Shown here: positions 1 through 64,000 of the stretch, in pieces | Layout: each line of letters starts with the position of its first letter | Numbering within the stretch: the first letter of the stretch is position 1 | Source: Halobellus salinus | GTDB lineage: Archaea; Halobacteriota; Halobacteria; Halobacteriales; Haloferacaceae | NCBI RefSeq assembly: GCF_014646875.1 | Contig: NZ_BMOC01000001.1 | Span: 1-64,000, forward strand | DNA length: 64,000 bases | Direction: 5' to 3' | The notes under the pieces: model-generated | The model's input: the letters and a program-made list of their open reading frames with translations, nothing else | What the model was told of the DNA's origin: nothing | Databases searched by the model: none | Made by a program: the position numbers and the translations under genes

Positions 1-44
1 TCGGAAAGGTCGAGTTTCACGACGGCAGTTCGACGCACATCCAT
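1..44 (-). CDS. TnpB/IS1341-type (IS200/IS605 OrfB) protein, N-terminal fragment
   Basis: Only the first 14 complete codons lie in the window; the gene continues beyond the left edge. The minus strand from the ATG at 42-44 reads MDVRRTAVVKLDLS, which resembles the start of haloarchaeal IS200/IS605-family TnpB proteins, RNA-guided nucleases of the Cas12 ancestor group. An in-frame ATG at 75-77 would add 11 residues, but the shorter start gives the familiar beginning. Catalytic RuvC residues are off-window, so integrity is unknown. Identification rests on a very short stretch. Confidence 0.55.
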   Translation of the reverse strand, partial: MDVRRTAVVKLDLS

Positions 45-205
45 AACTTCAGAGAGTACCTGACGGTACTTATACATTCGGGAGTCAGTCGGTCGGAGTA
101 TGCCGGTTGTGTCGTACTATGTCGGTTCCCTCTCCGGCCTACTCACTCCCTTTGCTACGTTTCGGTCGCTCCTTGAGGCCGGAGGCTCCACCTCCAAAAC
201 GCTGA

Positions 206-740
206 TCACGGCGGATCGGCCCCGTTTGCGGGGAACGAGGCGTCTCCGCGCACCGAGTACCCCGTGGCCACCCCCAGTTGTTCGAGGTGATCGTTCACCA
301 CCGCAACGGAGGTGGCCAGGAGGTCGTCGGCACGGAGACGACGATGGAGGTCAGGGATCGCGTACGACGTCGCTGTCGGGCCCGACATCGCGGGTGAAAA
401 CCGACGCGGTCTGAGAGCCCCCACAGGAGAGTCTCTTTCCCACCCGCGTCGCTGCGAACGGTCCGTCCAGCACCGCCGGTGGAGTGTGGCGGCGTCCGTG
501 CGCTCCAATCTGGGGTTGGTGGAGGACGTCAACGACCTCAACGTGCTCGACGCCGGCGGGCCCGCGAACGCCGCGTGGGTGGAGTCGCTGACCTCGCTTC
601 TGATCAACGTGGCACAGCGTAACGACGACCTCTGGGACCTCGGCGTCCGGTTCCAGGAGCGGGCCACGTCGGCCACCCCAACCCGTTGTCGGTCCGGCCG
701 ACAGACATACTCCGACTGTTCGCCACAACTGTAAAACGTC
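206..740. other. unassigned stretch, possibly a decayed gene
   Basis: About 530 bases between the tnpB start and the permease. All frames contain weak open stretches, typical of high-GC DNA. The most protein-like are a plus-strand segment around 505-665 (reads LVEDVNDLNVLDAGGPANA and onward, with amphipathic character) and a minus-strand segment around 210-350 (reads ADDLLATSVAVVNDHLEQLG). Neither has a convincing start and I recognise no family. It may be remnant DNA beside the mobile element. Confidence 0.3.
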
Positions 741-813
741 GTGAGTGGTGTTGGTTAGTAACGCGACACACATTGATGAACATCGGTATCACTACGCTGG
801 TGGGGCCGGAGAG

Positions 814-2262
814 ATGAGCGGTGAGAGCCGGTCGCCGAACGCCGAACTCGGACTGCTGGACGCGACGATGATCGGTGCGGGGATCTTTGTGTTGACCGGG
901 CTGGCCGCCGAGATCGCCGGCCCGGCTGCGATCCTCGTCTTTGCGTTAAACGGCATCGTTACCACTTTTACCGGGCTGTCGTACGCAGAACTCGCTGCGT
1001 CGATCCCCAAAAGCGGCGGCGGGTACGCGTTCGTGCGGGAGATATTCGACGACCTCGCCTCCTTTGTGATGGGGTGGATGCTCTGGTTCGCCTACATGAT
1101 CGCCGGCGGGTTGTACGCCCTGGGGTTCGCCCCGAACTTCCTCGAACTCCTCCACGTCTACGGGGTGGTGCCGCCGCCGGGTCAGGTGGGCGCGGTTGCG
1201 CTGCCGGTTGTTGATGCGGGGATCCCGCTGGCGTTCTTGCTCGCCTTCGTCGCCGTGCTCGCGCTGGTGGCGTTGAACGCGGTCTCGACTGCCGCAAGCG
1301 GGAGTGCTGAGACGGTGTTCACGATCATCAAGGTGAGCATCCTCGTCGTGTTCGTGGGGTTCGGGCTCGCCTCGCCGATGTTCTCGGGCGCGGAGTTCCA
1401 GCCACTGTTCCCGGCGGGCGGCGGCGCCTTCGCCATCCTCCCGGCGATGGGACTGACGTTCATCGCCTTCGAGGGGTATGACCTGATCACCACAGTGACC
1501 GAGGAGGTCCAAAACCCCCGCGAGAACATCCCGAAGGCGATCTTCGTGAGCCTCGGGGCGACGGTCGTCGTCTACCTCGCAGTGGTGACCGTCGCGATTG
1601 GAACCCTCGGTTCCGGCGGACTCGCGGAGGCCGGCGAGGCAGGGATCGCCGCCGCCGCGACCTCGTTCATGCCCACTGGTCTCCCGGTCATTCGGAACGG
1701 CGGCGCGCTCATCGTTTTCGGCGCGGTGTTCTCGACGCTGACGGCGCTGAACGCGGTCGTGATCGCCTCCTCCCGCGTGGCGTTCTCGATGGGGCGAGAG
1801 GGGCAGTTGCTGCCGTCGGTCGGGCAACTCCACCACCGGTACGGCACTCCGTTTGTTGCGATTCTCGCGAGTGCGGTCGTGATGCTCGGGTCGGTCGCGC
1901 TGCCGACGCAGAGCGCGGGCAACATGGCGAGTCTCTTTTTCCTCCTGTCGTTCATCATCGTGAACGTCGCAGTGATTCGGCTCCGCCGGGAGCGGCCGGA
2001 CATGTACCGGCCCTACGAGATGCCGCTGTACCCGCTACCGCCGCTGATCGGCGTGGTGCTCAATCTGGTTCTGACGGTGGTGTTGGTGGAGTTCCTGATC
2101 CGGACCGACCCGCTCGCACTGGGGCTCAGCGCGGGGTGGATCGCACTGGGCGGCGTCGCGTACGTCGTGCTCCGGCGGTTGCGGGGTCGGACCGGGCGGA
2201 CGGCCTCGGCGGGCACGGAGCCAGGAAGCGACACCGAAATGAGCCCGGAGGTAGACGACTGA
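814..2262 (+). CDS. APC-superfamily amino acid permease
   Basis: A 482-residue membrane protein of the amino acid/polyamine/organocation family, expected to import an amino acid across the cytoplasmic membrane. The N-terminus has the family's first-helix motif (DATMIGAGIFVLTGLAAEIA), followed by about 12 hydrophobic segments and the helix-6 motif FEGYDLITTVTEEVQNPREN. A hydrophilic C-terminal tail of about 40 residues is present. I chose the ATG at 814; an upstream GTG at 745 would add 23 polar residues that do not look like this family. The TrkA-like gene starts 3 bases after the stop, so the two are probably co-transcribed. The substrate is not determinable. Confidence 0.88.
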   Translation: MSGESRSPNAELGLLDATMIGAGIFVLTGLAAEIAGPAAILVFALNGIVTTFTGLSYAELAASIPKSGGGYAFVREIFDDLASFVMGWMLWFAYMIAGGLYALGFAPNFLELLHVYGVVPPPGQVGAVALPVVDAGIPLAFLLAFVAVLALVALNAVSTAASGSAETVFTIIKVSILVVFVGFGLASPMFSGAEFQPLFPAGGGAFAILPAMGLTFIAFEGYDLITTVTEEVQNPRENIPKAIFVSLGATVVVYLAVVTVAIGTLGSGGLAEAGEAGIAAAATSFMPTGLPVIRNGGALIVFGAVFSTLTALNAVVIASSRVAFSMGREGQLLPSVGQLHHRYGTPFVAILASAVVMLGSVALPTQSAGNMASLFFLLSFIIVNVAVIRLRRERPDMYRPYEMPLYPLPPLIGVVLNLVLTVVLVEFLIRTDPLALGLSAGWIALGGVAYVVLRRLRGRTGRTASAGTEPGSDTEMSPEVDD

Positions 2263-2265
2263 CCC

Positions 2266-2919
2266 ATGACCAGCGACCGCAACGTGATCATCGCCGGCGG
2301 TGGGCGTGTTGGCTTCCAGACGGCGGAAATACTCGCCGACCGCGGTCACGACGTGACCATAATCGAGCGCGACGAGAACGTGGTCGCCGAAATCGCCGAC
2401 GAGTGGGTCGCCACGGTCATCCAAGGCGACGCGAGCAACCCCGAAATCATCGAGCAAGCGGATGTTGACCGCGCCGACGCGGTCGCGGCACTCACCGGTG
2501 ATTCGGGGCTGAACCTCGCCGTCTGTCTGGCCGCCTCGGAGTTGGCTCCGGGGGTCAGGACGGTCGTGCGGATCGACCGCGCGGCCGGCGAGTCGTACAC
2601 CCGGTTCGTCGACGCGGTGCTGTTCCCCGAGCGGGCCGGCGCGCGGGTGGCCGCGAACGAAGTCCTTGGCTCCGACGTCCAGACGCTGGCGGACGTAACC
2701 GGCGACCTCAACATTATTCTCGTCCGGATCGCGGAGGGTGCCCCCGCCGCCGGCAGACAGCTCGCGGAGGTCCGGCTGCCCGACGGGGCGCTGATCGTCT
2801 CCGACGCGAACGGCGAGCGGATCGCCCGGTCCAACACAACGCTGACCGCCGGTCGCCAGTACGTTGTAGCCATCGAGCCCAATGTCGCTGACGAAGTCAT
2901 GAACCTGCTGCAGGGCTAA
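2266..2919 (+). CDS. TrkA-type NAD-binding regulatory protein (RCK_N + RCK_C)
   Basis: A cytosolic 217-residue protein with an N-terminal Rossmann fold (GGGRVG at residues 11-16, acidic residue at the end of strand 2) and a C-terminal RCK_C/TrkA-C domain from about residue 135. Such proteins bind NAD(H) or nucleotides and gate K+ channels and transporters. Here it directly follows an APC permease (3-base gap), so it may regulate that permease, a haloarchaeal arrangement; this is inference. The stop codon region overlaps the convergent hisE stop by 4 bases. Confidence 0.88.
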   Translation: MTSDRNVIIAGGGRVGFQTAEILADRGHDVTIIERDENVVAEIADEWVATVIQGDASNPEIIEQADVDRADAVAALTGDSGLNLAVCLAASELAPGVRTVVRIDRAAGESYTRFVDAVLFPERAGARVAANEVLGSDVQTLADVTGDLNIILVRIAEGAPAAGRQLAEVRLPDGALIVSDANGERIARSNTTLTAGRQYVVAIEPNVADEVMNLLQG

Positions 2920-3218
2920 AACCGATCCCGAAGCTCCACCCGAAGGTCGTCGAGGCTGGCGTCCTCCATCGCGAGCACCACCAGCAGGTGGTAGACCAGG
3001 TCCGCGCTCTCGGCCAGCACCTCCTCTCTGTCGTCGTCTTTCGCGGCCAAGATCGTTTCGGTGGCTTCCTCGCCGAGTTTCTCCAAGACGGCGTTTTCGC
3101 CCTTCTCGTGCGTGAAGAGCGACGCGGTGTAAGATCCGTCCGGCAGGGTCTGTTTCCGGTCTTGGATTGTGGCGAACAGTTCATCAAGCACCGCTTGTGG
3201 GTGCGTGTCGTCGTCCAT
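2916..3218 (-). CDS. hisE: phosphoribosyl-ATP pyrophosphatase
   Basis: A 100-residue protein catalysing the second step of histidine biosynthesis: hydrolysis of phosphoribosyl-ATP to phosphoribosyl-AMP and pyrophosphate. It has the all-alpha MazG/HisE fold signature KLGEEATETILAAK with metal-binding glutamates and a second acidic helix (ESADLVYHLLVVL). The length matches stand-alone HisE. I chose the ATG that gives MDDDTHPQ at 3218; upstream codons are not protein-like. Other his genes are not in the window, consistent with scattered his genes in haloarchaea. Confidence 0.95.
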   Translation of the reverse strand: MDDDTHPQAVLDELFATIQDRKQTLPDGSYTASLFTHEKGENAVLEKLGEEATETILAAKDDDREEVLAESADLVYHLLVVLAMEDASLDDLRVELRDRF

Positions 3219-3312
3219 ACCCACTGATACCGTGGTCGGCGGAAGAGTCGACCGGTTCGGCCGGCGGGGCCACACCGGGTGCGTTCGCAACGCGCTTGAC
3301 GCTGTGATCGGG

Positions 3313-3865
3313 ATGGCTCGTATGGTGCTGCCACAGGCGCTGTCGCACACGGCGCTGGCGGTCGTCGCCGCCTCGGTCGGCGGCGTGGTCGCGATCTACC
3401 GCCCGCCGGGGCCGCAGATGGAGAGCAGCGTCCAACACTTCGCGGCCGGGGTCGTCACCCTCGCCGTCGCCACCCTGCCGGAAGTCCACGAACGCGCGCC
3501 CGCTGTCGTCGTTTTCGGGTTCCCCGCCGGCGTCGTGACGATACTCGGCAGCCACCGGCTGAGCGGGGCGGTCGAGAGGCGCGGGGTGGACGGCCAGTTC
3601 GCCGGCGCTGCCGGACGGGACGGGGGCGGCCAGGAAACTCGCGGTCCCGGCGGTCTTCGGGCTACGCCTCGCGTCGGGGGTGACCGGCGGCGTACTCCCG
3701 CTTGAGGGCGTGACCGACGCCCCGGTCGCGGTCGTCCTCGCGGTTGGCTCGGCCGCGCTGTTGTGCCTCGTCACCGAGGAGCTACTGGGGACGGTGCCAG
3801 AGACCCCGACCACGCTGTTTTTCGTCGGGGTCCTCGCGATCTTCCTGCTTGATGTGCTTCACTGA
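3313..3865 (+). pseudogene. ZIP-family metal transporter, decayed
   Basis: The first part reads MARMVLPQALSHTALAVVAA and then a ZIP-like helix pair (QHFAAGVVTLAVATLPEVHE). Homology in this frame fades around 3545. It resumes in another frame from about 3602 (ARKLAVPAVFGLRLASGV) and ends with the typical ZIP tail LVTEELLGTVPETPTTLFF to a stop at 3865. Total coding is about 184 codons against roughly 250 in intact haloarchaeal ZIP proteins. The missing piece covers the central helices that carry the metal-binding residues. So there is both a frame change and an internal deletion, and I call it a pseudogene. Confidence 0.75.
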
Positions 3866-3888
3866 ACAGTATTCCGACGCTCGGCCGG

Positions 3889-5754
3889 TTACGCCGGGTG
3901 GACGGTGATCCGCTGTTTTCGGTCGATCGCGGCCTCGAGTTCGTCGGCGATCGCGCTGCCCCGGGAAACTTGGATCTCGCCGCCGCGGCCGACGGTCGCG
4001 GTGAAGAGGTACTCTTCGTCCGCACGGACCTCCACGGTCTCGCCGACGTGTTCGTCCAGTCGGATCGCCACGTGCCGGGAGGTGACCTCCGGGGTGACGG
4101 TGATGCCGTCGCCGTCGGGTGGGGTGGCGGCGCCACCGCCCGACCCACCGGGGGCGCCCGAACCGCCGGCGCGACCGCCGGGCCGTTCGTCGTGCGTCCG
4201 CACGTCGATATCGATTCCGAGCCGATTCTCCACGTCGGAGATCCGGCCGCCGCCCTTCCCGATCACGCTGGAGATGTCGTCGTCGTCGACGTAGACGATC
4301 GCGGTGTTTTGCCCCTGGAGTTCGACCTCGACGTGACCACGCGCGATCGATTTGATCTCGCGTTCGACCTCTTGGCGGGCCAACCGGCTCACGCCGGTTT
4401 CCTCGCTCTCCGTGCCGTCGAGCGGCACCGTGATGACCTGGCGGTTGAACGTGTAGATCTCGTATTCGGGCCGCCCGGTCTCGAAGTCCGCGACCTGGAT
4501 CACCGGCCGCGCGAGGTCCTCCGCGGTGAGGCCCTCGGGCACCTTCACCTCGGTCGTGACGTCGTAGACGGTATCGACACGGCCGTCCTCGATGTAGACC
4601 ACGGTGTCGACCACCTGGGGGATCATCCCGAGTTCGACCCGGCCGACGAGTCGTTGGAGCGCGTCGATCGCGCGAGTGGCGTGAACGACGCCCACCATCC
4701 CGACGCCGGCGAGGCGCATGTCCGCGAAGACGCCGAAGTCGTCGGTCTTCCGCACCTCGTCGTAGATGGTGTAGTCCGGGCGCACCAGAAGCAGCGAGTC
4801 GGCGGTCTTCGCCATGTCGCCGTCGAGGGCGGTGTACTGGGTGATGTCGGGGCCGACCTGGAGGTCGCGGGGCTTCTCCATCGTCTTGACCGCGTAGTCG
4901 CTGTCGGTCAGAAACTCCGCGACCGCCTGCGCGAACGTCGACTTCCCCGCGCCGGGTGACCCCGAGATCAGGACGCCGCGCTGGCGTTCCGTGAGTCGGT
5001 CCCGGAGTTCGTCAGCAAACTCGTAGTCGTCTAAGTCGGTCTTGACGATGGGCCGGACCGCGGTGACCTCGACGCCGTCGGCAAACGGGGGTCGGGCGAC
5101 CGCGATCCGGTAGTCACGAAACTGCACGATGCTCATTCCCGGCTCTGAGAGTTCGAGAAAGCCGTCGGGGCTGGTCCGGGCGGTTTCCTCGATGTCGTCA
5201 GCCCACTCTTTCATCGTGGTCTCGTCGGTGACCTCGTCGGCGATGGGCTGGTAGGTCATCTCCCCGACAGCACCACGTTTGGCCTTCGGGCGCGTGCCGG
5301 TCTTGAGGTGGACCGACATCGTCTGGTCGTCGAAAAAGTCCGCAATGATCAATTCGCCGGAGCCACGGATCCGGGGTTCCACGTAGTCGACGTCGAGGCC
5401 CTTCGCTTTCGCGACCTCCGATTGGACCACGTCGCTTGTGAGCAGGGCCGCGCCCTCCTCCTCGGCGACATCGCGGATGAGCGCGTCGATGTCGCCCTCG
5501 TGGGCGCCGGACGACTCGCTGGGTTTGGTTCGGCGGCCGACGTACCGGACCTCGGTGTCGCCCGCGTCGGCGAGGTCGGCGAGCCGCTGAAGCTCCTCGA
5601 GTCCCTCCCACCCGGCATCGAGACCGTCGTTGGCCTGGGATTCGAGTTCGCCGACGACCGCCTCCGGAACCGATACCGTCGCCACGTCGCCTGACTCGAC
5701 CCGCTCGGACACGCGACCGTCGATGACCGCGCTCGTGTCCGGTACGATATGCAT
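3889..5754 (-). CDS. PIN domain - ATPase (PilT/VirB11-like) - KH domain protein
   Basis: A 621-residue archaeal protein with three modules. A PIN nuclease domain covers about residues 1-125 (MHIVPDTSAVIDGRV, with conserved acids including D6 and a D88-type position). A secretion-type P-loop ATPase core follows, with Walker A GSPGAGKST at 265-273 and a Walker B-like segment YTIYDEVRK. A KH-type RNA-binding motif VIGKGGGRISDVE lies in the C-terminal quarter. A Gly-rich linker leads to a last domain of about 75 residues. The architecture is conserved in archaea and points to RNA processing or decay, though no reaction is assigned. The gene appears monocistronic. Confidence 0.88.
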   Translation of the reverse strand: MHIVPDTSAVIDGRVSERVESGDVATVSVPEAVVGELESQANDGLDAGWEGLEELQRLADLADAGDTEVRYVGRRTKPSESSGAHEGDIDALIRDVAEEEGAALLTSDVVQSEVAKAKGLDVDYVEPRIRGSGELIIADFFDDQTMSVHLKTGTRPKAKRGAVGEMTYQPIADEVTDETTMKEWADDIEETARTSPDGFLELSEPGMSIVQFRDYRIAVARPPFADGVEVTAVRPIVKTDLDDYEFADELRDRLTERQRGVLISGSPGAGKSTFAQAVAEFLTDSDYAVKTMEKPRDLQVGPDITQYTALDGDMAKTADSLLLVRPDYTIYDEVRKTDDFGVFADMRLAGVGMVGVVHATRAIDALQRLVGRVELGMIPQVVDTVVYIEDGRVDTVYDVTTEVKVPEGLTAEDLARPVIQVADFETGRPEYEIYTFNRQVITVPLDGTESEETGVSRLARQEVEREIKSIARGHVEVELQGQNTAIVYVDDDDISSVIGKGGGRISDVENRLGIDIDVRTHDERPGGRAGGSGAPGGSGGGAATPPDGDGITVTPEVTSRHVAIRLDEHVGETVEVRADEEYLFTATVGRGGEIQVSRGSAIADELEAAIDRKQRITVHPA

Positions 5755-5856
5755 ACTCCGAAATTCGGCCGTCGGACTGATAAGGGTATAGACTCGTGAC
5801 GTCGGGTCGCCCCCGTAGAGACTGGAGATACCCGTCCGGCGGCGGTGACGGGCCGG

Positions 5857-6516
5857 CTACTCCCCGACCGACCGCGCCTCGAACCACTCCGCGAACTTCG
5901 CTAAGGCGCGACCCCGGTGGGAGATCGCGTTCTTTTCGTTGGAGCGCATCTCCGCGAGCGTCCGCCCGTCGTGCTCAAAGATGGGGTCGTAACCGAATCC
6001 GCCGTCGCCGCGGGGTTCGACCAACCGGCCGCGAACAGACCCGTAGAACAGCTTCACCGGGAGGGCGTCGTCGGCCGCCGACGCGACTCTATCCTCGTCG
6101 ACGCCCTCGACGCCTGCGGCCGCCGCGGCGCTCCGATCCTCGCGGTCGACCGGGTCGGGGGTGGCCGCGAACTCGTCGCCGTCACAGTACGCCAGCACGC
6201 ACCGGAACGCTGCCCGCTGCGGGGCGTCGAGTTCGCTCGCGGCGAGGCGCTGAACGGTCTCGATCCCCAGCGTGTCCTCGACGTAGGCGGTGTACGGCCC
6301 GGGAAACCCCTCGAACCCGTCGATGAACAGCCCGGAATCGTCGACTAACACCGGCTCGCCGGCGTGGCGGTACGCCTCCCGGGCGCCGGTGGCCGCGATC
6401 GGCCCCAAAGCGGAGGCCTGCACCTCGGTGTAGTCGTAGTCCAACTGTTCGACGCCGTCGAGGTACGCCCGGGCCTCCCGGACTTTCCCCGAGTTGGTCG
6501 TGACGTAGCGGAGCAT
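5857..6516 (-). CDS. XTP/dITP pyrophosphatase (Ham1/RdgB family)
   Basis: A 219-residue house-cleaning enzyme that hydrolyses non-canonical purine triphosphates (XTP, dITP, ITP) to monophosphates, keeping deaminated bases out of nucleic acids. Family motifs are present: TTNSGKVREA at the N-terminus, LVDDSGLFIDGFEGFPGPYT, FGYDPIFEHDGRTLAEM and SHRGRAL. A segment of about 35 residues in the middle (VDREDRSAAAAAGVEGVDED) looks like a haloarchaeal acidic insertion. The ATG at 6516 gives the standard MLRYVTTN start. The next upstream gene in the same direction begins about 60 bases away. Confidence 0.93.
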   Translation of the reverse strand: MLRYVTTNSGKVREARAYLDGVEQLDYDYTEVQASALGPIAATGAREAYRHAGEPVLVDDSGLFIDGFEGFPGPYTAYVEDTLGIETVQRLAASELDAPQRAAFRCVLAYCDGDEFAATPDPVDREDRSAAAAAGVEGVDEDRVASAADDALPVKLFYGSVRGRLVEPRGDGGFGYDPIFEHDGRTLAEMRSNEKNAISHRGRALAKFAEWFEARSVGE

Positions 6517-6575
6517 CTGCGAGAGTCTGCGCCGGCGCGGGAGAAAGCCCCGTCGGTTCCGTGCTGAGGCTCGCC

Positions 6576-6863
<288 letters not shown>

Positions 6864-6987
6864 ACGGGGACGTACGCTCGGTGGAAGTAAATCGTTTGGC
6901 ATACCCGGTGGGTCGTGGTTCGTTACGCGATTGCTGGCCAGGAAACCGCCCTCGGGCGGGAGATCCGGCCGAGACCGCGCCGCCGGG

Positions 6988-7308
6988 TCAGTCGTCAGCC
7001 ACCGACGTCGACGGCGCCGTCGACGCGTTCACCGCTCGAGCCACCACGTCGTCGAAGTCCACACCATCGGTCCGGTAGATCTCGCGGTTGTCGGCGGCCA
7101 CCAGTCCCCTCTCGGTGATGGCGTAGAGGCCGCTTTTCGGCGCCGGCCCCACCCGTTCGAGCAGCCCGTAGTCCGCGAGCACCGGCAGCCGCGTGTTGAT
7201 GTATGACCGGTCGCGGTCGAGTTCGTACGCCAGGTTCGCCGCGTTGTTGCGGCGGCCGTCGGCGAACGCATCGAGGATGTCGAAGTCGGTTGGTACCGTC
7301 AGTCGCAT
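6988..7308 (-). CDS. winged-helix DNA-binding protein (PhiH1-repressor-like)
   Basis: A 106-residue predicted transcriptional regulator. The N-terminal two thirds form a winged helix: FDILDAFADGRRNNAANLAY, then the recognition region (RSYINTRLPVLADYGLLERV) and a wing containing GLYAITERGLVA. Haloarchaea carry many such short proteins, often annotated as phage PhiH1 repressor-like. The start is the second of two close ATGs (7308), which lies just downstream of an AT-rich stretch (gggataaaaacccaacc on the plus strand). The target genes are unknown. Confidence 0.8.
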   Translation of the reverse strand: MRLTVPTDFDILDAFADGRRNNAANLAYELDRDRSYINTRLPVLADYGLLERVGPAPKSGLYAITERGLVAADNREIYRTDGVDFDDVVARAVNASTAPSTSVADD

Positions 7309-7391
7309 ACCGGTGAGACGCAAACGCTGGGATAAAAACCCAACCTGCCGGATATCAGCGCTGATTCTGGAGTCCTCCCGCCGGCGCGTGA

Positions 7392-8048
7392 CTACGCGTC
7401 GACCGGGTGGTCGATTGCGCGCAGCAGAGAGAGGACGTTCGGCTCCTCGGAGGCTTCGAGCTGTTGCGGGTAGACCCCGATTGCGACGACAAAGTCGTCA
7501 CCGCTGCGATACTTCGTGACGTGAACGAAGACGTCGACCTCCTGGCGCTTGATTGTCGCGGTCGCGGAGAACTTCGTTACTGTGGTCTCAGTGCCTTGGA
7601 TGGTGACGTTCCGTTGGCTCACGCGCTGGATGTCGCCCAACCCGGAGTACTGCTGTTGGACGAACTCCACCAGCCGAGCGTTCGAGTAGCTGCCGACCGG
7701 GTTCAGCGTCTGGCCGGCGACCTCCACTGCGGGGGTCGTGACGATGTTGAACACGCCGACGTCGGCCTCGCCGAGCGGCCCGAGGTCGGCGCTTTTCGTG
7801 TACCCGGCGATCCGGTTCGTGGCCACCACCCGGCGCTCCTGGCCGCCGATATCAACGCTCCGGTTAATCGTGAGCTCGCGCGTGCCGTTGTACTCGTAGC
7901 CCGCCTCGTCCGCCGCGGACCCGGAGACCGCAGCCGGCTCCGCCGAGAACCGCAGCGGCTCGCTCCCCGTCAGAAATCCGATACATCCGCTCGTCACCAG
8001 CAGTAGCACGACGGCGACGGCTGCAGCCCCCCGGCGATTCGGTGTCAT
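7392..8048 (-). CDS. DUF6517-type lipoprotein
   Basis: A 218-residue secreted lipoprotein. It has a lipoprotein signal sequence (RRGAAAVAVVLLLVTSGC) with the lipobox cysteine at residue 22, so it should be anchored outside the cell membrane. The remainder is a beta-rich domain of the haloarchaeal DUF6517 type, as far as I recognise it (motifs such as ELTINRSVDIGGQERRVVAT). No enzyme motif is visible. It lies 45 bases downstream of the repeat-rich acidic protein gene on the same strand and could be cotranscribed. Confidence 0.78.
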   Translation of the reverse strand: MTPNRRGAAAVAVVLLLVTSGCIGFLTGSEPLRFSAEPAAVSGSAADEAGYEYNGTRELTINRSVDIGGQERRVVATNRIAGYTKSADLGPLGEADVGVFNIVTTPAVEVAGQTLNPVGSYSNARLVEFVQQQYSGLGDIQRVSQRNVTIQGTETTVTKFSATATIKRQEVDVFVHVTKYRSGDDFVVAIGVYPQQLEASEEPNVLSLLRAIDHPVDA

Positions 8049-8093
8049 ACCGCGTAGTTATCGCCCAGACGTGATTAAAACCGCGGGTCCGCG

Positions 8094-8909
8094 TCACCCG
8101 AGGTACGCCACCGACACCGTGGTCGGCCCCGCGTCGGTGCGGAGGGTCACAGCAGCGACCAGTTTCGCACGCACCGTCTGCCGCCACTCCGCGACCGCTG
8201 TCCGGTGGCGCTCCCGGTGGCGTTCGCGGGAGTATGCGTTGTCCGACGCCCGGAGATCGTCCTCGGTGTCGTCGACAGTGGGGTAGGTCGGCGGGTCGGC
8301 GACGAACCGCTCGGGCGGGATGCACACCGGCGCCGGCTCGGCGGCGCGCGTCTCGTCGTCCGCTTCCGTCGCCTGCTCGGAGCCTCCGCCGGAGTCGTCG
8401 CCGACGACACCAACAGCGTGGAGCCGCGCCCGCATCCGACCCGAAAACGGCGGCGTGACCCGGAGCACGATCTCGCGATTACCCCGCGCGGTGGCTTCGA
8501 GCGCGTCGACCACGTCGCTCTCGGTCACCGCGAGCGACCCGATCCGCCGGGGGTCCGCCGACGACCGGGAGGCGTCGGCGTCCGGCGCGGTGTGCTCCGA
8601 CGGACGTTCACTCCGAGCGGAGGCGTCGCTCCCGGCGGTTCCAGCCTTCGGAGCAGTCCCGGTGTCGTCGGTGTCGTCGGTGTTGTCGGTAGCGTCGGTA
8701 GCGTCGATGTCGTCGGTAGCGTCGATGTCGTCGGTAGTCCCGGTGTCGTCGGTGTTGTCGGTAGCGTCGGTAGCGTCGATGTCGTCGGTAGTCCCGGTGT
8801 CGTCGGTGTTGTCGGTAGCGTCGGTAGCGTCGATGTCGTCGGTAGTCCCAGTGTCGTCGGTGTTGTCGGTAGCGTCGGTAGCGTCGATGTCGTCGCCCGG
8901 TCGGGTCAT
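8094..8909 (-). CDS. haloarchaeal protein of unknown function with acidic Asp/Thr repeats
   Basis: A 271-residue protein. Roughly residues 5-80 are tandem copies of an 18-residue unit, DIDATDATDNTDDTGTTD, which looks disordered. From about residue 118 a conserved-looking domain follows (RIGSLAVTESDVVDALEATA, then IVLRVTPPFSGRMRARLHAV), ending with a helix rich in Arg/His (YSRERHRERHRTAVAEWRQT) and a short beta segment. I know similar haloarchaeal proteins but no function. The start ATG at 8909 lies one base after the stop of the small zinc-protein gene, so the two form an operon. Repeat copy number probably varies between strains. Confidence 0.7.
   Translation of the reverse strand: MTRPGDDIDATDATDNTDDTGTTDDIDATDATDNTDDTGTTDDIDATDATDNTDDTGTTDDIDATDDIDATDATDNTDDTDDTGTAPKAGTAGSDASARSERPSEHTAPDADASRSSADPRRIGSLAVTESDVVDALEATARGNREIVLRVTPPFSGRMRARLHAVGVVGDDSGGGSEQATEADDETRAAEPAPVCIPPERFVADPPTYPTVDDTEDDLRASDNAYSRERHRERHRTAVAEWRQTVRAKLVAAVTLRTDAGPTTVSVAYLG
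8690..8890 (-). repeat. in-frame 54-bp tandem repeat
   Basis: Three near-identical 54-base units plus partial units encode the Asp/Thr-rich N-terminal region of the 8094-8909 gene. Units differ by single bases (tagtcccggt versus tagtcccagt), consistent with recent slippage or recombination. The length is a multiple of three, so the frame is preserved. Confidence 0.9.
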
Positions 8910-8910
8910 C

Positions 8911-9039
8911 TCACTCCGCCCGGCGCCGCGCGCCGCCGGTCCCGAGTTTGCCGTCGCACTCGGGACACCGCGCCCGGAACGACCCGGGCGAGACACGACA
9001 CCCACACTCCTGACAGACGAACGATTGCCGGCCGCTCAT
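8911..9039 (-). CDS. 42-residue zinc-ribbon protein (rubrerythrin-like zinc domain)
   Basis: A short gene that normal length cut-offs miss. The minus strand from the ATG at 9037-9039 reads MSGRQSFVCQECGCRVSPG, continues with RARCPECDGKLG, and stops at 8911-8913. Two CxxC knuckles (CQEC and CPEC) about 20 residues apart define a complete zinc ribbon like those haloarchaea annotate as rubrerythrin-like domain proteins. The stop is one base before the ATG of the repeat-rich gene, so translational coupling is likely. Function is unknown; protein or nucleic-acid binding is plausible. Confidence 0.75.
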   Translation of the reverse strand: MSGRQSFVCQECGCRVSPGSFRARCPECDGKLGTGGARRRAE

Positions 9040-9166
9040 CACGACCCCGTATTAGCGCTGTTGTGTGTTAACTCTTGTCGTGTTTTGCCGGCGGGTCAAG
9101 ATTCGACGGCGTGGAGCGGCCGCTCGGAGCCAACGCCTACTTGCCGGGCAAGCCCGACCTGTCTGT

Positions 9167-10612
9167 ATGGCGGATCACCCAGGGTTTCATTCGCTCCACG
9201 ACGAGGCCGCGGCGTCGCTGTCGGTCGAGGGATCGCTCCCACCGTGGCTCACCGGCAGCCTCGTTCGGAACGGTCCCGGCGCGTTCTCGTTCCCGGGCGG
9301 GAGTGCCGTCGACCACTGGTTCGACGGCCTCGCGATGCTGTACCGGTTCACCTTCGACCCCGGGGAGGGGCAGGTCCACTACCGCAACCGGTTCCTCCGG
9401 ACCGACGCCTACGAGGCCGCCCGGGCGGGGGAGTTCGACGGCGGGTTCGCGACGGGCGAAACCACGCTCCGGTCGCGGCTGGCGACGTTCCTCAAGAGCC
9501 CCTACGATAACACCAACATCATCGTCGAGCGGGTCGGCGACGACTTTCTCGCGCTGACGGAGTCCCCGCGGTGGGTCGTGGTCGATCCGGACACCCTCGA
9601 CACGACCGGTCACGTCACCTACGAGGGATCCGCGCCGTCGGGGCAACTCTCCTGTGCACACTTCAAACGGGATCCTGCAACGGGGCGGCTCCTCACCGTC
9701 GACACCGAGTTCGGCCGCACCAGCACCTACCACGTCTACGCGATGGACGGCCCGCAGGACCGCCACCACATCGGCAGCGTCGACACCGACAAGCCCGCGT
9801 ACATGCACAGTTTCGCGATCACCCCACGGTACGTGCTCCTCACGGAGTTCCCGCTCCGACTCGACCCCCAGCGGTTCCTCAAACCCGGCCGGCAGGACCC
9901 GTTCATCGAGCAGTTCGAGTGGGAGCCCGGCAGGGGAACCCGGGTAATCGTGGTCGACCGGACCACCGGCGAGACGGTCGCGACCCCGACGGCGGAGCCG
10001 ACCTTCGGGTTCCACCACGTCAACGCGTTCGAGCGCGCCGGCGGCGACGAGATCGTTTTCGACCTCGAGACCGTCCCGGACGCGACCACCATCGACTCGC
10101 TGTACCTCGACGAACTCCGCGCGGGCGACCTCGACACACTCGCGGGACGGTTGGACCGGTTCACCGTCTCGCTCGACGGCGACAGCCGGTACGGCCCCGG
10201 CGACGCCACCGTCGAGCGCGAGACCCTCTACGACCAGGGGACGGCGCTGCCGACGGTCTCGCCCGCGCGGTGGTGTCACCGCCACCGCTACGTCTACGCG
10301 ATGAGCATGGACCAGCCCGCGACCGGGTGGGCCCACGGCGTGCTGAAGATCGACGCCGACACCGGCGACGCGGTCGAACACCGGGACGGAGGGGACTACC
10401 TCGGGGAACCGATCTTCGTGCCCGACCCCGGCGGCGACGCCGAGGACGACGGCGTGGTGCTCTCGGTCGCGCTCGACGACGCCGACGACACCTCGCGGCT
10501 GGTGGTCCTCGACGGCGACACGCTCACCGAGCGGGCGCGGGTCACGCTTCCGCACCAGGTCCCGTTCGACTTTCACGGCCGGTACCTCCCGGACGTGCGG
10601 GTCGCGGAGTAG
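9167..10612 (+). CDS. carotenoid cleavage oxygenase family protein
   Basis: A 481-residue enzyme of the carotenoid oxygenase/RPE65 superfamily, Fe(II) enzymes with a seven-bladed propeller that cleave carotenoids or related polyenes. The four iron-ligand histidines are in recognisable contexts: CAHF (H165), YMHSFAIT (H214), GFHHVNAFE (H283) and PFDFHGRYLP (H470). The N-terminal NGPGAF motif is also typical. Haloarchaea make bacterioruberin and retinal, so retinal or apocarotenoid formation is a reasonable role, but the substrate cannot be read from sequence. The ATG at 9167 (MADHPGFHSLHD) fits family starts. The gene stands alone, with the structured repeat just downstream. Confidence 0.9.
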   Translation: MADHPGFHSLHDEAAASLSVEGSLPPWLTGSLVRNGPGAFSFPGGSAVDHWFDGLAMLYRFTFDPGEGQVHYRNRFLRTDAYEAARAGEFDGGFATGETTLRSRLATFLKSPYDNTNIIVERVGDDFLALTESPRWVVVDPDTLDTTGHVTYEGSAPSGQLSCAHFKRDPATGRLLTVDTEFGRTSTYHVYAMDGPQDRHHIGSVDTDKPAYMHSFAITPRYVLLTEFPLRLDPQRFLKPGRQDPFIEQFEWEPGRGTRVIVVDRTTGETVATPTAEPTFGFHHVNAFERAGGDEIVFDLETVPDATTIDSLYLDELRAGDLDTLAGRLDRFTVSLDGDSRYGPGDATVERETLYDQGTALPTVSPARWCHRHRYVYAMSMDQPATGWAHGVLKIDADTGDAVEHRDGGDYLGEPIFVPDPGGDAEDDGVVLSVALDDADDTSRLVVLDGDTLTERARVTLPHQVPFDFHGRYLPDVRVAE

Positions 10613-10670
10613 TGGACAGCGGCGACGGGGCGATTCTGTGGGACCGCTACGAGCGGGTGGTGTTTTGTGG

Positions 10671-10820
10671 TACGATTGCTGGCGAAAGCCGCTCTCGGGT
10701 GGGAATGGAAGGGGCCGCGCTCTCGACGACGGTGGCCGACGAAAGCACTGCAGGAGCGAACGTAGTGAGCGACGAAGCGCGCAGCGAGGCCCCCGAGTCG
10801 AGAGCGCGGGGGCTTCCGAA
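10671..10820. repeat. dispersed structured repeat, copy A
   Basis: An intergenic element of about 150 bases. It begins tacgattgctggc, carries the conserved block cgctctcgggtggga then tggaaggggcc, and ends gggggcttccg. It can fold into a long hairpin: GGAAG (10707-10711) with CTTCC (10813-10817), and CGCGCTCTCGAC (10716-10727) with GTCGAGAGCGCG (10797-10808). The loop of about 70 bases contains gcgaacgtagtgagcgac. Copy B at the right end of the window has different but equally complementary arms. No protein is encoded. Confidence 0.85.
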
Positions 10821-10916
10821 GCCGTCTCTATCCTGTTGCCAGCAATGTTACTCTTGATCACACAGTACCTGCGAGCGTTCGAGCAATTTTATACGTCCCC
10901 GACGGGTCGAACGCGT

Positions 10917-11840
10917 ATGCAGAACGAACGCGTGCTGGTCACGGGCGGGGCGGGGTTCATCGGGTCGAACCTCGCGAACACGCTCGCCGTCGACAACGAC
11001 GTCGTGGCGCTGGATAACGGGTACCTCGGCACGCCCGAGAACCTCGACAGCGACGTCGAATACGTCGAGGCGGACGTACTCGACGAGGGACTGCCGACCG
11101 ATGTCGACGTCGTCTACCACCTCGCGGCGCTGTCCTCCCGCCAGATGCTCGAGGAGAACCCCCGGCAGGGCGCCCGCGTCAACATCGAGGGGTTCGTGAA
11201 CGTGGTCGAACAGGCGCGCGCCGACGGGTGTGACACCGTCGTGTACGCCTCAACCTCCTCAGCCTACGGGAGCCGAACCGAGCCGAGCCCCGAGGACATG
11301 GACCTCGAAGCCGCCACCGGGTACGACGCGTCCATGCTCGGCCGGGAACGGTACGCGGAGTACTACGGCGACTTCTACGACGACCTGACGCTGGCGGGGA
11401 TGCGCTTCTTCTCGGTCTACCAGGGGTACGGCGGCAACGAGGGCCACAAGGGGGAGTACGCGAACACGGTGTCGCAGTTCGCCGACGGCATCGCGAACGG
11501 CACTCCCCCGGTGCTGTGGGGCGACGGGTCGCAGACGCGGGACTTCACCCACGTCGACGACATCGTCCGGGGGCTGACGCGGGCGGCGGAGGCGGAACTC
11601 AACGGCGTTTACAACCTCGGAACGGGCGATCCGTACTCGTTCAACGAGATGGTGGAGATGATCAACGACGTCCTCGGGACCAACGTCGACCCGACGTACG
11701 AGCCGATCCCGCTCGCGAACTACGTCCACGACACCTGCGCGGACATCTCGAAGATCCACGAGGCGACGGGGTGGGAGCCGCAGATCGAGTTCCGCGAGGG
11801 CGTCCGTCGGGTGTGTGCGCCGTATCTCGACCGCGATTGA
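10917..11840 (+). CDS. NAD-dependent epimerase/dehydratase (extended SDR) with altered catalytic motif
   Basis: A 307-residue extended short-chain dehydrogenase of the sugar-nucleotide epimerase type. The NAD-binding motif is intact (TGGAGFIG, residues 9-16) and the Ser region is present (ASTSSAYGSR). The catalytic YxxxK motif reads Y136-D-A-S-M140, with Met (ATG) where Lys (AAG) is expected. The substrate-binding half is well conserved (WGDGSQTRDFTHVDDIVRGL). It probably acts on UDP-sugars for glycosylation or envelope glycans, if active. The ATG at 10917 directly precedes the Rossmann strand. It faces a second epimerase on the opposite strand. Confidence 0.85.
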   Translation: MQNERVLVTGGAGFIGSNLANTLAVDNDVVALDNGYLGTPENLDSDVEYVEADVLDEGLPTDVDVVYHLAALSSRQMLEENPRQGARVNIEGFVNVVEQARADGCDTVVYASTSSAYGSRTEPSPEDMDLEAATGYDASMLGRERYAEYYGDFYDDLTLAGMRFFSVYQGYGGNEGHKGEYANTVSQFADGIANGTPPVLWGDGSQTRDFTHVDDIVRGLTRAAEAELNGVYNLGTGDPYSFNEMVEMINDVLGTNVDPTYEPIPLANYVHDTCADISKIHEATGWEPQIEFREGVRRVCAPYLDRD

Positions 11841-11924
11841 ACGGCGGATTGGCGGCCGAGCGGCGTCTCGGTGCCCCGGGCACCGCCCCGAAGGTCGCAG
11901 TCACGCGCCCCTCCGGTATCCGGG

Positions 11925-12869
11925 TCACGCTCCGTCGGCCGCCCGGAGCTCCGCGGCGAGTTCGCGGGTCGCGCGCCGGACCGCCTCGTCGCTGGACTGC
12001 GTCGGCTCCCACCCGAGCGCGGCGAGTTTCTCGATCGAGAGCCGCATCTTGGGGACGTCACCGGTCCACCCGCGGTCGCCGCCGGTGTAGGTGTACTCCG
12101 GGTCGACCTCGAGTTCGTCGGCAACGATGTCGGCGATCCGGTTGACCGACGTGGTCGTCCGCGTCCCGAGGTTGTAGGTGTTCAGCGAGCCGCTCGCGTG
12201 CTCGACGACGTGACAGATCGCGTCAACGCACTCGGTGACGTGGAGGTACGACTTCTCCTGTCTGCCGTCGCCCAGGATCTCCAGGGTCCCGGGGTCCGCA
12301 AGCAACTTCTGGATGAAATCCGGGATCACGTTGCCCCGTTGTCTGGGGCCAACGATATTCGCAAACCGGAAACACCAGACCGTCATGCCCTGCGAGTGGG
12401 CGTACGTCGACAGCAAGGCCTCGTCGGTCAACTTCGACGCACCGTAGACGGAGATGGGTTCCAGCGGGGCGTAGTCCTCGGGGGTCGGCCGCGGCGCCTC
12501 GCCGTACACCGTCGACGACGAGGTGAACACGAAGTTGTCGACGCCGACATCGTCCATCCGTTCGAGCAGGTTGTAGGTCATGGCGGAGTTCTCCTCGAAC
12601 AGCTGACGGGGGCGTTCGTAGTTGGTGTCCGTGTACGCCGCGAGGTGACAGACCACGTCGACGTCCCGGGTGATGAGACGCTCGACGTCGTCCGCGTCGG
12701 TGAGGTCGGCCTCGACGAACTCGACGCCGTCGGGGACGCGCCCGCGAGTCCCCTTCGAGAGGTCGTCCGCGACGACGACGTCGCTGTCCGCCCGCAGCCG
12801 GTCGGCGAGGTGGGAGCCGATGAGCCCGGCGCCGCCCGTGACGACGATCCGCTGTCCGGTCAGATTCAT
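11925..12869 (-). CDS. NAD-dependent epimerase (UDP-glucose 4-epimerase-like)
   Basis: A 314-residue extended SDR. It has an intact nucleotide-binding motif (TGGAGLIG, residues 11-18) and an intact catalytic motif Y142-G-A-S-K146. The Ser partner lies in FTSSSTVYGEAPRPTPEDYA, a signature of GalE/UDP-GlcNAc epimerase relatives, and the C-terminal domain includes ILGDGRQEKSYLHVTECVDA. It interconverts a nucleotide sugar, probably for S-layer or exopolysaccharide glycans. The start at 12869 was chosen because the Rossmann strand follows at once; an upstream start at 12926 adds Arg-rich sequence. The convergent neighbour is the altered epimerase, 84 bases away. Confidence 0.9.
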   Translation of the reverse strand: MNLTGQRIVVTGGAGLIGSHLADRLRADSDVVVADDLSKGTRGRVPDGVEFVEADLTDADDVERLITRDVDVVCHLAAYTDTNYERPRQLFEENSAMTYNLLERMDDVGVDNFVFTSSSTVYGEAPRPTPEDYAPLEPISVYGASKLTDEALLSTYAHSQGMTVWCFRFANIVGPRQRGNVIPDFIQKLLADPGTLEILGDGRQEKSYLHVTECVDAICHVVEHASGSLNTYNLGTRTTTSVNRIADIVADELEVDPEYTYTGGDRGWTGDVPKMRLSIEKLAALGWEPTQSSDEAVRRATRELAAELRAADGA

Positions 12870-12957
12870 ACTGCGTCTGGTCGAGCGGGCCGAATAGAGG
12901 TTGTGGTAGCGCGACCGAACCCGCAAAACCTAATCGGCGGCGGGAGAACGGTCGGGT

Positions 12958-13455
12958 ATGGCCAGCCAGTCGAAGCGGCCGTGGCTTGCGGCGTTGCTCG
13001 CCACGCTCGTCACCGGTCTGGGGCATTTCTACCTCCGACGGTGGACACGCGGCCTCGGGTGGTTCGCCGCCGCGGTCGCGGTGTCTGCGCTGTTCGTCCC
13101 GCCGGAGGCCGCGCGGGCGCTGCTGTCGGGGTCCGAGGGCGATGTCGCGGACGTCGCACCGCTTCTCGCGGTCGGTGTCGCGAGCGTCGCCGACGCGTAC
13201 GTGCTCGCTCGGATGCGCCAGCGCGGCACCCGCAACCGGGAGCGCGGGCCTCGGGGTCGGGCCGACACTGAGCCGTCCGCGGAGTTCGAGTCGGAACCGG
13301 AGACCGGACCCGGCGACGGAGCGGGGCGCACGACGGTCGGGCGGGCGTCGGGCTCCGCCGGGGCGGAGTGTCCGGAGTGCGGCGAGGAGTTGGACCCGGA
13401 CCTCGACTTCTGCCCGTGGTGTACCGCGCGGCTCGACGAGTCCGGCGAGGAGTAG
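12958..13455 (+). CDS. membrane protein with C-terminal zinc ribbon
   Basis: A 165-residue protein of a common haloarchaeal type. The N-terminus contains about three hydrophobic helices (residues about 8-25, 33-50, 68-84; GLGHFYLRRWTRGLGWF between the first two resembles TM2-domain proteins). A hydrophilic linker follows, and a zinc ribbon closes the protein (CPECGEELDPDLDFCPWC). Function is unknown; the zinc ribbon probably faces the cytoplasm and mediates contacts. The ATG at 12958 is the first plausible start, 88 bases from the divergent epimerase gene. Confidence 0.8.
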   Translation: MASQSKRPWLAALLATLVTGLGHFYLRRWTRGLGWFAAAVAVSALFVPPEAARALLSGSEGDVADVAPLLAVGVASVADAYVLARMRQRGTRNRERGPRGRADTEPSAEFESEPETGPGDGAGRTTVGRASGSAGAECPECGEELDPDLDFCPWCTARLDESGEE

Positions 13456-13507
13456 GGCCGTATCTTCGACGTGGGGCCGCTCGGGCGCGGCCGACGCCGC
13501 CCGTCCC

Positions 13508-15118
13508 TTACCCCTGATACCGGCCGCGCCCCGCAACCTCCCGCAGGCGGTCCAGCACCGCCTCGTCGCCGTCGGCGGCGTAGCCCGCCTCGAACGCCGA
13601 CAGCAACGGGCCCGGGTTGGTCGCCATCCCCGCGACGCTCCCGCGGAAGACGTGGAGGTCCACGGCGTGGTCCTCGACGTGGTCGGTGTTGTACCCCAGG
13701 CCGAAGTCGATGAGGAACACGGCGTCCGCGGCGCCGTCGCCCCCGATCCGGACGTTTCGAGTCGTGGGGTCGCCGTGGACGAACCCCGCGGTGTGGATCG
13801 TCGAAAGGTGGCGCCCAACCGCCCGGCATCGCGCCGGCGTCAGCCCGGCGGCGAGGTCGTCGGTGCCGACCCGCTGGAGGATGAGCGTGCCCTCAGCGGG
13901 GTCGATGTCGTAGACGACGGGGGTCGGCACGCCGACGCGGCGCGCGGCGCTCGTGAGTCGGGCCTCCGCGCGGGTCCGCGCCCCGCGGAGCCGGTCGTCG
14001 AGGGCGGGGTGGCGGTACGCCTTCGGCACGCGGCGCTTCACCACCCGATCCCCGTCGATCGTCACGGTCGCCTCCGCGCCGCGGATGGTCCCCGGCGCTG
14101 TCGGGTCGCGGGCCACCGACGCCTCGCCGGCGCGCCAGGTCACCGGCACCTGGTCCGGCCGGAAGTTCGGGTCGACGCCGGAGTCCGCGACCGCGACGGT
14201 GTCGCCCGCGGCGTACATCTTCGCGCCCAGGACCGCGATCATCCCGGCGTTGTCCCGGAGGAAGCGTGGCTCGGGCGCGTAGAAGTCGGCGCCGCGCTGC
14301 TCGCACATCGATTCGAGCATCTCCCGCAGGCGGTCGTTCTGGGCGACCCCACCACCCAAAACCAGTTCGTCGGTGCCGGTCAGCGACAGCGCGCGCTCGG
14401 AGACCTCGGTCAGCATAGCGAACACCGTCTCTTGGAGCCCGAAACAGACGTCTTCGACCGGGACGCCCCCGTCGATCGCGTCTTTCGCGGCCGAGGTGAT
14501 GCCCGAGAAGGAGAAGTCCATCCCCTTGACCACGTACGGGAGGTCGTGGTACTGTCCCTCTCGCGCGCGCTGTTCGACCTTTGGGCCGCCGGGGTGGGAC
14601 CACCCGAGGTGGCGCGTGAACTTGTCGATCGCGTTGCCGACTCCGGTGTCCATCGTCTCGCCGAGCACCCGGTACCGGCCGTCGTGGTAGCCCAGCAGGT
14701 GGGCGTTCGCGCCCGAGGCGTTCAGACAGACCGGCGAGTCGAAGCCCGAGCGATGCCGGCCGATCTCGAGGTGGGCGATCATGTGGTTGACGCCGACCAG
14801 CGGCACCGACAGCGTTTGGGCGAGCGCCCGCGCCGCGGTGCCGACAACCCGGAGACAGGGTCCCAGTCCCGGCCCGCGGGAGAACGCGACCGCGTCAACG
14901 TCGAAGGCGTCACCCTCGCCGGTGTCGGCGGCAACGTTGAGGATCTCGGCGACGACTTCGGGAATCGCGGTCCCCATGTGCTCGGCGGCCTCCCGCGGGT
15001 GGATTCCACCGCTGTCGGGTTCGTAGGCGTCGGACTCGATATGGACGTCGTCGGAATCGGTGTCGTACAGCGCCGCACTCGCGGCCCACGCAGTGCCTTC
15101 GAGTCCGACTACTCGCAT
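13508..15118 (-). CDS. bifunctional Kae1-Bud32: tRNA t6A synthase subunit and kinase
   Basis: A 536-residue natural fusion. The N-terminal Kae1/TsaD part (about residues 1-325) makes N6-threonylcarbamoyladenosine at position 37 of ANN-decoding tRNAs within the KEOPS complex. Metal-ligand histidines are in NHMIAHLEIG (H112, H116) and a phosphate-binding loop is in GGGVAQNDRLREML. The C-terminal Bud32 part (about 345-536) is an atypical small kinase/ATPase with HGDPTTRNV and the DFG-like LIDFGLGYN. The fusion is well known in euryarchaea. The gene lies 16 bases downstream of S24e and ends the information-processing block. Confidence 0.96.
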   Translation of the reverse strand: MRVVGLEGTAWAASAALYDTDSDDVHIESDAYEPDSGGIHPREAAEHMGTAIPEVVAEILNVAADTGEGDAFDVDAVAFSRGPGLGPCLRVVGTAARALAQTLSVPLVGVNHMIAHLEIGRHRSGFDSPVCLNASGANAHLLGYHDGRYRVLGETMDTGVGNAIDKFTRHLGWSHPGGPKVEQRAREGQYHDLPYVVKGMDFSFSGITSAAKDAIDGGVPVEDVCFGLQETVFAMLTEVSERALSLTGTDELVLGGGVAQNDRLREMLESMCEQRGADFYAPEPRFLRDNAGMIAVLGAKMYAAGDTVAVADSGVDPNFRPDQVPVTWRAGEASVARDPTAPGTIRGAEATVTIDGDRVVKRRVPKAYRHPALDDRLRGARTRAEARLTSAARRVGVPTPVVYDIDPAEGTLILQRVGTDDLAAGLTPARCRAVGRHLSTIHTAGFVHGDPTTRNVRIGGDGAADAVFLIDFGLGYNTDHVEDHAVDLHVFRGSVAGMATNPGPLLSAFEAGYAADGDEAVLDRLREVAGRGRYQG

Positions 15119-15134
15119 CGAAAGTGGGGCCGGT

Positions 15135-15452
15135 TCAGGCCTCTTCGGCGTCGGCGTCGGCGTCGGTGTCGGCGGCTTCGATCTTGTTCCGGTCGAGCAT
15201 GTGGTCCTGCTCGATGTCGCGGGCGAAATCCGGCGACTCGTAGACTTTCGCGTAGCCGACCGTCTTCCGCATCCCGAACTTGGTGTCGAGGTCGTGAACG
15301 ACGACCTCGTCGGACTCTTTGTTCAGTTTCGCTGCGAGGCTGTCGCGCACGGAGAGTCGAGACGGCGTCGCCTCCTCGTGGGCGATCTCGAAGCGGACGT
15401 CGGACCGATGCAGCATCGGGTTGTCGTCCTCGGAGATGATATCGATTTCCAT
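15135..15452 (-). CDS. rps24e: 30S ribosomal protein S24e
   Basis: A 105-residue archaeal/eukaryotic ribosomal protein of the small subunit. Recognisable segments are MEIDIISEDDNPMLHRSDV, TPSRLSVRDSLAAKLNKESD and FGMRKTVGYAKVYES. The last 15 residues are an acidic Ala/Asp tail encoded by a gtcggc-type simple repeat. A 97-base gap with AT-rich sequence (ttccttttactcc-like on the minus strand) separates it from the upstream kinase gene, so it may have its own promoter. S27ae is not found between S24e and kae1, a gap of only 16 bases. Confidence 0.95.
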   Translation of the reverse strand: MEIDIISEDDNPMLHRSDVRFEIAHEEATPSRLSVRDSLAAKLNKESDEVVVHDLDTKFGMRKTVGYAKVYESPDFARDIEQDHMLDRNKIEAADTDADADAEEA

Positions 15453-15549
15453 CGTTCAGTTACTCTACCTTCCACCGGAAAGGAGTAAAAGGATTTCGAA
15501 GGGCGGGACGCGACCCCGGCGGACCGCAACCGGGAGCCCCGACACCCGC

Positions 15550-16107
15550 TCACTCGTCAACGCCGAGCGCCGACACGGCGCCGGAGACGTCGCCGTCCAT
15601 CCGTTCGAGCAGCGACCGCATCTCCGCTTTCGTTTCCGGCGTGACCGCGACGCGGACCATCCCCGCCCCCGGCTGGCCGTAGACGACTGTCGACCCGATC
15701 GGTGCGATGAGGACCGCAGGGAGGGTCGCGAGGTCCTCCTCGCCGTCGACGACGACGGTGATCGGATCGACGTCCGCCTCTGGGTCGACGGCCGACCCGG
15801 CGACGGCGTCGGCGAGCGCGGCCAACAGCGGCTCGCCCAGCGTTCCGGGTTCGTTCGCCACATCGCGGCGTCGTTCGGGGTCCGACAGCGCCTCGCGGAT
15901 CTCCGCTGTGACCGCTTCCCGTTCGGTTCGGCCGTCGATCACCGCGACCGCGGGCGGGTGGCCCGCCGCCCGGAGGTGGTAGGCCACGACGTCGCCGACC
16001 GCGATCACTGGGCGACCGGCGTCCGACAGCAGCGCCGCTGGGTCCGTATACACCGGTCCGAACGGGTTTTTGAACGCGCCGCGCAGCTCCGGCGGCAGGG
16101 AGAGCAT
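15550..16107 (-). CDS. GTP-dependent dephospho-CoA kinase (DUF359 family)
   Basis: A 185-residue enzyme for the last step of archaeal CoA synthesis, phosphorylating dephospho-CoA with GTP. This archaeal family is unrelated to bacterial CoaE. Family motifs include FKNPFGPVYTD, VIAVGDVVAYHLRAAG and VIDGRTER, with ITVVVDGEEDLATLPAVLIA and STVVYGQPGAGMV toward the C-terminus. The length is normal. It begins 3 bases after the spt4 stop, so the two are in one operon; this placement beside spt4/rpoE is widely conserved in archaea. Confidence 0.93.
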   Translation of the reverse strand: MLSLPPELRGAFKNPFGPVYTDPAALLSDAGRPVIAVGDVVAYHLRAAGHPPAVAVIDGRTEREAVTAEIREALSDPERRRDVANEPGTLGEPLLAALADAVAGSAVDPEADVDPITVVVDGEEDLATLPAVLIAPIGSTVVYGQPGAGMVRVAVTPETKAEMRSLLERMDGDVSGAVSALGVDE

Positions 16108-16110
16108 CGC

Positions 16111-16308
16111 TCAGCGGACTTTGAGCGCGTAGCCGCCGGGTTCGGCGACATTCATCTCCTCGGCGATCTCCGAGCGCTCCGGATGGGTGATCACGACGTA
16201 CCCCGCCCAGTCCTCGGTGAGGCTGCTGGAGCCACAGTTGTCACACGCTTGCGCGTCGCCGTGGTTGATGTGGTGACACTCCCGGCAGGCGAGGCGGGAT
16301 TCGGCCAT
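16111..16308 (-). CDS. spt4: transcription elongation factor Spt4 (RpoE2)
   Basis: A 65-residue zinc protein that partners Spt5 and binds the RNA polymerase clamp to raise processivity. It has two CxxC knuckles (CREC and CDNC, residues 8-11 and 22-25) and the Spt4 core SSLTEDWAGYVVITHPERSE with the conserved W and the I-x-H-P segment. The length is typical of archaeal Spt4. Its start codon directly abuts the stop of rpoE1 with no spacer, so the pair is certainly co-transcribed and probably translationally coupled. Confidence 0.96.
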   Translation of the reverse strand: MAESRLACRECHHINHGDAQACDNCGSSSLTEDWAGYVVITHPERSEIAEEMNVAEPGGYALKVR

Positions 16309-16887
16309 CTACTGCCCCTCCGCCTCGGTCGCGGCGGTGGCGGCCTGTCGCTCGGATTCCAGCCACCCGTGCTTCCCGAGCCCCGGCTGCTTTGCGGTCA
16401 GCCCGATTTTCGAGTCGCGGGGGTTGCGCTCGTCGATGCTCTTTGTGACCACCCGGACGCGGACCGAGTCGCCGACGCTCAGGGTGCGGTTCGATTCCGT
16501 CGAAGCGAGCTGTTGGTTCTCCTCGTCGTACGCCAGATACTCGTTGGAGATCTGGGAAACGTGGAGCAGGCCGTCCACCGGCCCGATGCCGACGAACGCG
16601 CCGAACTCCACGACTTCGACGACCTCCCCGTCGACGACTTCCTGCATCGAGGGGTCGAAAGTGATGGCGTCAAACGCCGCCTCGTAGTAGACGCCGGCGC
16701 GGCCGGGGAGCACCGTCCCCTCGCCGACGTCGTGAACGGCGACAACGCTGACGACGCTGCCGGCGTCCTCGTCCATCCGGCCTTCGAGTTTGTCCTGCAG
16801 GAGCCGCTTGACCCGCTGTGGCGTCACGTCCGCGAGGTGCCGCGGGGGCACCTCGACTGTGTCTGTGAGTCGTACCCGTTTGTACAT
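16309..16887 (-). CDS. rpoE1: DNA-directed RNA polymerase subunit E' (Rpb7-like)
   Basis: A 192-residue stalk subunit of archaeal RNA polymerase, equivalent to eukaryotic Rpb7, which binds nascent RNA and helps open-complex formation. The N-terminal RNP-like domain starts MYKRVRLTDTVEVPPRHL. An S1/OB RNA-binding domain follows from about residue 80 (VVEFGAFVGIGPVDGLLHVS). The C-terminal 25 residues are a hydrophilic extension. It starts 3 bases after the PIN-domain gene and abuts spt4, an arrangement conserved in archaea. Confidence 0.96.
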   Translation of the reverse strand: MYKRVRLTDTVEVPPRHLADVTPQRVKRLLQDKLEGRMDEDAGSVVSVVAVHDVGEGTVLPGRAGVYYEAAFDAITFDPSMQEVVDGEVVEVVEFGAFVGIGPVDGLLHVSQISNEYLAYDEENQQLASTESNRTLSVGDSVRVRVVTKSIDERNPRDSKIGLTAKQPGLGKHGWLESERQAATAATEAEGQ

Positions 16888-16890
16888 GCG

Positions 16891-17352
16891 TTATGGTTCT
16901 GTTATCTGCAATGTGGTTCGGCCCCTTAAACCGAGCACACGAACACCGCGTTCGAGCAATCGGTCGCGGAGCGGCCTGTCGTTGGTGACGGCGTAGCCGG
17001 CGTTTCCGGCATCGTCGTCGTTGGGGTCGGCGGCGTCGGCTGCGAGTTCGACCACCGCGTCGTCGGCGTACGACGCCTCGGTCCCGACCACGCGACACCG
17101 GTCGGCGAGGTCGCGGCCGACCGCGGCGGCGGTCGCCTCCGTCCCGTTGCCCGCGGCGGCGAGTTTCTCGAGTTCCGCGAGGACCGGCCCCGGAACGACG
17201 AGGTCGGCGTCGCCGACGACCCGGTCGAGTTCGTCGAACACCCGTACGTTGAGTTCGACCGGCATCATCAACGCGTTGGTGTCGAGAATCACCGTCGGCG
17301 CGTCCTCCGCGTCGCCGCGAGTGTCCGCGTCACGATCGGTCACTCGTGGCAC
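16891..17352 (-). CDS. PIN-domain protein (Fcf1/Utp24-like archaeal RNase candidate)
   Basis: A 153-residue protein with a PIN-type nuclease fold: VILDTNALMMPVELNV (first catalytic Asp), an internal acidic position in the VGPVLAEL-like segment VPGPVLAELEKLA, and the C-terminal pair in YAVTNDRPLRDRLLERGVRV. The archaeal copy is routinely located between aIF2-gamma and rpoE1 and is thought to act in rRNA processing; that role is inferred from family and context. The start is a GTG at 17352, 12 bases after aIF2-gamma; the first 18 residues are polar and may be dispensable. Confidence 0.88.
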   Translation of the reverse strand: MPRVTDRDADTRGDAEDAPTVILDTNALMMPVELNVRVFDELDRVVGDADLVVPGPVLAELEKLAAAGNGTEATAAAVGRDLADRCRVVGTEASYADDAVVELAADAADPNDDDAGNAGYAVTNDRPLRDRLLERGVRVLGLRGRTTLQITEP

Positions 17353-17364
17353 GGACGGACTCTC

Positions 17365-18597
17365 TCACTGCAGCGTCCCGATCCCGATGAGCCGCCACCG
17401 CGCGCCGACTCGTCGGTTGATTGCGATCTGAGCGCCCGATTCCGCACACACCGGGCGCTTCAGTTTGACCTCCGCCTCGTCGCCGCGGGCGCTGGTGACC
17501 GACCCGACGGTGGTGGCGGTGCCGACGGTGAGCATCAGCGGCTCGCCGGTCGAAATCTCCTCGACGGAGCCCTCGTCCTCGCCGACGATCCGATCGAGGA
17601 GTTCGACGCCCATCGTGAACTCCTCGCGGGTCGGCGGGAGCGTCCCGGGTTCGCCCGCGACCTGGCCGGCGAGGGCGTCACCCTTCGTCAGACTGGGGTC
17701 GAGTCCGGTCCCGATGCCACACAGGCCGCCGGGGGAGACTTCCTCAACCGACTGGCCGCCGGCCTGCAGCGACCTGATCTCGGTGGATATCGGGCGCCAC
17801 TCCGAGGCGCCGCCCTCCTCGACTTCCCGACCGGGGCGGAGTTCGAGTTCCGCGCCCGTTTCGAGTTTCCCTTGGACCACCGACCCGCCGACGACGCCGC
17901 CGGCGAGGTCCGTCCAGGTCGTTCCGGGGCGGTTGATGTCGAACGACCGGGCGGCGAACAGGCGCGGGTCCTCGGTCTCGTCGCGCTCGGGGGTGGGGAT
18001 CTCCCGCTCGACGGCGTCGATCAGGAGGTCGATGTTGACCTCCTGCTGGGCGCTAACGGGCACGATCGGCGCGCCCTCGGCGACAGTGCCGGAGACGAAC
18101 TCCTCGATCTGCTCGTAGGACTCGACCGCGCGCTCGCGGTCGACGAGGTCGATCTTGTTCTGGGCGATAACGATGTTGTCGATCCCGATGATGTCCAAGG
18201 CCATGAGGTGCTCCTCGGTCTGGGCCTGGGGGACGTCCTCAGTGGCGGAGACAACGAGGACCGCGCCGTCCATGATCGCGGCCCCGGAGAGCATCGTCGC
18301 CATAAGTGTCTCGTGGCCCGGTGCGTCGACGAACGAGACGGTCCGGAGCCGTTCGGTCGCCTCCCCGTCGGGGCCGGTCTCCTCAACCGTGTAGCACTCC
18401 GGCGGCTCGACACCGTCGATTTTCCTGAGCGTGGCGTCGGCGTAGCCCAGTCGGATCGAGATCCCGCGCTTCATCTCCTCCGAGTGTTGATCCGTCCACG
18501 ACCCCGACAACGCCTGGACGAGCGTCGTCTTGCCGTGGTCGACGTGGCCGACGAGTCCGATGTTCACCTCCGGTTGCTGTGTTTGTTGTGTCACCAT
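17365..18597 (-). CDS. translation initiation factor aIF2, gamma subunit
   Basis: A 410-residue GTPase that brings initiator Met-tRNA to the 30S subunit as part of the aIF2 heterotrimer. GTPase motifs are intact: G1 [14 protein letters not shown]3 [15 protein letters not shown]4 [10 protein letters not shown] and a G5-type segment VPVSAQQ. Domains II and III follow, with [10 protein letters not shown] in the middle and KLKRPVCAE near the C-terminus. The insertion after domain I strand 2 ([19 protein letters not shown]) is family-typical. It is the first gene of the block running to S24e or Kae1-Bud32 and has a strong Shine-Dalgarno sequence. Confidence 0.97.
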
Positions 18598-18606
18598 TGA
18601 CCTCCT
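18598..18606 (-). promoter_or_regulatory. strong Shine-Dalgarno site before aIF2-gamma
   Basis: The minus strand reads AGGAGGTCA directly before the ATG. It is one of the few clear Shine-Dalgarno sequences in a window where most first genes look leaderless. A TATA-like tttatcac lies about 50 bases upstream, consistent with a leadered transcript. Confidence 0.7.
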
Positions 18607-18721
18607 AGAGAGAATCTTGGGGAATCTTTCGCCGCGAGCGAGTGATAAACTTGCTGTTCTCGCCGCGCGAGACCGGATCGAGACCCGTGCGACCGGGTGG
18701 CAGGCGGTTTGGGGGCCGTGT

Positions 18722-20251
18722 TCACTCCGACAGCGCGCGCTCGAGGCTCGCTGCCACCGACCGGGCCTTCTCCGCGGCCGCCGGGGGGACGTGACCCGCG
18801 TCGACCGCGGCGTCGAGTTCGTCGTCGTCGACCCGCTCGACCGTCCCGTCCGGGCGTTTCACCACGTCGACGTGGAGGTCGACGTACCGGACCGAGTCGG
18901 GGAAACACTCCACGGGCGTACAGACGTTGACGTAGGTCCCCTTCGACTCGCCCCCGTCGCTCCGGTAGACGGTGGGGTACCACCACCGGCCCTCCCGGAC
19001 CTTCGTGGTGGCGGTGTCGCCCGGCGTCCGCTCGGTCCCGAGCGCGTCGTACGTCCCGCTGCCGGACATTTTGCGGGTGATTTCGAGGGTGCCGTCGGGA
19101 TCCCAGTCGGTGACCTCGCCGCGACCGAGGGTGAACGCCCGGCCGTCCGGCTTGCCGTGGCCGATCGCGACGGTGTCGCCCGCAGTCGGCCCGAACTGCC
19201 GGGTCACCACGTTGAAGGGAAACTCCGGGCCGGAGTCACCGGAGGCGTCGGAGGCGTCGGAGGCGTCGGCGTCGTCACTGAACTCCGACCCACACAGCGC
19301 CTCCGCGAGGTCGACGCCGGCGCTTGCGGCCTCGCTCGCTGCCTTCGTGCGGTGATGGCCGGGCATCGTCGGCGCCACCCGGCGGCGGGCGTCGTCGAGC
19401 GCGGCTCGGGACTCGCCGCCGAACCACACCCACCGGCCGCGTTCGGGAGTGGCCACACGTCCGGGCGCCGAACCGGCGTCGGGGGTCGAGTTGCCACTCG
19501 AGCCGCCTTCAAGCGCGTCTTCGTCTTCCAGCGCCGCCGCCCGGTCGGCCGCGCCGTCAAGTGCGGCCTCCAGTCCGTCCATCCCGGCGCGGGTGGCGGC
19601 GTGGGCCCACTCGATGCCCCACCCGTCGGGGACCTCGACACCGAGGAGGTCGGTCATCCCCGCGAGTTCCCGTCCGGCGGCGTCGTCGCGGGTGTCGACC
19701 GTGACGCCCTCGCGGCCGCGGGTCAGGGTCACAAAGCCGCTGCGGGCGCGGATTCCCGTTCCCAGTTCCGCGCGCCGGTCGGTCCACGGCGGCGCGCTCT
19801 CCCGCACCTGGACGCGGAGTGTGTCGCCGTCTTCAACAGACGCGTCGGTGGCGCTGTAGTGGAGAAACCCCTCCGCGGCGCCGAGGTCACAGACCGCGCC
19901 GGAGCCGAGCGTGTCGGTCACGCGGGCGTCGAACACCGCACCGGGCGGCGTGGGGTCGTCCCACGCGAAGGTGTCGCGGCCGACGTCCAGGACCGCCTCG
20001 ACCGCCGCGATGGCGTCGGCGCCGCCGTGGACGCCGACGCCCTGTCTGTCGTCGGTGGTCGCGACCGTCGCGTCGTGGGGGCCGTCGCCGAAGTCGGCGT
20101 CGAATCGCTCGCGGATCGGCTCGGACGCCCCGACCACTTGGGCGTCGGTGTCGAGCAGCAGTCGGGTGACGGCAGTGGTGTAGATCCCGCGGATCCGGAC
20201 GTTCGGGCTCCCATCTCCCTCAGCACCCGCCGTCGACTCGTCGCCGCTCAT
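18722..20251 (-). CDS. ribonuclease FAU-1 family RNA-binding protein (S1-like + DUF402)
   Basis: A 509-residue protein of the archaeal FAU-1/AU-binding family, related to the N-terminal part of RNase E/G. The N-terminal half has an S1-like barrel ([20 protein letters not shown]) and RNase E/G-type segments ([20 protein letters not shown]). The C-terminal part from about residue 340 is a DUF402 domain ([20 protein letters not shown]). An Asp/Ser/Ala-rich insertion with a short DAS repeat lies near residue 325. Roles in 5S rRNA processing or AU-rich RNA binding come from the family. Its ATG overlaps the stop of the upstream gene by 4 bases. Confidence 0.88.
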
Positions 20252-20622
20252 CGGAGGGCGTCCCCGTCGACCGCAAACCGCACCCGGTCGTGGACGGTCG
20301 CCCCGAGCGAGAGTTCGACCACGTCGTCGGAGAGCACCCGACCGCCCTCGACGGGGACGCCCCACGTCCCGAACCGGAGGTAGCCGCGGAGGTCGCTGCC
20401 GTGGGTGAAGAGGTCGAGGTACTCGACGGTGTGTTCGTTGATCCCGCCGGCGGTGTGGGCCATGTCCATGTCCGAGTAGAGCACGTCGCGGTCGAAGAAC
20501 TCCTCGAGGTGGTCGGCGTCGCGCTCGACGGCCGCGGCGACGGCGTCGGACGCGTCCCGGATCTCCGCGTCGTCAAGGCCGACGTCCCGGAGCGCCGCCT
20601 GGGTTCGCTGGTCGAAGTGCAT
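20248..20622 (-). CDS. conserved haloarchaeal protein (DUF7532-type), upstream of FAU-1
   Basis: A 124-residue protein starting MHFDQRTQAALRDVGLDDA. It has a helical N-terminus and a conserved-looking centre (HLEEFFDRDVLYSDMDMAHT, then YLDLFTHGSDLRGYLRFG). I associate it with a haloarchaeal DUF of unknown function; the DUF number is from memory. It overlaps the FAU-1 gene by 4 bases (stop/start overlap), so the two are translationally coupled and a shared role in RNA metabolism is possible. The ATG at 20622 was preferred to one at 20679. Confidence 0.7.
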   Translation of the reverse strand: MHFDQRTQAALRDVGLDDAEIRDASDAVAAAVERDADHLEEFFDRDVLYSDMDMAHTAGGINEHTVEYLDLFTHGSDLRGYLRFGTWGVPVEGGRVLSDDVVELSLGATVHDRVRFAVDGDALR

Positions 20623-20864
20623 CGTGAGAAGCGGTAGGGTCCGGCGGGGTTTGAATCCCGCCAGTCGCGTCGGGGGCACCGGACGGAGGGTTATATGCGA
20701 TCACGGGGCCACACCCGGCGTGATCTAAGGGTCGCCCCGCGGCGGGTCGCGGTTGCCCGGCACGCCGGCGCGGGGACACCGGTGTGCCGGCTGTTCGCCA
20801 CGCGACGGTTCCGGCGGTTCTCCGGGCCGAAGACATTAGGTCGCGGGCTAGCAATCGAATTCCA

Positions 20865-21869
20865 ATGAGCCAGCCGCGGGATCCGGTCGAGGAGGCGGCG
20901 GAGGACTCGATGGACCTCTACGACGTCGCCACCTGGGAGGTGCGTAGCCGACTCGACAGGGTTTCGGCGGTCGTCTGGTGGGCGGCGGCCGGCTCCGCCC
21001 GGCTGGCCGTTATTGGGATCGCGTTCCTCCTCCTCGTCGGGATCGGGGGGTTCGCAGCGATCACCGATCCCGAGATCGGGGTGCTCACGGTGTTCTCGGC
21101 CGTCCCGGCGGTCGGGTTGGCGGCGTATGTCTACTCCACGGACGTCACCTCAAGCGAACCGCTGTCGCTGCTCGTTGCAACGTTCCTGCTCGGCGTGTTG
21201 ACCGCGAACTTCGCCGCCGTGCTCAACACCGTCCTCCGGCCGTACTTCGGTGGCCTCGGCGCGGTGGGGATGGTGCTGTTTTTCTTCGTCGTCGTCGGGC
21301 CGGTCGAGGAGGTCGTGAAACTGCTCGCAGTCCGGCTGTACGCCTACACTGACAACCGGTTCGACGCCGTGCTCGACGGCGCGGTCTACGGCGCGATGGC
21401 GGGGCTGGGCTTCGCCGTCATCGAGAACGCGCTGTATATCACCCGTCAGCTCCCCGCGACCGGGCTCGACATCGGACTGGGGCTGATCGGCGCGGGCGGT
21501 GGGATCACCGCAGTCCGGGCGTTGGCCGGCCCGGGACACGTTATTTACTCCGCGATCGCGGGCTACTACCTCGGACTCGCGAAATTCAACTCGGGGCAAC
21601 GGGGGCCGATCGTGGTGAAGGGAGTCCTGCTCGCGGCGTTCGTCCACGCGGCGTACAACGCCACGGTCGGGATCGGGTCGGGCGTGATCGGGCTACTCAC
21701 CGGCCTCTCGGGGCTCGCACCCTTCCTGATCTACGTGATCATCTACGACGGAATCTTGGCACTGTTCCTGCTCGGGAAGATCCAGCAGTACCGCGACAGC
21801 TACCGGGAGGCCCACCAGCCGGCGCGGACCGAGACCGACTTCGAGTCGGAACTGACCGAATTCGAGTGA
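20865..21869 (+). CDS. PrsW-family intramembrane metalloprotease
   Basis: A 334-residue polytopic membrane protein with about eight helices. It carries the family's catalytic and metal motifs: VVGPVEEVVKLLAV (EExxK, E148/E149/K152), FAVIENALY (E187), GHVIYSAIAGYYLG (H225) and FVHAAYN (H261). Bacterial PrsW proteins cleave membrane anti-sigma factors; the archaeal substrate is unknown. The C-terminal 30 residues are charged and cytoplasmic. The start at 20865 (MSQPRDPVEEAAED) fits haloarchaeal homologues; earlier in-frame codons are not protein-like. Confidence 0.88.
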   Translation: MSQPRDPVEEAAEDSMDLYDVATWEVRSRLDRVSAVVWWAAAGSARLAVIGIAFLLLVGIGGFAAITDPEIGVLTVFSAVPAVGLAAYVYSTDVTSSEPLSLLVATFLLGVLTANFAAVLNTVLRPYFGGLGAVGMVLFFFVVVGPVEEVVKLLAVRLYAYTDNRFDAVLDGAVYGAMAGLGFAVIENALYITRQLPATGLDIGLGLIGAGGGITAVRALAGPGHVIYSAIAGYYLGLAKFNSGQRGPIVVKGVLLAAFVHAAYNATVGIGSGVIGLLTGLSGLAPFLIYVIIYDGILALFLLGKIQQYRDSYREAHQPARTETDFESELTEFE

Positions 21870-21900
21870 CCGGGCGACGAAGACACCGTCGAGTCGGGGG

Positions 21901-22590
21901 TCACTCCCCGGCGATCCGATCCGCGTACCCCTCGATCATCCGCTCGACGTATTTCGCGATCACGTCGACCTCAAGATGGACGGGATCGCCGACCGACTTC
22001 TCCGAGAGGTTGGTGAGGTCGTATGTGGTGGGGATGATCGCAACCGCGAACCGGTCGGCGCCGCGCTCTGCGACGGTGAGGCTGATCCCGTCGATCGCGA
22101 TCGACCCCTTGCCGACGATGTACCGCTCGATCTCCTCGGGGAGGTTGAACTCGAAGACCCAGTCGTCACCGACCCGCTCGATCCCGGTGATCTCGGTGGT
22201 GGTATCGACGTGGCCTTGGACGAGGTGGCCGTCGAACCGGGCGTCGGCCGCAAGCGCGCGTTCGAGGTTCACGGCGTCGCCCGCCGCCACCGACCCGAGG
22301 TACGTCTTCTCGACTGTCTCCGTGGCGAGGAACACCTCGAACTCGGGCGTCGGGCCGGTCTGGAACGCCTCGACGGTGAGACACACGCCGCTGACCGAGA
22401 TCGACTGACCGTGGTGGAGGTCGTCGTAGCTGAGTGGTGCGTCCGCGACGCTTGCGTCGGTGTCGTCGGCGTGAGTCGCCGCAGCAGCGTCCGACTCCGT
22501 GCCGTCGGCCGCGATACGGAGCCGGCGGCCGCCCTCGTCTTTGGTCGCCTCGACCACGGTGCCCGTGGTCTCGATGATTCCGGTGAACAC
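21901..22590 (-). CDS. riboflavin synthase (alpha subunit, RibE type)
   Basis: A 229-residue enzyme that dismutates two 6,7-dimethyl-8-ribityllumazine molecules to riboflavin. It shows two homologous beta-barrel repeats. The first begins FTGIIETTGTVVEA and contains SVSGVCLTVEAF. The second begins about residue 120 (GHLVQGHVDTTTEITGIERV) and contains AIDGISLTVAERG. An acidic insertion (AAAATHADDTDASVADAPL) lies in the first barrel. The family start residue coincides with a GTG at 22590. This is the bacterial-type synthase, not the pentameric RibC of methanogens. Confidence 0.95.
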   Translation of the reverse strand: MFTGIIETTGTVVEATKDEGGRRLRIAADGTESDAAAATHADDTDASVADAPLSYDDLHHGQSISVSGVCLTVEAFQTGPTPEFEVFLATETVEKTYLGSVAAGDAVNLERALAADARFDGHLVQGHVDTTTEITGIERVGDDWVFEFNLPEEIERYIVGKGSIAIDGISLTVAERGADRFAVAIIPTTYDLTNLSEKSVGDPVHLEVDVIAKYVERMIEGYADRIAGE

Positions 22591-22735
22591 ACGCCGTATT
22601 GGGGCACAGCGCCGAAAAACGTCTCGGAACCAGGCCCAGCGGGGCGTCGTGGCCAGTGCGCGAGTCCAACGTCCGGTCGCAAAACGGCGCCCGCATGGGG
22701 CGAAACTATTTGCTCCTCGTCGCAATCGTACACGT

Positions 22736-23632
22736 ATGGAGCGAAACGGACTCGCCGCACGCCTCCACAAGTGGCACCGCCGGTTCATCGGGCCGGTGAC
22801 CGACAGCCGAACGGTCTATGCGGGGTTCGCGCTCTTTTTCGCGGGCGTGGGACTCGTTGTCGTCTCGATCGCGACCTTCCTCTGGAGCACCACCACCGAC
22901 CCCGCGGGGACGTTCAAATTCGTCCTCAGGGAGCTTGCAGTTGTGACTGGTGCTGCGGGGATCCCGACGGTCCTGCTGGGCGTGACGGTGCTTTTGCCCG
23001 TCTCCCGTCGGATCGACGCGGTGGGTGCCGCCGGCGTCGGACTCTGCCTCGTCGCCACCGCGCGGTTCGCACAGGTGTATCCCGACGCGTGGTACCCGAA
23101 CGCGAGTGTGGTCGTCGGCCTCTACGCCTTCGGCGCCGTTGCGGTCGTCGCCACCGCAGGCACCGCACTCTCCGGGTACTACGCCGAGCAAACCGGCCGG
23201 CGCCTCGCCCGCGAAAAACTCGACGAAAACGGTGACGGGGCCGCGACGGGCGGCGTTGACGCCGGGGAGACGGTCACCGACGAGCAGGTCCAGGCCGACA
23301 TCGACGATGCGATGTCGGGTGCGGAGGTCAACTGGGGCGGTGTCGAGCGCGACTCGGGGCGATCGATCACGATCCGCTCCCCGGAGACCGACGACGTCGA
23401 GATGTCCGGCGCCAGTGCCGCAAACACGACCGAATCCCGCGGGGAGAGCGTCGATGACGCGGTCGCAGGACTTCGGGGGCTCCGCGGGGAAGGGCCGAAG
23501 ACCGAGAGCAGTACCTCCGGAACCGGCGAACAGGCCACCGCCCTAGCGGAACTTCGGGCGACCCGCGAGGAGTCGGAGTCCGTAGACGACGGCGGCGGGA
23601 TCATCGACAGGGTGCGGTCGCTGTTTCGGTGA
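22736..23632 (+). CDS. DUF7139-type membrane protein upstream of the actin homologue
   Basis: A 298-residue protein with an N-terminal amphipathic segment, four transmembrane helices (about residues 27-48, 64-86, 92-108, 120-142) and a long hydrophilic C-terminal tail of about 150 residues facing the cytoplasm. Motifs such as SRTVYAGFALFFAGVGLVVV and TVLLPVSRRIDAVG match a haloarchaeal family I know as DUF7139. It sits 73 bases upstream of the volactin/salactin-type gene on the same strand. From memory, the same neighbour accompanies the actin gene in Haloferax. A membrane partner or anchor role is inference. Confidence 0.75.
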   Translation: MERNGLAARLHKWHRRFIGPVTDSRTVYAGFALFFAGVGLVVVSIATFLWSTTTDPAGTFKFVLRELAVVTGAAGIPTVLLGVTVLLPVSRRIDAVGAAGVGLCLVATARFAQVYPDAWYPNASVVVGLYAFGAVAVVATAGTALSGYYAEQTGRRLAREKLDENGDGAATGGVDAGETVTDEQVQADIDDAMSGAEVNWGGVERDSGRSITIRSPETDDVEMSGASAANTTESRGESVDDAVAGLRGLRGEGPKTESSTSGTGEQATALAELRATREESESVDDGGGIIDRVRSLFR

Positions 23633-23676
23633 ACGGGCGACGCCGCTCGTGGCGTGGGAACGGTTCACACTGAAGG

Positions 23677-23684
23677 TTTTTATT
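23677..23684 (+). promoter_or_regulatory. TATA box of the actin-like gene (leaderless)
   Basis: TTTTTATT is centred about 26 bases before the ATG at 23706. That spacing places the transcription start at or next to the start codon, so the mRNA should be leaderless. The actin homologue can therefore be transcribed independently of the upstream membrane-protein gene. Confidence 0.65.
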
Positions 23685-23705
23685 GACGCCTTCTGAGGGG
23701 GACGT

Positions 23706-24728
23706 ATGGCCCGTGGTTTAGACGTCGGCACGATGAACATCATCTCCTCCCGGCCCGAGGGGGATGGCACCACCTTCGTACAGCAGCGGAACTCGTTCGT
23801 CGAGATCGAATACAGTGACATGGCCGAGCAGATGCTCTCCCGCAGCGAGGTGCTGCACATCCGGAAGGATGACAAGGTGTACGTCGTCGGCGACGACGCC
23901 CTGAACTTCGCGAACATCTTCAACAAGGAGACCCGGCGCCCGATGGAACAGGGCATCCTCTCGAGCGAGGAGGCCTCGGCGATCCCCATGATCAAACTCA
24001 TAACCGAGCAGGTGGCGGGCACGCCCGAGAGGCAGGGCGAGAAGATCTTCTTCTCCTCGCCGGCGGATCCGATCGATTCGGATCTTTCGACGCTGTACCA
24101 CCAGAAGACCCTGGAGTCGATGCTTGCAGACACCGGATTCGACCCCGAACCAATCAACGAGGGGATGGCGGTGATCTACAGCGAACTCGCGGACAACAAC
24201 TTCTCCGGACTGGGCGTTTCCTTCGGCGCGGGGATGACCAATATCTGCCTGGCGTACTACGCGGTGCCGGTCATGAAATTCTCGATCGCCCGCGGCGGCG
24301 ACTGGATCGACCACCAGGCCGCACAGGCGACCGGCACGCCCGTTGACAAGGTCACGTCGATCAAGGAGGACGACTTCACGCTCGATTTCACCACTGATGT
24401 CGGCGGAGTCGAGGGCGCGCTGTCGATCTACTACGAGAACCTGCTGGATTACGTGATCGAGATGATCTCCCAGGAGGTCGACCAAGAAGACGTCGAGGAG
24501 GGCCTCGACGTGCCCGTCGTGGTGACAGGCGGCACGTCCAGCCCAGAGGGGTTCGAGGAGTTGTTCGCCCAGCATCTCGAGGACGTCGACATCCCGTTCA
24601 GCATCAGCGATGTCCAGAGCGTCGACGACCCGCTGTACAGCGTCGCTCGCGGGGCCCTGGTTGCCGCCCGCTCCGAGGAGGAGTCGAGCGGAGGCGGCGC
24701 GGCCACGGAACAGCAGTCCGAGGACTGA
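23706..24728 (+). CDS. actin/MreB-superfamily cytoskeletal protein (volactin/salactin family)
   Basis: A 340-residue actin-superfamily ATPase. The N-terminal phosphate-1 region reads [15 protein letters not shown], the second half begins with a phosphate-2 loop ([17 protein letters not shown]), and an adenosine-type motif is at [17 protein letters not shown]. The C-terminal tail is acidic. These features match haloarchaeal salactin (Halobacterium) and volactin (Haloferax), which form dynamic filaments linked to partitioning or cell shape. The gene has its own leaderless-type promoter and a DUF7139-type membrane-protein gene directly upstream. Confidence 0.88.
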
Positions 24729-24795
24729 CACGGAGTCACCGACCGGTCTGTCCGCGCGTCCGGGGTCGCCGGCCACAGGGTCGGTCGCCAACCAG

Positions 24796-25281
24796 CTACG
24801 CTTCCTCGGCCCCGTCGTCATCCTCCGAGTGGTCGGACTCTGCGGCCTGCGGGTGGGGCGTCGCGTCAGCACCGTCGAGGGATGCACCACGGTCGCTTGC
24901 CTGCTCCCCGTCGGGGCTTCCGGTGTCGCGGTCCGCGTCGGTGTCGCTTCCCTCCGTTTCGGTGTCGCGGTCCGCGTCGGTGTCGCTTCCCTCCGTTTCG
25001 GTGTCGCGGTCCGCGTCGGTGTCGCTTCCCTCCGTTTCGGTGTCGCGGTCCGCGTCGGTGTCGCTTCTCTCCGTTTCGGTGTCGGCAGTCCGTGCCGACT
25101 CGTCCACCGCGTTGGCCGTTCGAAACCGTCGGAGCGCGTCGTCCCACGTCTCCGCTGCGGCCGACGCCCGGGTGTGGTCGGACTCGACATCGGCGAAGCC
25201 ACACTGTTCGCAGTAGACCGACTGCAGGTCCCCGTCCAGTGAGATCCACGTGAGTCGGGTCCCGCACCGAGGGCAGTCCAT
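24796..25281 (-). CDS. zinc-ribbon protein with acidic repeat tail
   Basis: A 161-residue protein. A TFIIB-like zinc ribbon opens it: MDCPRCGTRLTWISLDGD and YCEQCGFADVE (CPRC...CEQC). A helical segment follows (AAETWDDALRRFRTANAVDE). The remainder is low-complexity acidic sequence with four tandem copies of a 13-residue unit TETEGSDTDADRD. The ATG at 25281 gives the zinc knuckle at residue 3, as in related haloarchaeal proteins. The tail is likely disordered. Function is unknown; small zinc-ribbon proteins of this type are abundant in haloarchaea. Confidence 0.75.
   Translation of the reverse strand: MDCPRCGTRLTWISLDGDLQSVYCEQCGFADVESDHTRASAAAETWDDALRRFRTANAVDESARTADTETERSDTDADRDTETEGSDTDADRDTETEGSDTDADRDTETEGSDTDADRDTGSPDGEQASDRGASLDGADATPHPQAAESDHSEDDDGAEEA
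24922..25080 (-). repeat. in-frame 39-bp tandem repeat
   Basis: About four near-identical 39-base units (cggtgtcgcggtccgcgtcg and onward on the plus strand) encode the acidic tail of the zinc-ribbon protein. Units are almost identical; one carries a single c-to-t change (cttctctcc for cttccctcc), suggesting recent expansion. Confidence 0.9.
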
Positions 25282-25414
25282 ATCCGGGTGTACGGACACC
25301 GTCGTAATTGGTGTATCGCCGAGTCGGTGGGGTCCGGCCCCGGGGTCGGGCCGTCCGGCAGCGGGGCGGTCCGGCGACGAAACGGTCTTGACGTCGCTGG
25401 CCGTAGACGCACCG

Positions 25415-26056
25415 ATGATGGCCACCACGCACGCCCTCGTGGGCGTCGCACTCGCCGTGCTGGTCGGGGCAATGTTCCCGGAGAGCGCGGCCGACGCCTC
25501 GCTGACGCCCGTGGCGGCGGCCGCTCTCGGTGGCATCTTTCCGGATTTCGACCTCTACTCGGGCCACCGGCGGACGCTACATTTCCCGGTGTATTTCAAT
25601 GTCGCCGCCGCGGTCGCGGTGGTCGTGGCGGTGGTCGCCGCCGCAGTCGTCTCCGAGTCCGCGGTGGGACCCACGTCGATCGCGCTGTTTCTGATCGCCG
25701 CGGGCGTTCACTCCGCGATGGACGCGGTCGGCGGCGGGCTAGAGTTGAAGCCCTGGCGCGGGGAGTCCGACCGCGCGGTCTACAGCCACCACCACGCGCG
25801 GTGGATCCCGCCGCGGCGGTGGGTGCGGTACGACGGCGCACCCGAAGACCTGCTCGTCGCCGTCGCGTTCGCGGCGCCCGTGGTGTATACCGTCGACGGC
25901 GTCGTCGAGACGGGCGTCCTCCTCGCGGTCGGAGTCTCCGCGGTGTACGTCGTTGTGCGCAAACCGATGGTGATCGTCACCCAGGCGGTCGTCGACGCAC
26001 TCCCAGAGCGTGTCGTCAACCGTCTCCCCGCGCGGTTCGTTGAGGACTTCCGGTGA
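25415..26056 (+). CDS. YdjM-like membrane-bound metal-dependent hydrolase family protein
   Basis: A 213-residue polytopic protein of the YdjM/LexA-inducible inner membrane hydrolase family (DUF457 group). The N-terminus MMATTHALVGVALAVLVGAM carries the first family histidine; GGIFPDFDLYSGHRRTLHFP provides the DFD and H-x-x-x-x-H motifs; GVHSAMDAVGGGLELKPW and YSHHHARWIPPRRW are further metal-type signatures. The substrate is unknown. ATGs at 25415 and 25418 are both possible. It is divergent from the zinc-ribbon gene with a 133-base spacer. Confidence 0.85.
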   Translation: MMATTHALVGVALAVLVGAMFPESAADASLTPVAAAALGGIFPDFDLYSGHRRTLHFPVYFNVAAAVAVVVAVVAAAVVSESAVGPTSIALFLIAAGVHSAMDAVGGGLELKPWRGESDRAVYSHHHARWIPPRRWVRYDGAPEDLLVAVAFAAPVVYTVDGVVETGVLLAVGVSAVYVVVRKPMVIVTQAVVDALPERVVNRLPARFVEDFR

Positions 26057-26116
26057 CGGCGCCGGCGGGTTGCGGCGTGAAACAGGCTCAAGACGATCGA
26101 TCCCCTCCACTCGGGT

Positions 26117-26467
26117 ATGGTGTCGGATCCCGACGACCGAGGCGCGACCGCGCCCTGCGACAAGTGTGAGGAGTCGATCCCGACGGACGCGGATCGGTGT
26201 CCGGTCTGTGGCTACCGACCAGCGGGCTACAGCCCCGAGCTGTTGCGCGTCGGGGAGGCCGTCTTCGCGCTCGCGGCCGGAGTGTCGCTCGTGATCTTCG
26301 TTACCGGCGTGACCGGAGTCGTTCCTGAACCACCCGTGCTTCCCGGCGGCGCGTTCTCGAAGATGGCGATCGTGATGCCGTATACGACCGGTATCTCCGG
26401 CTTTTTCGCCTACTACATCCACGGGAAGCGGCAGACGAAGCCGACCGACAGCAGCGCGTTCGACTGA
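26117..26467 (+). CDS. small zinc-ribbon membrane protein
   Basis: A 116-residue protein with an N-terminal zinc ribbon (CDKCEESIPTDADRCPVC, residues 14-31) followed by two transmembrane helices (about 47-66 and 80-100). The C-terminus is short and charged. Similar proteins are common in haloarchaea, without known function. It starts 60 bases after the YdjM-like gene, in the same direction, and may be co-transcribed. Confidence 0.75.
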   Translation: MVSDPDDRGATAPCDKCEESIPTDADRCPVCGYRPAGYSPELLRVGEAVFALAAGVSLVIFVTGVTGVVPEPPVLPGGAFSKMAIVMPYTTGISGFFAYYIHGKRQTKPTDSSAFD

Positions 26468-26513
26468 CCGCAAGGCGGGACCTGTAGCCACGGCTGCACT
26501 CGGAACCCGTGGG

Positions 26514-27136
26514 TCACCCCGACCGGGTGCGGGTCGTGACCGCGATCCCAACCAACACGACCGCGGCGCCGAGCACCGTCACGGCACCCGGAACCTCGTT
26601 GAGTAGCACCAGCGCGAGGAACGTACTCGCGACGGGTTCGCACAGCAACGAGACGCTGACCGCGGTCAACCGCACGTATCTCAGCGCCGAGTTGAGTACC
26701 GTGTGTCCAACCACTCCGGGGACGAGCGCCATCGCGACGAACAGCACCCACTCCCGGCGTGCGTACCCTGACAGCGACGCCCCCGTCTCGACCGCGACCG
26801 ATCCGAGAGTCACCGCACACGCGGTGTACACGGTGAAAGTGTACGCGGCGAGCGACAACCGCTGCCGGCGGCCGTCCCGACCGAGAGCCGCTCGTCAACA
26901 AGCACCGCGGCGCCGACGCGGACAAACACCGGCTGTGTCGTGATCAGCGTCACCGGCGCCGCCACCGTGGTCAGCTCTAAGCTCTCAAAGAAGCTCGCGA
27001 AGTGGACCGCGAGGGCAACCCCCGACACCACGGCGACCCTCAGGTCGCGCCGCGAAATCGCCCGGAACCCGCCGCGGTTGCGGAGCGCAAAGGGTGCGAT
27101 CGCCGCGGTCGTGAACAGCACGCGGTAGATACTCAC
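26514..27136 (-). pseudogene. EamA/DMT-family transporter, decayed
   Basis: Two fragments of one drug/metabolite transporter in different frames. The upstream part (27136 to about 26885) reads IYRVLFTTAAIAPFALRNRG, then an EamA helix pair (VALAVHFASFFESLELTTVA, TTQPVFVRVGAAVLVDERLS). The downstream part (26858-26514) has SLSGYARREWVLFVAMALVP, GHTVLNSALRYVRLTAVSVS and VLLNEVPGAVTVLGAAVV. The first transmembrane helix and the middle of the protein (end of the first EamA repeat and linker) are missing, and the frame shifts between the parts. Intact members are about 300 residues. I call it a pseudogene. Confidence 0.78.
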
Positions 27137-27215
27137 GCCCGCCGACTGACCCCGGTGTGGTCCACGTACTCCCGTCGGCCGCGGTCAATGCGTGGACCGC
27201 GACCCGTCGTCGGAT

Positions 27216-27380
27216 ATGCGCACCTGTCCGTGGTGTGAGTATTCACACCGGAGTGCCGACAAGCGCGACCCGCCGGCCGACGGGGACGGCGACCTGCCCG
27301 ACCCGACGTCCCCGCGGTAGGACGACGGGTCGTTCTACTGCCCACGGTGGGAGGAGTCCGTTCGCCCCGAGAGCGTGTGA
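27216..27380 (+). pseudogene. small zinc-ribbon-like ORF interrupted by TAG
   Basis: An ATG at 27216 opens a reading frame with MRTCPWCEYSHRSADKRD and reaches a TAG at 27318-27320 after 34 codons. The same frame continues with DDGSFYCPRWEESVRPESV to a TGA at 27378-27380. Together these look like a two-knuckle zinc ribbon (CPWC ... CPRW) in which the last Cys has become Trp and a nonsense codon has arisen. It lies between two other gene remnants, so decay is the simplest reading. Confidence 0.4.
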
Positions 27381-27385
27381 GGGGG

Positions 27386-27425
27386 GTCGGAGCCGCGCCG
27401 TCGGGGTCGGAGCCGCGCCGTCGGG
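27386..27425. repeat. 20-bp tandem duplication
   Basis: Two exact adjacent copies of gtcggagccgcgccgtcggg, followed by a diverging third start (gtcagagcggtcacg). It lies in non-coding DNA between gene remnants. Confidence 0.8.
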
Positions 27426-27489
27426 GTCAGAGCGGTCACGCTCCGGCGACGTACACGGGGTCGCGTGACGGGGGTCCGGCCGGAACGAC

Positions 27490-27655
27490 CCTGGTGTCCC
27501 CACGACCCGCGTGTATGCGTCCGGCGCCACGTACCAGCCGTGGTCGGTCGTCGCGTCGATGGCGTCGCGACCCTCGGCCGTCGACAGCGCGCCGTCCCTT
27601 ACCCGGGGAGGACGAGATACGCGGTCCCCCGCGTCTCGGTATTTTCCACCTCGGT
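27490..27655 (-). pseudogene. remnant of a DUF3368 (PIN-like, VapC-type) protein C-terminus
   Basis: The minus strand reads NTETRGTAYLVLPG followed by a stop in one frame, and in the neighbouring frame continues VRDGALSTAEGRDAIDATTD then HGWYVAPDAYTRVVG. Together this resembles the C-terminal third of haloarchaeal DUF3368 proteins, PIN-like toxins of toxin-antitoxin pairs, with a small indel at about 27600. No N-terminal part or antitoxin gene is visible. Assignment is from recognition of the motif pattern only. Confidence 0.45.
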
Positions 27656-27700
27656 CGCGGAGTGTCAAGCGGACTCGTCCATCACGGCGACCGCGTCGGG

Positions 27701-28276
27701 TCACCGGAGCTCCGGCGGCTCCTCGGATTCGCCGGTCTTCATCTCGGCGGTGTAGTGTTTGTGTATCACCGCCGATGAGATGAACGCAACGACGATCGCG
27801 AGCATCCACCCCGCGTCCGGGAGGAGCGCGAACGGCCACGCGCCGACCCATACCGCGGCGGTGAGCGCGATCCCGACGGTCGAGAGCCCCAAATAGTAGG
27901 TGCTCCAGGGGATCTCCCGCCCCTCGACGACATCCATGTACAGGTCGACGTTCTCTAGTGCGGGCGTGGGTTCGATAACGCCGCGGTCCTTGTTGAACTC
28001 CACGACGCCCACCCGTTCCATCTTTGGCAGGTGCGACTGCTGGAGCGCGGTGTACACCCGCTTGCGCTCGCTACCGGTGAGTTCCGCGGTGTCGACGCCG
28101 TTTTCCCACGCAGCGATCTGCTCGGCCATGTCGCCGATCTCCACCGTCTCCGACTCCCGTTTCAGCAGGTGCATCGCGAAGCGCCGCCGTCGGTTCGAGA
28201 GCACCTCAAACAGTTCGTCCTCGGATAGTTCCGCCGCCAGCCCATCACCTCCGTCTACTTGTATTGGCGACACCAT
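27701..28276 (-). CDS. winged-helix regulator with two transmembrane helices (DUF7344-type)
   Basis: A 191-residue protein. The N-terminal domain is a winged helix typical of haloarchaeal DUF7344 proteins (LSEDELFEVLSNRRRRFAMH, then GSERKRVYTALQQSHLPKME and VVEFNKDRGVIEPTP). Two transmembrane helices follow (about residues 128-145 and 152-170). The C-terminal tail is cytosolic and acidic. A membrane-tethered DNA-binding protein is implied. The start codon follows an AT-rich upstream region with a TATA-like sequence (tttatgtc on the minus strand). It may regulate the divergent surface locus; that is inference. Confidence 0.8.
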   Translation of the reverse strand: MVSPIQVDGGDGLAAELSEDELFEVLSNRRRRFAMHLLKRESETVEIGDMAEQIAAWENGVDTAELTGSERKRVYTALQQSHLPKMERVGVVEFNKDRGVIEPTPALENVDLYMDVVEGREIPWSTYYLGLSTVGIALTAAVWVGAWPFALLPDAGWMLAIVVAFISSAVIHKHYTAEMKTGESEEPPELR

Positions 28277-28691
28277 TCACATCCGATACGTGAGAACCTA
28301 TAGACATAAACCCCGTGATGTTTTTACATATTTTGTTTGAGATGGTGGTCAGGGGTCGGCCGCGTTTTTCGCTCGAACGACGCTGTCTCAGAGCCTACGA
28401 CCCGGTGTTGCTGTCGCGAGTGGAGTTCCCAAGCGGGGAGACAACGCCGGCGCACGACCGTGGCCGGGAGTGCAAGCGGAACGGTGATCACACCCGGCCT
28501 ACGGCCGCCGTCTCACGGACAACGGGGTGTTGGCAGTTTTGCGTATCGGGCAGGAATGAGACGGAAGCAGAACAGTTGCAACCGAGACAGTCCCAGCAAG
28601 GGGTGGACTACCCACATCAAGCGATCCCTTCGGCAGTTTCAACCACACCATAACGAAACCCCTACCCGAATAAACTCTCCCGGAGCCACTG
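28277..28691. other. intergenic region between regulator and surface locus
   Basis: About 415 bases without a supported gene. The first 80 bases are AT-rich (tgatgtttttacatattttg) and should hold promoter elements for the divergent regulator gene. The rest has short open stretches on both strands but no recognisable protein. An aataaactc sequence lies 20 bases before the next ATG and may serve as its TATA element. Confidence 0.6.
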
Positions 28692-30236
28692 ATGCTGTCT
28701 CGCCGCCGCACCGTGATTCTCGCTGTCGCCCTCGTAGCAGCGGGATCGCTCGTCTTCACCACGGGGGCAGCGGTGCTTGACGACCCCGCTGACACCGTCG
28801 CGGAGGACCGTCTCACGGTCCAGCCTGCGGAGGGACCGAACGGGAAGTACGCGTACCTGAACGACGCCGAGGAGGTCGTGATCGACATCTCGCCCACCAA
28901 CCCGAAGCTCTCGGCGGAGTTCGAGGGTGTGACCCCCGACACGTTCGCGTCGGCCGACGGCGTCTTTACCATCACGTACACCGCTGACGAGTACGCGCGG
29001 GTCTGGATCGAGCACGGCGGGGAAAACGTCACTTTCGTCCCCGACAGCGACTCCGTCAAGGGGACAGTCGACAGCACCCTGGAGGGCGAACCCAACAACG
29101 TCACGCTCGGGCCGAACGAGACGGTCACGGTCGGCCTCCGGATCGACGCCCGCGGCGAGGTCGCGGGCACGCAACTCGGTGCCAACGAGTTCTCGATCCG
29201 CGCGGAGGTCGTCGATCCCGAGGACGTGTCGGTGTCGTCGGGCGGCGATGGGGACGGCAACAGCCCGTCGGTGAGTGTGATGTCGCCGGCCACGAACGAG
29301 CGGGAGTTCGTCGCGACCGACACTCGCCCCGGCGGGGACGTCACGTTCGACGCCGGCGGGATGGAGATGGACGGCGGGAACGTCACCGTAGACCGGATCG
29401 AACTCGCCGGCGTTCCGGGCGGGGACCTCGAACTCGACGTCACCGGCAGCCCCGACGCGTTCGACGAGGCGGGGGCGCTGGACGCCGCAAGGCGGCCGCG
29501 CTCGCTGGCGTACCTCTCGCTGCAACACAGCTTCGACGCCGAGGGGGCCGACGGCACGACGCTGCGATTCAGCGCCGATCCCGCGTACCTCGATCGCGCG
29601 GGGGTGGCCCCCGAACACGTGGCGCTCTACCGCCGGACCGACACCGGCGGGTGGGAGCGGTTGCCGACCGACCCCCTCGACGGGCCGGCCGCCCGCCAGC
29701 GGGGCCTCCCCGACGACCGCGTCCACTTCCGCGCGCGAACCGACGATCTCTCCACCTTCGCCGTGGGCGAACGGGTGCCACGGTTGGACGTCACCGACAC
29801 GGCGACCGACGCCTCAGTCGTCGCGCCCGGGGAGTCGGTCACGGTGCGCACGACCGTCACGAACGGCGGGGGCGTGGCCGGCGAGCGCACGGTTACGCTC
29901 ACCGCCAACGGCGAGACGGTCGCGGCCGAACGGGTGACGCTCGATCCGGGCGCGTCAACGACGGTCGAGCTCACCGGGCAGGTGGCTACCGCGGGCGAGG
30001 TCACCCTCTCTGTCGACGACGCCGAGGTGGAGACGCTGCTCGTAGAACAGCCCGACGCCGGAACCGACCCCGCAGCCGAACGCCCAGAGGGCGCGGCGAC
30101 GCCCGAAGACACCGGGTCCGACAGTCCGGTTCTGGAGCCGAGCGGCGTCGACATCGATGGCCTCGCTGGGCTGGCGTTACTCGTCGGAATCGTCACCGCA
30201 GCCGTCCCACTCGTCCGGCGGATTTCGCGACAGTGA
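28692..30236 (+). CDS. secreted surface protein, DUF1102-like with CARDB-like domain
   Basis: A 514-residue exported protein. A signal sequence or anchor covers about residues 1-28 (VILAVALVAAGSLVFTTGAA). The first half resembles DUF1102 proteins found beside haloarchaeal signal peptidases (ISPTNPKLSAEFEGVTPDTF, GPNETVTVGLRIDARGEV). The middle resembles PGF-pre-PGF regions (DGTTLRFSADPAYLDRAGVA, VALYRRTDTGGWERLPTD). The third part is a CARDB/BatB-like domain (VVAPGESVTVRTTVTNGGGV). A Thr/Asp/Glu-rich stretch and a C-terminal transmembrane helix (GLAGLALLVGIVTAAVPLV) anchor it. It probably forms part of the cell surface. Confidence 0.8.
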   Translation: MLSRRRTVILAVALVAAGSLVFTTGAAVLDDPADTVAEDRLTVQPAEGPNGKYAYLNDAEEVVIDISPTNPKLSAEFEGVTPDTFASADGVFTITYTADEYARVWIEHGGENVTFVPDSDSVKGTVDSTLEGEPNNVTLGPNETVTVGLRIDARGEVAGTQLGANEFSIRAEVVDPEDVSVSSGGDGDGNSPSVSVMSPATNEREFVATDTRPGGDVTFDAGGMEMDGGNVTVDRIELAGVPGGDLELDVTGSPDAFDEAGALDAARRPRSLAYLSLQHSFDAEGADGTTLRFSADPAYLDRAGVAPEHVALYRRTDTGGWERLPTDPLDGPAARQRGLPDDRVHFRARTDDLSTFAVGERVPRLDVTDTATDASVVAPGESVTVRTTVTNGGGVAGERTVTLTANGETVAAERVTLDPGASTTVELTGQVATAGEVTLSVDDAEVETLLVEQPDAGTDPAAERPEGAATPEDTGSDSPVLEPSGVDIDGLAGLALLVGIVTAAVPLVRRISRQ

Positions 30237-30333
30237 CCGCGACTCACCGACCGTGCGGCCGGGGCACCCCGAGGGGAGTCCGTCGAGACCGGACACCGGA
30301 CACCGGAGCGGCGGGCGGGTGGTGGGTGACGCC

Positions 30334-31287
30334 GTGACGCGAGGCCGGTCCGATGACGCCCGCACGACAGCCGCGGACTGGTCCGGCGAGGTCAACAGCG
30401 GGAGTTCCGACGCCGATCGTGGCGAGGAGGTTGCCGCCGCGACCGGCGCCGACGGCTTCCGGTCCGAGTTGGTCGCGGGCGTCCGCGCCATCGACGTGGC
30501 TGTTCTCTGCGCGGTCCCGGCCGCCTTGGTCGCCACCTTCGCCCTCCCGATCGAACTCCGCCGGTCGCTCGCGTTCGACTACACAGACCCCACGCTGTCA
30601 ACGGCGTTCACCGCCCACTACGTCCACCTCCGGGCAACGCACCTCGCGGGGAACCTGGTGGGGTACGGGCTGCTCGCGGGCGTCGGCTACGCCCTCGCGG
30701 TCATCGGCGACCGGCGGCGGCTCTTCGTGACCGCGCTCGCGACGTTCCTGCTCGCGTTCCCGGTCGCGCTCTCGGCGTTGAACCTGGCCGTGCCGCGGAA
30801 CGCCGTCGGGTTCGGGTTTTCGGGGATTAACATGGCGCTCCTGGGGCTGCTCCCGCTTCTGCTCTGGACGTACGCCTGTGAGCGGTTCGCCCCTGACGCG
30901 TCCGTGCGGGCGCTTCCCGCGGTCTTTTTTCTCCTCGTTGGGTGGATCTCGCTGCTGGCGCTGCCGGTGTCCACCACCGGTGTCGGGCTCGCGGGGCTCG
31001 CGACGGCGGGCGCTGGGATTTCAATCGGGGTCGTCTACGTGATGAGCACCGACGGGGGGCGTCGGCTGCCAACCCGCGAACGGCTCCGGGCCGTGACGTC
31101 TCGGCCGGGGGACGGCGACCTGTTCGTGGCGGGGGTGGTCCTGCTCGTGGGGTATCCGGTTGTCGGGTTCCCCGCCGACCCCACCGGGACTGGGGGCGTC
31201 GTGAACCTCTACGTCCACCTGCTCGGGTTCTGCCTCGGGTTCATCGGCGCGTTCATCCTGCTCGCGGGCGACGTTGTCGACGAATGA
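30334..31287 (+). CDS. rhomboid-like intramembrane protease candidate
   Basis: A 317-residue polytopic protein with seven or eight helices. It shows rhomboid-type motifs: HLAGNLVGYGLLAGVGYALA (the H-x-x-x-N helix), NAVGFGFSGINMALLG with the GxSG nucleophile S163, and NLYVHLLGFCLGFIGAF with a candidate catalytic H295. Loop 1 is unusual. The protein is preceded by about 60 polar residues. No ATG is well placed; I used the GTG at 30334, but GTGs at 30319 and 30322 are equally possible. Its place between a surface protein and signal peptidase suggests surface-protein maturation. Confidence 0.65.
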   Translation: MTRGRSDDARTTAADWSGEVNSGSSDADRGEEVAAATGADGFRSELVAGVRAIDVAVLCAVPAALVATFALPIELRRSLAFDYTDPTLSTAFTAHYVHLRATHLAGNLVGYGLLAGVGYALAVIGDRRRLFVTALATFLLAFPVALSALNLAVPRNAVGFGFSGINMALLGLLPLLLWTYACERFAPDASVRALPAVFFLLVGWISLLALPVSTTGVGLAGLATAGAGISIGVVYVMSTDGGRRLPTRERLRAVTSRPGDGDLFVAGVVLLVGYPVVGFPADPTGTGGVVNLYVHLLGFCLGFIGAFILLAGDVVDE

Positions 31288-31341
31288 AGGCCCGTCTCCC
31301 CCGAGCCACACACGGGGTGGCAGCCGGTCGTGAACCACGAA

Positions 31342-31349
31342 TTTATAAT
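31342..31349 (+). promoter_or_regulatory. TATA-like element upstream of signal peptidase gene
   Basis: TTTATAAT stands out in GC-rich surroundings between the rhomboid-like gene and the signal peptidase gene (ATG 31441). It would place transcription start near 31375 and give a leader of about 65 bases. Confidence 0.5.
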
Positions 31350-31440
31350 GATTCGATGACACCATCGAAGCGAGGCCGTCGGGCCGCCTCCGCACACGCC
31401 GACGGCCGCCGGCGGTGACGGTGACGGTGTCAGACACCAC

Positions 31441-32604
31441 ATGTCCCCCAAACGAATCCTCTCACTCACACTTCAAGTGGGTGTCGCGGTCGTGGTCCTC
31501 TCGGTGGTCGTCGGGCAGTTCCTCGGGCAGCCGATACTCCTCAGCTTCGTCGAGACCGGGAGCATGCAACCGACGCTCGACCCCGGTGACGGGTTCGTCG
31601 CGATCCCCACCGCGGTCGCGGGCGACATCGGCCCCGGCGACGTCGTGACCTTCGAGGCCCAAGAGATCCAAGGCGGCGGGCTAACGACCCACCGCGTGGT
31701 CGCGGAGACCGAACGCGGGTACGTCACTCGAGGGGACAACAATCCCTTCTCCGACCAGGACGGCGGCGAACCCATTGTCCAAGAGGCCGAGATCGTCGCG
31801 AAGGCGCTCAGCGTCGGCGGGGGCGTCGTCGTCATCCCGCACCTTGGCACGGTCGCGATGGGCTTTCAGGCCGCGTTCGGGTCGGTGCAGACGTGGCTCG
31901 CGGTCACGTTCGGCGTCCGGTCGCTCCAGGGCACCCAGGGGCTCGCGTACATCCTTTTCGGGCTCTCGGCGGCCGCGTACGCGGTCGATTGGTACACCGA
32001 CCGCGGGAGTCGTGACCGCCCCGAACGGGACCGCTCGCGCAACGACGGTACGTCGGTGTTCGCGATCGTGCTCGTCCTGGCGCTTGTGTTGATCGGGACC
32101 GCGACCGCGGCCATGGTCGTCCCCGGAGGCACCCAGGAGTACGGAGTCGTGAGCGCCGAGTTCGAGTCGGAAGACCCCACAGTCATCGAGCGCGGCACGA
32201 GCCAGGAGATCGAGTACGTCGCCCCCAACGCCGGACTCATTCCGGTGTACGCCTACGTCACGCCGGGGAGTCCGGGGGTCGACGTCGATCCCCGGCGGGT
32301 GTACGTCGGGAGCCGCGGCGAGGCAACCACCGCGGTGACGCTGTCAGCCCCTGAAGAGACCGGCTACTACCGGCTGTTCGTCGCCGAACACCGATACCTC
32401 GCGGTTCTGCCACCCAGCGTGATCGACGAACTCTACGGCGTCCATCCGTGGGCGCCGCTGCTCGCGATCGACGCGCTGCTGGGCGGCAGCATCGTCGTAC
32501 TCGGCGTCGTCCTCTTCCGTGGCGGGCCCGCGCGGATCCGCTCTCGGGAGTCGCGCGCGCACTCCTCGTCATACCGGCGGTTCCTCCGAGAACTATACAG
32601 GTGA
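31441..32604 (+). CDS. signal peptidase I (archaeal/ER type), long form
   Basis: A 387-residue membrane protease of family S26B that removes signal peptides outside the membrane. After an N-terminal helix, the catalytic Ser is in ETGSMQPTLDPGDGFV (S41) and the His that replaces bacterial Lys is in LTTHRVVAETERGYVTRGD (H84). Archaeal SPases are often near 200-250 residues; here extra helices (about 165-182 and 206-226) and an extracytoplasmic domain (residues about 235-325) follow, then a last helix. This long form is typically paired with DUF1102 and DUF5305 proteins. The next gene starts 4 bases after its stop. Confidence 0.88.
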   Translation: MSPKRILSLTLQVGVAVVVLSVVVGQFLGQPILLSFVETGSMQPTLDPGDGFVAIPTAVAGDIGPGDVVTFEAQEIQGGGLTTHRVVAETERGYVTRGDNNPFSDQDGGEPIVQEAEIVAKALSVGGGVVVIPHLGTVAMGFQAAFGSVQTWLAVTFGVRSLQGTQGLAYILFGLSAAAYAVDWYTDRGSRDRPERDRSRNDGTSVFAIVLVLALVLIGTATAAMVVPGGTQEYGVVSAEFESEDPTVIERGTSQEIEYVAPNAGLIPVYAYVTPGSPGVDVDPRRVYVGSRGEATTAVTLSAPEETGYYRLFVAEHRYLAVLPPSVIDELYGVHPWAPLLAIDALLGGSIVVLGVVLFRGGPARIRSRESRAHSSSYRRFLRELYR

Positions 32605-32608
32605 CCGA

Positions 32609-33865
32609 ATGAGCTCTTCGACACAACCCAGCGAAACACGGCTCCGTAGTCGGGCGGTACTGCACGCACAGTTCACCGCGATCGCCATTGTCTGCCTGCT
32701 CGTTGCGGCGGCCGGCGCCGGGTTGGTGTACACGACTCACGTCGAACCCGGCACCACAACGGAGACGCGGACGACGTCCCCGCTCACCGTCGAGACGGAG
32801 TACGTCCACGCCGCGGAGGTGACCCAACCGAACTCCGTGTTCGCCACCGGGGCGGTTCTCAACGACCGGAGCACGTACTTCACGCGGATCGCGCCCGAAC
32901 TCGATATCGACATCGAGACCCGGTACACCGCGGCCACCGCCAGCAACGTCTCCGTCGATGTCACGTCGGAACTCGTTATCCGGAACGTCGGCGAGGACGG
33001 CGAGGTGGTCTACTGGAGCGACCGGGAACCGCTCGCGAGCAGGCGGTTCTCCGGGGTGAGCTCCGGGGAGACCGTCGCCGTGTCGGTCGTTCTCAACACC
33101 TCTTCGGCCGGCGCGACCGCGGCGTCGATCGAAGAGGAACTCGGCGCCGCGCCCGGAACGACGGAGGTACTCGTCGTCTCAGAGGTCGGTGTGGACGGGA
33201 CATTTGAGGGTGAGCCCACGACGTACACCCGAACCATCGAGATGACCATAGAGCCCGGTGAGAGCACGTACGCAGTGTCTAACCCGGGGCTCCAGTCGGG
33301 CGGTCCCGAACGGACCGAACGGATCACCCGCCAGCGGAGCTACGGCCCCCTCCGGTCGATCGGCGGCCCACTTGTCTTTCTCGTGGGGATGGTCGGAACC
33401 GGGGCGCTGGTGTACGCTCGAGTCCGGACGCAACTCGCGCTCACGCCCGAGGAGGAGGCGTATCTCTCCTACCGCGACGACCGCTCGGAGTTCGCCGAGT
33501 GGATCACGCGAATCCGGCTTCCCGACCCGGTGTTTGAGCGCCCGCAAGCGGAGGCGTCGAGCCTCGGGGACTTGGTCGACTTCGCGATCGACAACGACAC
33601 CGGCGTGGTCGAGGACCCCGACACGGGCGTGTTCTACGCTGTCACCGGTGACCTTCTCTACGCGTATCGACCGCCATCGCCGACGGGCAGCGCTTCCGAG
33701 GCTGAGGCCGAGGCCGCTACCGGGACGGAATCGACGGCCGAAGAGGACGCAGGCGAAGTCAACAACGGTGACGAGTCGGAGCCGTCACCCGATACCGAGA
33801 CGGGGGTGGACAGCGACCGGCCGGACGGGGCCGACTCGGCGACCGACGCCGGATCGGCGGAGTAG
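32609..33865 (+). CDS. DUF5305-family membrane protein
   Basis: A 418-residue protein with an N-terminal transmembrane helix (FTAIAIVCLLVAAAGAGLVY), an extracytoplasmic domain (about 55-245) and a second helix (LRSIGGPLVFLVGMVGTGAL) followed by a cytoplasmic domain and an acidic tail. Segments ATGAVLNDRSTYFTRIAPEL and DIDIETRYTA match haloarchaeal DUF5305. These proteins co-occur with the long SPase and DUF1102 proteins; the 4-base spacing to the SPase gene makes an operon certain in practice. Function is unknown; an assembly factor for a surface structure is plausible. Confidence 0.82.
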   Translation: MSSSTQPSETRLRSRAVLHAQFTAIAIVCLLVAAAGAGLVYTTHVEPGTTTETRTTSPLTVETEYVHAAEVTQPNSVFATGAVLNDRSTYFTRIAPELDIDIETRYTAATASNVSVDVTSELVIRNVGEDGEVVYWSDREPLASRRFSGVSSGETVAVSVVLNTSSAGATAASIEEELGAAPGTTEVLVVSEVGVDGTFEGEPTTYTRTIEMTIEPGESTYAVSNPGLQSGGPERTERITRQRSYGPLRSIGGPLVFLVGMVGTGALVYARVRTQLALTPEEEAYLSYRDDRSEFAEWITRIRLPDPVFERPQAEASSLGDLVDFAIDNDTGVVEDPDTGVFYAVTGDLLYAYRPPSPTGSASEAEAEAATGTESTAEEDAGEVNNGDESEPSPDTETGVDSDRPDGADSATDAGSAE

Positions 33866-33926
33866 CCCGGACACGGCGGATGCGAGGTCTCAGTTCGTCG
33901 AAACGGGGCGGGGCTGTGGAGAGAGG

Positions 33927-34130
33927 TCAGTTCTGGCGCTGGACGATAGACAGATCGACGAGCAATCCGGGGATGCCCAGGAACCCGAAGGCGACGCCAC
34001 GGAGTCGCGGATCGGAAAGCCCCCCTGTCTCCGAATCGGAATACACGTAGTACCCGACAGTCGGCCAGAACACGAGCAGGTACACGCCGACGCGAACCGG
34101 TAGACCGTTGTACGCGGTCACGAGGCTCAT
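33927..34130 (-). CDS. small two-helix membrane protein
   Basis: A 67-residue hypothetical protein beginning MSLVTAYNGLPVRVGVYLLV. Two hydrophobic segments (about 14-30 and 44-62) flank a polar loop (SDSETGGLSDPRLRG). It looks like a real haloarchaeal small membrane protein because the hydrophobic pattern is clean and the ATG follows a stretch with lower GC. I do not recognise the family. It lies between the surface locus and tRNA-Thr. Confidence 0.55.
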   Translation of the reverse strand: MSLVTAYNGLPVRVGVYLLVFWPTVGYYVYSDSETGGLSDPRLRGVAFGFLGIPGLLVDLSIVQRQN

Positions 34131-34227
34131 CTCGTTCTTTCACCCGGACGGGAAGTCATATCCGAAGTCTCAGTCGGGAGTTGCGAAAGACCTGCCGGCG
34201 TGTGTACAAGGAGTGTACGGCGGGGAG

Positions 34228-34299
34228 AGCCTAGGCCGGGATTTGAACCCGGGGTCTCGTCCTTACCAAGGACGCGCTTTACCGCTAAGCTACCCAGGC
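34228..34299 (-). tRNA. tRNA-Thr (anticodon GGT)
   Basis: The minus strand folds as a full tRNA without intron. The acceptor stem is GCCTGGG/CCTAGGC with discriminator T, usual for archaeal tRNA-Thr. The anticodon arm is CGTCC-TTGGTAA-GGACG with anticodon GGT, and the T-arm is CCGGG-TTCAAAT-CCCGG. It is 72 bases and the CCA is not encoded. Confidence 0.95.
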
Positions 34300-34375
34300 G
34301 CGTATTGTCGTAACCCGGAATCGTCTTTAGACGTTTCGATTCGGGGCCGCCGTCGGCCGATCCGCGGTGCCGGCC

Positions 34376-35071
34376 TCAGGAGTCAGTCGCCGACGAGGGA
34401 ACCCGGTCGCTGGACGCCCCGCCGACCGCCGACAGCGACGCGATGCGTTCGGTAGTCGCCTCCGAGAACGCGGCGTCGGCCGGCGCGAGTTCCCCGTCAG
34501 CGTCGCAGTCGCGGCCGAGTTCGGCGGCGTACTCCACGGCCGCCGGCGGCGGGGTCGCGCCGACCGCGGTCATCCCCGTCGCCAGGGCGAGCGCAAACAC
34601 GTCGGCTTCGAGATTGCGGTCAAGGGAGCCGACGTCGGCGCCCTCGCCCCGCGCGAGCGTCTGGTCGCGGCCGAACGCCCGGACCACGTCGACCGCTCGG
34701 CCCGCCGCGTCGGTGCGTGCGAGCAGGTAGAACCCGCGGGAAACCAACACGTCGGCCGCGAGCACGTCGAGGTCGGCGTCGATATCTCCCGCGTCGGTGT
34801 CGATGGTCTCCGTCCAGGGTTCCGCCCACGCGAGCGACCGGGTGAGCCGAAGCCCCTCGTAGATCAGCTGCACCCCGGCGGCGCGTTCGGCGAGTCCGTC
34901 GGTGTCGGGATCCACCCCGGTTTCGGGGGCGCGGGCGCTCACAAGCGTCAACACAGCCGGTGTCATCGGCGCGTCCGAGAGCCGTTCGAGCAGGACCTCG
35001 CGGAGTCGGTCGGGCTCGATGTTGTCGACCGCCTCGCACGCGGCCTCGCGGACCCGCACGGCGTCGTCCAT
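34376..35071 (-). CDS. DUF7114-type haloarchaeal protein
   Basis: A 231-residue all-alpha soluble protein. Conserved-looking segments are MDDAVRVREAACEAVDNIEP, AAGVQLIYEGLRLTRSLAW, LAADVLVSRGFYLLART and LDRNLEADVFALALATG. I recognise it as the haloarchaeal DUF7114 family. The helical pattern with scattered Asp residues reminds me of isoprenoid-synthase-like folds, but canonical DDxxD motifs are absent, so no reaction is proposed. It is divergently oriented to the TrkA gene with a 90-base spacer. Confidence 0.8.
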   Translation of the reverse strand: MDDAVRVREAACEAVDNIEPDRLREVLLERLSDAPMTPAVLTLVSARAPETGVDPDTDGLAERAAGVQLIYEGLRLTRSLAWAEPWTETIDTDAGDIDADLDVLAADVLVSRGFYLLARTDAAGRAVDVVRAFGRDQTLARGEGADVGSLDRNLEADVFALALATGMTAVGATPPPAAVEYAAELGRDCDADGELAPADAAFSEATTERIASLSAVGGASSDRVPSSATDS

Positions 35072-35161
35072 CGAACGCAGGTAACGGCGGGAGCGGCAAA
35101 GACCTTTGGAACCGACGACGCCGGGTCCACGTTTTTGTACCCGCGTGTGCTACGGTGTCGT

Positions 35162-35833
35162 ATGACGTTTGTGATCGTCGGGTACGGGCGGGTCGGCGCG
35201 CGGACGGCCCGGATCCTTCACGAGGAAGGCCACGCCGTCGTGATTGTCGAAAACAACCCGGACAAGGTCGAACGCGCCCGCGAGGCAGAGTTCGACGTCA
35301 TCGAAGGCGACGGCAAGAACGAGTCGGTCCTGGAGCGAGCGGGTGTTGCGGACGCGGCCGCGGTCGCGGGGCTCACCGGCGACCCCAATGTGGACTTCGC
35401 GGCGTGTATGGCCGGGAAGGAGTACGGCTGCCGGGTTGTGATGCGGATCAGCGAGGACTACCGCGAGGAGATCTACGACCAGTACGCCGAGGACGTTGAC
35501 GAGCTCATCTACCCCGAGAGACTCGGGGCAGCGGGTGCGAAGACCGCGCTCTTGGGCGGGAACTTCAACGCGATCGGCGAACTCACCGAGGGGCTCCGGC
35601 TCACGACGGTGACAGTCCCGGCGGGTGCGCCGGTGATCGGACGAAAAGTCAACGACATCGACCTCGAGGACTTTGGGCGGATCTACGCCCACGGCCGCGG
35701 CCGGGGGGCGATGACCATCCCTCTGCCGGGCACCGCGGTCGAACCCGGCGACCACCTCGCGTTGGTGGTCGAGCAGCACAGACTCGACCGTGCGAAGGCG
35801 GCGCTGCTCGGCGAGTCGAAGCAGAAACCGTAA
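35162..35833 (+). CDS. TrkA-type NAD-binding K+ transport regulator
   Basis: A 223-residue cytosolic protein with an RCK_N Rossmann domain (FVIVGYGRVGARTARIL; GYGRVG at 7-12, E31 at the end of strand 2) and an RCK_C domain from about residue 140 (LTTVTVPAGAPVIGRKVND). It should bind NAD(H) and modulate a Trk-type K+ transporter, which matters in salt-in halophiles. It is similar in layout to the TrkA protein at 2266-2919 but is not linked to a transporter gene here. The ATG is preceded by few bases after a TATA-like tttttgtac, suggesting a leaderless mRNA. Confidence 0.88.
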   Translation: MTFVIVGYGRVGARTARILHEEGHAVVIVENNPDKVERAREAEFDVIEGDGKNESVLERAGVADAAAVAGLTGDPNVDFAACMAGKEYGCRVVMRISEDYREEIYDQYAEDVDELIYPERLGAAGAKTALLGGNFNAIGELTEGLRLTTVTVPAGAPVIGRKVNDIDLEDFGRIYAHGRGRGAMTIPLPGTAVEPGDHLALVVEQHRLDRAKAALLGESKQKP

Positions 35834-36024
35834 TGCACCGTCGCCGGGGGGCGACGGCGCCGAACCGGGGTGCAACGGTCACGTGTCGGGCGCACGACGC
35901 TGGTGCGGCGACCGTTGTGACGCGGCCGTCGGTGCACGCCCGCCGGATCGGTTCGCCGTGACACACTTAAATTTGCGTCAGACGCACACCGGACAGTGCC
36001 GGCGCCGTCCTGCAAAATTGACCT

Positions 36025-36073
36025 TCTCCCGCGCCTAAAGACGCGGGAATCACGAGACGCTTCGCGTCTCGAA
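36025..36073. repeat. solitary IS200/IS605-type end hairpin plus adjacent palindrome
   Basis: The plus strand reads ttctcccgcgcctaaagacg then cgggaatc, a hairpin (CCCGCG/CGCGGG) matching the ends of haloarchaeal IS200/IS605 elements. Immediately after lies a perfect palindrome, GAGACGC-TTC-GCGTCTC (36054-36070). No transposase gene is near, so this is probably a scar. Confidence 0.6.
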
Positions 36074-36093
36074 CCAGTCGACCCCGAGGCAAT

Positions 36094-36258
36094 TTACTTG
36101 TTGTACGTGTCGGGGATGAGGACTCGACCGTGGCGGCCGAGGTACCGGGTCAGGAGCGATTCGACTGTGCTGCGGGCCGACGGAATCGACGCGGCAGGGA
36201 TGTAGAAGTCGGTTTCGAGGTCGGTGCGTTCGGCGGATCGCTTGGGTGCGGTAGCCAT
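36094..36258 (-). CDS. 54-residue hypothetical protein near IS scar
   Basis: A short ORF starting MATAPKRSAERTDLETDFYI and ending PDTYNK. Composition is balanced rather than Arg/Pro-rich, unlike spurious frames in this DNA. A good TATA-type sequence (ctataaaaatac on the minus strand, near 36315-36326) lies about 55 bases upstream. I recognise no family. It sits between an IS end scar and an AT-rich intergenic region, so it could be horizontally acquired. Confidence 0.4.
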   Translation of the reverse strand: MATAPKRSAERTDLETDFYIPAASIPSARSTVESLLTRYLGRHGRVLIPDTYNK

Positions 36259-36486
36259 TGTATTTGTACGGAGGGACCACACCCCTATGAGACTTCGTTA
36301 GTACTCGTTCGGGTATTTTTATAGCCTATTCTGTATCGAACGGCAGTAGTTGAATTCATTTCAATATTGTGGCCACGACGTCGAACGAAACAGTACCGTC
36401 TGCAACGAGGTCGGTCGGAGCACCCACGGCCGGGGGACGCTCACACAAGAGACGATTGGGCCACACCCGAGTTGGCGCCGAACCCC

Positions 36487-37431
36487 TCACGGGAGGTCGA
36501 CGTCAACCCCGGAGTGGCGGCTCGCAGCGTCAACGGTGTTGGACAGAAGCATCGCGACAGTTAGCGGGCCGACCCCGCTCGGAACCGGTGTGATAGCCGC
36601 CGCCTTCTCCGCTGCACTCTCGAAGTCGACGTCACCGACGACTTGTCCACCCGCGGCCGCCCCGGCGTCGACGCGGTTGATCCCGACATCGACCACGACA
36701 ACACCCTCCGAGAGCATTTCGGCGTCAACGAGTTCCGGACGCCCGGCCGCGACGACCAGAATCTCCGCCGACCGGGTGACCCTCGCGAGGTTCTCGGTCC
36801 GGGAGTGACACACCGTCGTCGTGGCGTCGCCGCCCGGTCCACGCCCGGAGAGCAGGGTCGCCATCGGGCGGCCAACGGTCTCCGACCGGCCGACGACCAC
36901 CGCGCGTTTCCCCGCAGTGTCGATTCCGTAAGCGTCGAGTAGCCGACGGATTCCGGCGGGCGTCGGGGGTGTATACCGGGGGGCCCCCGCGAAAAGGCGC
37001 CCGAGGTTCTCCGGGTGGGTCGCCGCAACGTCTTTCGAGGGGTGGATCCGTCGGGCCGCCGCTCGCCGGTCGACGTGATCCGGGAGCGGAGACTGGACCG
37101 ACACGCCGTGGACCGCCGGATCGTCGTTCAGCTCGGCGAGCCTGTCGAACAGGCTGGCCGCGGGCTGGCGGGGATCGATCTCGCAGACCCAACACCGGAT
37201 CCCGACCTCCGAGCACGCTTGCTGTCTCATCGAGACGTGCGTCCGTCCCGCACCCGACTCAGTCATCGAGACGAGCGCTACCGTCGGCGTGACACCCGCA
37301 TCACGGAGCGCGTCGACCGACGACGCGAGGTCGTCGTGGGTCCGGTCGGCGATCGCGTTACCGTCGAGGAGGGTCGGCGCTGGGTCGGTCGACTCCGTCG
37401 CCCCCGTCCCTGCTGCCGCGTGCTGATCCAT
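36487..37431 (-). CDS. FolD-like protein with altered active-site residues
   Basis: A 314-residue member of the methylenetetrahydrofolate dehydrogenase/cyclohydrolase family. The NADP domain is well conserved (VVVGRSETVGRPMATLLSG, VCHSRTENL, VVVDVGINRVDAG, ITPVPSGVGPLTVAMLLSNT). The catalytic part is not. The segment equal to E. coli YVASKRKACEEVG reads HVSMRQQACSEVG, so Tyr becomes H65 and the catalytic Lys becomes R69; KDVDGF becomes KDVAAT. Normal enzymes interconvert 5,10-methylene- and 10-formyl-THF; activity here is doubtful. The ATG at 37431 was chosen over 37473. Confidence 0.82.
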   Translation of the reverse strand: MDQHAAAGTGATESTDPAPTLLDGNAIADRTHDDLASSVDALRDAGVTPTVALVSMTESGAGRTHVSMRQQACSEVGIRCWVCEIDPRQPAASLFDRLAELNDDPAVHGVSVQSPLPDHVDRRAAARRIHPSKDVAATHPENLGRLFAGAPRYTPPTPAGIRRLLDAYGIDTAGKRAVVVGRSETVGRPMATLLSGRGPGGDATTTVCHSRTENLARVTRSAEILVVAAGRPELVDAEMLSEGVVVVDVGINRVDAGAAAGGQVVGDVDFESAAEKAAAITPVPSGVGPLTVAMLLSNTVDAASRHSGVDVDLP

Positions 37432-37547
37432 CTGATGTCGGTCGTCTATTCTACACCCTCGGGAATGTTTCAACCCGGTGAATACTCACCCTGTTGAAGT
37501 GTCTCGCGGACCGTCGGGCCGCTCGCAACGCCGACGGGCGAGGCGGT

Positions 37548-38474
37548 TCACACGACCCGGTTGATCAGGTCGTTGCCGACCTGGAGCCGCTCGACGTTTT
37601 CGGCCACGATCGACCCCACGTGTTTGTGGTACCGGTGAGTGAAACCCGCACAGTGCGGCGAGACGATGACCTCGTCCATCCCCCACAACGGGGACGAGTC
37701 GGGGAGCGGCTCCGTCTCGAAGACGTCGAGGGCGGCACCCGCGATCTCGCCGTCTTCGAGGGCACTCACAAGGGCGGGCTGGTCGACGACCGCACCACGG
37801 GCGACGTTGATCAGGTAGGCGTCCTCGCGCATCGCTGCGAGGACGTCGGCGTCGAGCAGCCCCCGGGTGTCGTCGGTCAGCGGAACGGCGGCCACGACGA
37901 ACCGGGCGTTCGACACCGCATCCCGGAGCTCCGACGGCGTGTACACCTCGTCAACGCCGGGTTCCGGAGTGGGCGTCCGCCTGACCCCCGTGATCTCCAC
38001 CCCGAGTCCGGTGAGCCGGTCGACGACCCCGCGGCCGAGGGTTCCGAGCCCGACTACACACGCGCGCTCGCCGCGGACCGTCCACGCGTCGTCCCACTCC
38101 GGGGGAGACCACGTCGCCTCCCCCTGGTTGGCGACGTGTTCGTGGAGCCGGCGCGAGAACGCCAGCGCGTAGCCCGCGACGGTCTCTCCGATGGCGTCGC
38201 CGTGGATCCCGGTGCTGTTGGTGAGCGCGACGTCGGCCGCCCGCATCCGGTCGAACGGGAACTGGTCGACCCCGGACTGGATGGAGTGGACCCACCCGAG
38301 GTCGTCGCAGGCGTCCCAGTAGTCGAACGTGACCACCGCCTGACAGTCGTCGAGGCCGTGGGATCCGTTGACAACGGTCGTCGTGACCGGAAGTCCGGCG
38401 AGTTCCTCGACCAGTATCTCCGGCGGGAACAGAATCGAGACCGACTCATCAACCCCGAGCGTGTCGAGTCGCAT
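37548..38474 (-). CDS. D-2-hydroxyacid dehydrogenase
   Basis: A 308-residue NAD(P)-dependent enzyme that reduces 2-oxoacids to D-2-hydroxyacids. The NAD motif is GLGTLGRGVVDRL (GxGxxG). Catalytic positions are visible: Arg in INVARGAVVDQ, Glu in ALDVFETEPLP, and His in VIVSPHCAGFTHRY. The N-terminal region contains VTFDYWDACDDLGWVHSIQS, as in haloarchaeal members such as the characterised Haloferax mediterranei enzyme. The substrate is not determinable. It lies between the FolD-like gene and the BCCT transporter, all on the minus strand, though spacing suggests separate promoters. Confidence 0.92.
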   Translation of the reverse strand: MRLDTLGVDESVSILFPPEILVEELAGLPVTTTVVNGSHGLDDCQAVVTFDYWDACDDLGWVHSIQSGVDQFPFDRMRAADVALTNSTGIHGDAIGETVAGYALAFSRRLHEHVANQGEATWSPPEWDDAWTVRGERACVVGLGTLGRGVVDRLTGLGVEITGVRRTPTPEPGVDEVYTPSELRDAVSNARFVVAAVPLTDDTRGLLDADVLAAMREDAYLINVARGAVVDQPALVSALEDGEIAGAALDVFETEPLPDSSPLWGMDEVIVSPHCAGFTHRYHKHVGSIVAENVERLQVGNDLINRVV

Positions 38475-38550
38475 ACCGGAGCCAGGACCGCGGACCGTCT
38501 AATATGTATCCCTGGTCACGACGGTCGTGTTTAGGTAGGCGACGACCGAC

Positions 38551-38590
38551 CGGAGAACCGCTCTCGGGTGGGACTGGAAGCCCCCGATGT
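38551..38590. repeat. truncated copy of the dispersed structured repeat
   Basis: cggagaaccgctctcgggtg followed by ggactggaag matches the conserved 5' block of the repeats at 10671 and 63822. The match ends after tggaag; no 3' arm is present, so this is a 5' fragment. Confidence 0.75.
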
Positions 38591-38629
38591 CTCGTTCTCA
38601 GCAACCTCACTCCCGGGTGAACAGTACCG

Positions 38630-40495
38630 TCACGACTCCCGGTCAGGGGGGTCGACGTCGTGGTGGGCCTGAATGGTGGGGAGGCGATCCAGCGCCTGTC
38701 GGACGATCGAGGCGTGGCCCCGGCCGCGCTCCTCGCGGTACAGCGCGAGCGACAACCCGATGAGCGCGAGCACGGCCAACACGGCGAACGGCGCGCCCGT
38801 AAGAACCGCCAGCGCCTGGAGGGTCTCGCCGCCGCCGGCCAGAAGCACGGAGAGCGCGACGGCCGCCTGGAAACCGCCCCACAGCACGATACTCCCCCGG
38901 GAGGGCGCAACCTCCCGCCGCGACGCCAGGATGGCGGTGACGAGCGTCGAGGTGTCCGCGGAGGTGACCATGAACACGACGATGAGCGACAGAAAGAGAA
39001 ACGCCAGGAGTTCGCCCAGCGGGAGCGACGACAGGAGCGGGAACCCCGCGACCGCCTCGGAGCCGCCGCGTTCGGTGATGGCTCCCAGCGCGTCGGCCCC
39101 GCCGCCGCGCTGGAGCGACAGCGCGGTGCCGCCGAAGATCAGAAACCACGCGCCCGTTGCCGCGGAGGTAGCGACCACGCTGGTGAACACCACGGTCCGG
39201 ATCCGCCGGCCGCGCGACAGCGCCGCGATGAATGTCCCCGCGAACGGTGCCCACGAGAACCACCACGCCCAGTTCCAGACGGTCCACTCCGTCACCCACG
39301 ACCCCGAGGAGAACAGGCTCATCGGCAGGACGTGTACCGCGTACGACCCGAGCGCGTCGGTGCCGCGGTCGACAACGAACCCCCGCGGGCCGACCGTCAA
39401 AAGCAGGAGCGCAAACAGCCCGAACAGGACCACGGTGAGCCCGGATATCCGCCGGATGCCCCGGTGGAGCCCCGAGACCGCAGAGAGCACGAACACCGTC
39501 GCCAGCCCGCCGACGAGGAGAACCGGCCCGATGTCGCTGGGAGGCACGTCCCACTGGAACGCTACCCCCGCGAGAAACTGTTGGGAGATGAGCCCGAGCG
39601 AGGTGGCGATTCCGCCGATGGTGGCGAACACCGCCAGGGTGTCGACCAGCCGGCTCCACGGCGAGGCCAACCCGTCGACACCCAGAAACGGCGTCAGGAT
39701 CGACGACACTCTGAGCGGGGCGCCGCGCTGGAACACGAAGTACGCGATCGGAATCCCGATTGCGGCGTAGGCGGCCCACGCCGACACCCCCCAGTGGAAC
39801 AGCGAGTACACTAAGGCGGCGTTGACCGCGGCCGACGACCCGGCCGGAGCGTCGAAATACGGCGGCGGCTGCTGGTAGTGAAACAGCGCCTCGGCGGGGC
39901 CCCAGAAGACGATACCCGCGGCGATCCCCGCAGTGAAAACGAGCGAGAAGTACGTCGGGTAGGTGTACGCCGGCGTGGCGTCCTCGCCGCCGAGTTTGAT
40001 ATCGCCCCACGGCCCGAACAGTAGCGCTCCGCAGTAGAGCACCGAAAGAAGGGAAACGCCGAGCAGCATCGGTCCCATTCCGCGGAGGATGCCGTCGGTG
40101 AGCCCGTTGATCGCGGCCGTCGTGGTCGCCGGGAACGCCAACTGGAGCGCGAAATACCCCGCAAAGACCGCGATCGGGAGTCCGAGGATGGCCGGATCGT
40201 GGGCGGCAACGACGTCTCCGAGCAACGACCGGACCGATCCCCGGCGGACCGCGAGCAGCGCCGAACCGGTCGACTCCGTGGTTCCATCGCTGTCGTGGGG
40301 AAGCACCGCGATGTACCCCAAGCCGGAACCGAAAAACAGCAGCGCGAGCACCAGCCACGTCTGGCCGCCGATGACACCGCCGACAAGCGCCGGGAAGAAA
40401 AACCCCACCAGGACGACCGCGCCGGATCCGACGAAGGTCGACAGGAACGCGCCGGCCACGGTCTTTCGCCCGTCGCTTATGTCAACGGTGCTCAT
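38630..40495 (-). CDS. BCCT-family transporter with N-terminal extension
   Basis: A 621-residue carrier of the betaine/carnitine/choline family. The family core runs from about residue 105 to 600: GDIKLGGEDATPAYTY, AEALFHYQQPPP, the FHWGVSAWAAYAAIG region, and the signature WNWAWWFSWAPFAGTFIAAL. The N-terminus holds two extra transmembrane helices (about 13-38 and 44-62) not seen in standard members. The substrate/Na+ motif read as AGMGIG in the other carrier here is AGIAAG, so specificity may differ. I chose the ATG at 40495 over a GTG 9 bases upstream. Confidence 0.88.
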   Translation of the reverse strand: MSTVDISDGRKTVAGAFLSTFVGSGAVVLVGFFFPALVGGVIGGQTWLVLALLFFGSGLGYIAVLPHDSDGTTESTGSALLAVRRGSVRSLLGDVVAAHDPAILGLPIAVFAGYFALQLAFPATTTAAINGLTDGILRGMGPMLLGVSLLSVLYCGALLFGPWGDIKLGGEDATPAYTYPTYFSLVFTAGIAAGIVFWGPAEALFHYQQPPPYFDAPAGSSAAVNAALVYSLFHWGVSAWAAYAAIGIPIAYFVFQRGAPLRVSSILTPFLGVDGLASPWSRLVDTLAVFATIGGIATSLGLISQQFLAGVAFQWDVPPSDIGPVLLVGGLATVFVLSAVSGLHRGIRRISGLTVVLFGLFALLLLTVGPRGFVVDRGTDALGSYAVHVLPMSLFSSGSWVTEWTVWNWAWWFSWAPFAGTFIAALSRGRRIRTVVFTSVVATSAATGAWFLIFGGTALSLQRGGGADALGAITERGGSEAVAGFPLLSSLPLGELLAFLFLSLIVVFMVTSADTSTLVTAILASRREVAPSRGSIVLWGGFQAAVALSVLLAGGGETLQALAVLTGAPFAVLAVLALIGLSLALYREERGRGHASIVRQALDRLPTIQAHHDVDPPDRES

Positions 40496-40537
40496 ACGGG
40501 ACACGTTGTGGGGGAGGTGTATTATGTTGTTGACGCG

Positions 40538-41977
40538 TCAGGGCTCGGTATCGCCGGCAGCGGAAGTCTCGCTGTCGGGATCGGCAGCGGAAGTCTCGCC
40601 GTCGGGATCGGCAGCGGAAGTCTCGCTGTCGGGATCGGCAGCGGAAGTCTCGCCGTCGGTGCCGGCAGCGGAAGTCTCGCCGTCGGTGCCGGCAGCGGAA
40701 GTCTCGCTGTCGGGATCGGCGGTCGCGACCCCGGCGAAGTCGCCGTCTGTCCGCCCGAGCAACCCCTCCAGCGGAGACCCGGCGTCGCCGTCACGGTCGG
40801 GATCCAACACCGTCGCCCCGAGCAGCCGACCGCCGATCGACCGGAGGTCGATCACCTCGTCGGCGCCGACAGTGCCCAGTTTGTCGACGTGGGTGTCGCC
40901 GTTCGCGACCGCGACGATCCTGACGTCGGAGTTGACATTCCGTGTGGCCAGCACTGCGAGCACGTTGGCCGCGTCGTCGTCGCTCGCGACCGCGACGCCG
41001 CGTGCGGCGTCAACCCGCGCGTCAACCAGCGCGGACTCGTCGGTGGGGTCGTCGGTCAGCACCTCGATCCCGGCGTCCGACAGCCGCGCAGCGGCGTCGG
41101 TGTCTGTAGTCACCACCACCAGGTCGGTGCCGTCCGCGACCTGGTCGAGGAACGATTCGGTCACGTCGCCGTAGCCGAGCACCACCACGTGGTCCTCGAG
41201 GAGTGCGAGTTCTGATGCGGTCATGGTTCCAAACGCGGATGCCATCCGGGACTCGATCGCGGGACCGACGAGAGCGCCGACCGCCACGGTGAACGCGCCG
41301 GTCCCGAGCAGGATCACCGATAGCGAAAACAGCTCCGCCTCGACCGTTCGCGGGGTGATATCGCCGTACCCCACCGTCGCGATGGTGACGATCACGTAGT
41401 AGAAGGCGTCGCCCCAGTTGTGGAGTTCGATGAACTGCTCGCGGAGGCCGTACGACCCGATGGTGCCGTAGACCACGACCCCGAGAATCGAGGTCAGCGA
41501 GGCGACCTGGAGCGATGACAGCGCAAGCGCGGTGTCGAACTCCCCGCGGTTGGCGATCAGGAAGGGGACGGTCACCACGATGAGGAAAAACAGCGGGATT
41601 TCGGTCGGCCGCCCCGTGAGAAACGGGAAGACCGCGAGCAGCGGGACCAACACCAAGGCGGCGAGCCACGCGATCCGCCGCCGCCGACTGAGCCCGAACG
41701 TCACGAGGGCCAGGGGGAACGCGAACAACACGCCGGCGAACCGGACAAAGATCCGTGTGCCGGGGACGATACCCCCGAGCGGCCCGTCGACGACGAGCTG
41801 CGGCTGGCTCAGGTTCGAGAGCCCGGTGACAAAGGCGAGCACCGTGACCGCAGCCACGAGCGTCACGGTTGGCTTCGCGCCCGAGAACTCCCGCCACTCG
41901 ACGAACGGGATCCGCTCAACCGGGTAGAACATCCGCTCGAATGGGCGTTCGTCCGGCTGGCCCTGTGAGTCAACCAC
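40538..41977 (-). CDS. ion channel with TrkA (RCK) domain, putative K+ channel
   Basis: A 479-residue membrane protein. Several helices (about 36-55, 76-95, 103-120, 128-142, 153-172) precede a pore loop with the K+ selectivity filter TVGYGD (201-206) and a pore helix. A cytosolic RCK_N domain follows (HVVVLGYGDVTESFLDQVAD) with VASDDDAANVLAVLATRN, ending in a repeat-rich acidic tail. The filter predicts K+ selectivity, fitting salt-in osmoadaptation. The first codon is a GTG at 41977; an ATG at 41932 (MFYPVERIPFVEW) is a good alternative. Confidence 0.86.
   Translation of the reverse strand: MVDSQGQPDERPFERMFYPVERIPFVEWREFSGAKPTVTLVAAVTVLAFVTGLSNLSQPQLVVDGPLGGIVPGTRIFVRFAGVLFAFPLALVTFGLSRRRRIAWLAALVLVPLLAVFPFLTGRPTEIPLFFLIVVTVPFLIANRGEFDTALALSSLQVASLTSILGVVVYGTIGSYGLREQFIELHNWGDAFYYVIVTIATVGYGDITPRTVEAELFSLSVILLGTGAFTVAVGALVGPAIESRMASAFGTMTASELALLEDHVVVLGYGDVTESFLDQVADGTDLVVVTTDTDAAARLSDAGIEVLTDDPTDESALVDARVDAARGVAVASDDDAANVLAVLATRNVNSDVRIVAVANGDTHVDKLGTVGADEVIDLRSIGGRLLGATVLDPDRDGDAGSPLEGLLGRTDGDFAGVATADPDSETSAAGTDGETSAAGTDGETSAADPDSETSAADPDGETSAADPDSETSAAGDTEP
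40555..40735 (-). repeat. in-frame 27-bp tandem repeat in the channel tail
   Basis: Six copies of a 9-residue unit, alternately DPDSETSAA, DPDGETSAA or GTDGETSAA, form the C-terminal tail of the channel. Alternation of whole units suggests higher-order duplication. Confidence 0.9.
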
Positions 41978-42119
41978 TACCGCTCTTTCGCGGATATGTG
42001 ATAAAACAGTACTGCCGCGTCGTCACGACACCGCGGACCGGTGTGGAGCCCCAGCCGGACTCGCCACATAGAAGGTGACGTGTTTGATACGTTGAGTCCG
42101 AGCGGAGGCGTCCCACCGG

Positions 42120-42127
42120 TTTTTAAG
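42120..42127 (+). promoter_or_regulatory. TATA box of ridA (leaderless)
   Basis: TTTTTAAG is centred about 30 bases before the ATG at 42154, the spacing expected for a leaderless haloarchaeal mRNA. Confidence 0.65.
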
Positions 42128-42153
42128 TTCGCAGCCGGGGAGGTTCGCCGTGT

Positions 42154-42534
42154 ATGAAACGGACCATTAGCACCGACGACGCACCCGCCGCGGTCGGCGC
42201 GTACAGCCAAGCGACAACCGACGGCGACATCCTGATCACCGCCGGGCAGCTCCCGCTGACAACCGACGGCGACCTGCTTGACGACGAACCGGTCGCAGAC
42301 CAGACGCGACAGTGTCTCCGGAACGTCGAGGCCATCCTCGAGTCCGAGGGGCTGTCGCTGTCGGACCTGCTGAAGACCACGGTCTTCCTCGACGACATCG
42401 ACGACTTCGACGAGTTCAACGAGGCCTACAGCGAATTCTTCGACGAGGCGCCGCCCGCCCGCAGCGCCGTCGGCGCCGGCGCGGTCCCGAAGGGTGCCGC
42501 CGTCGAGATCGAGGCCATCGCGACGATGGAGTAA
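42154..42534 (+). CDS. RidA family enamine/imine deaminase
   Basis: A 126-residue cytosolic protein of the RidA/YjgF/UK114 family. It hydrolyses reactive 2-aminoacrylate and 2-aminocrotonate released by PLP enzymes such as serine/threonine dehydratase. Family features are GAYSQATTDGDILITAGQLP, LKTTVFLDDIDDF, the catalytic Arg in PPARSAVGAG (R103) and the C-terminal VEIEAIATME with E120. The Arg identifies the active RidA subgroup. A Ser/Thr dehydratase gene is present at 59755-61035, a possible source of its substrate. Confidence 0.93.
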   Translation: MKRTISTDDAPAAVGAYSQATTDGDILITAGQLPLTTDGDLLDDEPVADQTRQCLRNVEAILESEGLSLSDLLKTTVFLDDIDDFDEFNEAYSEFFDEAPPARSAVGAGAVPKGAAVEIEAIATME

Positions 42535-42616
42535 GGACCGGGGCCTGCGTTCGAGCCACGATCTCCGACCGACGCCGTAACAAACGCTTAATCAATCTTC
42601 GTGTGCTACCCCGGGT

Positions 42617-44497
42617 ATGACCGACGCGGCTACCGCCGACCTCCTCCGGGTCGATCTGACCGATCACACGGTCGAGCGCGAACCCATCCCGGAGCGGTGG
42701 CTGACCGAATACGTGGGCGGCAAGGGCCTCGGCGCGCGGTACCTCTACGACCGGCTCGAACCCGGCACCGACCCGCTGGGCCCCGACAACTATCTGCTGT
42801 TCGTGCTGGGGCCGCTCAGCGGCCTGCTCCCCGGCGAGACGCAGTTCGCGGCGATCACCCGCTCGCCGCTGACCGGAACCTTCCTCGACTCCTACAGCGG
42901 CGGTGAGTTCGCCAACGACCTGGTGGCCGCGCTCGACGGGGCGCTCGGGGTCGCCGTCACCGGGCAGTCCGACGAGCCGGTCGTGCTCGAACTCGACGAC
43001 GGCGAGGCGGCGCTCACGCCGGCCGCGGACCTCTGGGGGCGTGACGTCGTCGACACCTGCGACGCCCTCGACGGCACGGTCGCCTGCGTCGGGCCCGCGG
43101 GCGAGAACCGGGTCAAATACGCCACGATCGCCTCCGACGGCGGCGACCACCACGCGGGTCGTGGGGGTGCGGGGGCGGTGATGGGCGCGAAGCGACTGAA
43201 AGCTGTCGTCGCGCGGGGCTCCCCGCCGGATCCAGCACCCGAGGTCGCGACCCTCCGGGAGGCCTACGAGCGGCGGTACCGCGAGACCGACGTGGGACGG
43301 TGGCACGCCGCGAGCGCGACCTTGGAGACCGTCGACTTCGCCGACGAGGTGGGGGTGCTCTCCACCCGTGGGTGGCAGGAGGGATCCTTCGACGGCGCCG
43401 GCGACATCGGGATCGAGGCGGTCAAGGAAGCCGCGGTCGATCGCGAGCGCGACGAGGCGGGGATCGTGGGCGGGTTCCGCGTCGAGACCGACGCCGGGGA
43501 GTCGGTGCCACGGGGCGGCACCCCGATGTCGCTGGGGGCGGGGCTCGGGATCGACGACTTCGACGCGGTGGCGGCGCTGGGAAAGACCTGCGACCGACTC
43601 GGACTCGACGTCATCAGTGCGGGCAACGCCGTCGCGTGGGCGATCCGCGCGGCCGAGGAGGGCGTCGTCGACGTTGACGGGAGCAAAGCTCCCGTCCGCC
43701 AATCAGAATCGCAAAGCGATTCTGATGATGTCGATCCTGCGAGTCTGGGGCTCGACACCGACGCGGCCCTCTCGTTCGGCGACCACGACGCCGCTCGGGC
43801 GACCATCGAGGCGATCGCGACCCGCGAGCCGGGCGTTCCCGACGCCCTGGCCGATGGGGTCGAGGCCGCCGCCGATCGGCTGGGGGGCGCCGATCTCGTC
43901 CCTACGATCAAGTCGATGGAGGTGCCAGCCTACGACCCGCGGGGGTCGCCGACTATGGCGCTTGCGTACGCCACGAGCGACCGCGGCGCGTGTCACCGCC
44001 GATCGCTCCCGGCCGAGACCGAGGTGTTCGGCGACGACTGGGACGACACCGACCGCGTCCGGGTGGTGATCCGCGAACAGACCATCACCGCGGCGCTCTG
44101 GAGCCTGATCGCCGACGACTTCGCGGGGGCTGTCCTGGAAGACGACCTCGGCGCCGAGTGGCTCGCCACGGTCGACGCTGCCGCCCCCACCGACCCGGCG
44201 GAACTCCTCCGGATCGGCGAGCGGGCCTGGACGCTCACGCGGCTGTTCAACGTCCGCGAGGGGTTCGACGCCGGCGACGAGACGTTGCCGGCGGCGTTCC
44301 AGCGCCCGGTGAGTGGCGGCCCCGCGGACGGTCGCGGGATCGACACGGGGTGGTTCGACCGACTCCGACAGCGGTACTACGCGGCCCGCGAGTGGGACGA
44401 ACACGGCGTGCCGACCCGGGGGCTGCTCGACCGGCTAAACCTGCTTGACGTCGTCGACGACGACACGCCCGTGGCTCGTGAGCCGGTGACGAAGTGA
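42617..44497 (+). CDS. aldehyde:ferredoxin oxidoreductase (AOR) family protein lacking the CxxCxxxC cluster motif
   Basis: A 626-residue member of the tungstopterin AOR family. N-terminal cofactor-binding segments are conserved (YVGGKGLGARYLYD, RGGAGAVMGAKRLKAVV), as are the later TCDRLGLDVISAGNAVAWAI and SDRGACHRRSL, where the last cluster Cys lies. The CxxCxxxC segment that ligates the 4Fe-4S cluster in known AORs is replaced by GIVGGFRVETDAGES, without Cys. Residues about 356-375 (SKAPVRQSESQSDSDDVDP) come from a palindromic insertion. A CTTAATC element about 27 bases before the ATG suggests leaderless transcription. The substrate is unknown. Confidence 0.85.
   Translation: MTDAATADLLRVDLTDHTVEREPIPERWLTEYVGGKGLGARYLYDRLEPGTDPLGPDNYLLFVLGPLSGLLPGETQFAAITRSPLTGTFLDSYSGGEFANDLVAALDGALGVAVTGQSDEPVVLELDDGEAALTPAADLWGRDVVDTCDALDGTVACVGPAGENRVKYATIASDGGDHHAGRGGAGAVMGAKRLKAVVARGSPPDPAPEVATLREAYERRYRETDVGRWHAASATLETVDFADEVGVLSTRGWQEGSFDGAGDIGIEAVKEAAVDRERDEAGIVGGFRVETDAGESVPRGGTPMSLGAGLGIDDFDAVAALGKTCDRLGLDVISAGNAVAWAIRAAEEGVVDVDGSKAPVRQSESQSDSDDVDPASLGLDTDAALSFGDHDAARATIEAIATREPGVPDALADGVEAAADRLGGADLVPTIKSMEVPAYDPRGSPTMALAYATSDRGACHRRSLPAETEVFGDDWDDTDRVRVVIREQTITAALWSLIADDFAGAVLEDDLGAEWLATVDAAAPTDPAELLRIGERAWTLTRLFNVREGFDAGDETLPAAFQRPVSGGPADGRGIDTGWFDRLRQRYYAAREWDEHGVPTRGLLDRLNLLDVVDDDTPVAREPVTK
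43679..43726. repeat. two palindromes inserted in frame in the AOR-family gene
   Basis: GGGAGC-AAA-GCTCCC (43679-43693) and, 8 bases later, a second palindrome (43702-43726) with 11-base perfect arms ATCAGAATCGC and GCGATTCTGAT around AAA. The second is unusually AT-rich for the gene. The frame stays open and adds about 20 residues absent from AOR relatives as I know them. Confidence 0.85.
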
Positions 44498-44832
44498 CAT
44501 CCTCCCACGACTGAAGTCGTGGGCTTCCCGAGGTTCTTATGTTACTCCCGTCGATTCGGATGGGTGGGAATCTATGGTTTGTGGACTGTCGGCCACTGGC
44601 TCTGCCACGAAGCCGTTACTCGTACCGATAACGGGCTTCGAGTTACCTGATTGGTTAACGACAGTCGGCGTGGTCGGCTTACCTTTTGATTTCGGCTACG
44701 AACCGTGGCAAACACCGAGTCAACTGCCAATTCTCCACGCACTAATTACGTTACGGTGTCGTTTGGCAAGAATTTGTCGGATTCATCCCACGGCTGAAGT
44801 CGTGGGTTTTCTCCTCGTTTTTCTATAAAAAA
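44495..44832. mobile_element. mini-element with IS200/IS605-type hairpin ends
   Basis: About 335 bases bounded by two near-identical hairpins: ccacgactgaagtcgtggg at 44506-44524 and cccacggctgaagtcgtggg near 44789-44808. Such hairpins mark the ends of haloarchaeal IS200/IS605 (IS1341-type) elements. The interior has clearly lower GC than the flanks and no complete gene. It ends in a T-rich run (tttttctataaaaaa). It looks like a deleted or non-autonomous derivative mobilised by a TnpA elsewhere. Confidence 0.65.
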
Positions 44833-44857
44833 GTCGGAATCGGGTTCCGGCGGTGGA

Positions 44858-46993
44858 TCAGTCGTCCGCGGGCGCGTCGGCGGCGTCGGCGTCGTCGGTC
44901 GTGACGCTGACCTCGATTTCCACGGCTGCAGCCTTGTACTCGGGGATCTTTGCGCGTTCGTCGAGGACGTCGTTGGTGAGGCGGTTGCCCGCAGCGTCAG
45001 CGAAGTGCGGCGTCGTCCAGACGGTACCCTCCTTCGTGTCCTCGGTGACCCGCGCCTCGACCTCGATCTCGCCGCGCCGGGATTTGAGGGTCACGTATTC
45101 GCCGTCCTCGATGCCGTAGCGGTCGGCGTCGTTGGGGTGGACGTCGACGAAGTTCTCCGGTTCGACGTGGTTGAGCGTCTTGGAACGTCGGCTCATCGTC
45201 CCCGTGTTGTAGTGTTCGATGATCCGGCCCGTCGTGAGGATGAGCGGGTACTCCTCGTCGGGGGTCTCCTTGGGCGGCTGGTGTCTAACGCCTTCGATCT
45301 GGCCGAGACCGCTCTCGGTAGTGAAGCCGTCGCTGTAGAGGTACGCGTCGCCCTCGTCGCCGGGTTCGTAGCAGGGCCAGTGGATCCCCTCCTCGCCGAT
45401 GCGATCGTAGGTCATACCGTAGAAGATGGGGGCTACCTGCCGGAGTTCCTCGAAGACTTCCTCGGGCCCGTCGAAGTCGAAGGAGCCGTCGCCGAACAGG
45501 CGGTTGCCAACGTCACACAGGATCTCGAGGTCGTCTTTGGTGTTCGGGTGGACCTTGTCGACGCCGCGCATCCGCTGGGTCCGGCGGTCCGTGTTGACCA
45601 CCGTCCCGTCGCGTTCCGCCCACGACGTTGCGGGAAGGATCACGTCGGCGTACTCGGCGGTCTCGGTCTTGTAGATGTCCTGTACCACCATGAAGTCGAG
45701 TTCTTCGAGGCGCTCCTCGACCCGGTTGGTGTCGGGTTCGCTCATGACGGGGTTTTCGCCCATGATGTAGAGTCCGTGGATCGTGTCGCCGATCTCGTGG
45801 GAGACCTCGACGTTCGTCAGGCCGGGTTCCGATGGGATCTCGAAGTCCCAGACCTCCTCGACGTCCGCACGAACCTCGGGATCGGAGACGTCACGGTACC
45901 CCGGGAGGACGTTCGGCATCGCACCGACGTCCGACGCGCCCTGGACGTTGTTCTGGCCGCGCAGGGGGTTGACGCCCGTCCCCGGTCGGCCCAGGTTGCC
46001 CGTGACCAGCGCGAGGTTGATCTCGTTTTGGACGTTGTCGACGCCACAGGTGTGCTGGCTCATCCCCATCCCGGTGAAGATGGCGGCGTTGTTCGCCATC
46101 GCGTACTTCTCGGCGGCGAGTTCGATGTCCTCGAGCGGGACGCCGGCTTCCTCGGCGGCGGCTTCCTTGTCGAAGTCTTCGAGCGTCTCTTTCAGGTCCT
46201 CGAAGCCCTCCGTGCGCTCGGCGACGAACTCCTCGTCGACCCAGTCGTTTTCGAGGACCGTCTTGAGGACGACGTTGAGCAGGGGGATGTCGGTCCCGGG
46301 TTCGGGTTGGAGGTGCATGTGGCGGTCGGTGTCGGTGATCTCGAACGACCGCGTGGTCTTGTTGGCGTGGGGGTCGACCTGGATGACGGTCGCCCCTTCG
46401 AGTACCGCCTGCCGGAAGTACTGACTGTTGGCGATGGGATGTTGCTCGCCGGGGTTTGCGCCCTGGATCCAGAACACGTCGGCCGCCTCTTCGAGGTCGG
46501 CCATGCTGTTCGTCATCGCACCCTCGCCGAGGCTGTTCTTGAGGGCGTACACCGTCGAGGAGTGGCACATCCGGGTGCAGGTATCGACGCTGTTGGTGCC
46601 GTAGCGTCGGGCCAGTTTCTGGATGAGGTAGTTCTCCTCGTTCATCGCCTTCGAACACCCGTAGAAGCCCACTCCCTGCGCGGAGTGGTCCTCGCGGATG
46701 CGCTCCATATTCTCGACGATCACATCGTAGGCCTCGTCCCACGACGCCTCGCGGAGTTCACCGTCGTCGTCGCGGAGCAGGGGGTCGGTCAGGCGGTCCT
46801 CGTGGTTGACCGATTGCGTCGCCGCGCCGCCCTTGATGCAGATGCTACCGTCGTTGACCGGCGCATCACCCCACGGGCGGAACGAGACTTCGCCTTCGTC
46901 GTCCTGTGCGATCTGGATTCCGCAACCCACACCGCAGTACGGGCAGATCGTCTTGGTCGGTCCTTCGGATTCGCCGTTTGATTCAGAAGACAT
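44858..46993 (-). CDS. formate dehydrogenase, catalytic (molybdopterin) subunit
   Basis: A 711-residue molybdopterin oxidoreductase of the FdhF/FdhA type, oxidising formate to CO2. The N-terminal 4Fe-4S ligands are in ICPYCGVGCG and SICIKGG (C17, C20, C24, C52), with the conserved Lys54. The metal ligand is a Cys in TCTRMCHSSTV (C143), not selenocysteine, followed by the catalytic-type His144. The C-terminal molybdopterin-dinucleotide domain has GRIIEHYNTGTMSRRSKTLN. No beta/gamma subunit or maturation gene adjoins it, so its electron acceptor is unclear. An ATG at 46993 is used; a TTG lies 6 bases upstream. Confidence 0.92.
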   Translation of the reverse strand: MSSESNGESEGPTKTICPYCGVGCGIQIAQDDEGEVSFRPWGDAPVNDGSICIKGGAATQSVNHEDRLTDPLLRDDDGELREASWDEAYDVIVENMERIREDHSAQGVGFYGCSKAMNEENYLIQKLARRYGTNSVDTCTRMCHSSTVYALKNSLGEGAMTNSMADLEEAADVFWIQGANPGEQHPIANSQYFRQAVLEGATVIQVDPHANKTTRSFEITDTDRHMHLQPEPGTDIPLLNVVLKTVLENDWVDEEFVAERTEGFEDLKETLEDFDKEAAAEEAGVPLEDIELAAEKYAMANNAAIFTGMGMSQHTCGVDNVQNEINLALVTGNLGRPGTGVNPLRGQNNVQGASDVGAMPNVLPGYRDVSDPEVRADVEEVWDFEIPSEPGLTNVEVSHEIGDTIHGLYIMGENPVMSEPDTNRVEERLEELDFMVVQDIYKTETAEYADVILPATSWAERDGTVVNTDRRTQRMRGVDKVHPNTKDDLEILCDVGNRLFGDGSFDFDGPEEVFEELRQVAPIFYGMTYDRIGEEGIHWPCYEPGDEGDAYLYSDGFTTESGLGQIEGVRHQPPKETPDEEYPLILTTGRIIEHYNTGTMSRRSKTLNHVEPENFVDVHPNDADRYGIEDGEYVTLKSRRGEIEVEARVTEDTKEGTVWTTPHFADAAGNRLTNDVLDERAKIPEYKAAAVEIEVSVTTDDADAADAPADD

Positions 46994-47220
46994 TATCAAC
47001 AGTATAGCAATGGCGAAGTATGAATGTTGTTATGCTGAATCGGAGCGGTCGGTCAGCTCCGCTCACACACCGCGACGCATAGGTTCTCACGTCGTTCCCG
47101 AACGTGTCAACATAACAGCCGTTCGAGTTGCCGTGGCGAAGGGGTCGCCTCCGGGGACGGTCCCGCGCGGACGCGCCGCCGATGGGAAACGTTGAGGCGG
47201 CCGGCGGGAGTACCCCGAGT

Positions 47221-47778
47221 GTGAACCTCACTACCGACATCGTCGCCGAGCACACCCAAACCTATCCCGAGGTACAGCCGTTTTCGATGGTGGAAGACGA
47301 ACACCGCGAGCTCCTCCCGGACATGTTCGAGGGGGGCGACTACGGGTGGCGCGACGCCGAGTGGGTCGTCCAGTGGTACGGCCGCCGGTTCTTCGGCGGG
47401 TTCTCCGACCGCGACCGCCGAGCGCTCGAGGCCGCTTACAACGACAACGACTACGAGGACGTCCACGACGCCATCGGCGCCGCCGTTGACGCCGAGGACG
47501 CCGTGGGGATGCTGTCGCACCTCACGGACCTCGCCGGCGTCGACGTGCCGATCGGGTCGGCGTTCTGCCAGTTCATCGACCCCGACAACTACGTCGTGAT
47601 CGACGAGCGGCAGTGGGGGCTGCTCCGGGAGGCGGGGGAACTCGACGCCGACTACCCGGACCCGCCGACGATCGAAGCGTACGAGCGGTATCTGGCGACC
47701 TATCGGGCGGTCGCCGACCGGTGTGAGTGCTCGTTGTGGGATCTCTACCGGGCGCTGTGGGTGCTCGGGCAGGAGTAG
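47221..47778 (+). CDS. conserved hypothetical protein
   Basis: A soluble protein of about 185 residues, starting at a GTG (47221); an ATG at 47182 would add 13. The N-terminal half is acidic and aromatic (EVQPFSMVEDEHRELLPDMF, WRDAEWVVQWYGRRFFGGFS). The C-terminal half is helical with FCQFIDPDNYVVIDERQWGL, reminiscent of a HhH-like all-alpha domain seen in some haloarchaeal proteins. I recognise no function. It lies between formate dehydrogenase (divergent) and formate-THF ligase (convergent). Confidence 0.68.
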   Translation: MNLTTDIVAEHTQTYPEVQPFSMVEDEHRELLPDMFEGGDYGWRDAEWVVQWYGRRFFGGFSDRDRRALEAAYNDNDYEDVHDAIGAAVDAEDAVGMLSHLTDLAGVDVPIGSAFCQFIDPDNYVVIDERQWGLLREAGELDADYPDPPTIEAYERYLATYRAVADRCECSLWDLYRALWVLGQE

Positions 47779-47835
47779 CGTGGTCGAGCCGAGAGAAGAA
47801 ACCGCGTCGCAGACGCCGAGGTCGCGCTCTCCGCC

Positions 47836-49551
47836 TCAGAACAGGCCGCTGATGTTGCCGTCCTCGTCGATGTCCATGCCGGCGGCCGCGGGTTCGGCGG
47901 GCAGGCCGGGCATGTCCAGCACGTCACCCGTCAGCGCGACCAGGAAGCCCGCGCCCGCGGAGGGGTACAGCTCGCGGACGTCGAGCTCCCACCCGGTCGG
48001 TGCGCCCTTCTTCGAGGCGTCGTCGCTCAGCGAGTGGAAGGTCTTCGAGAGACACACCGGCATGTCGTCGAAGCCGAGGTCTTCCATGCGCTCGATGTCC
48101 TCTTCGGCGCTGCCGACGTAGTTGACGCTGTCGGCGCCGTAGACCTCGGTCGCGACCGTCTCGATCTTTGTTTTGATCGAATCCTCGTCGGCGTAGAGGT
48201 GGTCGAAGTCGTCCTCGTCGGACGCTTCGGCCGCCTCGATCACGTGCTCTGCAAGGTCGACGCCGCCCTCGCTGCCCTCCGCGAACACGTTGGATTCGGC
48301 GATCTGAACGCCGAGGTCCTCCCGGCAGTGGTCGAGCACCGTCTGGACCTCCTCGTCGGTGTCGTCGGGGAAGCGGTTCAGGGCGACGACCACGTCGACA
48401 CCGAACTTCTGGAGGTTCGCGACGTGTTTGTCGAGGTTGGCGAAGCCGGCTTCCAGTTCCTCGACGCCGGCCTCCTGGACCGCGTCGAGGTCGGCGGGCC
48501 ACATCCCCATCCCGTGGTACTTCAGCGCGCGCACGGTCGAGACGAGTACGATCGCGTTCGGAGTCATGTCGCCCAGCCGGCAGACGATGTTCATGAACTT
48601 CTCGGCGCCGAGGTCGGAGCCGAACCCGGCTTCCGTAACCAGATAGTCGCCCATCCCGAACGCCGTCTTGTCGGCGATCAGGGAGTTGGTGCCGTGGGCG
48701 ATGTTCGCGAACGGGCCGCCGTGGACGAACGCGGGCGTGCCCTCGATGGTCTGGACGAGGTTGGGCTTGATGGCGTCCTTCAGCAGCATCGTGACCGGCC
48801 CCGTCGCGTCGATGTCGTCGACGGTGACGACGCCGCCGTCCTTCTCGTAGGCCACGATGATCCGGGCGACGCGCTCCTTGAGGTCGCCGAGGTCCTCGGC
48901 GAGACAGAGGACGGCCATCAGTTCCGACGCCGCCGTCAGGAGGAAGCGATCCTCGCGGGGCGTGCCGCCGCTCTCCCCGAGCCCGATGACCATGTTCCGG
49001 AGCGCGCGGTCGTTCATGTCCATTGAGCGGGGCCACGAGACGTCGTTGACGTCGATATCGAACTCGTCGCTCTGAGAAAGCTTCGCGTCGAGCATGGCGG
49101 AGATGAGGTTGTGCGCGGAGGTGAGCGCGTGGAGGTCACCCGTGAAGTGGAGGTTGATGTCCTCCATGGGGAGCACTTGGGAGTAGCCGCCGCCCGCTGC
49201 GCCGCCCTTGACACCGAAGACCGGCCCGAGCGACGGTTCGCGGACCGCGATCATGGCGTCCTCGCCGACGTGGTTGAGTGTCTGACCCAAGCCGACCGTG
49301 GTCACGGTCTTGCCCTCCCCCATCGGGGTTGGGGTCATCCCCGTTACGAGGATGAGGTTGCCGTCGTTGTTGTCGGCGTTGTCACGGAGTCGGGTTACCG
49401 CGTCGTGGCTCAGCTTCGCTTTGTAGTCGCCGAACAGTTCCAGGTCGTCGCTCCCGATTCCCCAGGAGTCGAGCACGTCGGTGATATGCTCTTTTTCGGC
49501 CGATTGTGCGATCTCATAATCTGTCGGGAAGCCACCGTCGTCGTCTGACAT
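47836..49551 (-). CDS. fhs: formate-tetrahydrofolate ligase
   Basis: A 571-residue enzyme catalysing ATP-dependent formation of 10-formyl-THF from formate and THF, reversible for ATP synthesis. The P-loop is VTGMTPTPMGEGKTVTTVGL; further signatures are VREPSLGPVFGVKGGAAGGG, GPFANIAHGTNSL and VTEAGFGSDLGAEKF. The length is typical. It runs divergently from the FolC-FolP gene (246-base spacer) and convergently with the hypothetical at 47221. Together with the FolD-like and FdhF genes it fits formate/C1 metabolism. Confidence 0.95.
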   Translation of the reverse strand: MSDDDGGFPTDYEIAQSAEKEHITDVLDSWGIGSDDLELFGDYKAKLSHDAVTRLRDNADNNDGNLILVTGMTPTPMGEGKTVTTVGLGQTLNHVGEDAMIAVREPSLGPVFGVKGGAAGGGYSQVLPMEDINLHFTGDLHALTSAHNLISAMLDAKLSQSDEFDIDVNDVSWPRSMDMNDRALRNMVIGLGESGGTPREDRFLLTAASELMAVLCLAEDLGDLKERVARIIVAYEKDGGVVTVDDIDATGPVTMLLKDAIKPNLVQTIEGTPAFVHGGPFANIAHGTNSLIADKTAFGMGDYLVTEAGFGSDLGAEKFMNIVCRLGDMTPNAIVLVSTVRALKYHGMGMWPADLDAVQEAGVEELEAGFANLDKHVANLQKFGVDVVVALNRFPDDTDEEVQTVLDHCREDLGVQIAESNVFAEGSEGGVDLAEHVIEAAEASDEDDFDHLYADEDSIKTKIETVATEVYGADSVNYVGSAEEDIERMEDLGFDDMPVCLSKTFHSLSDDASKKGAPTGWELDVRELYPSAGAGFLVALTGDVLDMPGLPAEPAAAGMDIDEDGNISGLF

Positions 49552-49797
49552 TATGATCGTGAGTGTCCGGGGATGTCACCTAAGGGTATCGGAGTCGGAG
49601 CCGAAACACCAGCCGTTTGATACGACGTGTTTCGGTTGAACGCCGGCGAGCGGTCCCGCAGGCGAGGCCTCGACACTCCGGGACGCCCGGGAGCGGGCGG
49701 TCCGAGCGGGCCGAGCGCTCGGCAGCGTCGCAGCACCGACCCCGCCGGCGACAGTCCGTCGATAGCTTAATCAGGCGACCGACGCCGAATACGGCGT

Positions 49798-52275
49798 ATG
49801 GATTACCACGAGGCCGCGGACTACCTCACCTCGTTCCAACAGCGCCGGCCGAAACTCGGCGTGGACACGACGGCGCGGATGCTGTCGCACTTCGGCGACC
49901 CCCACCTCGACGTCGACTGCGTGCAGATCGCGGGCTCGAACGGGAAGGGAAGCACCGCGCGCATGCTCGATGGCGCTCTCCGTAATGCAGGAGTGAGCGT
50001 CGGGTTGTTCACGTCGCCCGGGCTGAACGACTTCAGGGAACAGCTCCGCGTCGACGGGCGCAAGATCCCCAAGTCGCTTCTGGCCCGGTACGCCGAGGAG
50101 ATCGGCCCCTGCATCGACCGGCTCCGCGAGGACGACGACGAACCGACCCACTTCGAGGTGCTGACCGCGGTGGCGCTCCGCCATTTCAGCGAGATGGACG
50201 TCGACGTGGCGATTCTGGAGGTCGGAATCGGCGGCCGGTACGACGCCACGAGCGCGGTCAACCCGGTCGCAAGCGCGGTCACGAGCGTCAGCCTCGAACA
50301 CACCGAACTCCTGGGGGAGACCGTCGAGGAGATCGCGCGCGACAAGGCACAAGTCGCTCCCGAGAACGCGCCGCTTGTGACCGGTGCCGACGGCGACGCG
50401 CTGGCGGCGATCCGGGAGGTGACCGACGCGGTCACCGTGGGCCCCGACGACACCGACCCAGACGTCGGCGCGGTCGAGACGGGGATGCGGTCGCCGGTCG
50501 AAAACGAGGTGTCGATCCGCGGACCGGGGTGGTCGGTCGACGCCAACCTCCCGCTTCTCGGCGCCCACCAGGCCACCAACGCGGGCGTGGCTGCCACACT
50601 CGCCCGCCAGGTCGCCGACGCCGATCCCGACGCCATCGCAGCGGGGTTGCGGTCGGTGACGTGGCCCGGCCGCTTCGAGATCATGGACACAGAGCCCGTG
50701 ACCGTGCTCGACGGGTCGCACAATCCCGGTGCGGCCGCCACGATCGCGGATCTCGTCGGGCGATACGACTACGACGACCTCCACCTCGTGTTCGCGGCGA
50801 TGTCCGATAAGGACTACGAGCGCATGATCGAGTCATACCCCGAGATCACAGCGGCGTACGCCACCCGGCCGGAACTTGACCGCGCCGAGGATCCCGCGAA
50901 CCTGGCCGACGCGCTCTCGGCGCACGCCGGGAGCGTCGAGACCGTCCCGTCGGTGCCGGAAGCCACCGAGCGCGCGGTCGCCGCTGCCGGTCCCGACGAC
51001 TTCGTGCTCGTGACCGGGTCGCTGTACGCCGTCGCGGAGGCGCGGGACCGGTGGACGCGGCTGCTCGTCCCCACCGCCCGCACGCGGACCGGCCACACCA
51101 CGAACTCCTTCGTCGGCGCCGCGTTCGACGCCGACGCAGCCACGGGCACGGGTGCCGGTGGGGCCGAACGCCCCGAGCGCGGCGGACCGGTGGACGGCGA
51201 CGACGTTGACCGCCGGCTCTTCCGGACGTTCCTCCGGCCCGACCAAGCCGAACGCGTTGCCGAGCGCCTGTCGGCGGTCGGCGGTCGGTGTCACCGCTCT
51301 GACGCCGGCAGTCCCGAGAAGTTGGTCGCGACGGTGCTCGCGGGCACGACCACGCAGTTCCGCGAACTCGCGGCGGCGCTAGCCGACGAGGGGTTGGGGC
51401 TCCGCCGTGTGTCGGAGCAGGTACAAGCGCGGCTCGATCCCGATGACCGGACCGCGGGCGCCGACTTGGACCCGATCGCGGCCGACGGCACCGCGGTGAT
51501 GGGGATTCTCAACGTCACCCCCGACAGCTTCCACGACGGGGGGAAGTACGAGGCGGTCGAAGCCGCGGTCGACCGCGCGGAGGCCATGCTCGAAGCGGGT
51601 GCCGACATCGTCGATGTCGGCGGTGAGAGCACTCGGCCGGGCGCCGAGCCCGTTCCGGTCGACACCGAGATCGACCGGGTGGTGCCGGTGATCGAACGCG
51701 TCGCCGACCTCGACGTGCCGATCTCGGTTGATACCCGGAAGGCCGCCGTCGCCGACGCCGCCCTGGAAGCCGGCGCCGACATCGTCAACGACGTCTCGGA
51801 ACTCGCGGACCCGGCGATGCCCGCGGTGATCGCCGCCCACGACGCGTCGCTGATCCTGATGCACAGCCATTCCGTCCCGGTCGATCCAGACATCACCCCA
51901 GTGTACGACGACGTGGTCGACGACATCCTCGACGAACTGACCGAACAGCTCCTGCGGGCCGAGCGCGCCGGCGTCGACCGCGACCGGGTCGTGATCGATC
52001 CGGGTTGCGGGTTCGGGAAGACCCCCGCCGAGTCCTACGACCTGATCGACCGCGCCGGGGAGTTCGCGGCGCTCGGGTGCCCGGTGATGCTCGGCCACTC
52101 CCGGAAGTCGATGTTCGCGGGGGCTGACGTCGCCGACGACGGCCGGCTGACGCCGACGATCGCGGCGACAGCACTCGCCGCAGACAGGGGCGCGGACGTC
52201 GTTCGCGTCCACGACGTCGCCGAAAACGTCGCGGCGATCAAGGCGGCAACCGGGGAGTTGGATCCGGAGTCGTAG
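49798..52275 (+). CDS. FolC-FolP fusion: folylpolyglutamate/dihydrofolate synthase and dihydropteroate synthase
   Basis: An 825-residue fusion. The FolC part (about residues 1-420) has a Mur-ligase P-loop (VQIAGSNGKGSTARML), VAILEVGIGGRYDATS and VLDGSHNPGAAATIA. A linker region of about 140 residues with no clear homology follows. The FolP part (about 565-825) has GILNVTPDSFHDGGKYE, DIVDVGGESTRPGAEP, SVDTRKAAVADAAL, DPGCGFGKT and LGHSRKSMF. Such fusions are known from haloarchaea, which use real folates. A gcttaatc element about 30 bases before the ATG indicates a leaderless mRNA. Confidence 0.94.
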   Translation: MDYHEAADYLTSFQQRRPKLGVDTTARMLSHFGDPHLDVDCVQIAGSNGKGSTARMLDGALRNAGVSVGLFTSPGLNDFREQLRVDGRKIPKSLLARYAEEIGPCIDRLREDDDEPTHFEVLTAVALRHFSEMDVDVAILEVGIGGRYDATSAVNPVASAVTSVSLEHTELLGETVEEIARDKAQVAPENAPLVTGADGDALAAIREVTDAVTVGPDDTDPDVGAVETGMRSPVENEVSIRGPGWSVDANLPLLGAHQATNAGVAATLARQVADADPDAIAAGLRSVTWPGRFEIMDTEPVTVLDGSHNPGAAATIADLVGRYDYDDLHLVFAAMSDKDYERMIESYPEITAAYATRPELDRAEDPANLADALSAHAGSVETVPSVPEATERAVAAAGPDDFVLVTGSLYAVAEARDRWTRLLVPTARTRTGHTTNSFVGAAFDADAATGTGAGGAERPERGGPVDGDDVDRRLFRTFLRPDQAERVAERLSAVGGRCHRSDAGSPEKLVATVLAGTTTQFRELAAALADEGLGLRRVSEQVQARLDPDDRTAGADLDPIAADGTAVMGILNVTPDSFHDGGKYEAVEAAVDRAEAMLEAGADIVDVGGESTRPGAEPVPVDTEIDRVVPVIERVADLDVPISVDTRKAAVADAALEAGADIVNDVSELADPAMPAVIAAHDASLILMHSHSVPVDPDITPVYDDVVDDILDELTEQLLRAERAGVDRDRVVIDPGCGFGKTPAESYDLIDRAGEFAALGCPVMLGHSRKSMFAGADVADDGRLTPTIAATALAADRGADVVRVHDVAENVAAIKAATGELDPES

Positions 52276-52665
52276 CTACGAGTAGGAGTGCTTGAACTCC
52301 CAGTGGTACCGGCACCCGTTACACGTCGCCCACTCGACGAGGTCGAACGCCTCCGGGTGGCGCTGCCCGTGCGCCATCTCGCTGCGACATACCGGACACG
52401 TGAGGTGGTTCAGTTCGAGTTCCGGGAACTTCTGGTAGCTGAACTCCGCAACGCAGTGTGGGCAGTCGATGTCGTCACGGGAGTGGTGCTGGAGGATGTC
52501 GCCGCCGCACCGCGGGCATTCGAGGACCGCTGGGGGCCGCTTCGCCCACCCGTCGTCCCCGTCGTACGTGGTCGTTGCCGTGTCCATTGCCGACAGCCGA
52601 AACTTGTTGGGGCCATCGCCCCGCCGGAGTGGCTTGGCGACCCGCTCGCCGATGTGTTTCGTCAT
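52276..52665 (-). CDS. multi-knuckle zinc-ribbon protein
   Basis: A 129-residue soluble protein with four CxxC knuckles forming two zinc ribbons: ECPRCGGDILQHHS with DCPHCVAEF, and LTCPVCRSEMAHGQ with ATCNGCRYHWEFKH. The N-terminal 40 residues are basic. Starts at 52695, 52665 or 52587 are all possible; I used 52665. Its stop abuts the convergent FolC-FolP stop. An AT-rich region (gcaaactaaaaaaggg) upstream should hold the promoter. Function is unknown. Confidence 0.72.
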   Translation of the reverse strand: MTKHIGERVAKPLRRGDGPNKFRLSAMDTATTTYDGDDGWAKRPPAVLECPRCGGDILQHHSRDDIDCPHCVAEFSYQKFPELELNHLTCPVCRSEMAHGQRHPEAFDLVEWATCNGCRYHWEFKHSYS

Positions 52666-52788
52666 ACGGAGCAACGCCCGTATTTGCCCTGTCATACTCT
52701 CTTAATGGGTTTGCAAACTAAAAAAGGGTCGGCAGCACCGGCGACCGACCGTCGACAGGTTTTCACCTGAATCCGCCGAGAGTAGAGT

Positions 52789-53358
52789 ATGACCTACGAC
52801 GCGGCCGCAGGCACCGCCACCACCGCCCAGATCGGCGACCTGTCAGCGATCCTCGGGCTGTCGGGGCGAGTCTACGCGGGGATCTCGTTTCTGGCTGTCC
52901 TGGTAGCGGGGTTCGGACTGCTCGTCACTCGCAGCGGGTTCGTCGACCGTGCGGTCGACCGTGTCATCGAGGAGTCCCCGTTTTCGGTGCTGTACGGGAC
53001 CATCCCGTTTTTTTTCGTCGCGTTCGCCGGCGGATACGCGCTGAACCAGTTCGCCCGGGCGGGGGTCGGCAGCCTGTGGCTCGCACAGGGGTGGTCCCTG
53101 GTCGTCTCGGTCGTGGGTGTCGGGTTCGCAGGCCTCGGATACCTCGTGTTCGGGACGTACCTCACGGAGGTCGAAGGGGAGCGCCGTCCGTGGCACGGGG
53201 CCGTCGCGGGGGCTGTCGTCAGCGCTCTACCGTGGCTGCTCTTGCCGACACTCCCAGCGGTGTTGGTGTGGCTGCTGGGCGCCGCCGCGGGGTTGGGCGC
53301 ACCGACACGGCGGTGGGTTCACGGGGAACGCACCGTCGAGACGGAAGCGAGCGGATGA
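52789..53358 (+). CDS. four-helix membrane protein of unknown function
   Basis: A 189-residue protein with four predicted helices (about residues 28-47, 67-84, 98-121, 138-165) and a hydrophilic N-terminus (MTYDAAAGTATTAQIGDLSA). Segment IEESPFSVLYGTIPFFFVAF recurs in haloarchaeal membrane proteins of unknown role. No catalytic motif is apparent. It is followed by a small membrane-protein gene 57 bases downstream. Confidence 0.7.
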   Translation: MTYDAAAGTATTAQIGDLSAILGLSGRVYAGISFLAVLVAGFGLLVTRSGFVDRAVDRVIEESPFSVLYGTIPFFFVAFAGGYALNQFARAGVGSLWLAQGWSLVVSVVGVGFAGLGYLVFGTYLTEVEGERRPWHGAVAGAVVSALPWLLLPTLPAVLVWLLGAAAGLGAPTRRWVHGERTVETEASG

Positions 53359-53415
53359 GGCCGCCGGGAGTCTGTCGTGGGTAAGACTCATTCTGGTCGC
53401 CGCGCTACACACTGT

Positions 53416-53634
53416 ATGGCGCCGTTCGTACTCCAAGTGTTCGGCGGTTCATTCGAGTTCGTCGCCCAGGCCGCCGCCATCGCCGGGACGCTGGTGTTGG
53501 CGCTGATGCTCGTCGCAATGGGAGCGTACGCGTACAAACAGCTCCGTGGCGGCGGCGTCGAGTGGCCGGACGACGAGACCGACGACGACAGCGTCAGCCA
53601 CGGTGACACCGACGACGAGTGGGACTACTACTGA
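53416..53634 (+). CDS. small single-helix membrane protein
   Basis: A 72-residue protein: one transmembrane helix (QAAAIAGTLVLALMLVAMGA) and an acidic C-terminal tail rich in Asp/Glu ending DEWDYY. The ATG at 53416 was preferred to an upstream one at 53377. Composition and the clear helix support a genuine gene. The family is not recognised. It is co-directional with the four-helix protein gene. Confidence 0.62.
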   Translation: MAPFVLQVFGGSFEFVAQAAAIAGTLVLALMLVAMGAYAYKQLRGGGVEWPDDETDDDSVSHGDTDDEWDYY

Positions 53635-53917
53635 GACGGAGAGCGTTCGCCTCGCTCCACCGAACGTCCACCCCCGTCGGCGGTGCTGGCCGGTACACAG
53701 TGAGACCCACCGCGGTGAAGCGGGTGAGACACGGGCGTTTCGATCGGCGGCCGGGGCGTCGCTGACGGGTCGTCGTCGCACGGGACACAAAAAGCACGCG
53801 GTCGGCCGTTTCTCGGGTCGTTAACTCTGTGAAAACCGGACCGCGAAGCGGAACAGCCGGTTGGTGTCGTCAGTTGCGGGCTATCGTCGGTATCGGAGCG
53901 AGGGGATCAAACCGGTG

Positions 53918-55684
53918 TCAGTCGCCACTGACCGGGTCGTCACCCCCCTGAACGTCCGTGACAACTTCGTCGCCGGTGGTCGCGATGTCGACATCGCCTT
54001 CCTCGGTCATGTCCTGGATGCGCTCGGCGAACTCCTCGGATTCGAGGATCTGATACTCGTTGTCAAGGCCGAGGTAGACGGTGTAACACATCAGACACAG
54101 GATCACCGCGAACGGGAGCCCGGTCGTGATGGCCGCCGTCTGGAGGGCACTGAGGCCGCCACCGTACAGCAGCATCGCCGCGACGGCGCCCTCGGTGACC
54201 GCCCAGAAGATCCGCTGGGCTCTCGGGACGTCGTGTTTGCCGCCCGAGGTCAGGTGGTCGATGACCAGAGAGCCCGAGTCCGACGAGGTGACGAAGAACG
54301 TGATGACGAGCAGCGTCGCGATCGACGCTGAGATGGCGCCGAGCGGGAACTGGTTGAGCATCACGAACATCCCCAGCGTCTCGAAGGTGGCGTAGCCGAG
54401 TTCGTTGTACGCGCCCACGACGCCGTTGGTGCCCTCCCCGATCGCGCCGCTAAGCGCGCTTCCGCCGAACGTCGCGAGCCAGATGGTCGAGAACATCGAC
54501 GGCAGGAACAGGACGCCGAGGACGAACTCGCGGACCGTACGACCCTTCGAGATGCGCGCAATGAACATCCCGACGAAGGGGGACCACGCGATCCACCAGC
54601 CCCAGTAGAAGACGGTCCACGCCGAGACGGTTCCGGCGCCGCCGCCCATCGTGCCCCGGTAGAACGAGAGGCTGAGGAGGCTCCCGAAGTACGCGCCCAG
54701 CCCTTCGACCCACGTCCCCAGGACGAAGATGGTCGGGCCGACAATGAGGAGGAACCCGAGCAGCGCGAACATCAAATAAAGGTTGACGGTACTGAGCCGT
54801 TTGACGCCGCTGTCGAGACCGGCGGCGACAGAGAGGGTCGCGATGCCGGTGATGAGCGCGATAAGCGCGATCTGGGTGAGCGTGTTGTTGGGGAAGCTGC
54901 CGAGGATACCGAGGATGTCGGTCGTGACGTACTGTACTCCGGTGTTCACCTGCGCGACGCCGAGACCCAGCGAGGTCGCCAGCCCGAACAGCGTCGCGAA
55001 GACGGTCACGAGGTCGATCACGTGCCCCGGCCAGCCGTAGATTCGGTCGCCGAGCAGCGGCCAGAAGATCGACCGGAACGTCAGCGGCAGGCCGCGGTTG
55101 AACGAGAAGAACGCGAGCCCGAGCCCGACGAGGCCGTAGATAGCCCACGGGTGGAAGCCCCAGTGGAAGAAGGTCTGAGCCATCGCCGCGGAGGCCGCGG
55201 CGCCGGTGCCGGCTTCGGCGCCCCAGAACGCCGGGACGCTGGTGAAGTAGAAGACGGGTTCGAGGACGCTGAAGAACATCAGGCCGATCCCCATACCCGC
55301 GCTGAATAGCATCGCCATCCACGAGAAGTCGCTGAACTCCTTTTCGGCTTCGACGCCGCCGATCCTGATATTGCCGAACTTCCCGAACGCGAAGTACAGC
55401 AACACCACGATGAAGATGTTCACCGCGAGGAGATAGAACCAGCCGAAGTTCTCCCCGATGAAGTTGAACAGCCACGTGTACGCGGCTGACGCGCTGTCAC
55501 CGAGAACGATCGTGACCGCGATGAATAGCGCGATGAGCGCGAGCGCGACCGGGAAGACGACCGGGTGGATGTCGAATCCGAATTTCTGGATGTTGGTGTC
55601 TCCCGGCTCCCGGTCGGAGTCCGGGTGGAAGAGCTCTACTTGGAGCCCGTCGGACATCTCGCCCGTTTGGTCGCTGTCAGACAT
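53918..55684 (-). CDS. BCCT-family transporter (betaine-type glycine motif)
   Basis: A 588-residue Na+-coupled carrier of the betaine/choline/carnitine family. After a 40-residue polar N-terminus, 12 helices follow. The substrate/Na+ motif AGMGIGLMFFSVLEPVFYFT is of the betaine (GxG) kind, distinct from the GxD form of carnitine antiporters. Other signatures are FFHWGFHPWAIYGLVGL, IYGWPGHVIDLVTVFATLFG and FYWGWWIAWSPFVGMFIAR. Role: uptake of glycine betaine or similar for osmoprotection or as a carbon and nitrogen source. An AT-rich upstream region of several hundred bases suggests regulation. Confidence 0.93.
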   Translation of the reverse strand: MSDSDQTGEMSDGLQVELFHPDSDREPGDTNIQKFGFDIHPVVFPVALALIALFIAVTIVLGDSASAAYTWLFNFIGENFGWFYLLAVNIFIVVLLYFAFGKFGNIRIGGVEAEKEFSDFSWMAMLFSAGMGIGLMFFSVLEPVFYFTSVPAFWGAEAGTGAAASAAMAQTFFHWGFHPWAIYGLVGLGLAFFSFNRGLPLTFRSIFWPLLGDRIYGWPGHVIDLVTVFATLFGLATSLGLGVAQVNTGVQYVTTDILGILGSFPNNTLTQIALIALITGIATLSVAAGLDSGVKRLSTVNLYLMFALLGFLLIVGPTIFVLGTWVEGLGAYFGSLLSLSFYRGTMGGGAGTVSAWTVFYWGWWIAWSPFVGMFIARISKGRTVREFVLGVLFLPSMFSTIWLATFGGSALSGAIGEGTNGVVGAYNELGYATFETLGMFVMLNQFPLGAISASIATLLVITFFVTSSDSGSLVIDHLTSGGKHDVPRAQRIFWAVTEGAVAAMLLYGGGLSALQTAAITTGLPFAVILCLMCYTVYLGLDNEYQILESEEFAERIQDMTEEGDVDIATTGDEVVTDVQGGDDPVSGD

Positions 55685-56136
55685 ACGATACCTCCACTCT
55701 GCCGGATCGGTGTTTTCTGTTCGTCATTATCGTGCGGCTTGCGGCCGAGCGTCGTGATTTATCACCTGTGCTCGGTTCGTTCCGCGTGCGGTTGGGTTAC
55801 GTGACGGTGCGACTGTGATGGGTGCCCACTACCGACGTGGTTGGTGTTCTCCTCTTAGCGGAGTGCTACACAACCTCATAGACCCGCAATTGTTCTATTG
55901 TAATAAATGTTAGCCAGCGTGCTGGTGTGTTGGCCACAGTTCGGCGAGATGTCGATGCGCCGCGGCCGCCCCTCAGCCCGCCGCACGGGACGAAACACCG
56001 TCACGAGCGCGTCACACGCGCGAAATCGTCGATTTCTATGGGCCTGCCGGCAACAGTATAAATACTTATTTGACACGTTGTGTTTCGGGCCGGGGGTCGT
56101 GTGGTTGCGGGCGGGATCGGCGGGGCCAACACTACG
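55685..56136. other. AT-richer intergenic/regulatory region
   Basis: About 450 bases without a supported gene between the BCCT gene and a small membrane-protein gene. GC is lower than average, especially 55870-55910 and 56040-56080 (cagtataaatacttatttga). TATA-like elements occur for both strands. Nothing coding is recognisable. Confidence 0.6.
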
Positions 56137-56143
56137 TTTATAC
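56137..56143 (+). promoter_or_regulatory. TATA box of the 53-residue protein gene (leaderless)
   Basis: TTTATAC is centred about 27 bases before the ATG at 56167, giving a leaderless transcript. It supports the small gene being real. Confidence 0.6.
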
Positions 56144-56166
56144 AGACCGCCCCGTCTGGTTCCTGT

Positions 56167-56328
56167 ATGAGAACGTCGCTTGCGAACGCGGCGATCGTCG
56201 TGGTTCTCGCCCTCTTCGGCGGGGCGCTCTTCGCGATGACGCTGGAGGACTACGGGCTGGCCGGGGTGTTGTTTCTCAGCGCCAGTATCGTCATCTACTA
56301 CCGCGAGAACCGGTTGGTGCCGGACTGA
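56167..56328 (+). CDS. 53-residue two-helix membrane protein
   Basis: MRTSLANAAIVVVLALFGGA begins a short protein with two hydrophobic segments (about 6-24 and 30-44) and a charged end (YYRENRLVPD). A well-placed TATA box precedes it. No family is recognised. It is convergent with the uspA gene (38-base spacer). Confidence 0.6.
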   Translation: MRTSLANAAIVVVLALFGGALFAMTLEDYGLAGVLFLSASIVIYYRENRLVPD

Positions 56329-56366
56329 CGCCAACGGGTCCGGCGCCCGTGGGACGGCATCTCCCC

Positions 56367-56810
56367 TCAGATGTCGTCCATCTGCATCCGCTGGGTTATC
56401 ACCGGTACGCGGGAGGTCCTGACGACCCTGTCGGCCGTTCCACCGAGGATCGTGCCGACCATCCCCCGGTAGGCCGAGCCCATCACGATCGCGTCTATGT
56501 CCTCCTCGTCGGCGAGGTCGGTGATCTCCTCGGCCGGCGACCCGGTTCGGAACGCGGTCGAACAGTCGACACCGTTCTGTGAGGCGACGCTGCTGATCTC
56601 GTCAAGCACCTCCTCCCCGTACTCGCGGTACTGCTCCCGCATCTCCTCTTCGTCGTCACGTAGCGCCAAGGCCCTCGGAGCCCCCGGGAGGTCAATGACG
56701 TAGAGGGCGGTCACGCTCGCGCCGAGCGCTGCCGCCAGTTCGATCCCGTGCTCTGCGCCCTTCCGTGATTCGTTGCTCCCGTCGTACGGTATCAGTATGT
56801 GGTCGTACAT
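56367..56810 (-). CDS. universal stress protein (UspA family)
   Basis: A 147-residue cytosolic protein of the UspA fold: MYDHILIPYDGSNESRKGAE at the N-terminus and the ATP-binding region GSAYRGMVGTILGGTADRVV then RTSRVPVI at the C-terminus, matching the G-x2-G-x9-G-S/T type. It probably binds ATP and dimerises; its physiological role is unknown. In haloarchaea such proteins often accompany transporters, and here it follows the BCCT locus. The ATG at 56810 is the family start. Confidence 0.92.
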   Translation of the reverse strand: MYDHILIPYDGSNESRKGAEHGIELAAALGASVTALYVIDLPGAPRALALRDDEEEMREQYREYGEEVLDEISSVASQNGVDCSTAFRTGSPAEEITDLADEEDIDAIVMGSAYRGMVGTILGGTADRVVRTSRVPVITQRMQMDDI

Positions 56811-56990
56811 CGCTCCGGGCCAACCGTCACGACCCGTTGTCAAATAACTTTCCGCGAAAACCGCGGTGGTGTTTGGGTGAGAGTGAGATCGACGGCAAGT
56901 GCGATGAGACGCCCGCGGTCACGCGGCGTGAGCCACGCCCCCGGTCGTGGGGTCAGCGCAAGTGAACCGTCCCCCCGTGGTTGGACGTAA

Positions 56991-56997
56991 TTTTAAG
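56991..56997 (+). promoter_or_regulatory. TATA box of the histidine kinase gene (leaderless)
   Basis: TTTTAAG is centred about 28 bases before the GTG at 57022. The spacing supports leaderless transcription and that GTG start. Confidence 0.65.
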
Positions 56998-57021
56998 TAG
57001 GGGTGGCAGTGTCTCACAGGT

Positions 57022-59667
57022 GTGAGCAGTACCTCAAACACGGTTCGTATTCTGCACGTGGACGACGAACCGGAGTTTGCGGACCTGGCCGCGGAGTTCC
57101 TCGAACGACAGGACGACCGGTTTGTCGTCGAGACCGCGAGCGGCGCTGGGGAGGGCAAACAGCGCCTCGCTGCGGCCGATTTCGACTGTGTCGTGTCCGA
57201 TTACGACATGCCCGCCACGAACGGGATCGAGTTTCTCACCGCTGTCCGGGCGGAACACCCGGACCTTCCGTTCGTGCTCTTCACCGGTCAGGGCAGTGAG
57301 AACGTCGCCGGCGACGCGATCTCCGCCGGCGTCACCGACTACCTCCAGAAGGGGTCGGGGACCGACCAGTACGAACTCCTGGCCAACCGAATCACCAACG
57401 CAGTGAGTCAGGTCAGGGCCGAGCGCCGACTCGACGAGGAGCGACGCCGGTTTCAGGCGCTCTTCGAGAACCTCTCGCAGGCGGTAGTCGACGTTGAGTG
57501 GGACGGCGGGACGCCGGTGGTGGAACACGTCAACCCGAGTTTCACCCAGGTGTTCGGGTATGCCGCCGACGACATCGTCGGCGAGTCGCTCGACGAGTAC
57601 GTTATTCCCGATGCCGACTCGGACGAGATCGATCGCCTCAACCGGCGGGTCCAAGCCGAGAGCGGCCTCTACTCCGAGGAGGTAACGCGCTCGACCGCCG
57701 ACGGCACCCGCCGGTTCCTCCTGCAGACCGCGATGTACGCCGACGGGTCGGGCGCGTTCGCGGTGTACACCGATATCACGGAACGAAAACACCACGAACG
57801 CGAGGTCGAACGCCAGAACACCCGACTGCAGGCCCTGTTTGAGAACTTTCCCGAGCCGACGGTCGCGTACGCCTTTCAGGACGGGGACCCGTCCGTTATC
57901 GACGTCAACGAGGCGTTCACGCGGCGGTTCGGGCAGGATGCGGCGGCGGCAACCGGCGAGTGCGTCGACGACCTTCTCGTCTCCCCGGAGAACCGCGAGG
58001 AGGCACGCCGCCTCAACGACCGCGTGCTGGCCGGTGACATGGTCGACGAGGAGGTTCGGAGACGCACCCCGGAAGGCGTCGGCGACTTCCGGTTCCGAAA
58101 CGTTTCAGTTCCGGACAACAACGACATCGACGGCTACTGTGTGTACGCCGACATCACCACGTACAAGCGGCGAGAGCGGGAGTTGGAGCGGCAGAACGAC
58201 CTGTTCAGGAAGGCACAGGCGATCGCGGACGTCGGCGCCTGGGAGTACGACATCGTCGCCGACGAACTCACGTGGTCCGAGCAGATGTACGAGATTCACG
58301 GGTGTCCCGCAGACCGCGAGGTGACCGTTGAGAACGCCATCCGGAGCTATCACCCCGACGACCGGTCGCTCGTGCGGGACGCGCTGACAGACGCGGTCGA
58401 ACGCGGCGAGTCGTTCGACGTGAACGCGCGGATCCGCACGTCGGCGGGCGGGTGTCGATGGGTCCGGCTACGGGGAGACCCGCAGACCGAGGCTGGATCC
58501 CGGGTGCGCGTTCGAGGAACGGTTCAGAACATCACCGAACACAGAGACCGGGAACTGGAACTCCAGCGCGAGCGCGACCGGTACCAGTCGCTGTTCGAGA
58601 ACAATCCGCTGACCATCTGGGAAGAGGATTTCTCCGGGGCGGTGACCCACCTGGAGGAGATCGCATCCGACGTCGATGACGTCGAGTCGTACCTGCTTGA
58701 GAACCCCGAGGAGATCTCCCGACTGATGGAGCGCGTCGAGGTCATCGGTGTCAATCAGAACGCCGTGGAGTACTACGATGCCTCGTCGAAGGAGGCGCTG
58801 ATCGACAACCTTGATGAACTGTTCGGCGACGGGATCACCGAGGTGCTCGCAGCCGAGTGGGCCGCCGTCGCCGACGGGAAGACGCGGTTCAGAGCGGAGG
58901 TGACCGGTCGGAAGCTGTCGGGCGAAACCCACCGGGAACTCGTCGACATGTTCGTGCCCGCCGAAAGCGCGGACGACTACTCCCGGGTATACGTCATCGG
59001 GACCGACATCACCGAACAGAAGCGCCGGGAACGGGAGTTGGAGCGGCAGAACGAGCGGCTCGACGCGTTCGCGAGCGTTGTTAGCCACGACCTCCGAAAC
59101 CCGCTCGGCGTCGCCACCGGCCGGTTGGAGCTCGCCCGCGAGGCGTGCGACAGCAGTCATCTTGACGCCGTCGCCGACGCGCACGACCGGATGGCCGCGC
59201 TCATCGACGACCTGCTGGGACTGGCCCGACAGGGCGATCCGGTCGGCGTGACGGAGCCGGTCGACCTCGGTTCGATGCCCGAACGCTGCTGGGAGACAGT
59301 CGCGTCGGCCGACGCGACGCTACGTGTCGAAACCGATACGTCGATCCGCGCGGATCCGAGCCGGTTGCGACAGCTGTTCGAGAACCTCTACAGGAATGCA
59401 GTGGAACACGCAGGCCCGGACGTGACCGTCACCATCGGGGAACTCGACGACGGCTTCTACGTGGGGGATAACGGGCCGGGGATTCCGGAGGACGGCCGCG
59501 AGGACGCGTTCGAGGCGGGCTATTCGACGACCGACGAGGGGACCGGGTTCGGGCTGAGCATTGTCGAGGAGATCGCCGAGGCCCACGGGTGGGAAGTTGC
59601 GGCGACTGGGGGAACCGACGGCGGCGCACGGTTCGAGGTCACCGGCGTGTCGTTCGCTGACGAGTGA
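57022..59667 (+). CDS. hybrid-type sensor histidine kinase (REC - 4 PAS - HisKA - HATPase)
   Basis: An 881-residue soluble sensor. A receiver domain opens it (RILHVDDEPEFADLAAEF; phosphoacceptor D60 in VVSDYDMPATNG). About four PAS/PAC units follow, each ending in a DITERK/DITTYKRRE/NITEHRDRE/DITEQKRRE-type linker (near 260, 375, 505 and 670). The dimerisation helix has the phospho-His in VVSHDLRNPLG (H689), and the ATPase has NAVEHAG, DNGPGIP and GTGFGLSIVEEIAEAHGW. No transmembrane helix is seen, so it senses cytosolic signals. No partner regulator adjoins it. Confidence 0.93.
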   Translation: MSSTSNTVRILHVDDEPEFADLAAEFLERQDDRFVVETASGAGEGKQRLAAADFDCVVSDYDMPATNGIEFLTAVRAEHPDLPFVLFTGQGSENVAGDAISAGVTDYLQKGSGTDQYELLANRITNAVSQVRAERRLDEERRRFQALFENLSQAVVDVEWDGGTPVVEHVNPSFTQVFGYAADDIVGESLDEYVIPDADSDEIDRLNRRVQAESGLYSEEVTRSTADGTRRFLLQTAMYADGSGAFAVYTDITERKHHEREVERQNTRLQALFENFPEPTVAYAFQDGDPSVIDVNEAFTRRFGQDAAAATGECVDDLLVSPENREEARRLNDRVLAGDMVDEEVRRRTPEGVGDFRFRNVSVPDNNDIDGYCVYADITTYKRRERELERQNDLFRKAQAIADVGAWEYDIVADELTWSEQMYEIHGCPADREVTVENAIRSYHPDDRSLVRDALTDAVERGESFDVNARIRTSAGGCRWVRLRGDPQTEAGSRVRVRGTVQNITEHRDRELELQRERDRYQSLFENNPLTIWEEDFSGAVTHLEEIASDVDDVESYLLENPEEISRLMERVEVIGVNQNAVEYYDASSKEALIDNLDELFGDGITEVLAAEWAAVADGKTRFRAEVTGRKLSGETHRELVDMFVPAESADDYSRVYVIGTDITEQKRRERELERQNERLDAFASVVSHDLRNPLGVATGRLELAREACDSSHLDAVADAHDRMAALIDDLLGLARQGDPVGVTEPVDLGSMPERCWETVASADATLRVETDTSIRADPSRLRQLFENLYRNAVEHAGPDVTVTIGELDDGFYVGDNGPGIPEDGREDAFEAGYSTTDEGTGFGLSIVEEIAEAHGWEVAATGGTDGGARFEVTGVSFADE

Positions 59668-59754
59668 TCGACATCGGCGCGTGACCGCTGCGTTCGGCGT
59701 TGCCGGCCACAACAGAGGACACTCCGGCGGGACCCCCCACCGCGGACGGGACCG

Positions 59755-61035
59755 CTACGTCTCCCGGGTCACGTCCGCGACGCTGTAGCCGCGTTCCTCG
59801 ATGGCGTCGACGATCGACGCGGCGTGTTCGGCGCCGCTGGTCTCGACGGTGAACACCAGGTACGCGTCGCCGACTTCTAGATTCTCGACGCCGCGGTCGT
59901 GGCGGACGTCGAAGATGTTGGCCTCCTGGTCGGAGATGATTCCGGAGATATCCGCCATCTTCCCGGGTCGGTCGTCGATCCGGACCCGGAGTCGGATCCG
60001 CTGTTTCCGCTGGGTCAACGCGTGGACCAGAACCGTCTGGAGTTGGGTCATGTCCAGGTTGCCGCCGCACAGCAGCGGCATCACGGTCTCGCCCGCGACG
60101 TCGAGGTCGTCGCTGAGCAACGCCGCGACCGACGCCGCGCCTGCGCCCTCAACGACCTGTTTTGCGCGCTCCATAACCAGCAGGATCGCGCGGGCGATCT
60201 CGGTGTCGGAAACGGTGACGACCTCGTCGACGTTGGCCTGGATCATCCGGAGCGTCGCCTCGGAGATCCCGCCGGTCGCGATGCCGTCGGCGATGGTGTC
60301 GACTTCGTCCAGCGTGACCGGAATACCCTTGTCGAGGCTCTCGTGGACCGTCTCCGCGCCGGTGGCCTGGACGCCCACCACGCGGGTGTCCGGCGAGAGG
60401 TGTTTGATCGCGGTCGACACCCCGCTTATCAGGCCGCCGCCGCCGATCGGCACGATCACAGTGTCGACGTCGGGGCAGTCGTGGTACATCTCGGCCCCGA
60501 GCGTCCCCTGCCCGGCGATGATGTCGGTGTCGTCGTAGGCGTGGACGAACGCGGCGTCGCTGTCCTCGGCAGCCGACTGGGCGTGGGCCATCGTCTCTTG
60601 GAAGTCCTTGCCGACGAGTTCGACCGTCGCACCGTACCCCCGGGTGGCGTCGACCTTCGTCTGCGGGGCGTCCTCGGGCATGTAGATTGTGGAGTCGGCG
60701 CCGCACTTCGTCGCCGCTAGCGCGACCCCTTGGGCGTGGTTGCCCGCGCTCGCGGCGATGAACTCGTCAACGCCGGCGTCAACGTCCTGGCTGATCTTAT
60801 TATACGCCCCGCGGGTCTTGAACGATCCCGTCCACTGGAGGTGTTCCATCTTCAGGTAGACCTCCGCGTCGACGAACTCTCCGAGCGATGTGCTGGTCTC
60901 GACCGGGGTCTGCTTGACCACGGTGTCGTCGTCGAGCCGCTCCCGCGCCCGCTCGATGTCGACGTACCGGACCGGGAGCTCTTCGGCAGCCACGGTACCG
61001 GCGTCGGCGTCGGCGTCGGCGTCGGACTCGCTCAT
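59755..61035 (-). CDS. ilvA: threonine/serine dehydratase with ACT domain
   Basis: A 426-residue PLP enzyme that deaminates threonine to 2-oxobutyrate or serine to pyruvate. PLP Lys73 lies in WTGSFKTRGAYNK; the phosphate-binding loop is GGGGLISG; other signatures are ASAGNHAQGVALAATKCGAD and LLCGGNLDM. The C-terminal 75 residues are an ACT domain (IRLRVRIDDRPGKMADISGI), so allosteric control is likely. The first 18 residues are acidic Asp/Ala repeats. It begins 13 bases downstream of the DMGDH-like gene, so the two form an operon, which favours a role in serine deamination during methylglycine use; that is inference. Confidence 0.94.
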   Translation of the reverse strand: MSESDADADADAGTVAAEELPVRYVDIERARERLDDDTVVKQTPVETSTSLGEFVDAEVYLKMEHLQWTGSFKTRGAYNKISQDVDAGVDEFIAASAGNHAQGVALAATKCGADSTIYMPEDAPQTKVDATRGYGATVELVGKDFQETMAHAQSAAEDSDAAFVHAYDDTDIIAGQGTLGAEMYHDCPDVDTVIVPIGGGGLISGVSTAIKHLSPDTRVVGVQATGAETVHESLDKGIPVTLDEVDTIADGIATGGISEATLRMIQANVDEVVTVSDTEIARAILLVMERAKQVVEGAGAASVAALLSDDLDVAGETVMPLLCGGNLDMTQLQTVLVHALTQRKQRIRLRVRIDDRPGKMADISGIISDQEANIFDVRHDRGVENLEVGDAYLVFTVETSGAEHAASIVDAIEERGYSVADVTRET

Positions 61036-61048
61036 CGTGTCCCCGCCA

Positions 61049-63601
61049 TCACCGGATGATCCTGTCGCGACCGGGGTCGAACAGCGGCTCGTCCCGGACA
61101 GTCGCGTCGTACAGTTCGCCTTCGCTCCGCACCTGGACGGCCGTGCCAGCCTCAGCGTACGCCGCGGGGAGGTACGTGTATGCAATCGACTTCCCGAGGC
61201 TGTACCCGAAGTCCGCGGCCTGGACGTACCCCTGGGCCTCGCCGTCGACGAGGACCGGACAGCCCGTCCGGAGGATGTCGGTCGAGTCATCCAGCGTGAT
61301 CGGGGTGGCTCTGGTGTCGATCCCCTCGGTTTTGGCCTGTGCTAAGGCCTCTTTCCCGATGAAGTCGGTGTCCATATCCACCGCGAACGGCAGCCCGGCC
61401 TCGTAAGGGTTGGCGTCGGTGTCGATGTCGGTGCCGTACAGCCGGTAGCCCTTCTCCAGCCGCATCGACGACAGCGCGCCGCCACCCATCGGCCGCACGT
61501 CGAGGTCCTGGCCCGCCTCGTACAGCGTCTCCCACAGCCGGCGGCCGTACTCGACGGGAGTCCACAGCTCCCACCCCAACTCGCCGACGTACGACACCCG
61601 CAACGCAACCGCCGGCACCTCGCCGACGTAGAGCTGTTTCGCGGTGAAATACGGGAACCCGCTGTTGGAGATGTCGGCGTCGGTACACCGTTGAAGCAGG
61701 AGCCGGGCGTTCGGCCCCCACAGCCCGATGGTGGACTTTCCGCCCTCTTCGATGTGGACCGACACAGTGTCCGGGGCGTGTTGCTCCAGCCACCCGCCGT
61801 GGATCCCCGGCGACGACCCGCCGCCGGTGGTGAGCATGTACCGGTCGTCGTCGAGTCGGACCACGGTGATGTCCGCGAGGATGCCGCCACCCTCGTTCAG
61901 GAGCAGCGAGTAGCGCACCTTCCCGACCGCACTGTCGACGTCGTTGCTACACACTCGCTGGAGGAACTCCGTCGCGTCCGGGCCCTCCACCATAATCGAG
62001 CTGAACGACGTCATGTCGAACATCGACACCGCGTCGCGGGTGTGGAGGTGTTCGGCGGCCTCAATCGGCGAGCGGTTGATCCCGGTCCATCCGTCCTGCT
62101 CGGGGATCAACTCCTCGTAGTCGTCGACGAGGTCGGCGTTCGAGTCGTACCACTGGGCGGTCTCCCACCCGCCGGACTGGTAGAACTCCGCGCCCAGCTC
62201 CTGTTGGTGCTCGTAGAAGGGGCTGGTGCGGAGCCCGCGGTGCTCGCTGGGTTGCCACCGGGGTTCGACGATGCTGTAGACCTGCTGGTACCGCTTTGCG
62301 CCCTTGTCGACGAAGTACTCCTTCTCGCCGGCGTGGGGCTCGAACCGGCGGACGTGGATCCCGCTGGTGTCGACGGGGCCGGAGGGAAGCCGGGGAACGC
62401 CGTTCTCCATCCACTCGGCGACGATCCGGCCGTAGCCGCCGGAGTGAGTCCACCAGATCGCGAGCGCGCTCCAGAGGCCGTCGACCGCTGCCGTGGGGCC
62501 GACCGCGGGCATTCCGTCCGGTGTGAACACGAAAATGCCGTTCTCGGTGGCGAGGTAGTCGGCGTCTTGGGTCGCCGGCAGGAGTTCGTCGAACGCCTGT
62601 TTCGCCGACTTCTCGCGGTCGGCGTGGGTCGGTTGCTCCCAGTGTTCCGTCGTGAATCCGCGAACCGACGCCTGGTGGTCCTCCGTATTTTTGCCCATGT
62701 CGTCGGGGTCGACCGAGAGCGTCTCGTGGTTGTACGATCCCAGCCCGATGGAGTCGCCGTGGTTGCGGAAGTACAGCGAGTTGTCCTGGTCGCGGCCGAC
62801 CGGCTGTGTCGGGCCCTGGCTCATAGCCTCAGCGATCGTGCGCTCGCCGGGCACCTCCAGCCCGGTCGTGTTGTCACCGACCGAGCCGTCGACGTCCGCG
62901 TACTCCTCCATCGGCTCGGTCACGACGTACTGGTGTTCGACCGGCGCGATCGGGAGGTCGAGCCCCGCCATCTGGGCGGTCTGGTACCCCCAGTTGTTGG
63001 TGGCCATCACGCACCGCTCGCACTCGATCGTGCCGCGGTCGGTCTCGACGGCGTTGACCTGCCCGCCCGCGACGTCGAGGTCCGCCACCTCGGTGTTGCC
63101 GTAGAAGTCGGCGTCGGAGTTGTCGACGTACCACTGGAGTGCGGAGATGCCGTCAACGCGGCCGTCGGTGGGCGAGTAGTAGCCGCCCAGGATCTCGTCT
63201 TCGTTCACCATCGGCAGGTGGTCGGTGACCTCCTCGGGCGAGAGGAGCTGTGGTTCGGGGAGGCCGTAGGACTCCGCCCACTCAACGCGGCGCCGGAGGA
63301 AATCCATCCGCTTCTCGCTGCGGGCGAGTTCGATCCCGCCGACCTCGTCGTAGACGCCGGCGTCGGAGAGGAGCCGGCTGGTGTAGTACGCCGTCTTGGT
63401 CTGGATCTTCGAGGGGGAGGTCTGGAACATGATCCCCGGCGCGTGGACCGATGACCCGCCGGTGACCGGCAGCGGACCCTGGTCGATCACGACGACGTTC
63501 TCGGCGCCCAACTCGGAGAGGTGGTAGGCCACGCTGCAGCCCACCGCACCCGCCCCGATGACGACGGTTTCGGCCTGTGACGGAAGTTCGGATGTACTCA
63601 T
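61049..63601 (-). CDS. dimethylglycine/sarcosine dehydrogenase-like FAD protein with GcvT domain
   Basis: An 850-residue two-domain enzyme aligned along its length with mitochondrial dimethylglycine dehydrogenase. The N-terminal DAO-type FAD domain has the dinucleotide motif VVIGAGAVGCSVAYHL (GxGxxG 16-21) and H53 in GGSSVHAPG, the position of covalent FAD attachment. It continues with VEHQYVVTEPMEEYADVDG. The C-terminal part (about 440-850) is a GcvT-like THF-binding domain (GILADITVVRLDDDRYMLTT, SYVGELGWELWTPVEYG, RLEKGYRLYGTDIDTDANP). It demethylates an N-methylglycine and transfers the carbon to THF; the exact substrate is unproven. It is the first gene of an operon with the dehydratase. 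Confidence 0.9.
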   Translation of the reverse strand: MSTSELPSQAETVVIGAGAVGCSVAYHLSELGAENVVVIDQGPLPVTGGSSVHAPGIMFQTSPSKIQTKTAYYTSRLLSDAGVYDEVGGIELARSEKRMDFLRRRVEWAESYGLPEPQLLSPEEVTDHLPMVNEDEILGGYYSPTDGRVDGISALQWYVDNSDADFYGNTEVADLDVAGGQVNAVETDRGTIECERCVMATNNWGYQTAQMAGLDLPIAPVEHQYVVTEPMEEYADVDGSVGDNTTGLEVPGERTIAEAMSQGPTQPVGRDQDNSLYFRNHGDSIGLGSYNHETLSVDPDDMGKNTEDHQASVRGFTTEHWEQPTHADREKSAKQAFDELLPATQDADYLATENGIFVFTPDGMPAVGPTAAVDGLWSALAIWWTHSGGYGRIVAEWMENGVPRLPSGPVDTSGIHVRRFEPHAGEKEYFVDKGAKRYQQVYSIVEPRWQPSEHRGLRTSPFYEHQQELGAEFYQSGGWETAQWYDSNADLVDDYEELIPEQDGWTGINRSPIEAAEHLHTRDAVSMFDMTSFSSIMVEGPDATEFLQRVCSNDVDSAVGKVRYSLLLNEGGGILADITVVRLDDDRYMLTTGGGSSPGIHGGWLEQHAPDTVSVHIEEGGKSTIGLWGPNARLLLQRCTDADISNSGFPYFTAKQLYVGEVPAVALRVSYVGELGWELWTPVEYGRRLWETLYEAGQDLDVRPMGGGALSSMRLEKGYRLYGTDIDTDANPYEAGLPFAVDMDTDFIGKEALAQAKTEGIDTRATPITLDDSTDILRTGCPVLVDGEAQGYVQAADFGYSLGKSIAYTYLPAAYAEAGTAVQVRSEGELYDATVRDEPLFDPGRDRIIR

Positions 63602-63821
63602 CGTTCTCGTCCGTCGGTGGTCCTGTCACGGGCATAAAGACAACGGTAAACCCGTGTTTCCGTGGATATTAGCTGTATCCGGGTCGGTGGTCGACGACGA
63701 CACACCGCGCACGCAGGCGCGAACCACAGCCTGACAGACCGGCGAGGTGACGGGTCGAAGGCAGGGGACGGCGAGGGGGTGGTGGTCGGATGCCGCGGGT
63801 CGCCGTCCGTCGGATTTGGTT
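63602..63821. other. intergenic region upstream of the DMGDH-like gene
   Basis: About 220 bases holding the likely promoter of the DMGDH-like operon (a ttatgcccg-like sequence about 30 bases upstream on the minus strand). No gene is seen. Confidence 0.5.
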
Positions 63822-63975
63822 GCGCGGTTGCTGCCGAGGAGCCGCTATCGGGTGGGACTGGAAGGGGCCGGGCGGTCGCGGGCGCTGACGACGCAAGCAC
63901 CACAGACCGGAGGCCGAGGAGCGCAGCGAGTCAGCGCCCGCGAGCGCGAGGGGGCTTCCGGGTTGCCCCCGCACT
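63822..63975. repeat. dispersed structured repeat, copy B
   Basis: Same organisation as copy A at 10671: gttgctgcc, then cgctatcgggtgggactgga, aggggccg and a 3' end gggggcttccg. The outer stem is GGAAG (63860-63864) with CTTCC (63955-63959). The inner arms are CGCGGGCGCTGAC (63877-63889) and GTCAGCGCCCGCG (63930-63942): different bases from copy A but again perfectly complementary. The loop shares gacgcaagcacc and ggagcgcagcgag with copy A. Confidence 0.85.
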
Positions 63976-64000
63976 GTTTTCGGCGGTTTTAGACGCTGTT

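Follow-up and report, generated by a model that had tools for sequence, protein, structure and literature searches.

Palindromes of the REP/BIME and ERIC types supply bacterial genomes with many intergenic hairpins each, among them paired copies and nested insertions. In haloarchaea, MITEs such as those of Haloquadratum walsbyi are short, non-coding sequences that share inverted ends with insertion sequences, are flanked by target duplications and are mobilised in trans, while the PATEs and SMRs of Haloquadratum are short transposase-free repeats, the PATEs having near-terminal palindromes but neither inverted ends nor duplications (PMC3119063). In Haloferax volcanii, predicted G-quadruplexes are reported to peak sharply some 100 bp ahead of start sites (2026 study, PMC12873603). 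Since most haloarchaeal transcripts are leaderless (72%, PMC5867862), the start codon can be taken as an approximation of the start site.

A hairpin element of Halobellus salinus, found in the 64,000-nucleotide stretch of DNA analysed here (the window), can be set beside each of these systems. It has the properties listed above for haloarchaeal MITEs (PMC3119063), but differs in having a class-wide covarying fold, probably of RNA, that also occurs without ends, in occupying orthologous sites and in its fixed promoter spacing. With IS6-family insertion sequences (NF033587) it shares the terminal bases GGTCGTGTTTAGTTA and 8-bp duplications, whereas it carries no transposase and its interior is unrelated. 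Its palindrome is internal, unlike those of PATEs, and identity with PATEs was rejected, as copies in the genus have both terminal inverted repeats and a target duplication. REP/BIME and ERIC elements resemble it in their many intergenic hairpins, paired copies and nested insertions, yet the present element is archaeal, has IS6 ends rather than a RAYT partner, keeps a strict distance to the start codon and contains non-canonical motifs of the RNA type. Like the promoter G-quadruplexes of H. volcanii, its G-rich tracts precede start sites by about 100 bp; the published feature, however, is a positional peak of predicted G-quadruplexes and not a repeat family, an RNA fold or a mobile element (PMC12873603).

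Sequence matching within the window established that the repeats noted at four sites in a preliminary description (copies A to D, all on the + strand) are genuine relatives, although their extents had to be revised. Copy A, previously bounded too narrowly, is a 214-bp element (10656..10869) with inverted ends GGTGGTGTTTTG / CACACAGTACC, flanked by TACGAGCG on the left (10648..10655) and TGCGAGCG on the right (10870..10877), a target-site duplication matching at 7/8 positions. Its conserved 5' block GGGTGGGAATGGAAGGGG (10697..10714) comprises two unpaired GGG tracts, the stem strand GGAAG and a third GGG, and is followed by the variable 5' arm CCGCGCTCTCGAC (10715..10727), the variable 3' arm GTCGAGAGCGCGG (10797..10809), a fourth GGG opposite the third together with the stem strand CTTCC (10810..10817), and a 3' segment of 52 nt (10818..10869) that terminates in the 3' inverted end. 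The start codon of the downstream gene (10917..11840, + strand), judged by eye from its sequence to be NAD-dependent epimerase-like, lies 99 nt past CTTCC. Copy B, likewise longer than first described, has an eroded 5' end at about 63808 and runs past the window end at 64000; its arms are CGCGGGCGCTGAC (63877..63889) and GTCAGCGCCCGCG (63930..63942). As originally claimed, the arms differ between A and B while both 13-nt pairs are fully complementary, and the outer pair GGAAG/CTTCC is common to both. A third copy, described as 5'-truncated at 38551-38590, is instead a complete 106-bp element (copy C, 38523..38628) with both ends, a perfect 8-bp duplication of GTCACGAC (38515..38522 and 38629..38636) and a deleted hairpin. 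The supposed weaker relative at 6926-6961 is indeed related, and is now delimited as a 5' remnant reaching from the inverted end to GGGCGGGA (copy D, 6911..6961; 88% over 51 nt, E 8e-12).

Searched with 180 bases of copy A, the 3.07-Mb genome gave dozens of matches (best non-self E=2e-31), and a covariance model search found 43 places at E<=0.1, which excludes chance resemblance; A and B are thus two among about 40 copies in H. salinus. Model R1, built from 62 diverse copies, matched copy A (G000:C1:10685-10827, E 6e-27) and copy B (63838-63969, E 5e-16). In a wider search it found the element in 243/292 sampled haloarchaeal genomes and 64/77 genera, many genomes having at least 11 matches, so that the earlier belief in similar sequences elsewhere in haloarchaea is borne out at the scale of a class-wide family. 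Among the matches listed (up to 120 stretches), exact copies of GGGTGGGACTGRAAGGGGC are spread across the class, with Haloarcula, Natrinema, Halobaculum, Haladaptatus, Natronococcus, Halorubrum and Haloparvum among the genera. R1 gave no match outside the class, and in the phylum sample matches came only from the same order. Within the genus, presence is patchy (0 to 41 BLAST matches per genome).

The element was previously uncatalogued. Rfam 15 gave no gathering-score match at these loci in the window and none at E<=10 for 10600-10900, phage records did not match it, and no description was found in open-licence PMC papers on haloarchaeal repeats, MITEs, sRNA, G-quadruplexes and structured-RNA screens. 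Most of the haloarchaeal genomes sampled contain this covarying element, in all likelihood of RNA, frequently tens of times over and beside housekeeping genes, yet Rfam has no entry for it.

The + strand forms a long hairpin. In 221 copies, the outer stem pairs GRAAG with CTTYC (variable pair A-T in 113, G-C in 98); inward of this 5-bp stem, GGG lies opposite GGG, after which a C-G pair opens an arm of 12-13 bp in which nearly all pairs are present in multiple Watson-Crick forms. The inner part contains tandem G/A mismatches (61/62 sequences), a free single-base bulge and an AA/RCA loop. RNAalifold predicted 28 pairs, of which 21 show double-sided compensation; 93.1% of paired cells in the alignment can pair, vs 71.7% after shuffling, and the covariation score of 0.505 exceeds those of shuffled (0.142) and slid (<=0.093) controls. 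Selection on structure, originally proposed from two copies, is thereby confirmed across the family. Pairing 61-107 was preferred over 61-104 because it is free of C.A. The four GGG tracts are all intact in 170/196 copies, which gives the + strand the sequence potential for a G-quadruplex of four tracts of at least three G. In two rare variants, at window positions 38576-38590 and in one minus-strand copy (L161), the 5' GGG has become CCC, a change by which the GGG/GGG mismatch could close into a full stem.

Two structural or coding identities were discarded. A classical kink-turn has the tandem G/A mismatches, but the 3-nt bulge is misplaced. The notion that the copies are remnants of a protein-coding element, which the preliminary description had named as grounds for abandoning its proposal, is contradicted by an inner length that is not a multiple of 3, the lack of GC3 bias and stop codons in every frame.

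Several copies (L007, L009, L010, L011, L014, L017, L024, L259 and others) share nested hairpin modules within the arms, namely ACCAGAACGC..GCGTTCTGGT, GGTCTCGCTGGAAACCGGCGG and TCTCGTGATCACGA, which appear in varying combinations inside the main hairpin, a pattern that would fit insertion of small palindromes into the loop. In four others (L060, L200, L244, L256), the inner part is flipped with respect to the outer arms, the outcome that recombination between the arms would produce. The motif GTGGGACTGAAAG may resemble the 3' end of haloarchaeal CRISPR repeats.

Which strand is folded can be read from the mismatches. Among non-Watson-Crick pairs on the + strand in 104 distinct arm pairs, 58 are G.U vs 12 A.C (p=2e-8), and one inner pair occurs as C-G 58 times, U.G 32 times, U-A 14 times and C.A never. 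A palindrome constrained as a duplex should show symmetric wobbles; the one-sided ratio therefore points to constraint on the folded + strand, as do, taken with it, the near-invariant tandem G/A mismatches and the four GGG tracts. Judged by these sequence features, the folded + strand is most likely RNA and less likely single-stranded DNA.

A second signal lies 3' of the hairpin. Over about 36 nt past it, in 96 divergent copies, the pyrimidine fraction is 0.75 at every third base, compared with 0.44 and 0.51 at the two other phases; class-wide, the period-3 pyrimidines cover the first ~40 nt of the 3' segment. The segment has no GC3 bias, its periodicity stops near the old 3' end, and it is not ordinary coding sequence. 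The period spans 9-44 nt after CTTYC (e.g. window 10822-10857), is phase-locked in many genera, and G is strongly depleted at the periodic base.

Within the genus, the hairpin is carried by MITEs with IS6-family ends. These carriers, 106-383 bp long, surround the core, terminate in GGTCGTGTTTAGTTA / TAACTAAACAGTACC and are flanked by 8-bp target duplications (G000, G004, G005, G009); the duplication is perfect in 14 listed copies as well as in copy C. A 697-bp element of the same genomes, one copy of which is flanked by an 8-bp duplication, also ends in GGTCGTGTTTAGTTA and encodes an IS6 transposase (NF033587, E 1.7e-51). At the locus of copy C, the relative G004 has an empty orthologous site, a continuous match with a single TCACGAC. 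Together, the inverted ends, duplications, transposase with the same ends and unoccupied site uphold the non-autonomous mobile element offered as one of the original options. Three hairpin-deleted versions (copy C, L037 and L046) retain perfect target duplications, and the hairpin is therefore dispensable for movement. IS6-type ends do not extend to all family members: most copies of other genera have no recognisable ends, but any 3' end that can still be made out is usually 57-58 nt past CTTYC, as in the genus Halobellus.

Copies persist at orthologous sites. A nucS-like/endA-like locus has the element both in the genus of the window (L217) and in another family, in Natrinema and its relatives (L094, L108, L119, L186); core identity between the families is 65-74%, whereas the flanking 60 nt, at about 44-52%, come close to what unrelated sequences show. 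Orthologous copies within the genus have arms that differ but match internally, e.g. copy B and its G004 counterpart (L237). Either the arms were compensated in situ or another copy took over the site; in both cases the structure was kept.

Placement relative to genes, which were called by codon-position composition, is anchored on the 3' side. A codirectional downstream start codon falls 83-109 nt past the core 3' end in 66/108 cases, and in the genus-only subset 45/55 start codons fall at 87-106 nt; toward divergent genes on the 5' side, the best 27-nt window holds only 15/82. A TATA-like box 32-36 nt ahead of codirectional start codons supports these calls. Convergent genes mostly end 29-90 nt from the core, and 59/167 copies have no codirectional downstream gene. 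The upstream gene points in the same direction at 85/167 copies, about as expected, so that copies show no clear preference for sites behind codirectional genes. Of 15 pairs of copies, 14 are head to head, one is tail to tail and none is in tandem; the head-to-head cores (L084, L091, L095, L101, L113, L116, L136, L147, L151, L158, L182, L189) are usually 15-27 nt apart. The promoter distance showed only weak helical phasing (p about 0.02 at 1/3 periods tried). Annotated plasmid copies provide few independent start-codon distances, with two clear contexts at ~75 and ~127 nt. Seven plasmid copies (L307, L310, L311, L312, L313, L314, L315) have a divergent gene starting several hundred nt away that encodes an RPA-like DNA-binding protein with an OB fold, an association that recurs across several families. 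By eye, the downstream genes are diverse in function, and a metabolite riboswitch was ruled out on that ground.

The reading we prefer, with somewhat less than an even chance of being right, is that the element is a cis-acting terminator or insulator shielding the next promoter or gene end from incoming transcription. With no evident promoter of its own, it would become active in cis once RNA polymerase that has come in from upstream transcribes it. The fold of this RNA, which may include a G-quadruplex of the four GGG tracts, and the pyrimidine-periodic 3' segment would then make transcription stop or stall, and a downstream promoter or convergent gene 3' end would thus be insulated from antisense transcription and read-through. 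Between divergent genes, back-to-back copies would each guard their own gene. Such an insulator fits the + strand fold, the absence of a promoter, the 3' anchoring, the head-to-head pairs and the diversity of genes. The terminator-like device suggested earlier is in this form our favoured function, but without the classical marks of one: although a GC hairpin is present, the consensus has no U-run, and no clear excess of copies follows codirectional genes. Nor does a terminator have any obvious need of a tight start-codon distance. If the element does act in cis, haloarchaea have a general means, derived from a mobile element, of sealing off promoters where genomes are compact, a point relevant to how read-through is limited in archaea.

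A first rival is a purely selfish MITE, whose arms would covary because template switching or gene conversion mends quasi-palindromes, and whose placement would reflect an IS6 preference for sites just behind promoter complexes. Young insertions tend to have the orientation and spacing already, and in several cases lie 36-56 nt from a start codon, so that targeting of insertion might account for the placement with no function involved; such insertion, followed by selection, may be the source of the spacing. The terminal inverted repeats, target duplications and empty site, the perfect duplications around hairpin-deleted copies and the four inverted inner parts all agree with a selfish element. 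Template switching is strand-symmetric, however, and predicts neither the 58:12 excess of G.U over A.C nor an unpaired GGG/GGG and invariant G/A mismatches; moreover, end-less copies persist at orthologous sites across families, and symmetric ends leave the oriented placement unexplained. This rival is already weakened, and we consider it unlikely.

A free-standing family of small RNAs, trans-acting or protein-binding and made from many copies, was another of the original options. Strong covariation, + strand wobble, class-wide range and invariant loop motifs, as typical of protein-binding RNAs, would suit it, but no promoter-like signal was found at any fixed position upstream of the core by a scan that did recover the promoters of downstream genes, and tight spacing to a downstream gene would be meaningless for an RNA acting in trans. 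This reading is rather improbable.

Least probable, by a little, is a DNA-level upstream regulatory site, with a DNA G-quadruplex on the G-rich strand or a protein at GGGTGGGACTGRAAG acting on a promoter about 100 bp off: the intact tracts in 170/196 copies, the fixed distance to the promoter and the sharp peak of H. volcanii predictions near -100 bp of start sites (PMC12873603) speak for it, whereas about a third of copies (59/167) have no codirectional downstream gene to act on, and covarying arms, one-sided wobble and loop motifs demand a folded single strand.

Returning to the cis-acting insulator, the last G tract of the element falls about where the H. volcanii peak lies, and that peak may consist of copies of the hairpin element, which offers a concrete, directly testable explanation of the published result. 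The fullest version, a class-wide RNA insulator borne by a mobile element, possibly a hairpin held by a G-quadruplex and bound by a dedicated protein, recruited across haloarchaea as a general boundary that would end incoming transcription right behind promoters, and underlying the Haloferax peak at -100, we regard as doubtful.

The window also contains tandem repeats of 9, 39 and 27 bp at 8615-8947, 24879-25112 and 40528-40743, respectively, which have the appearance of coding repeats, and a tRNA gene on the minus strand at 34228-34299 (Rfam RF00005).
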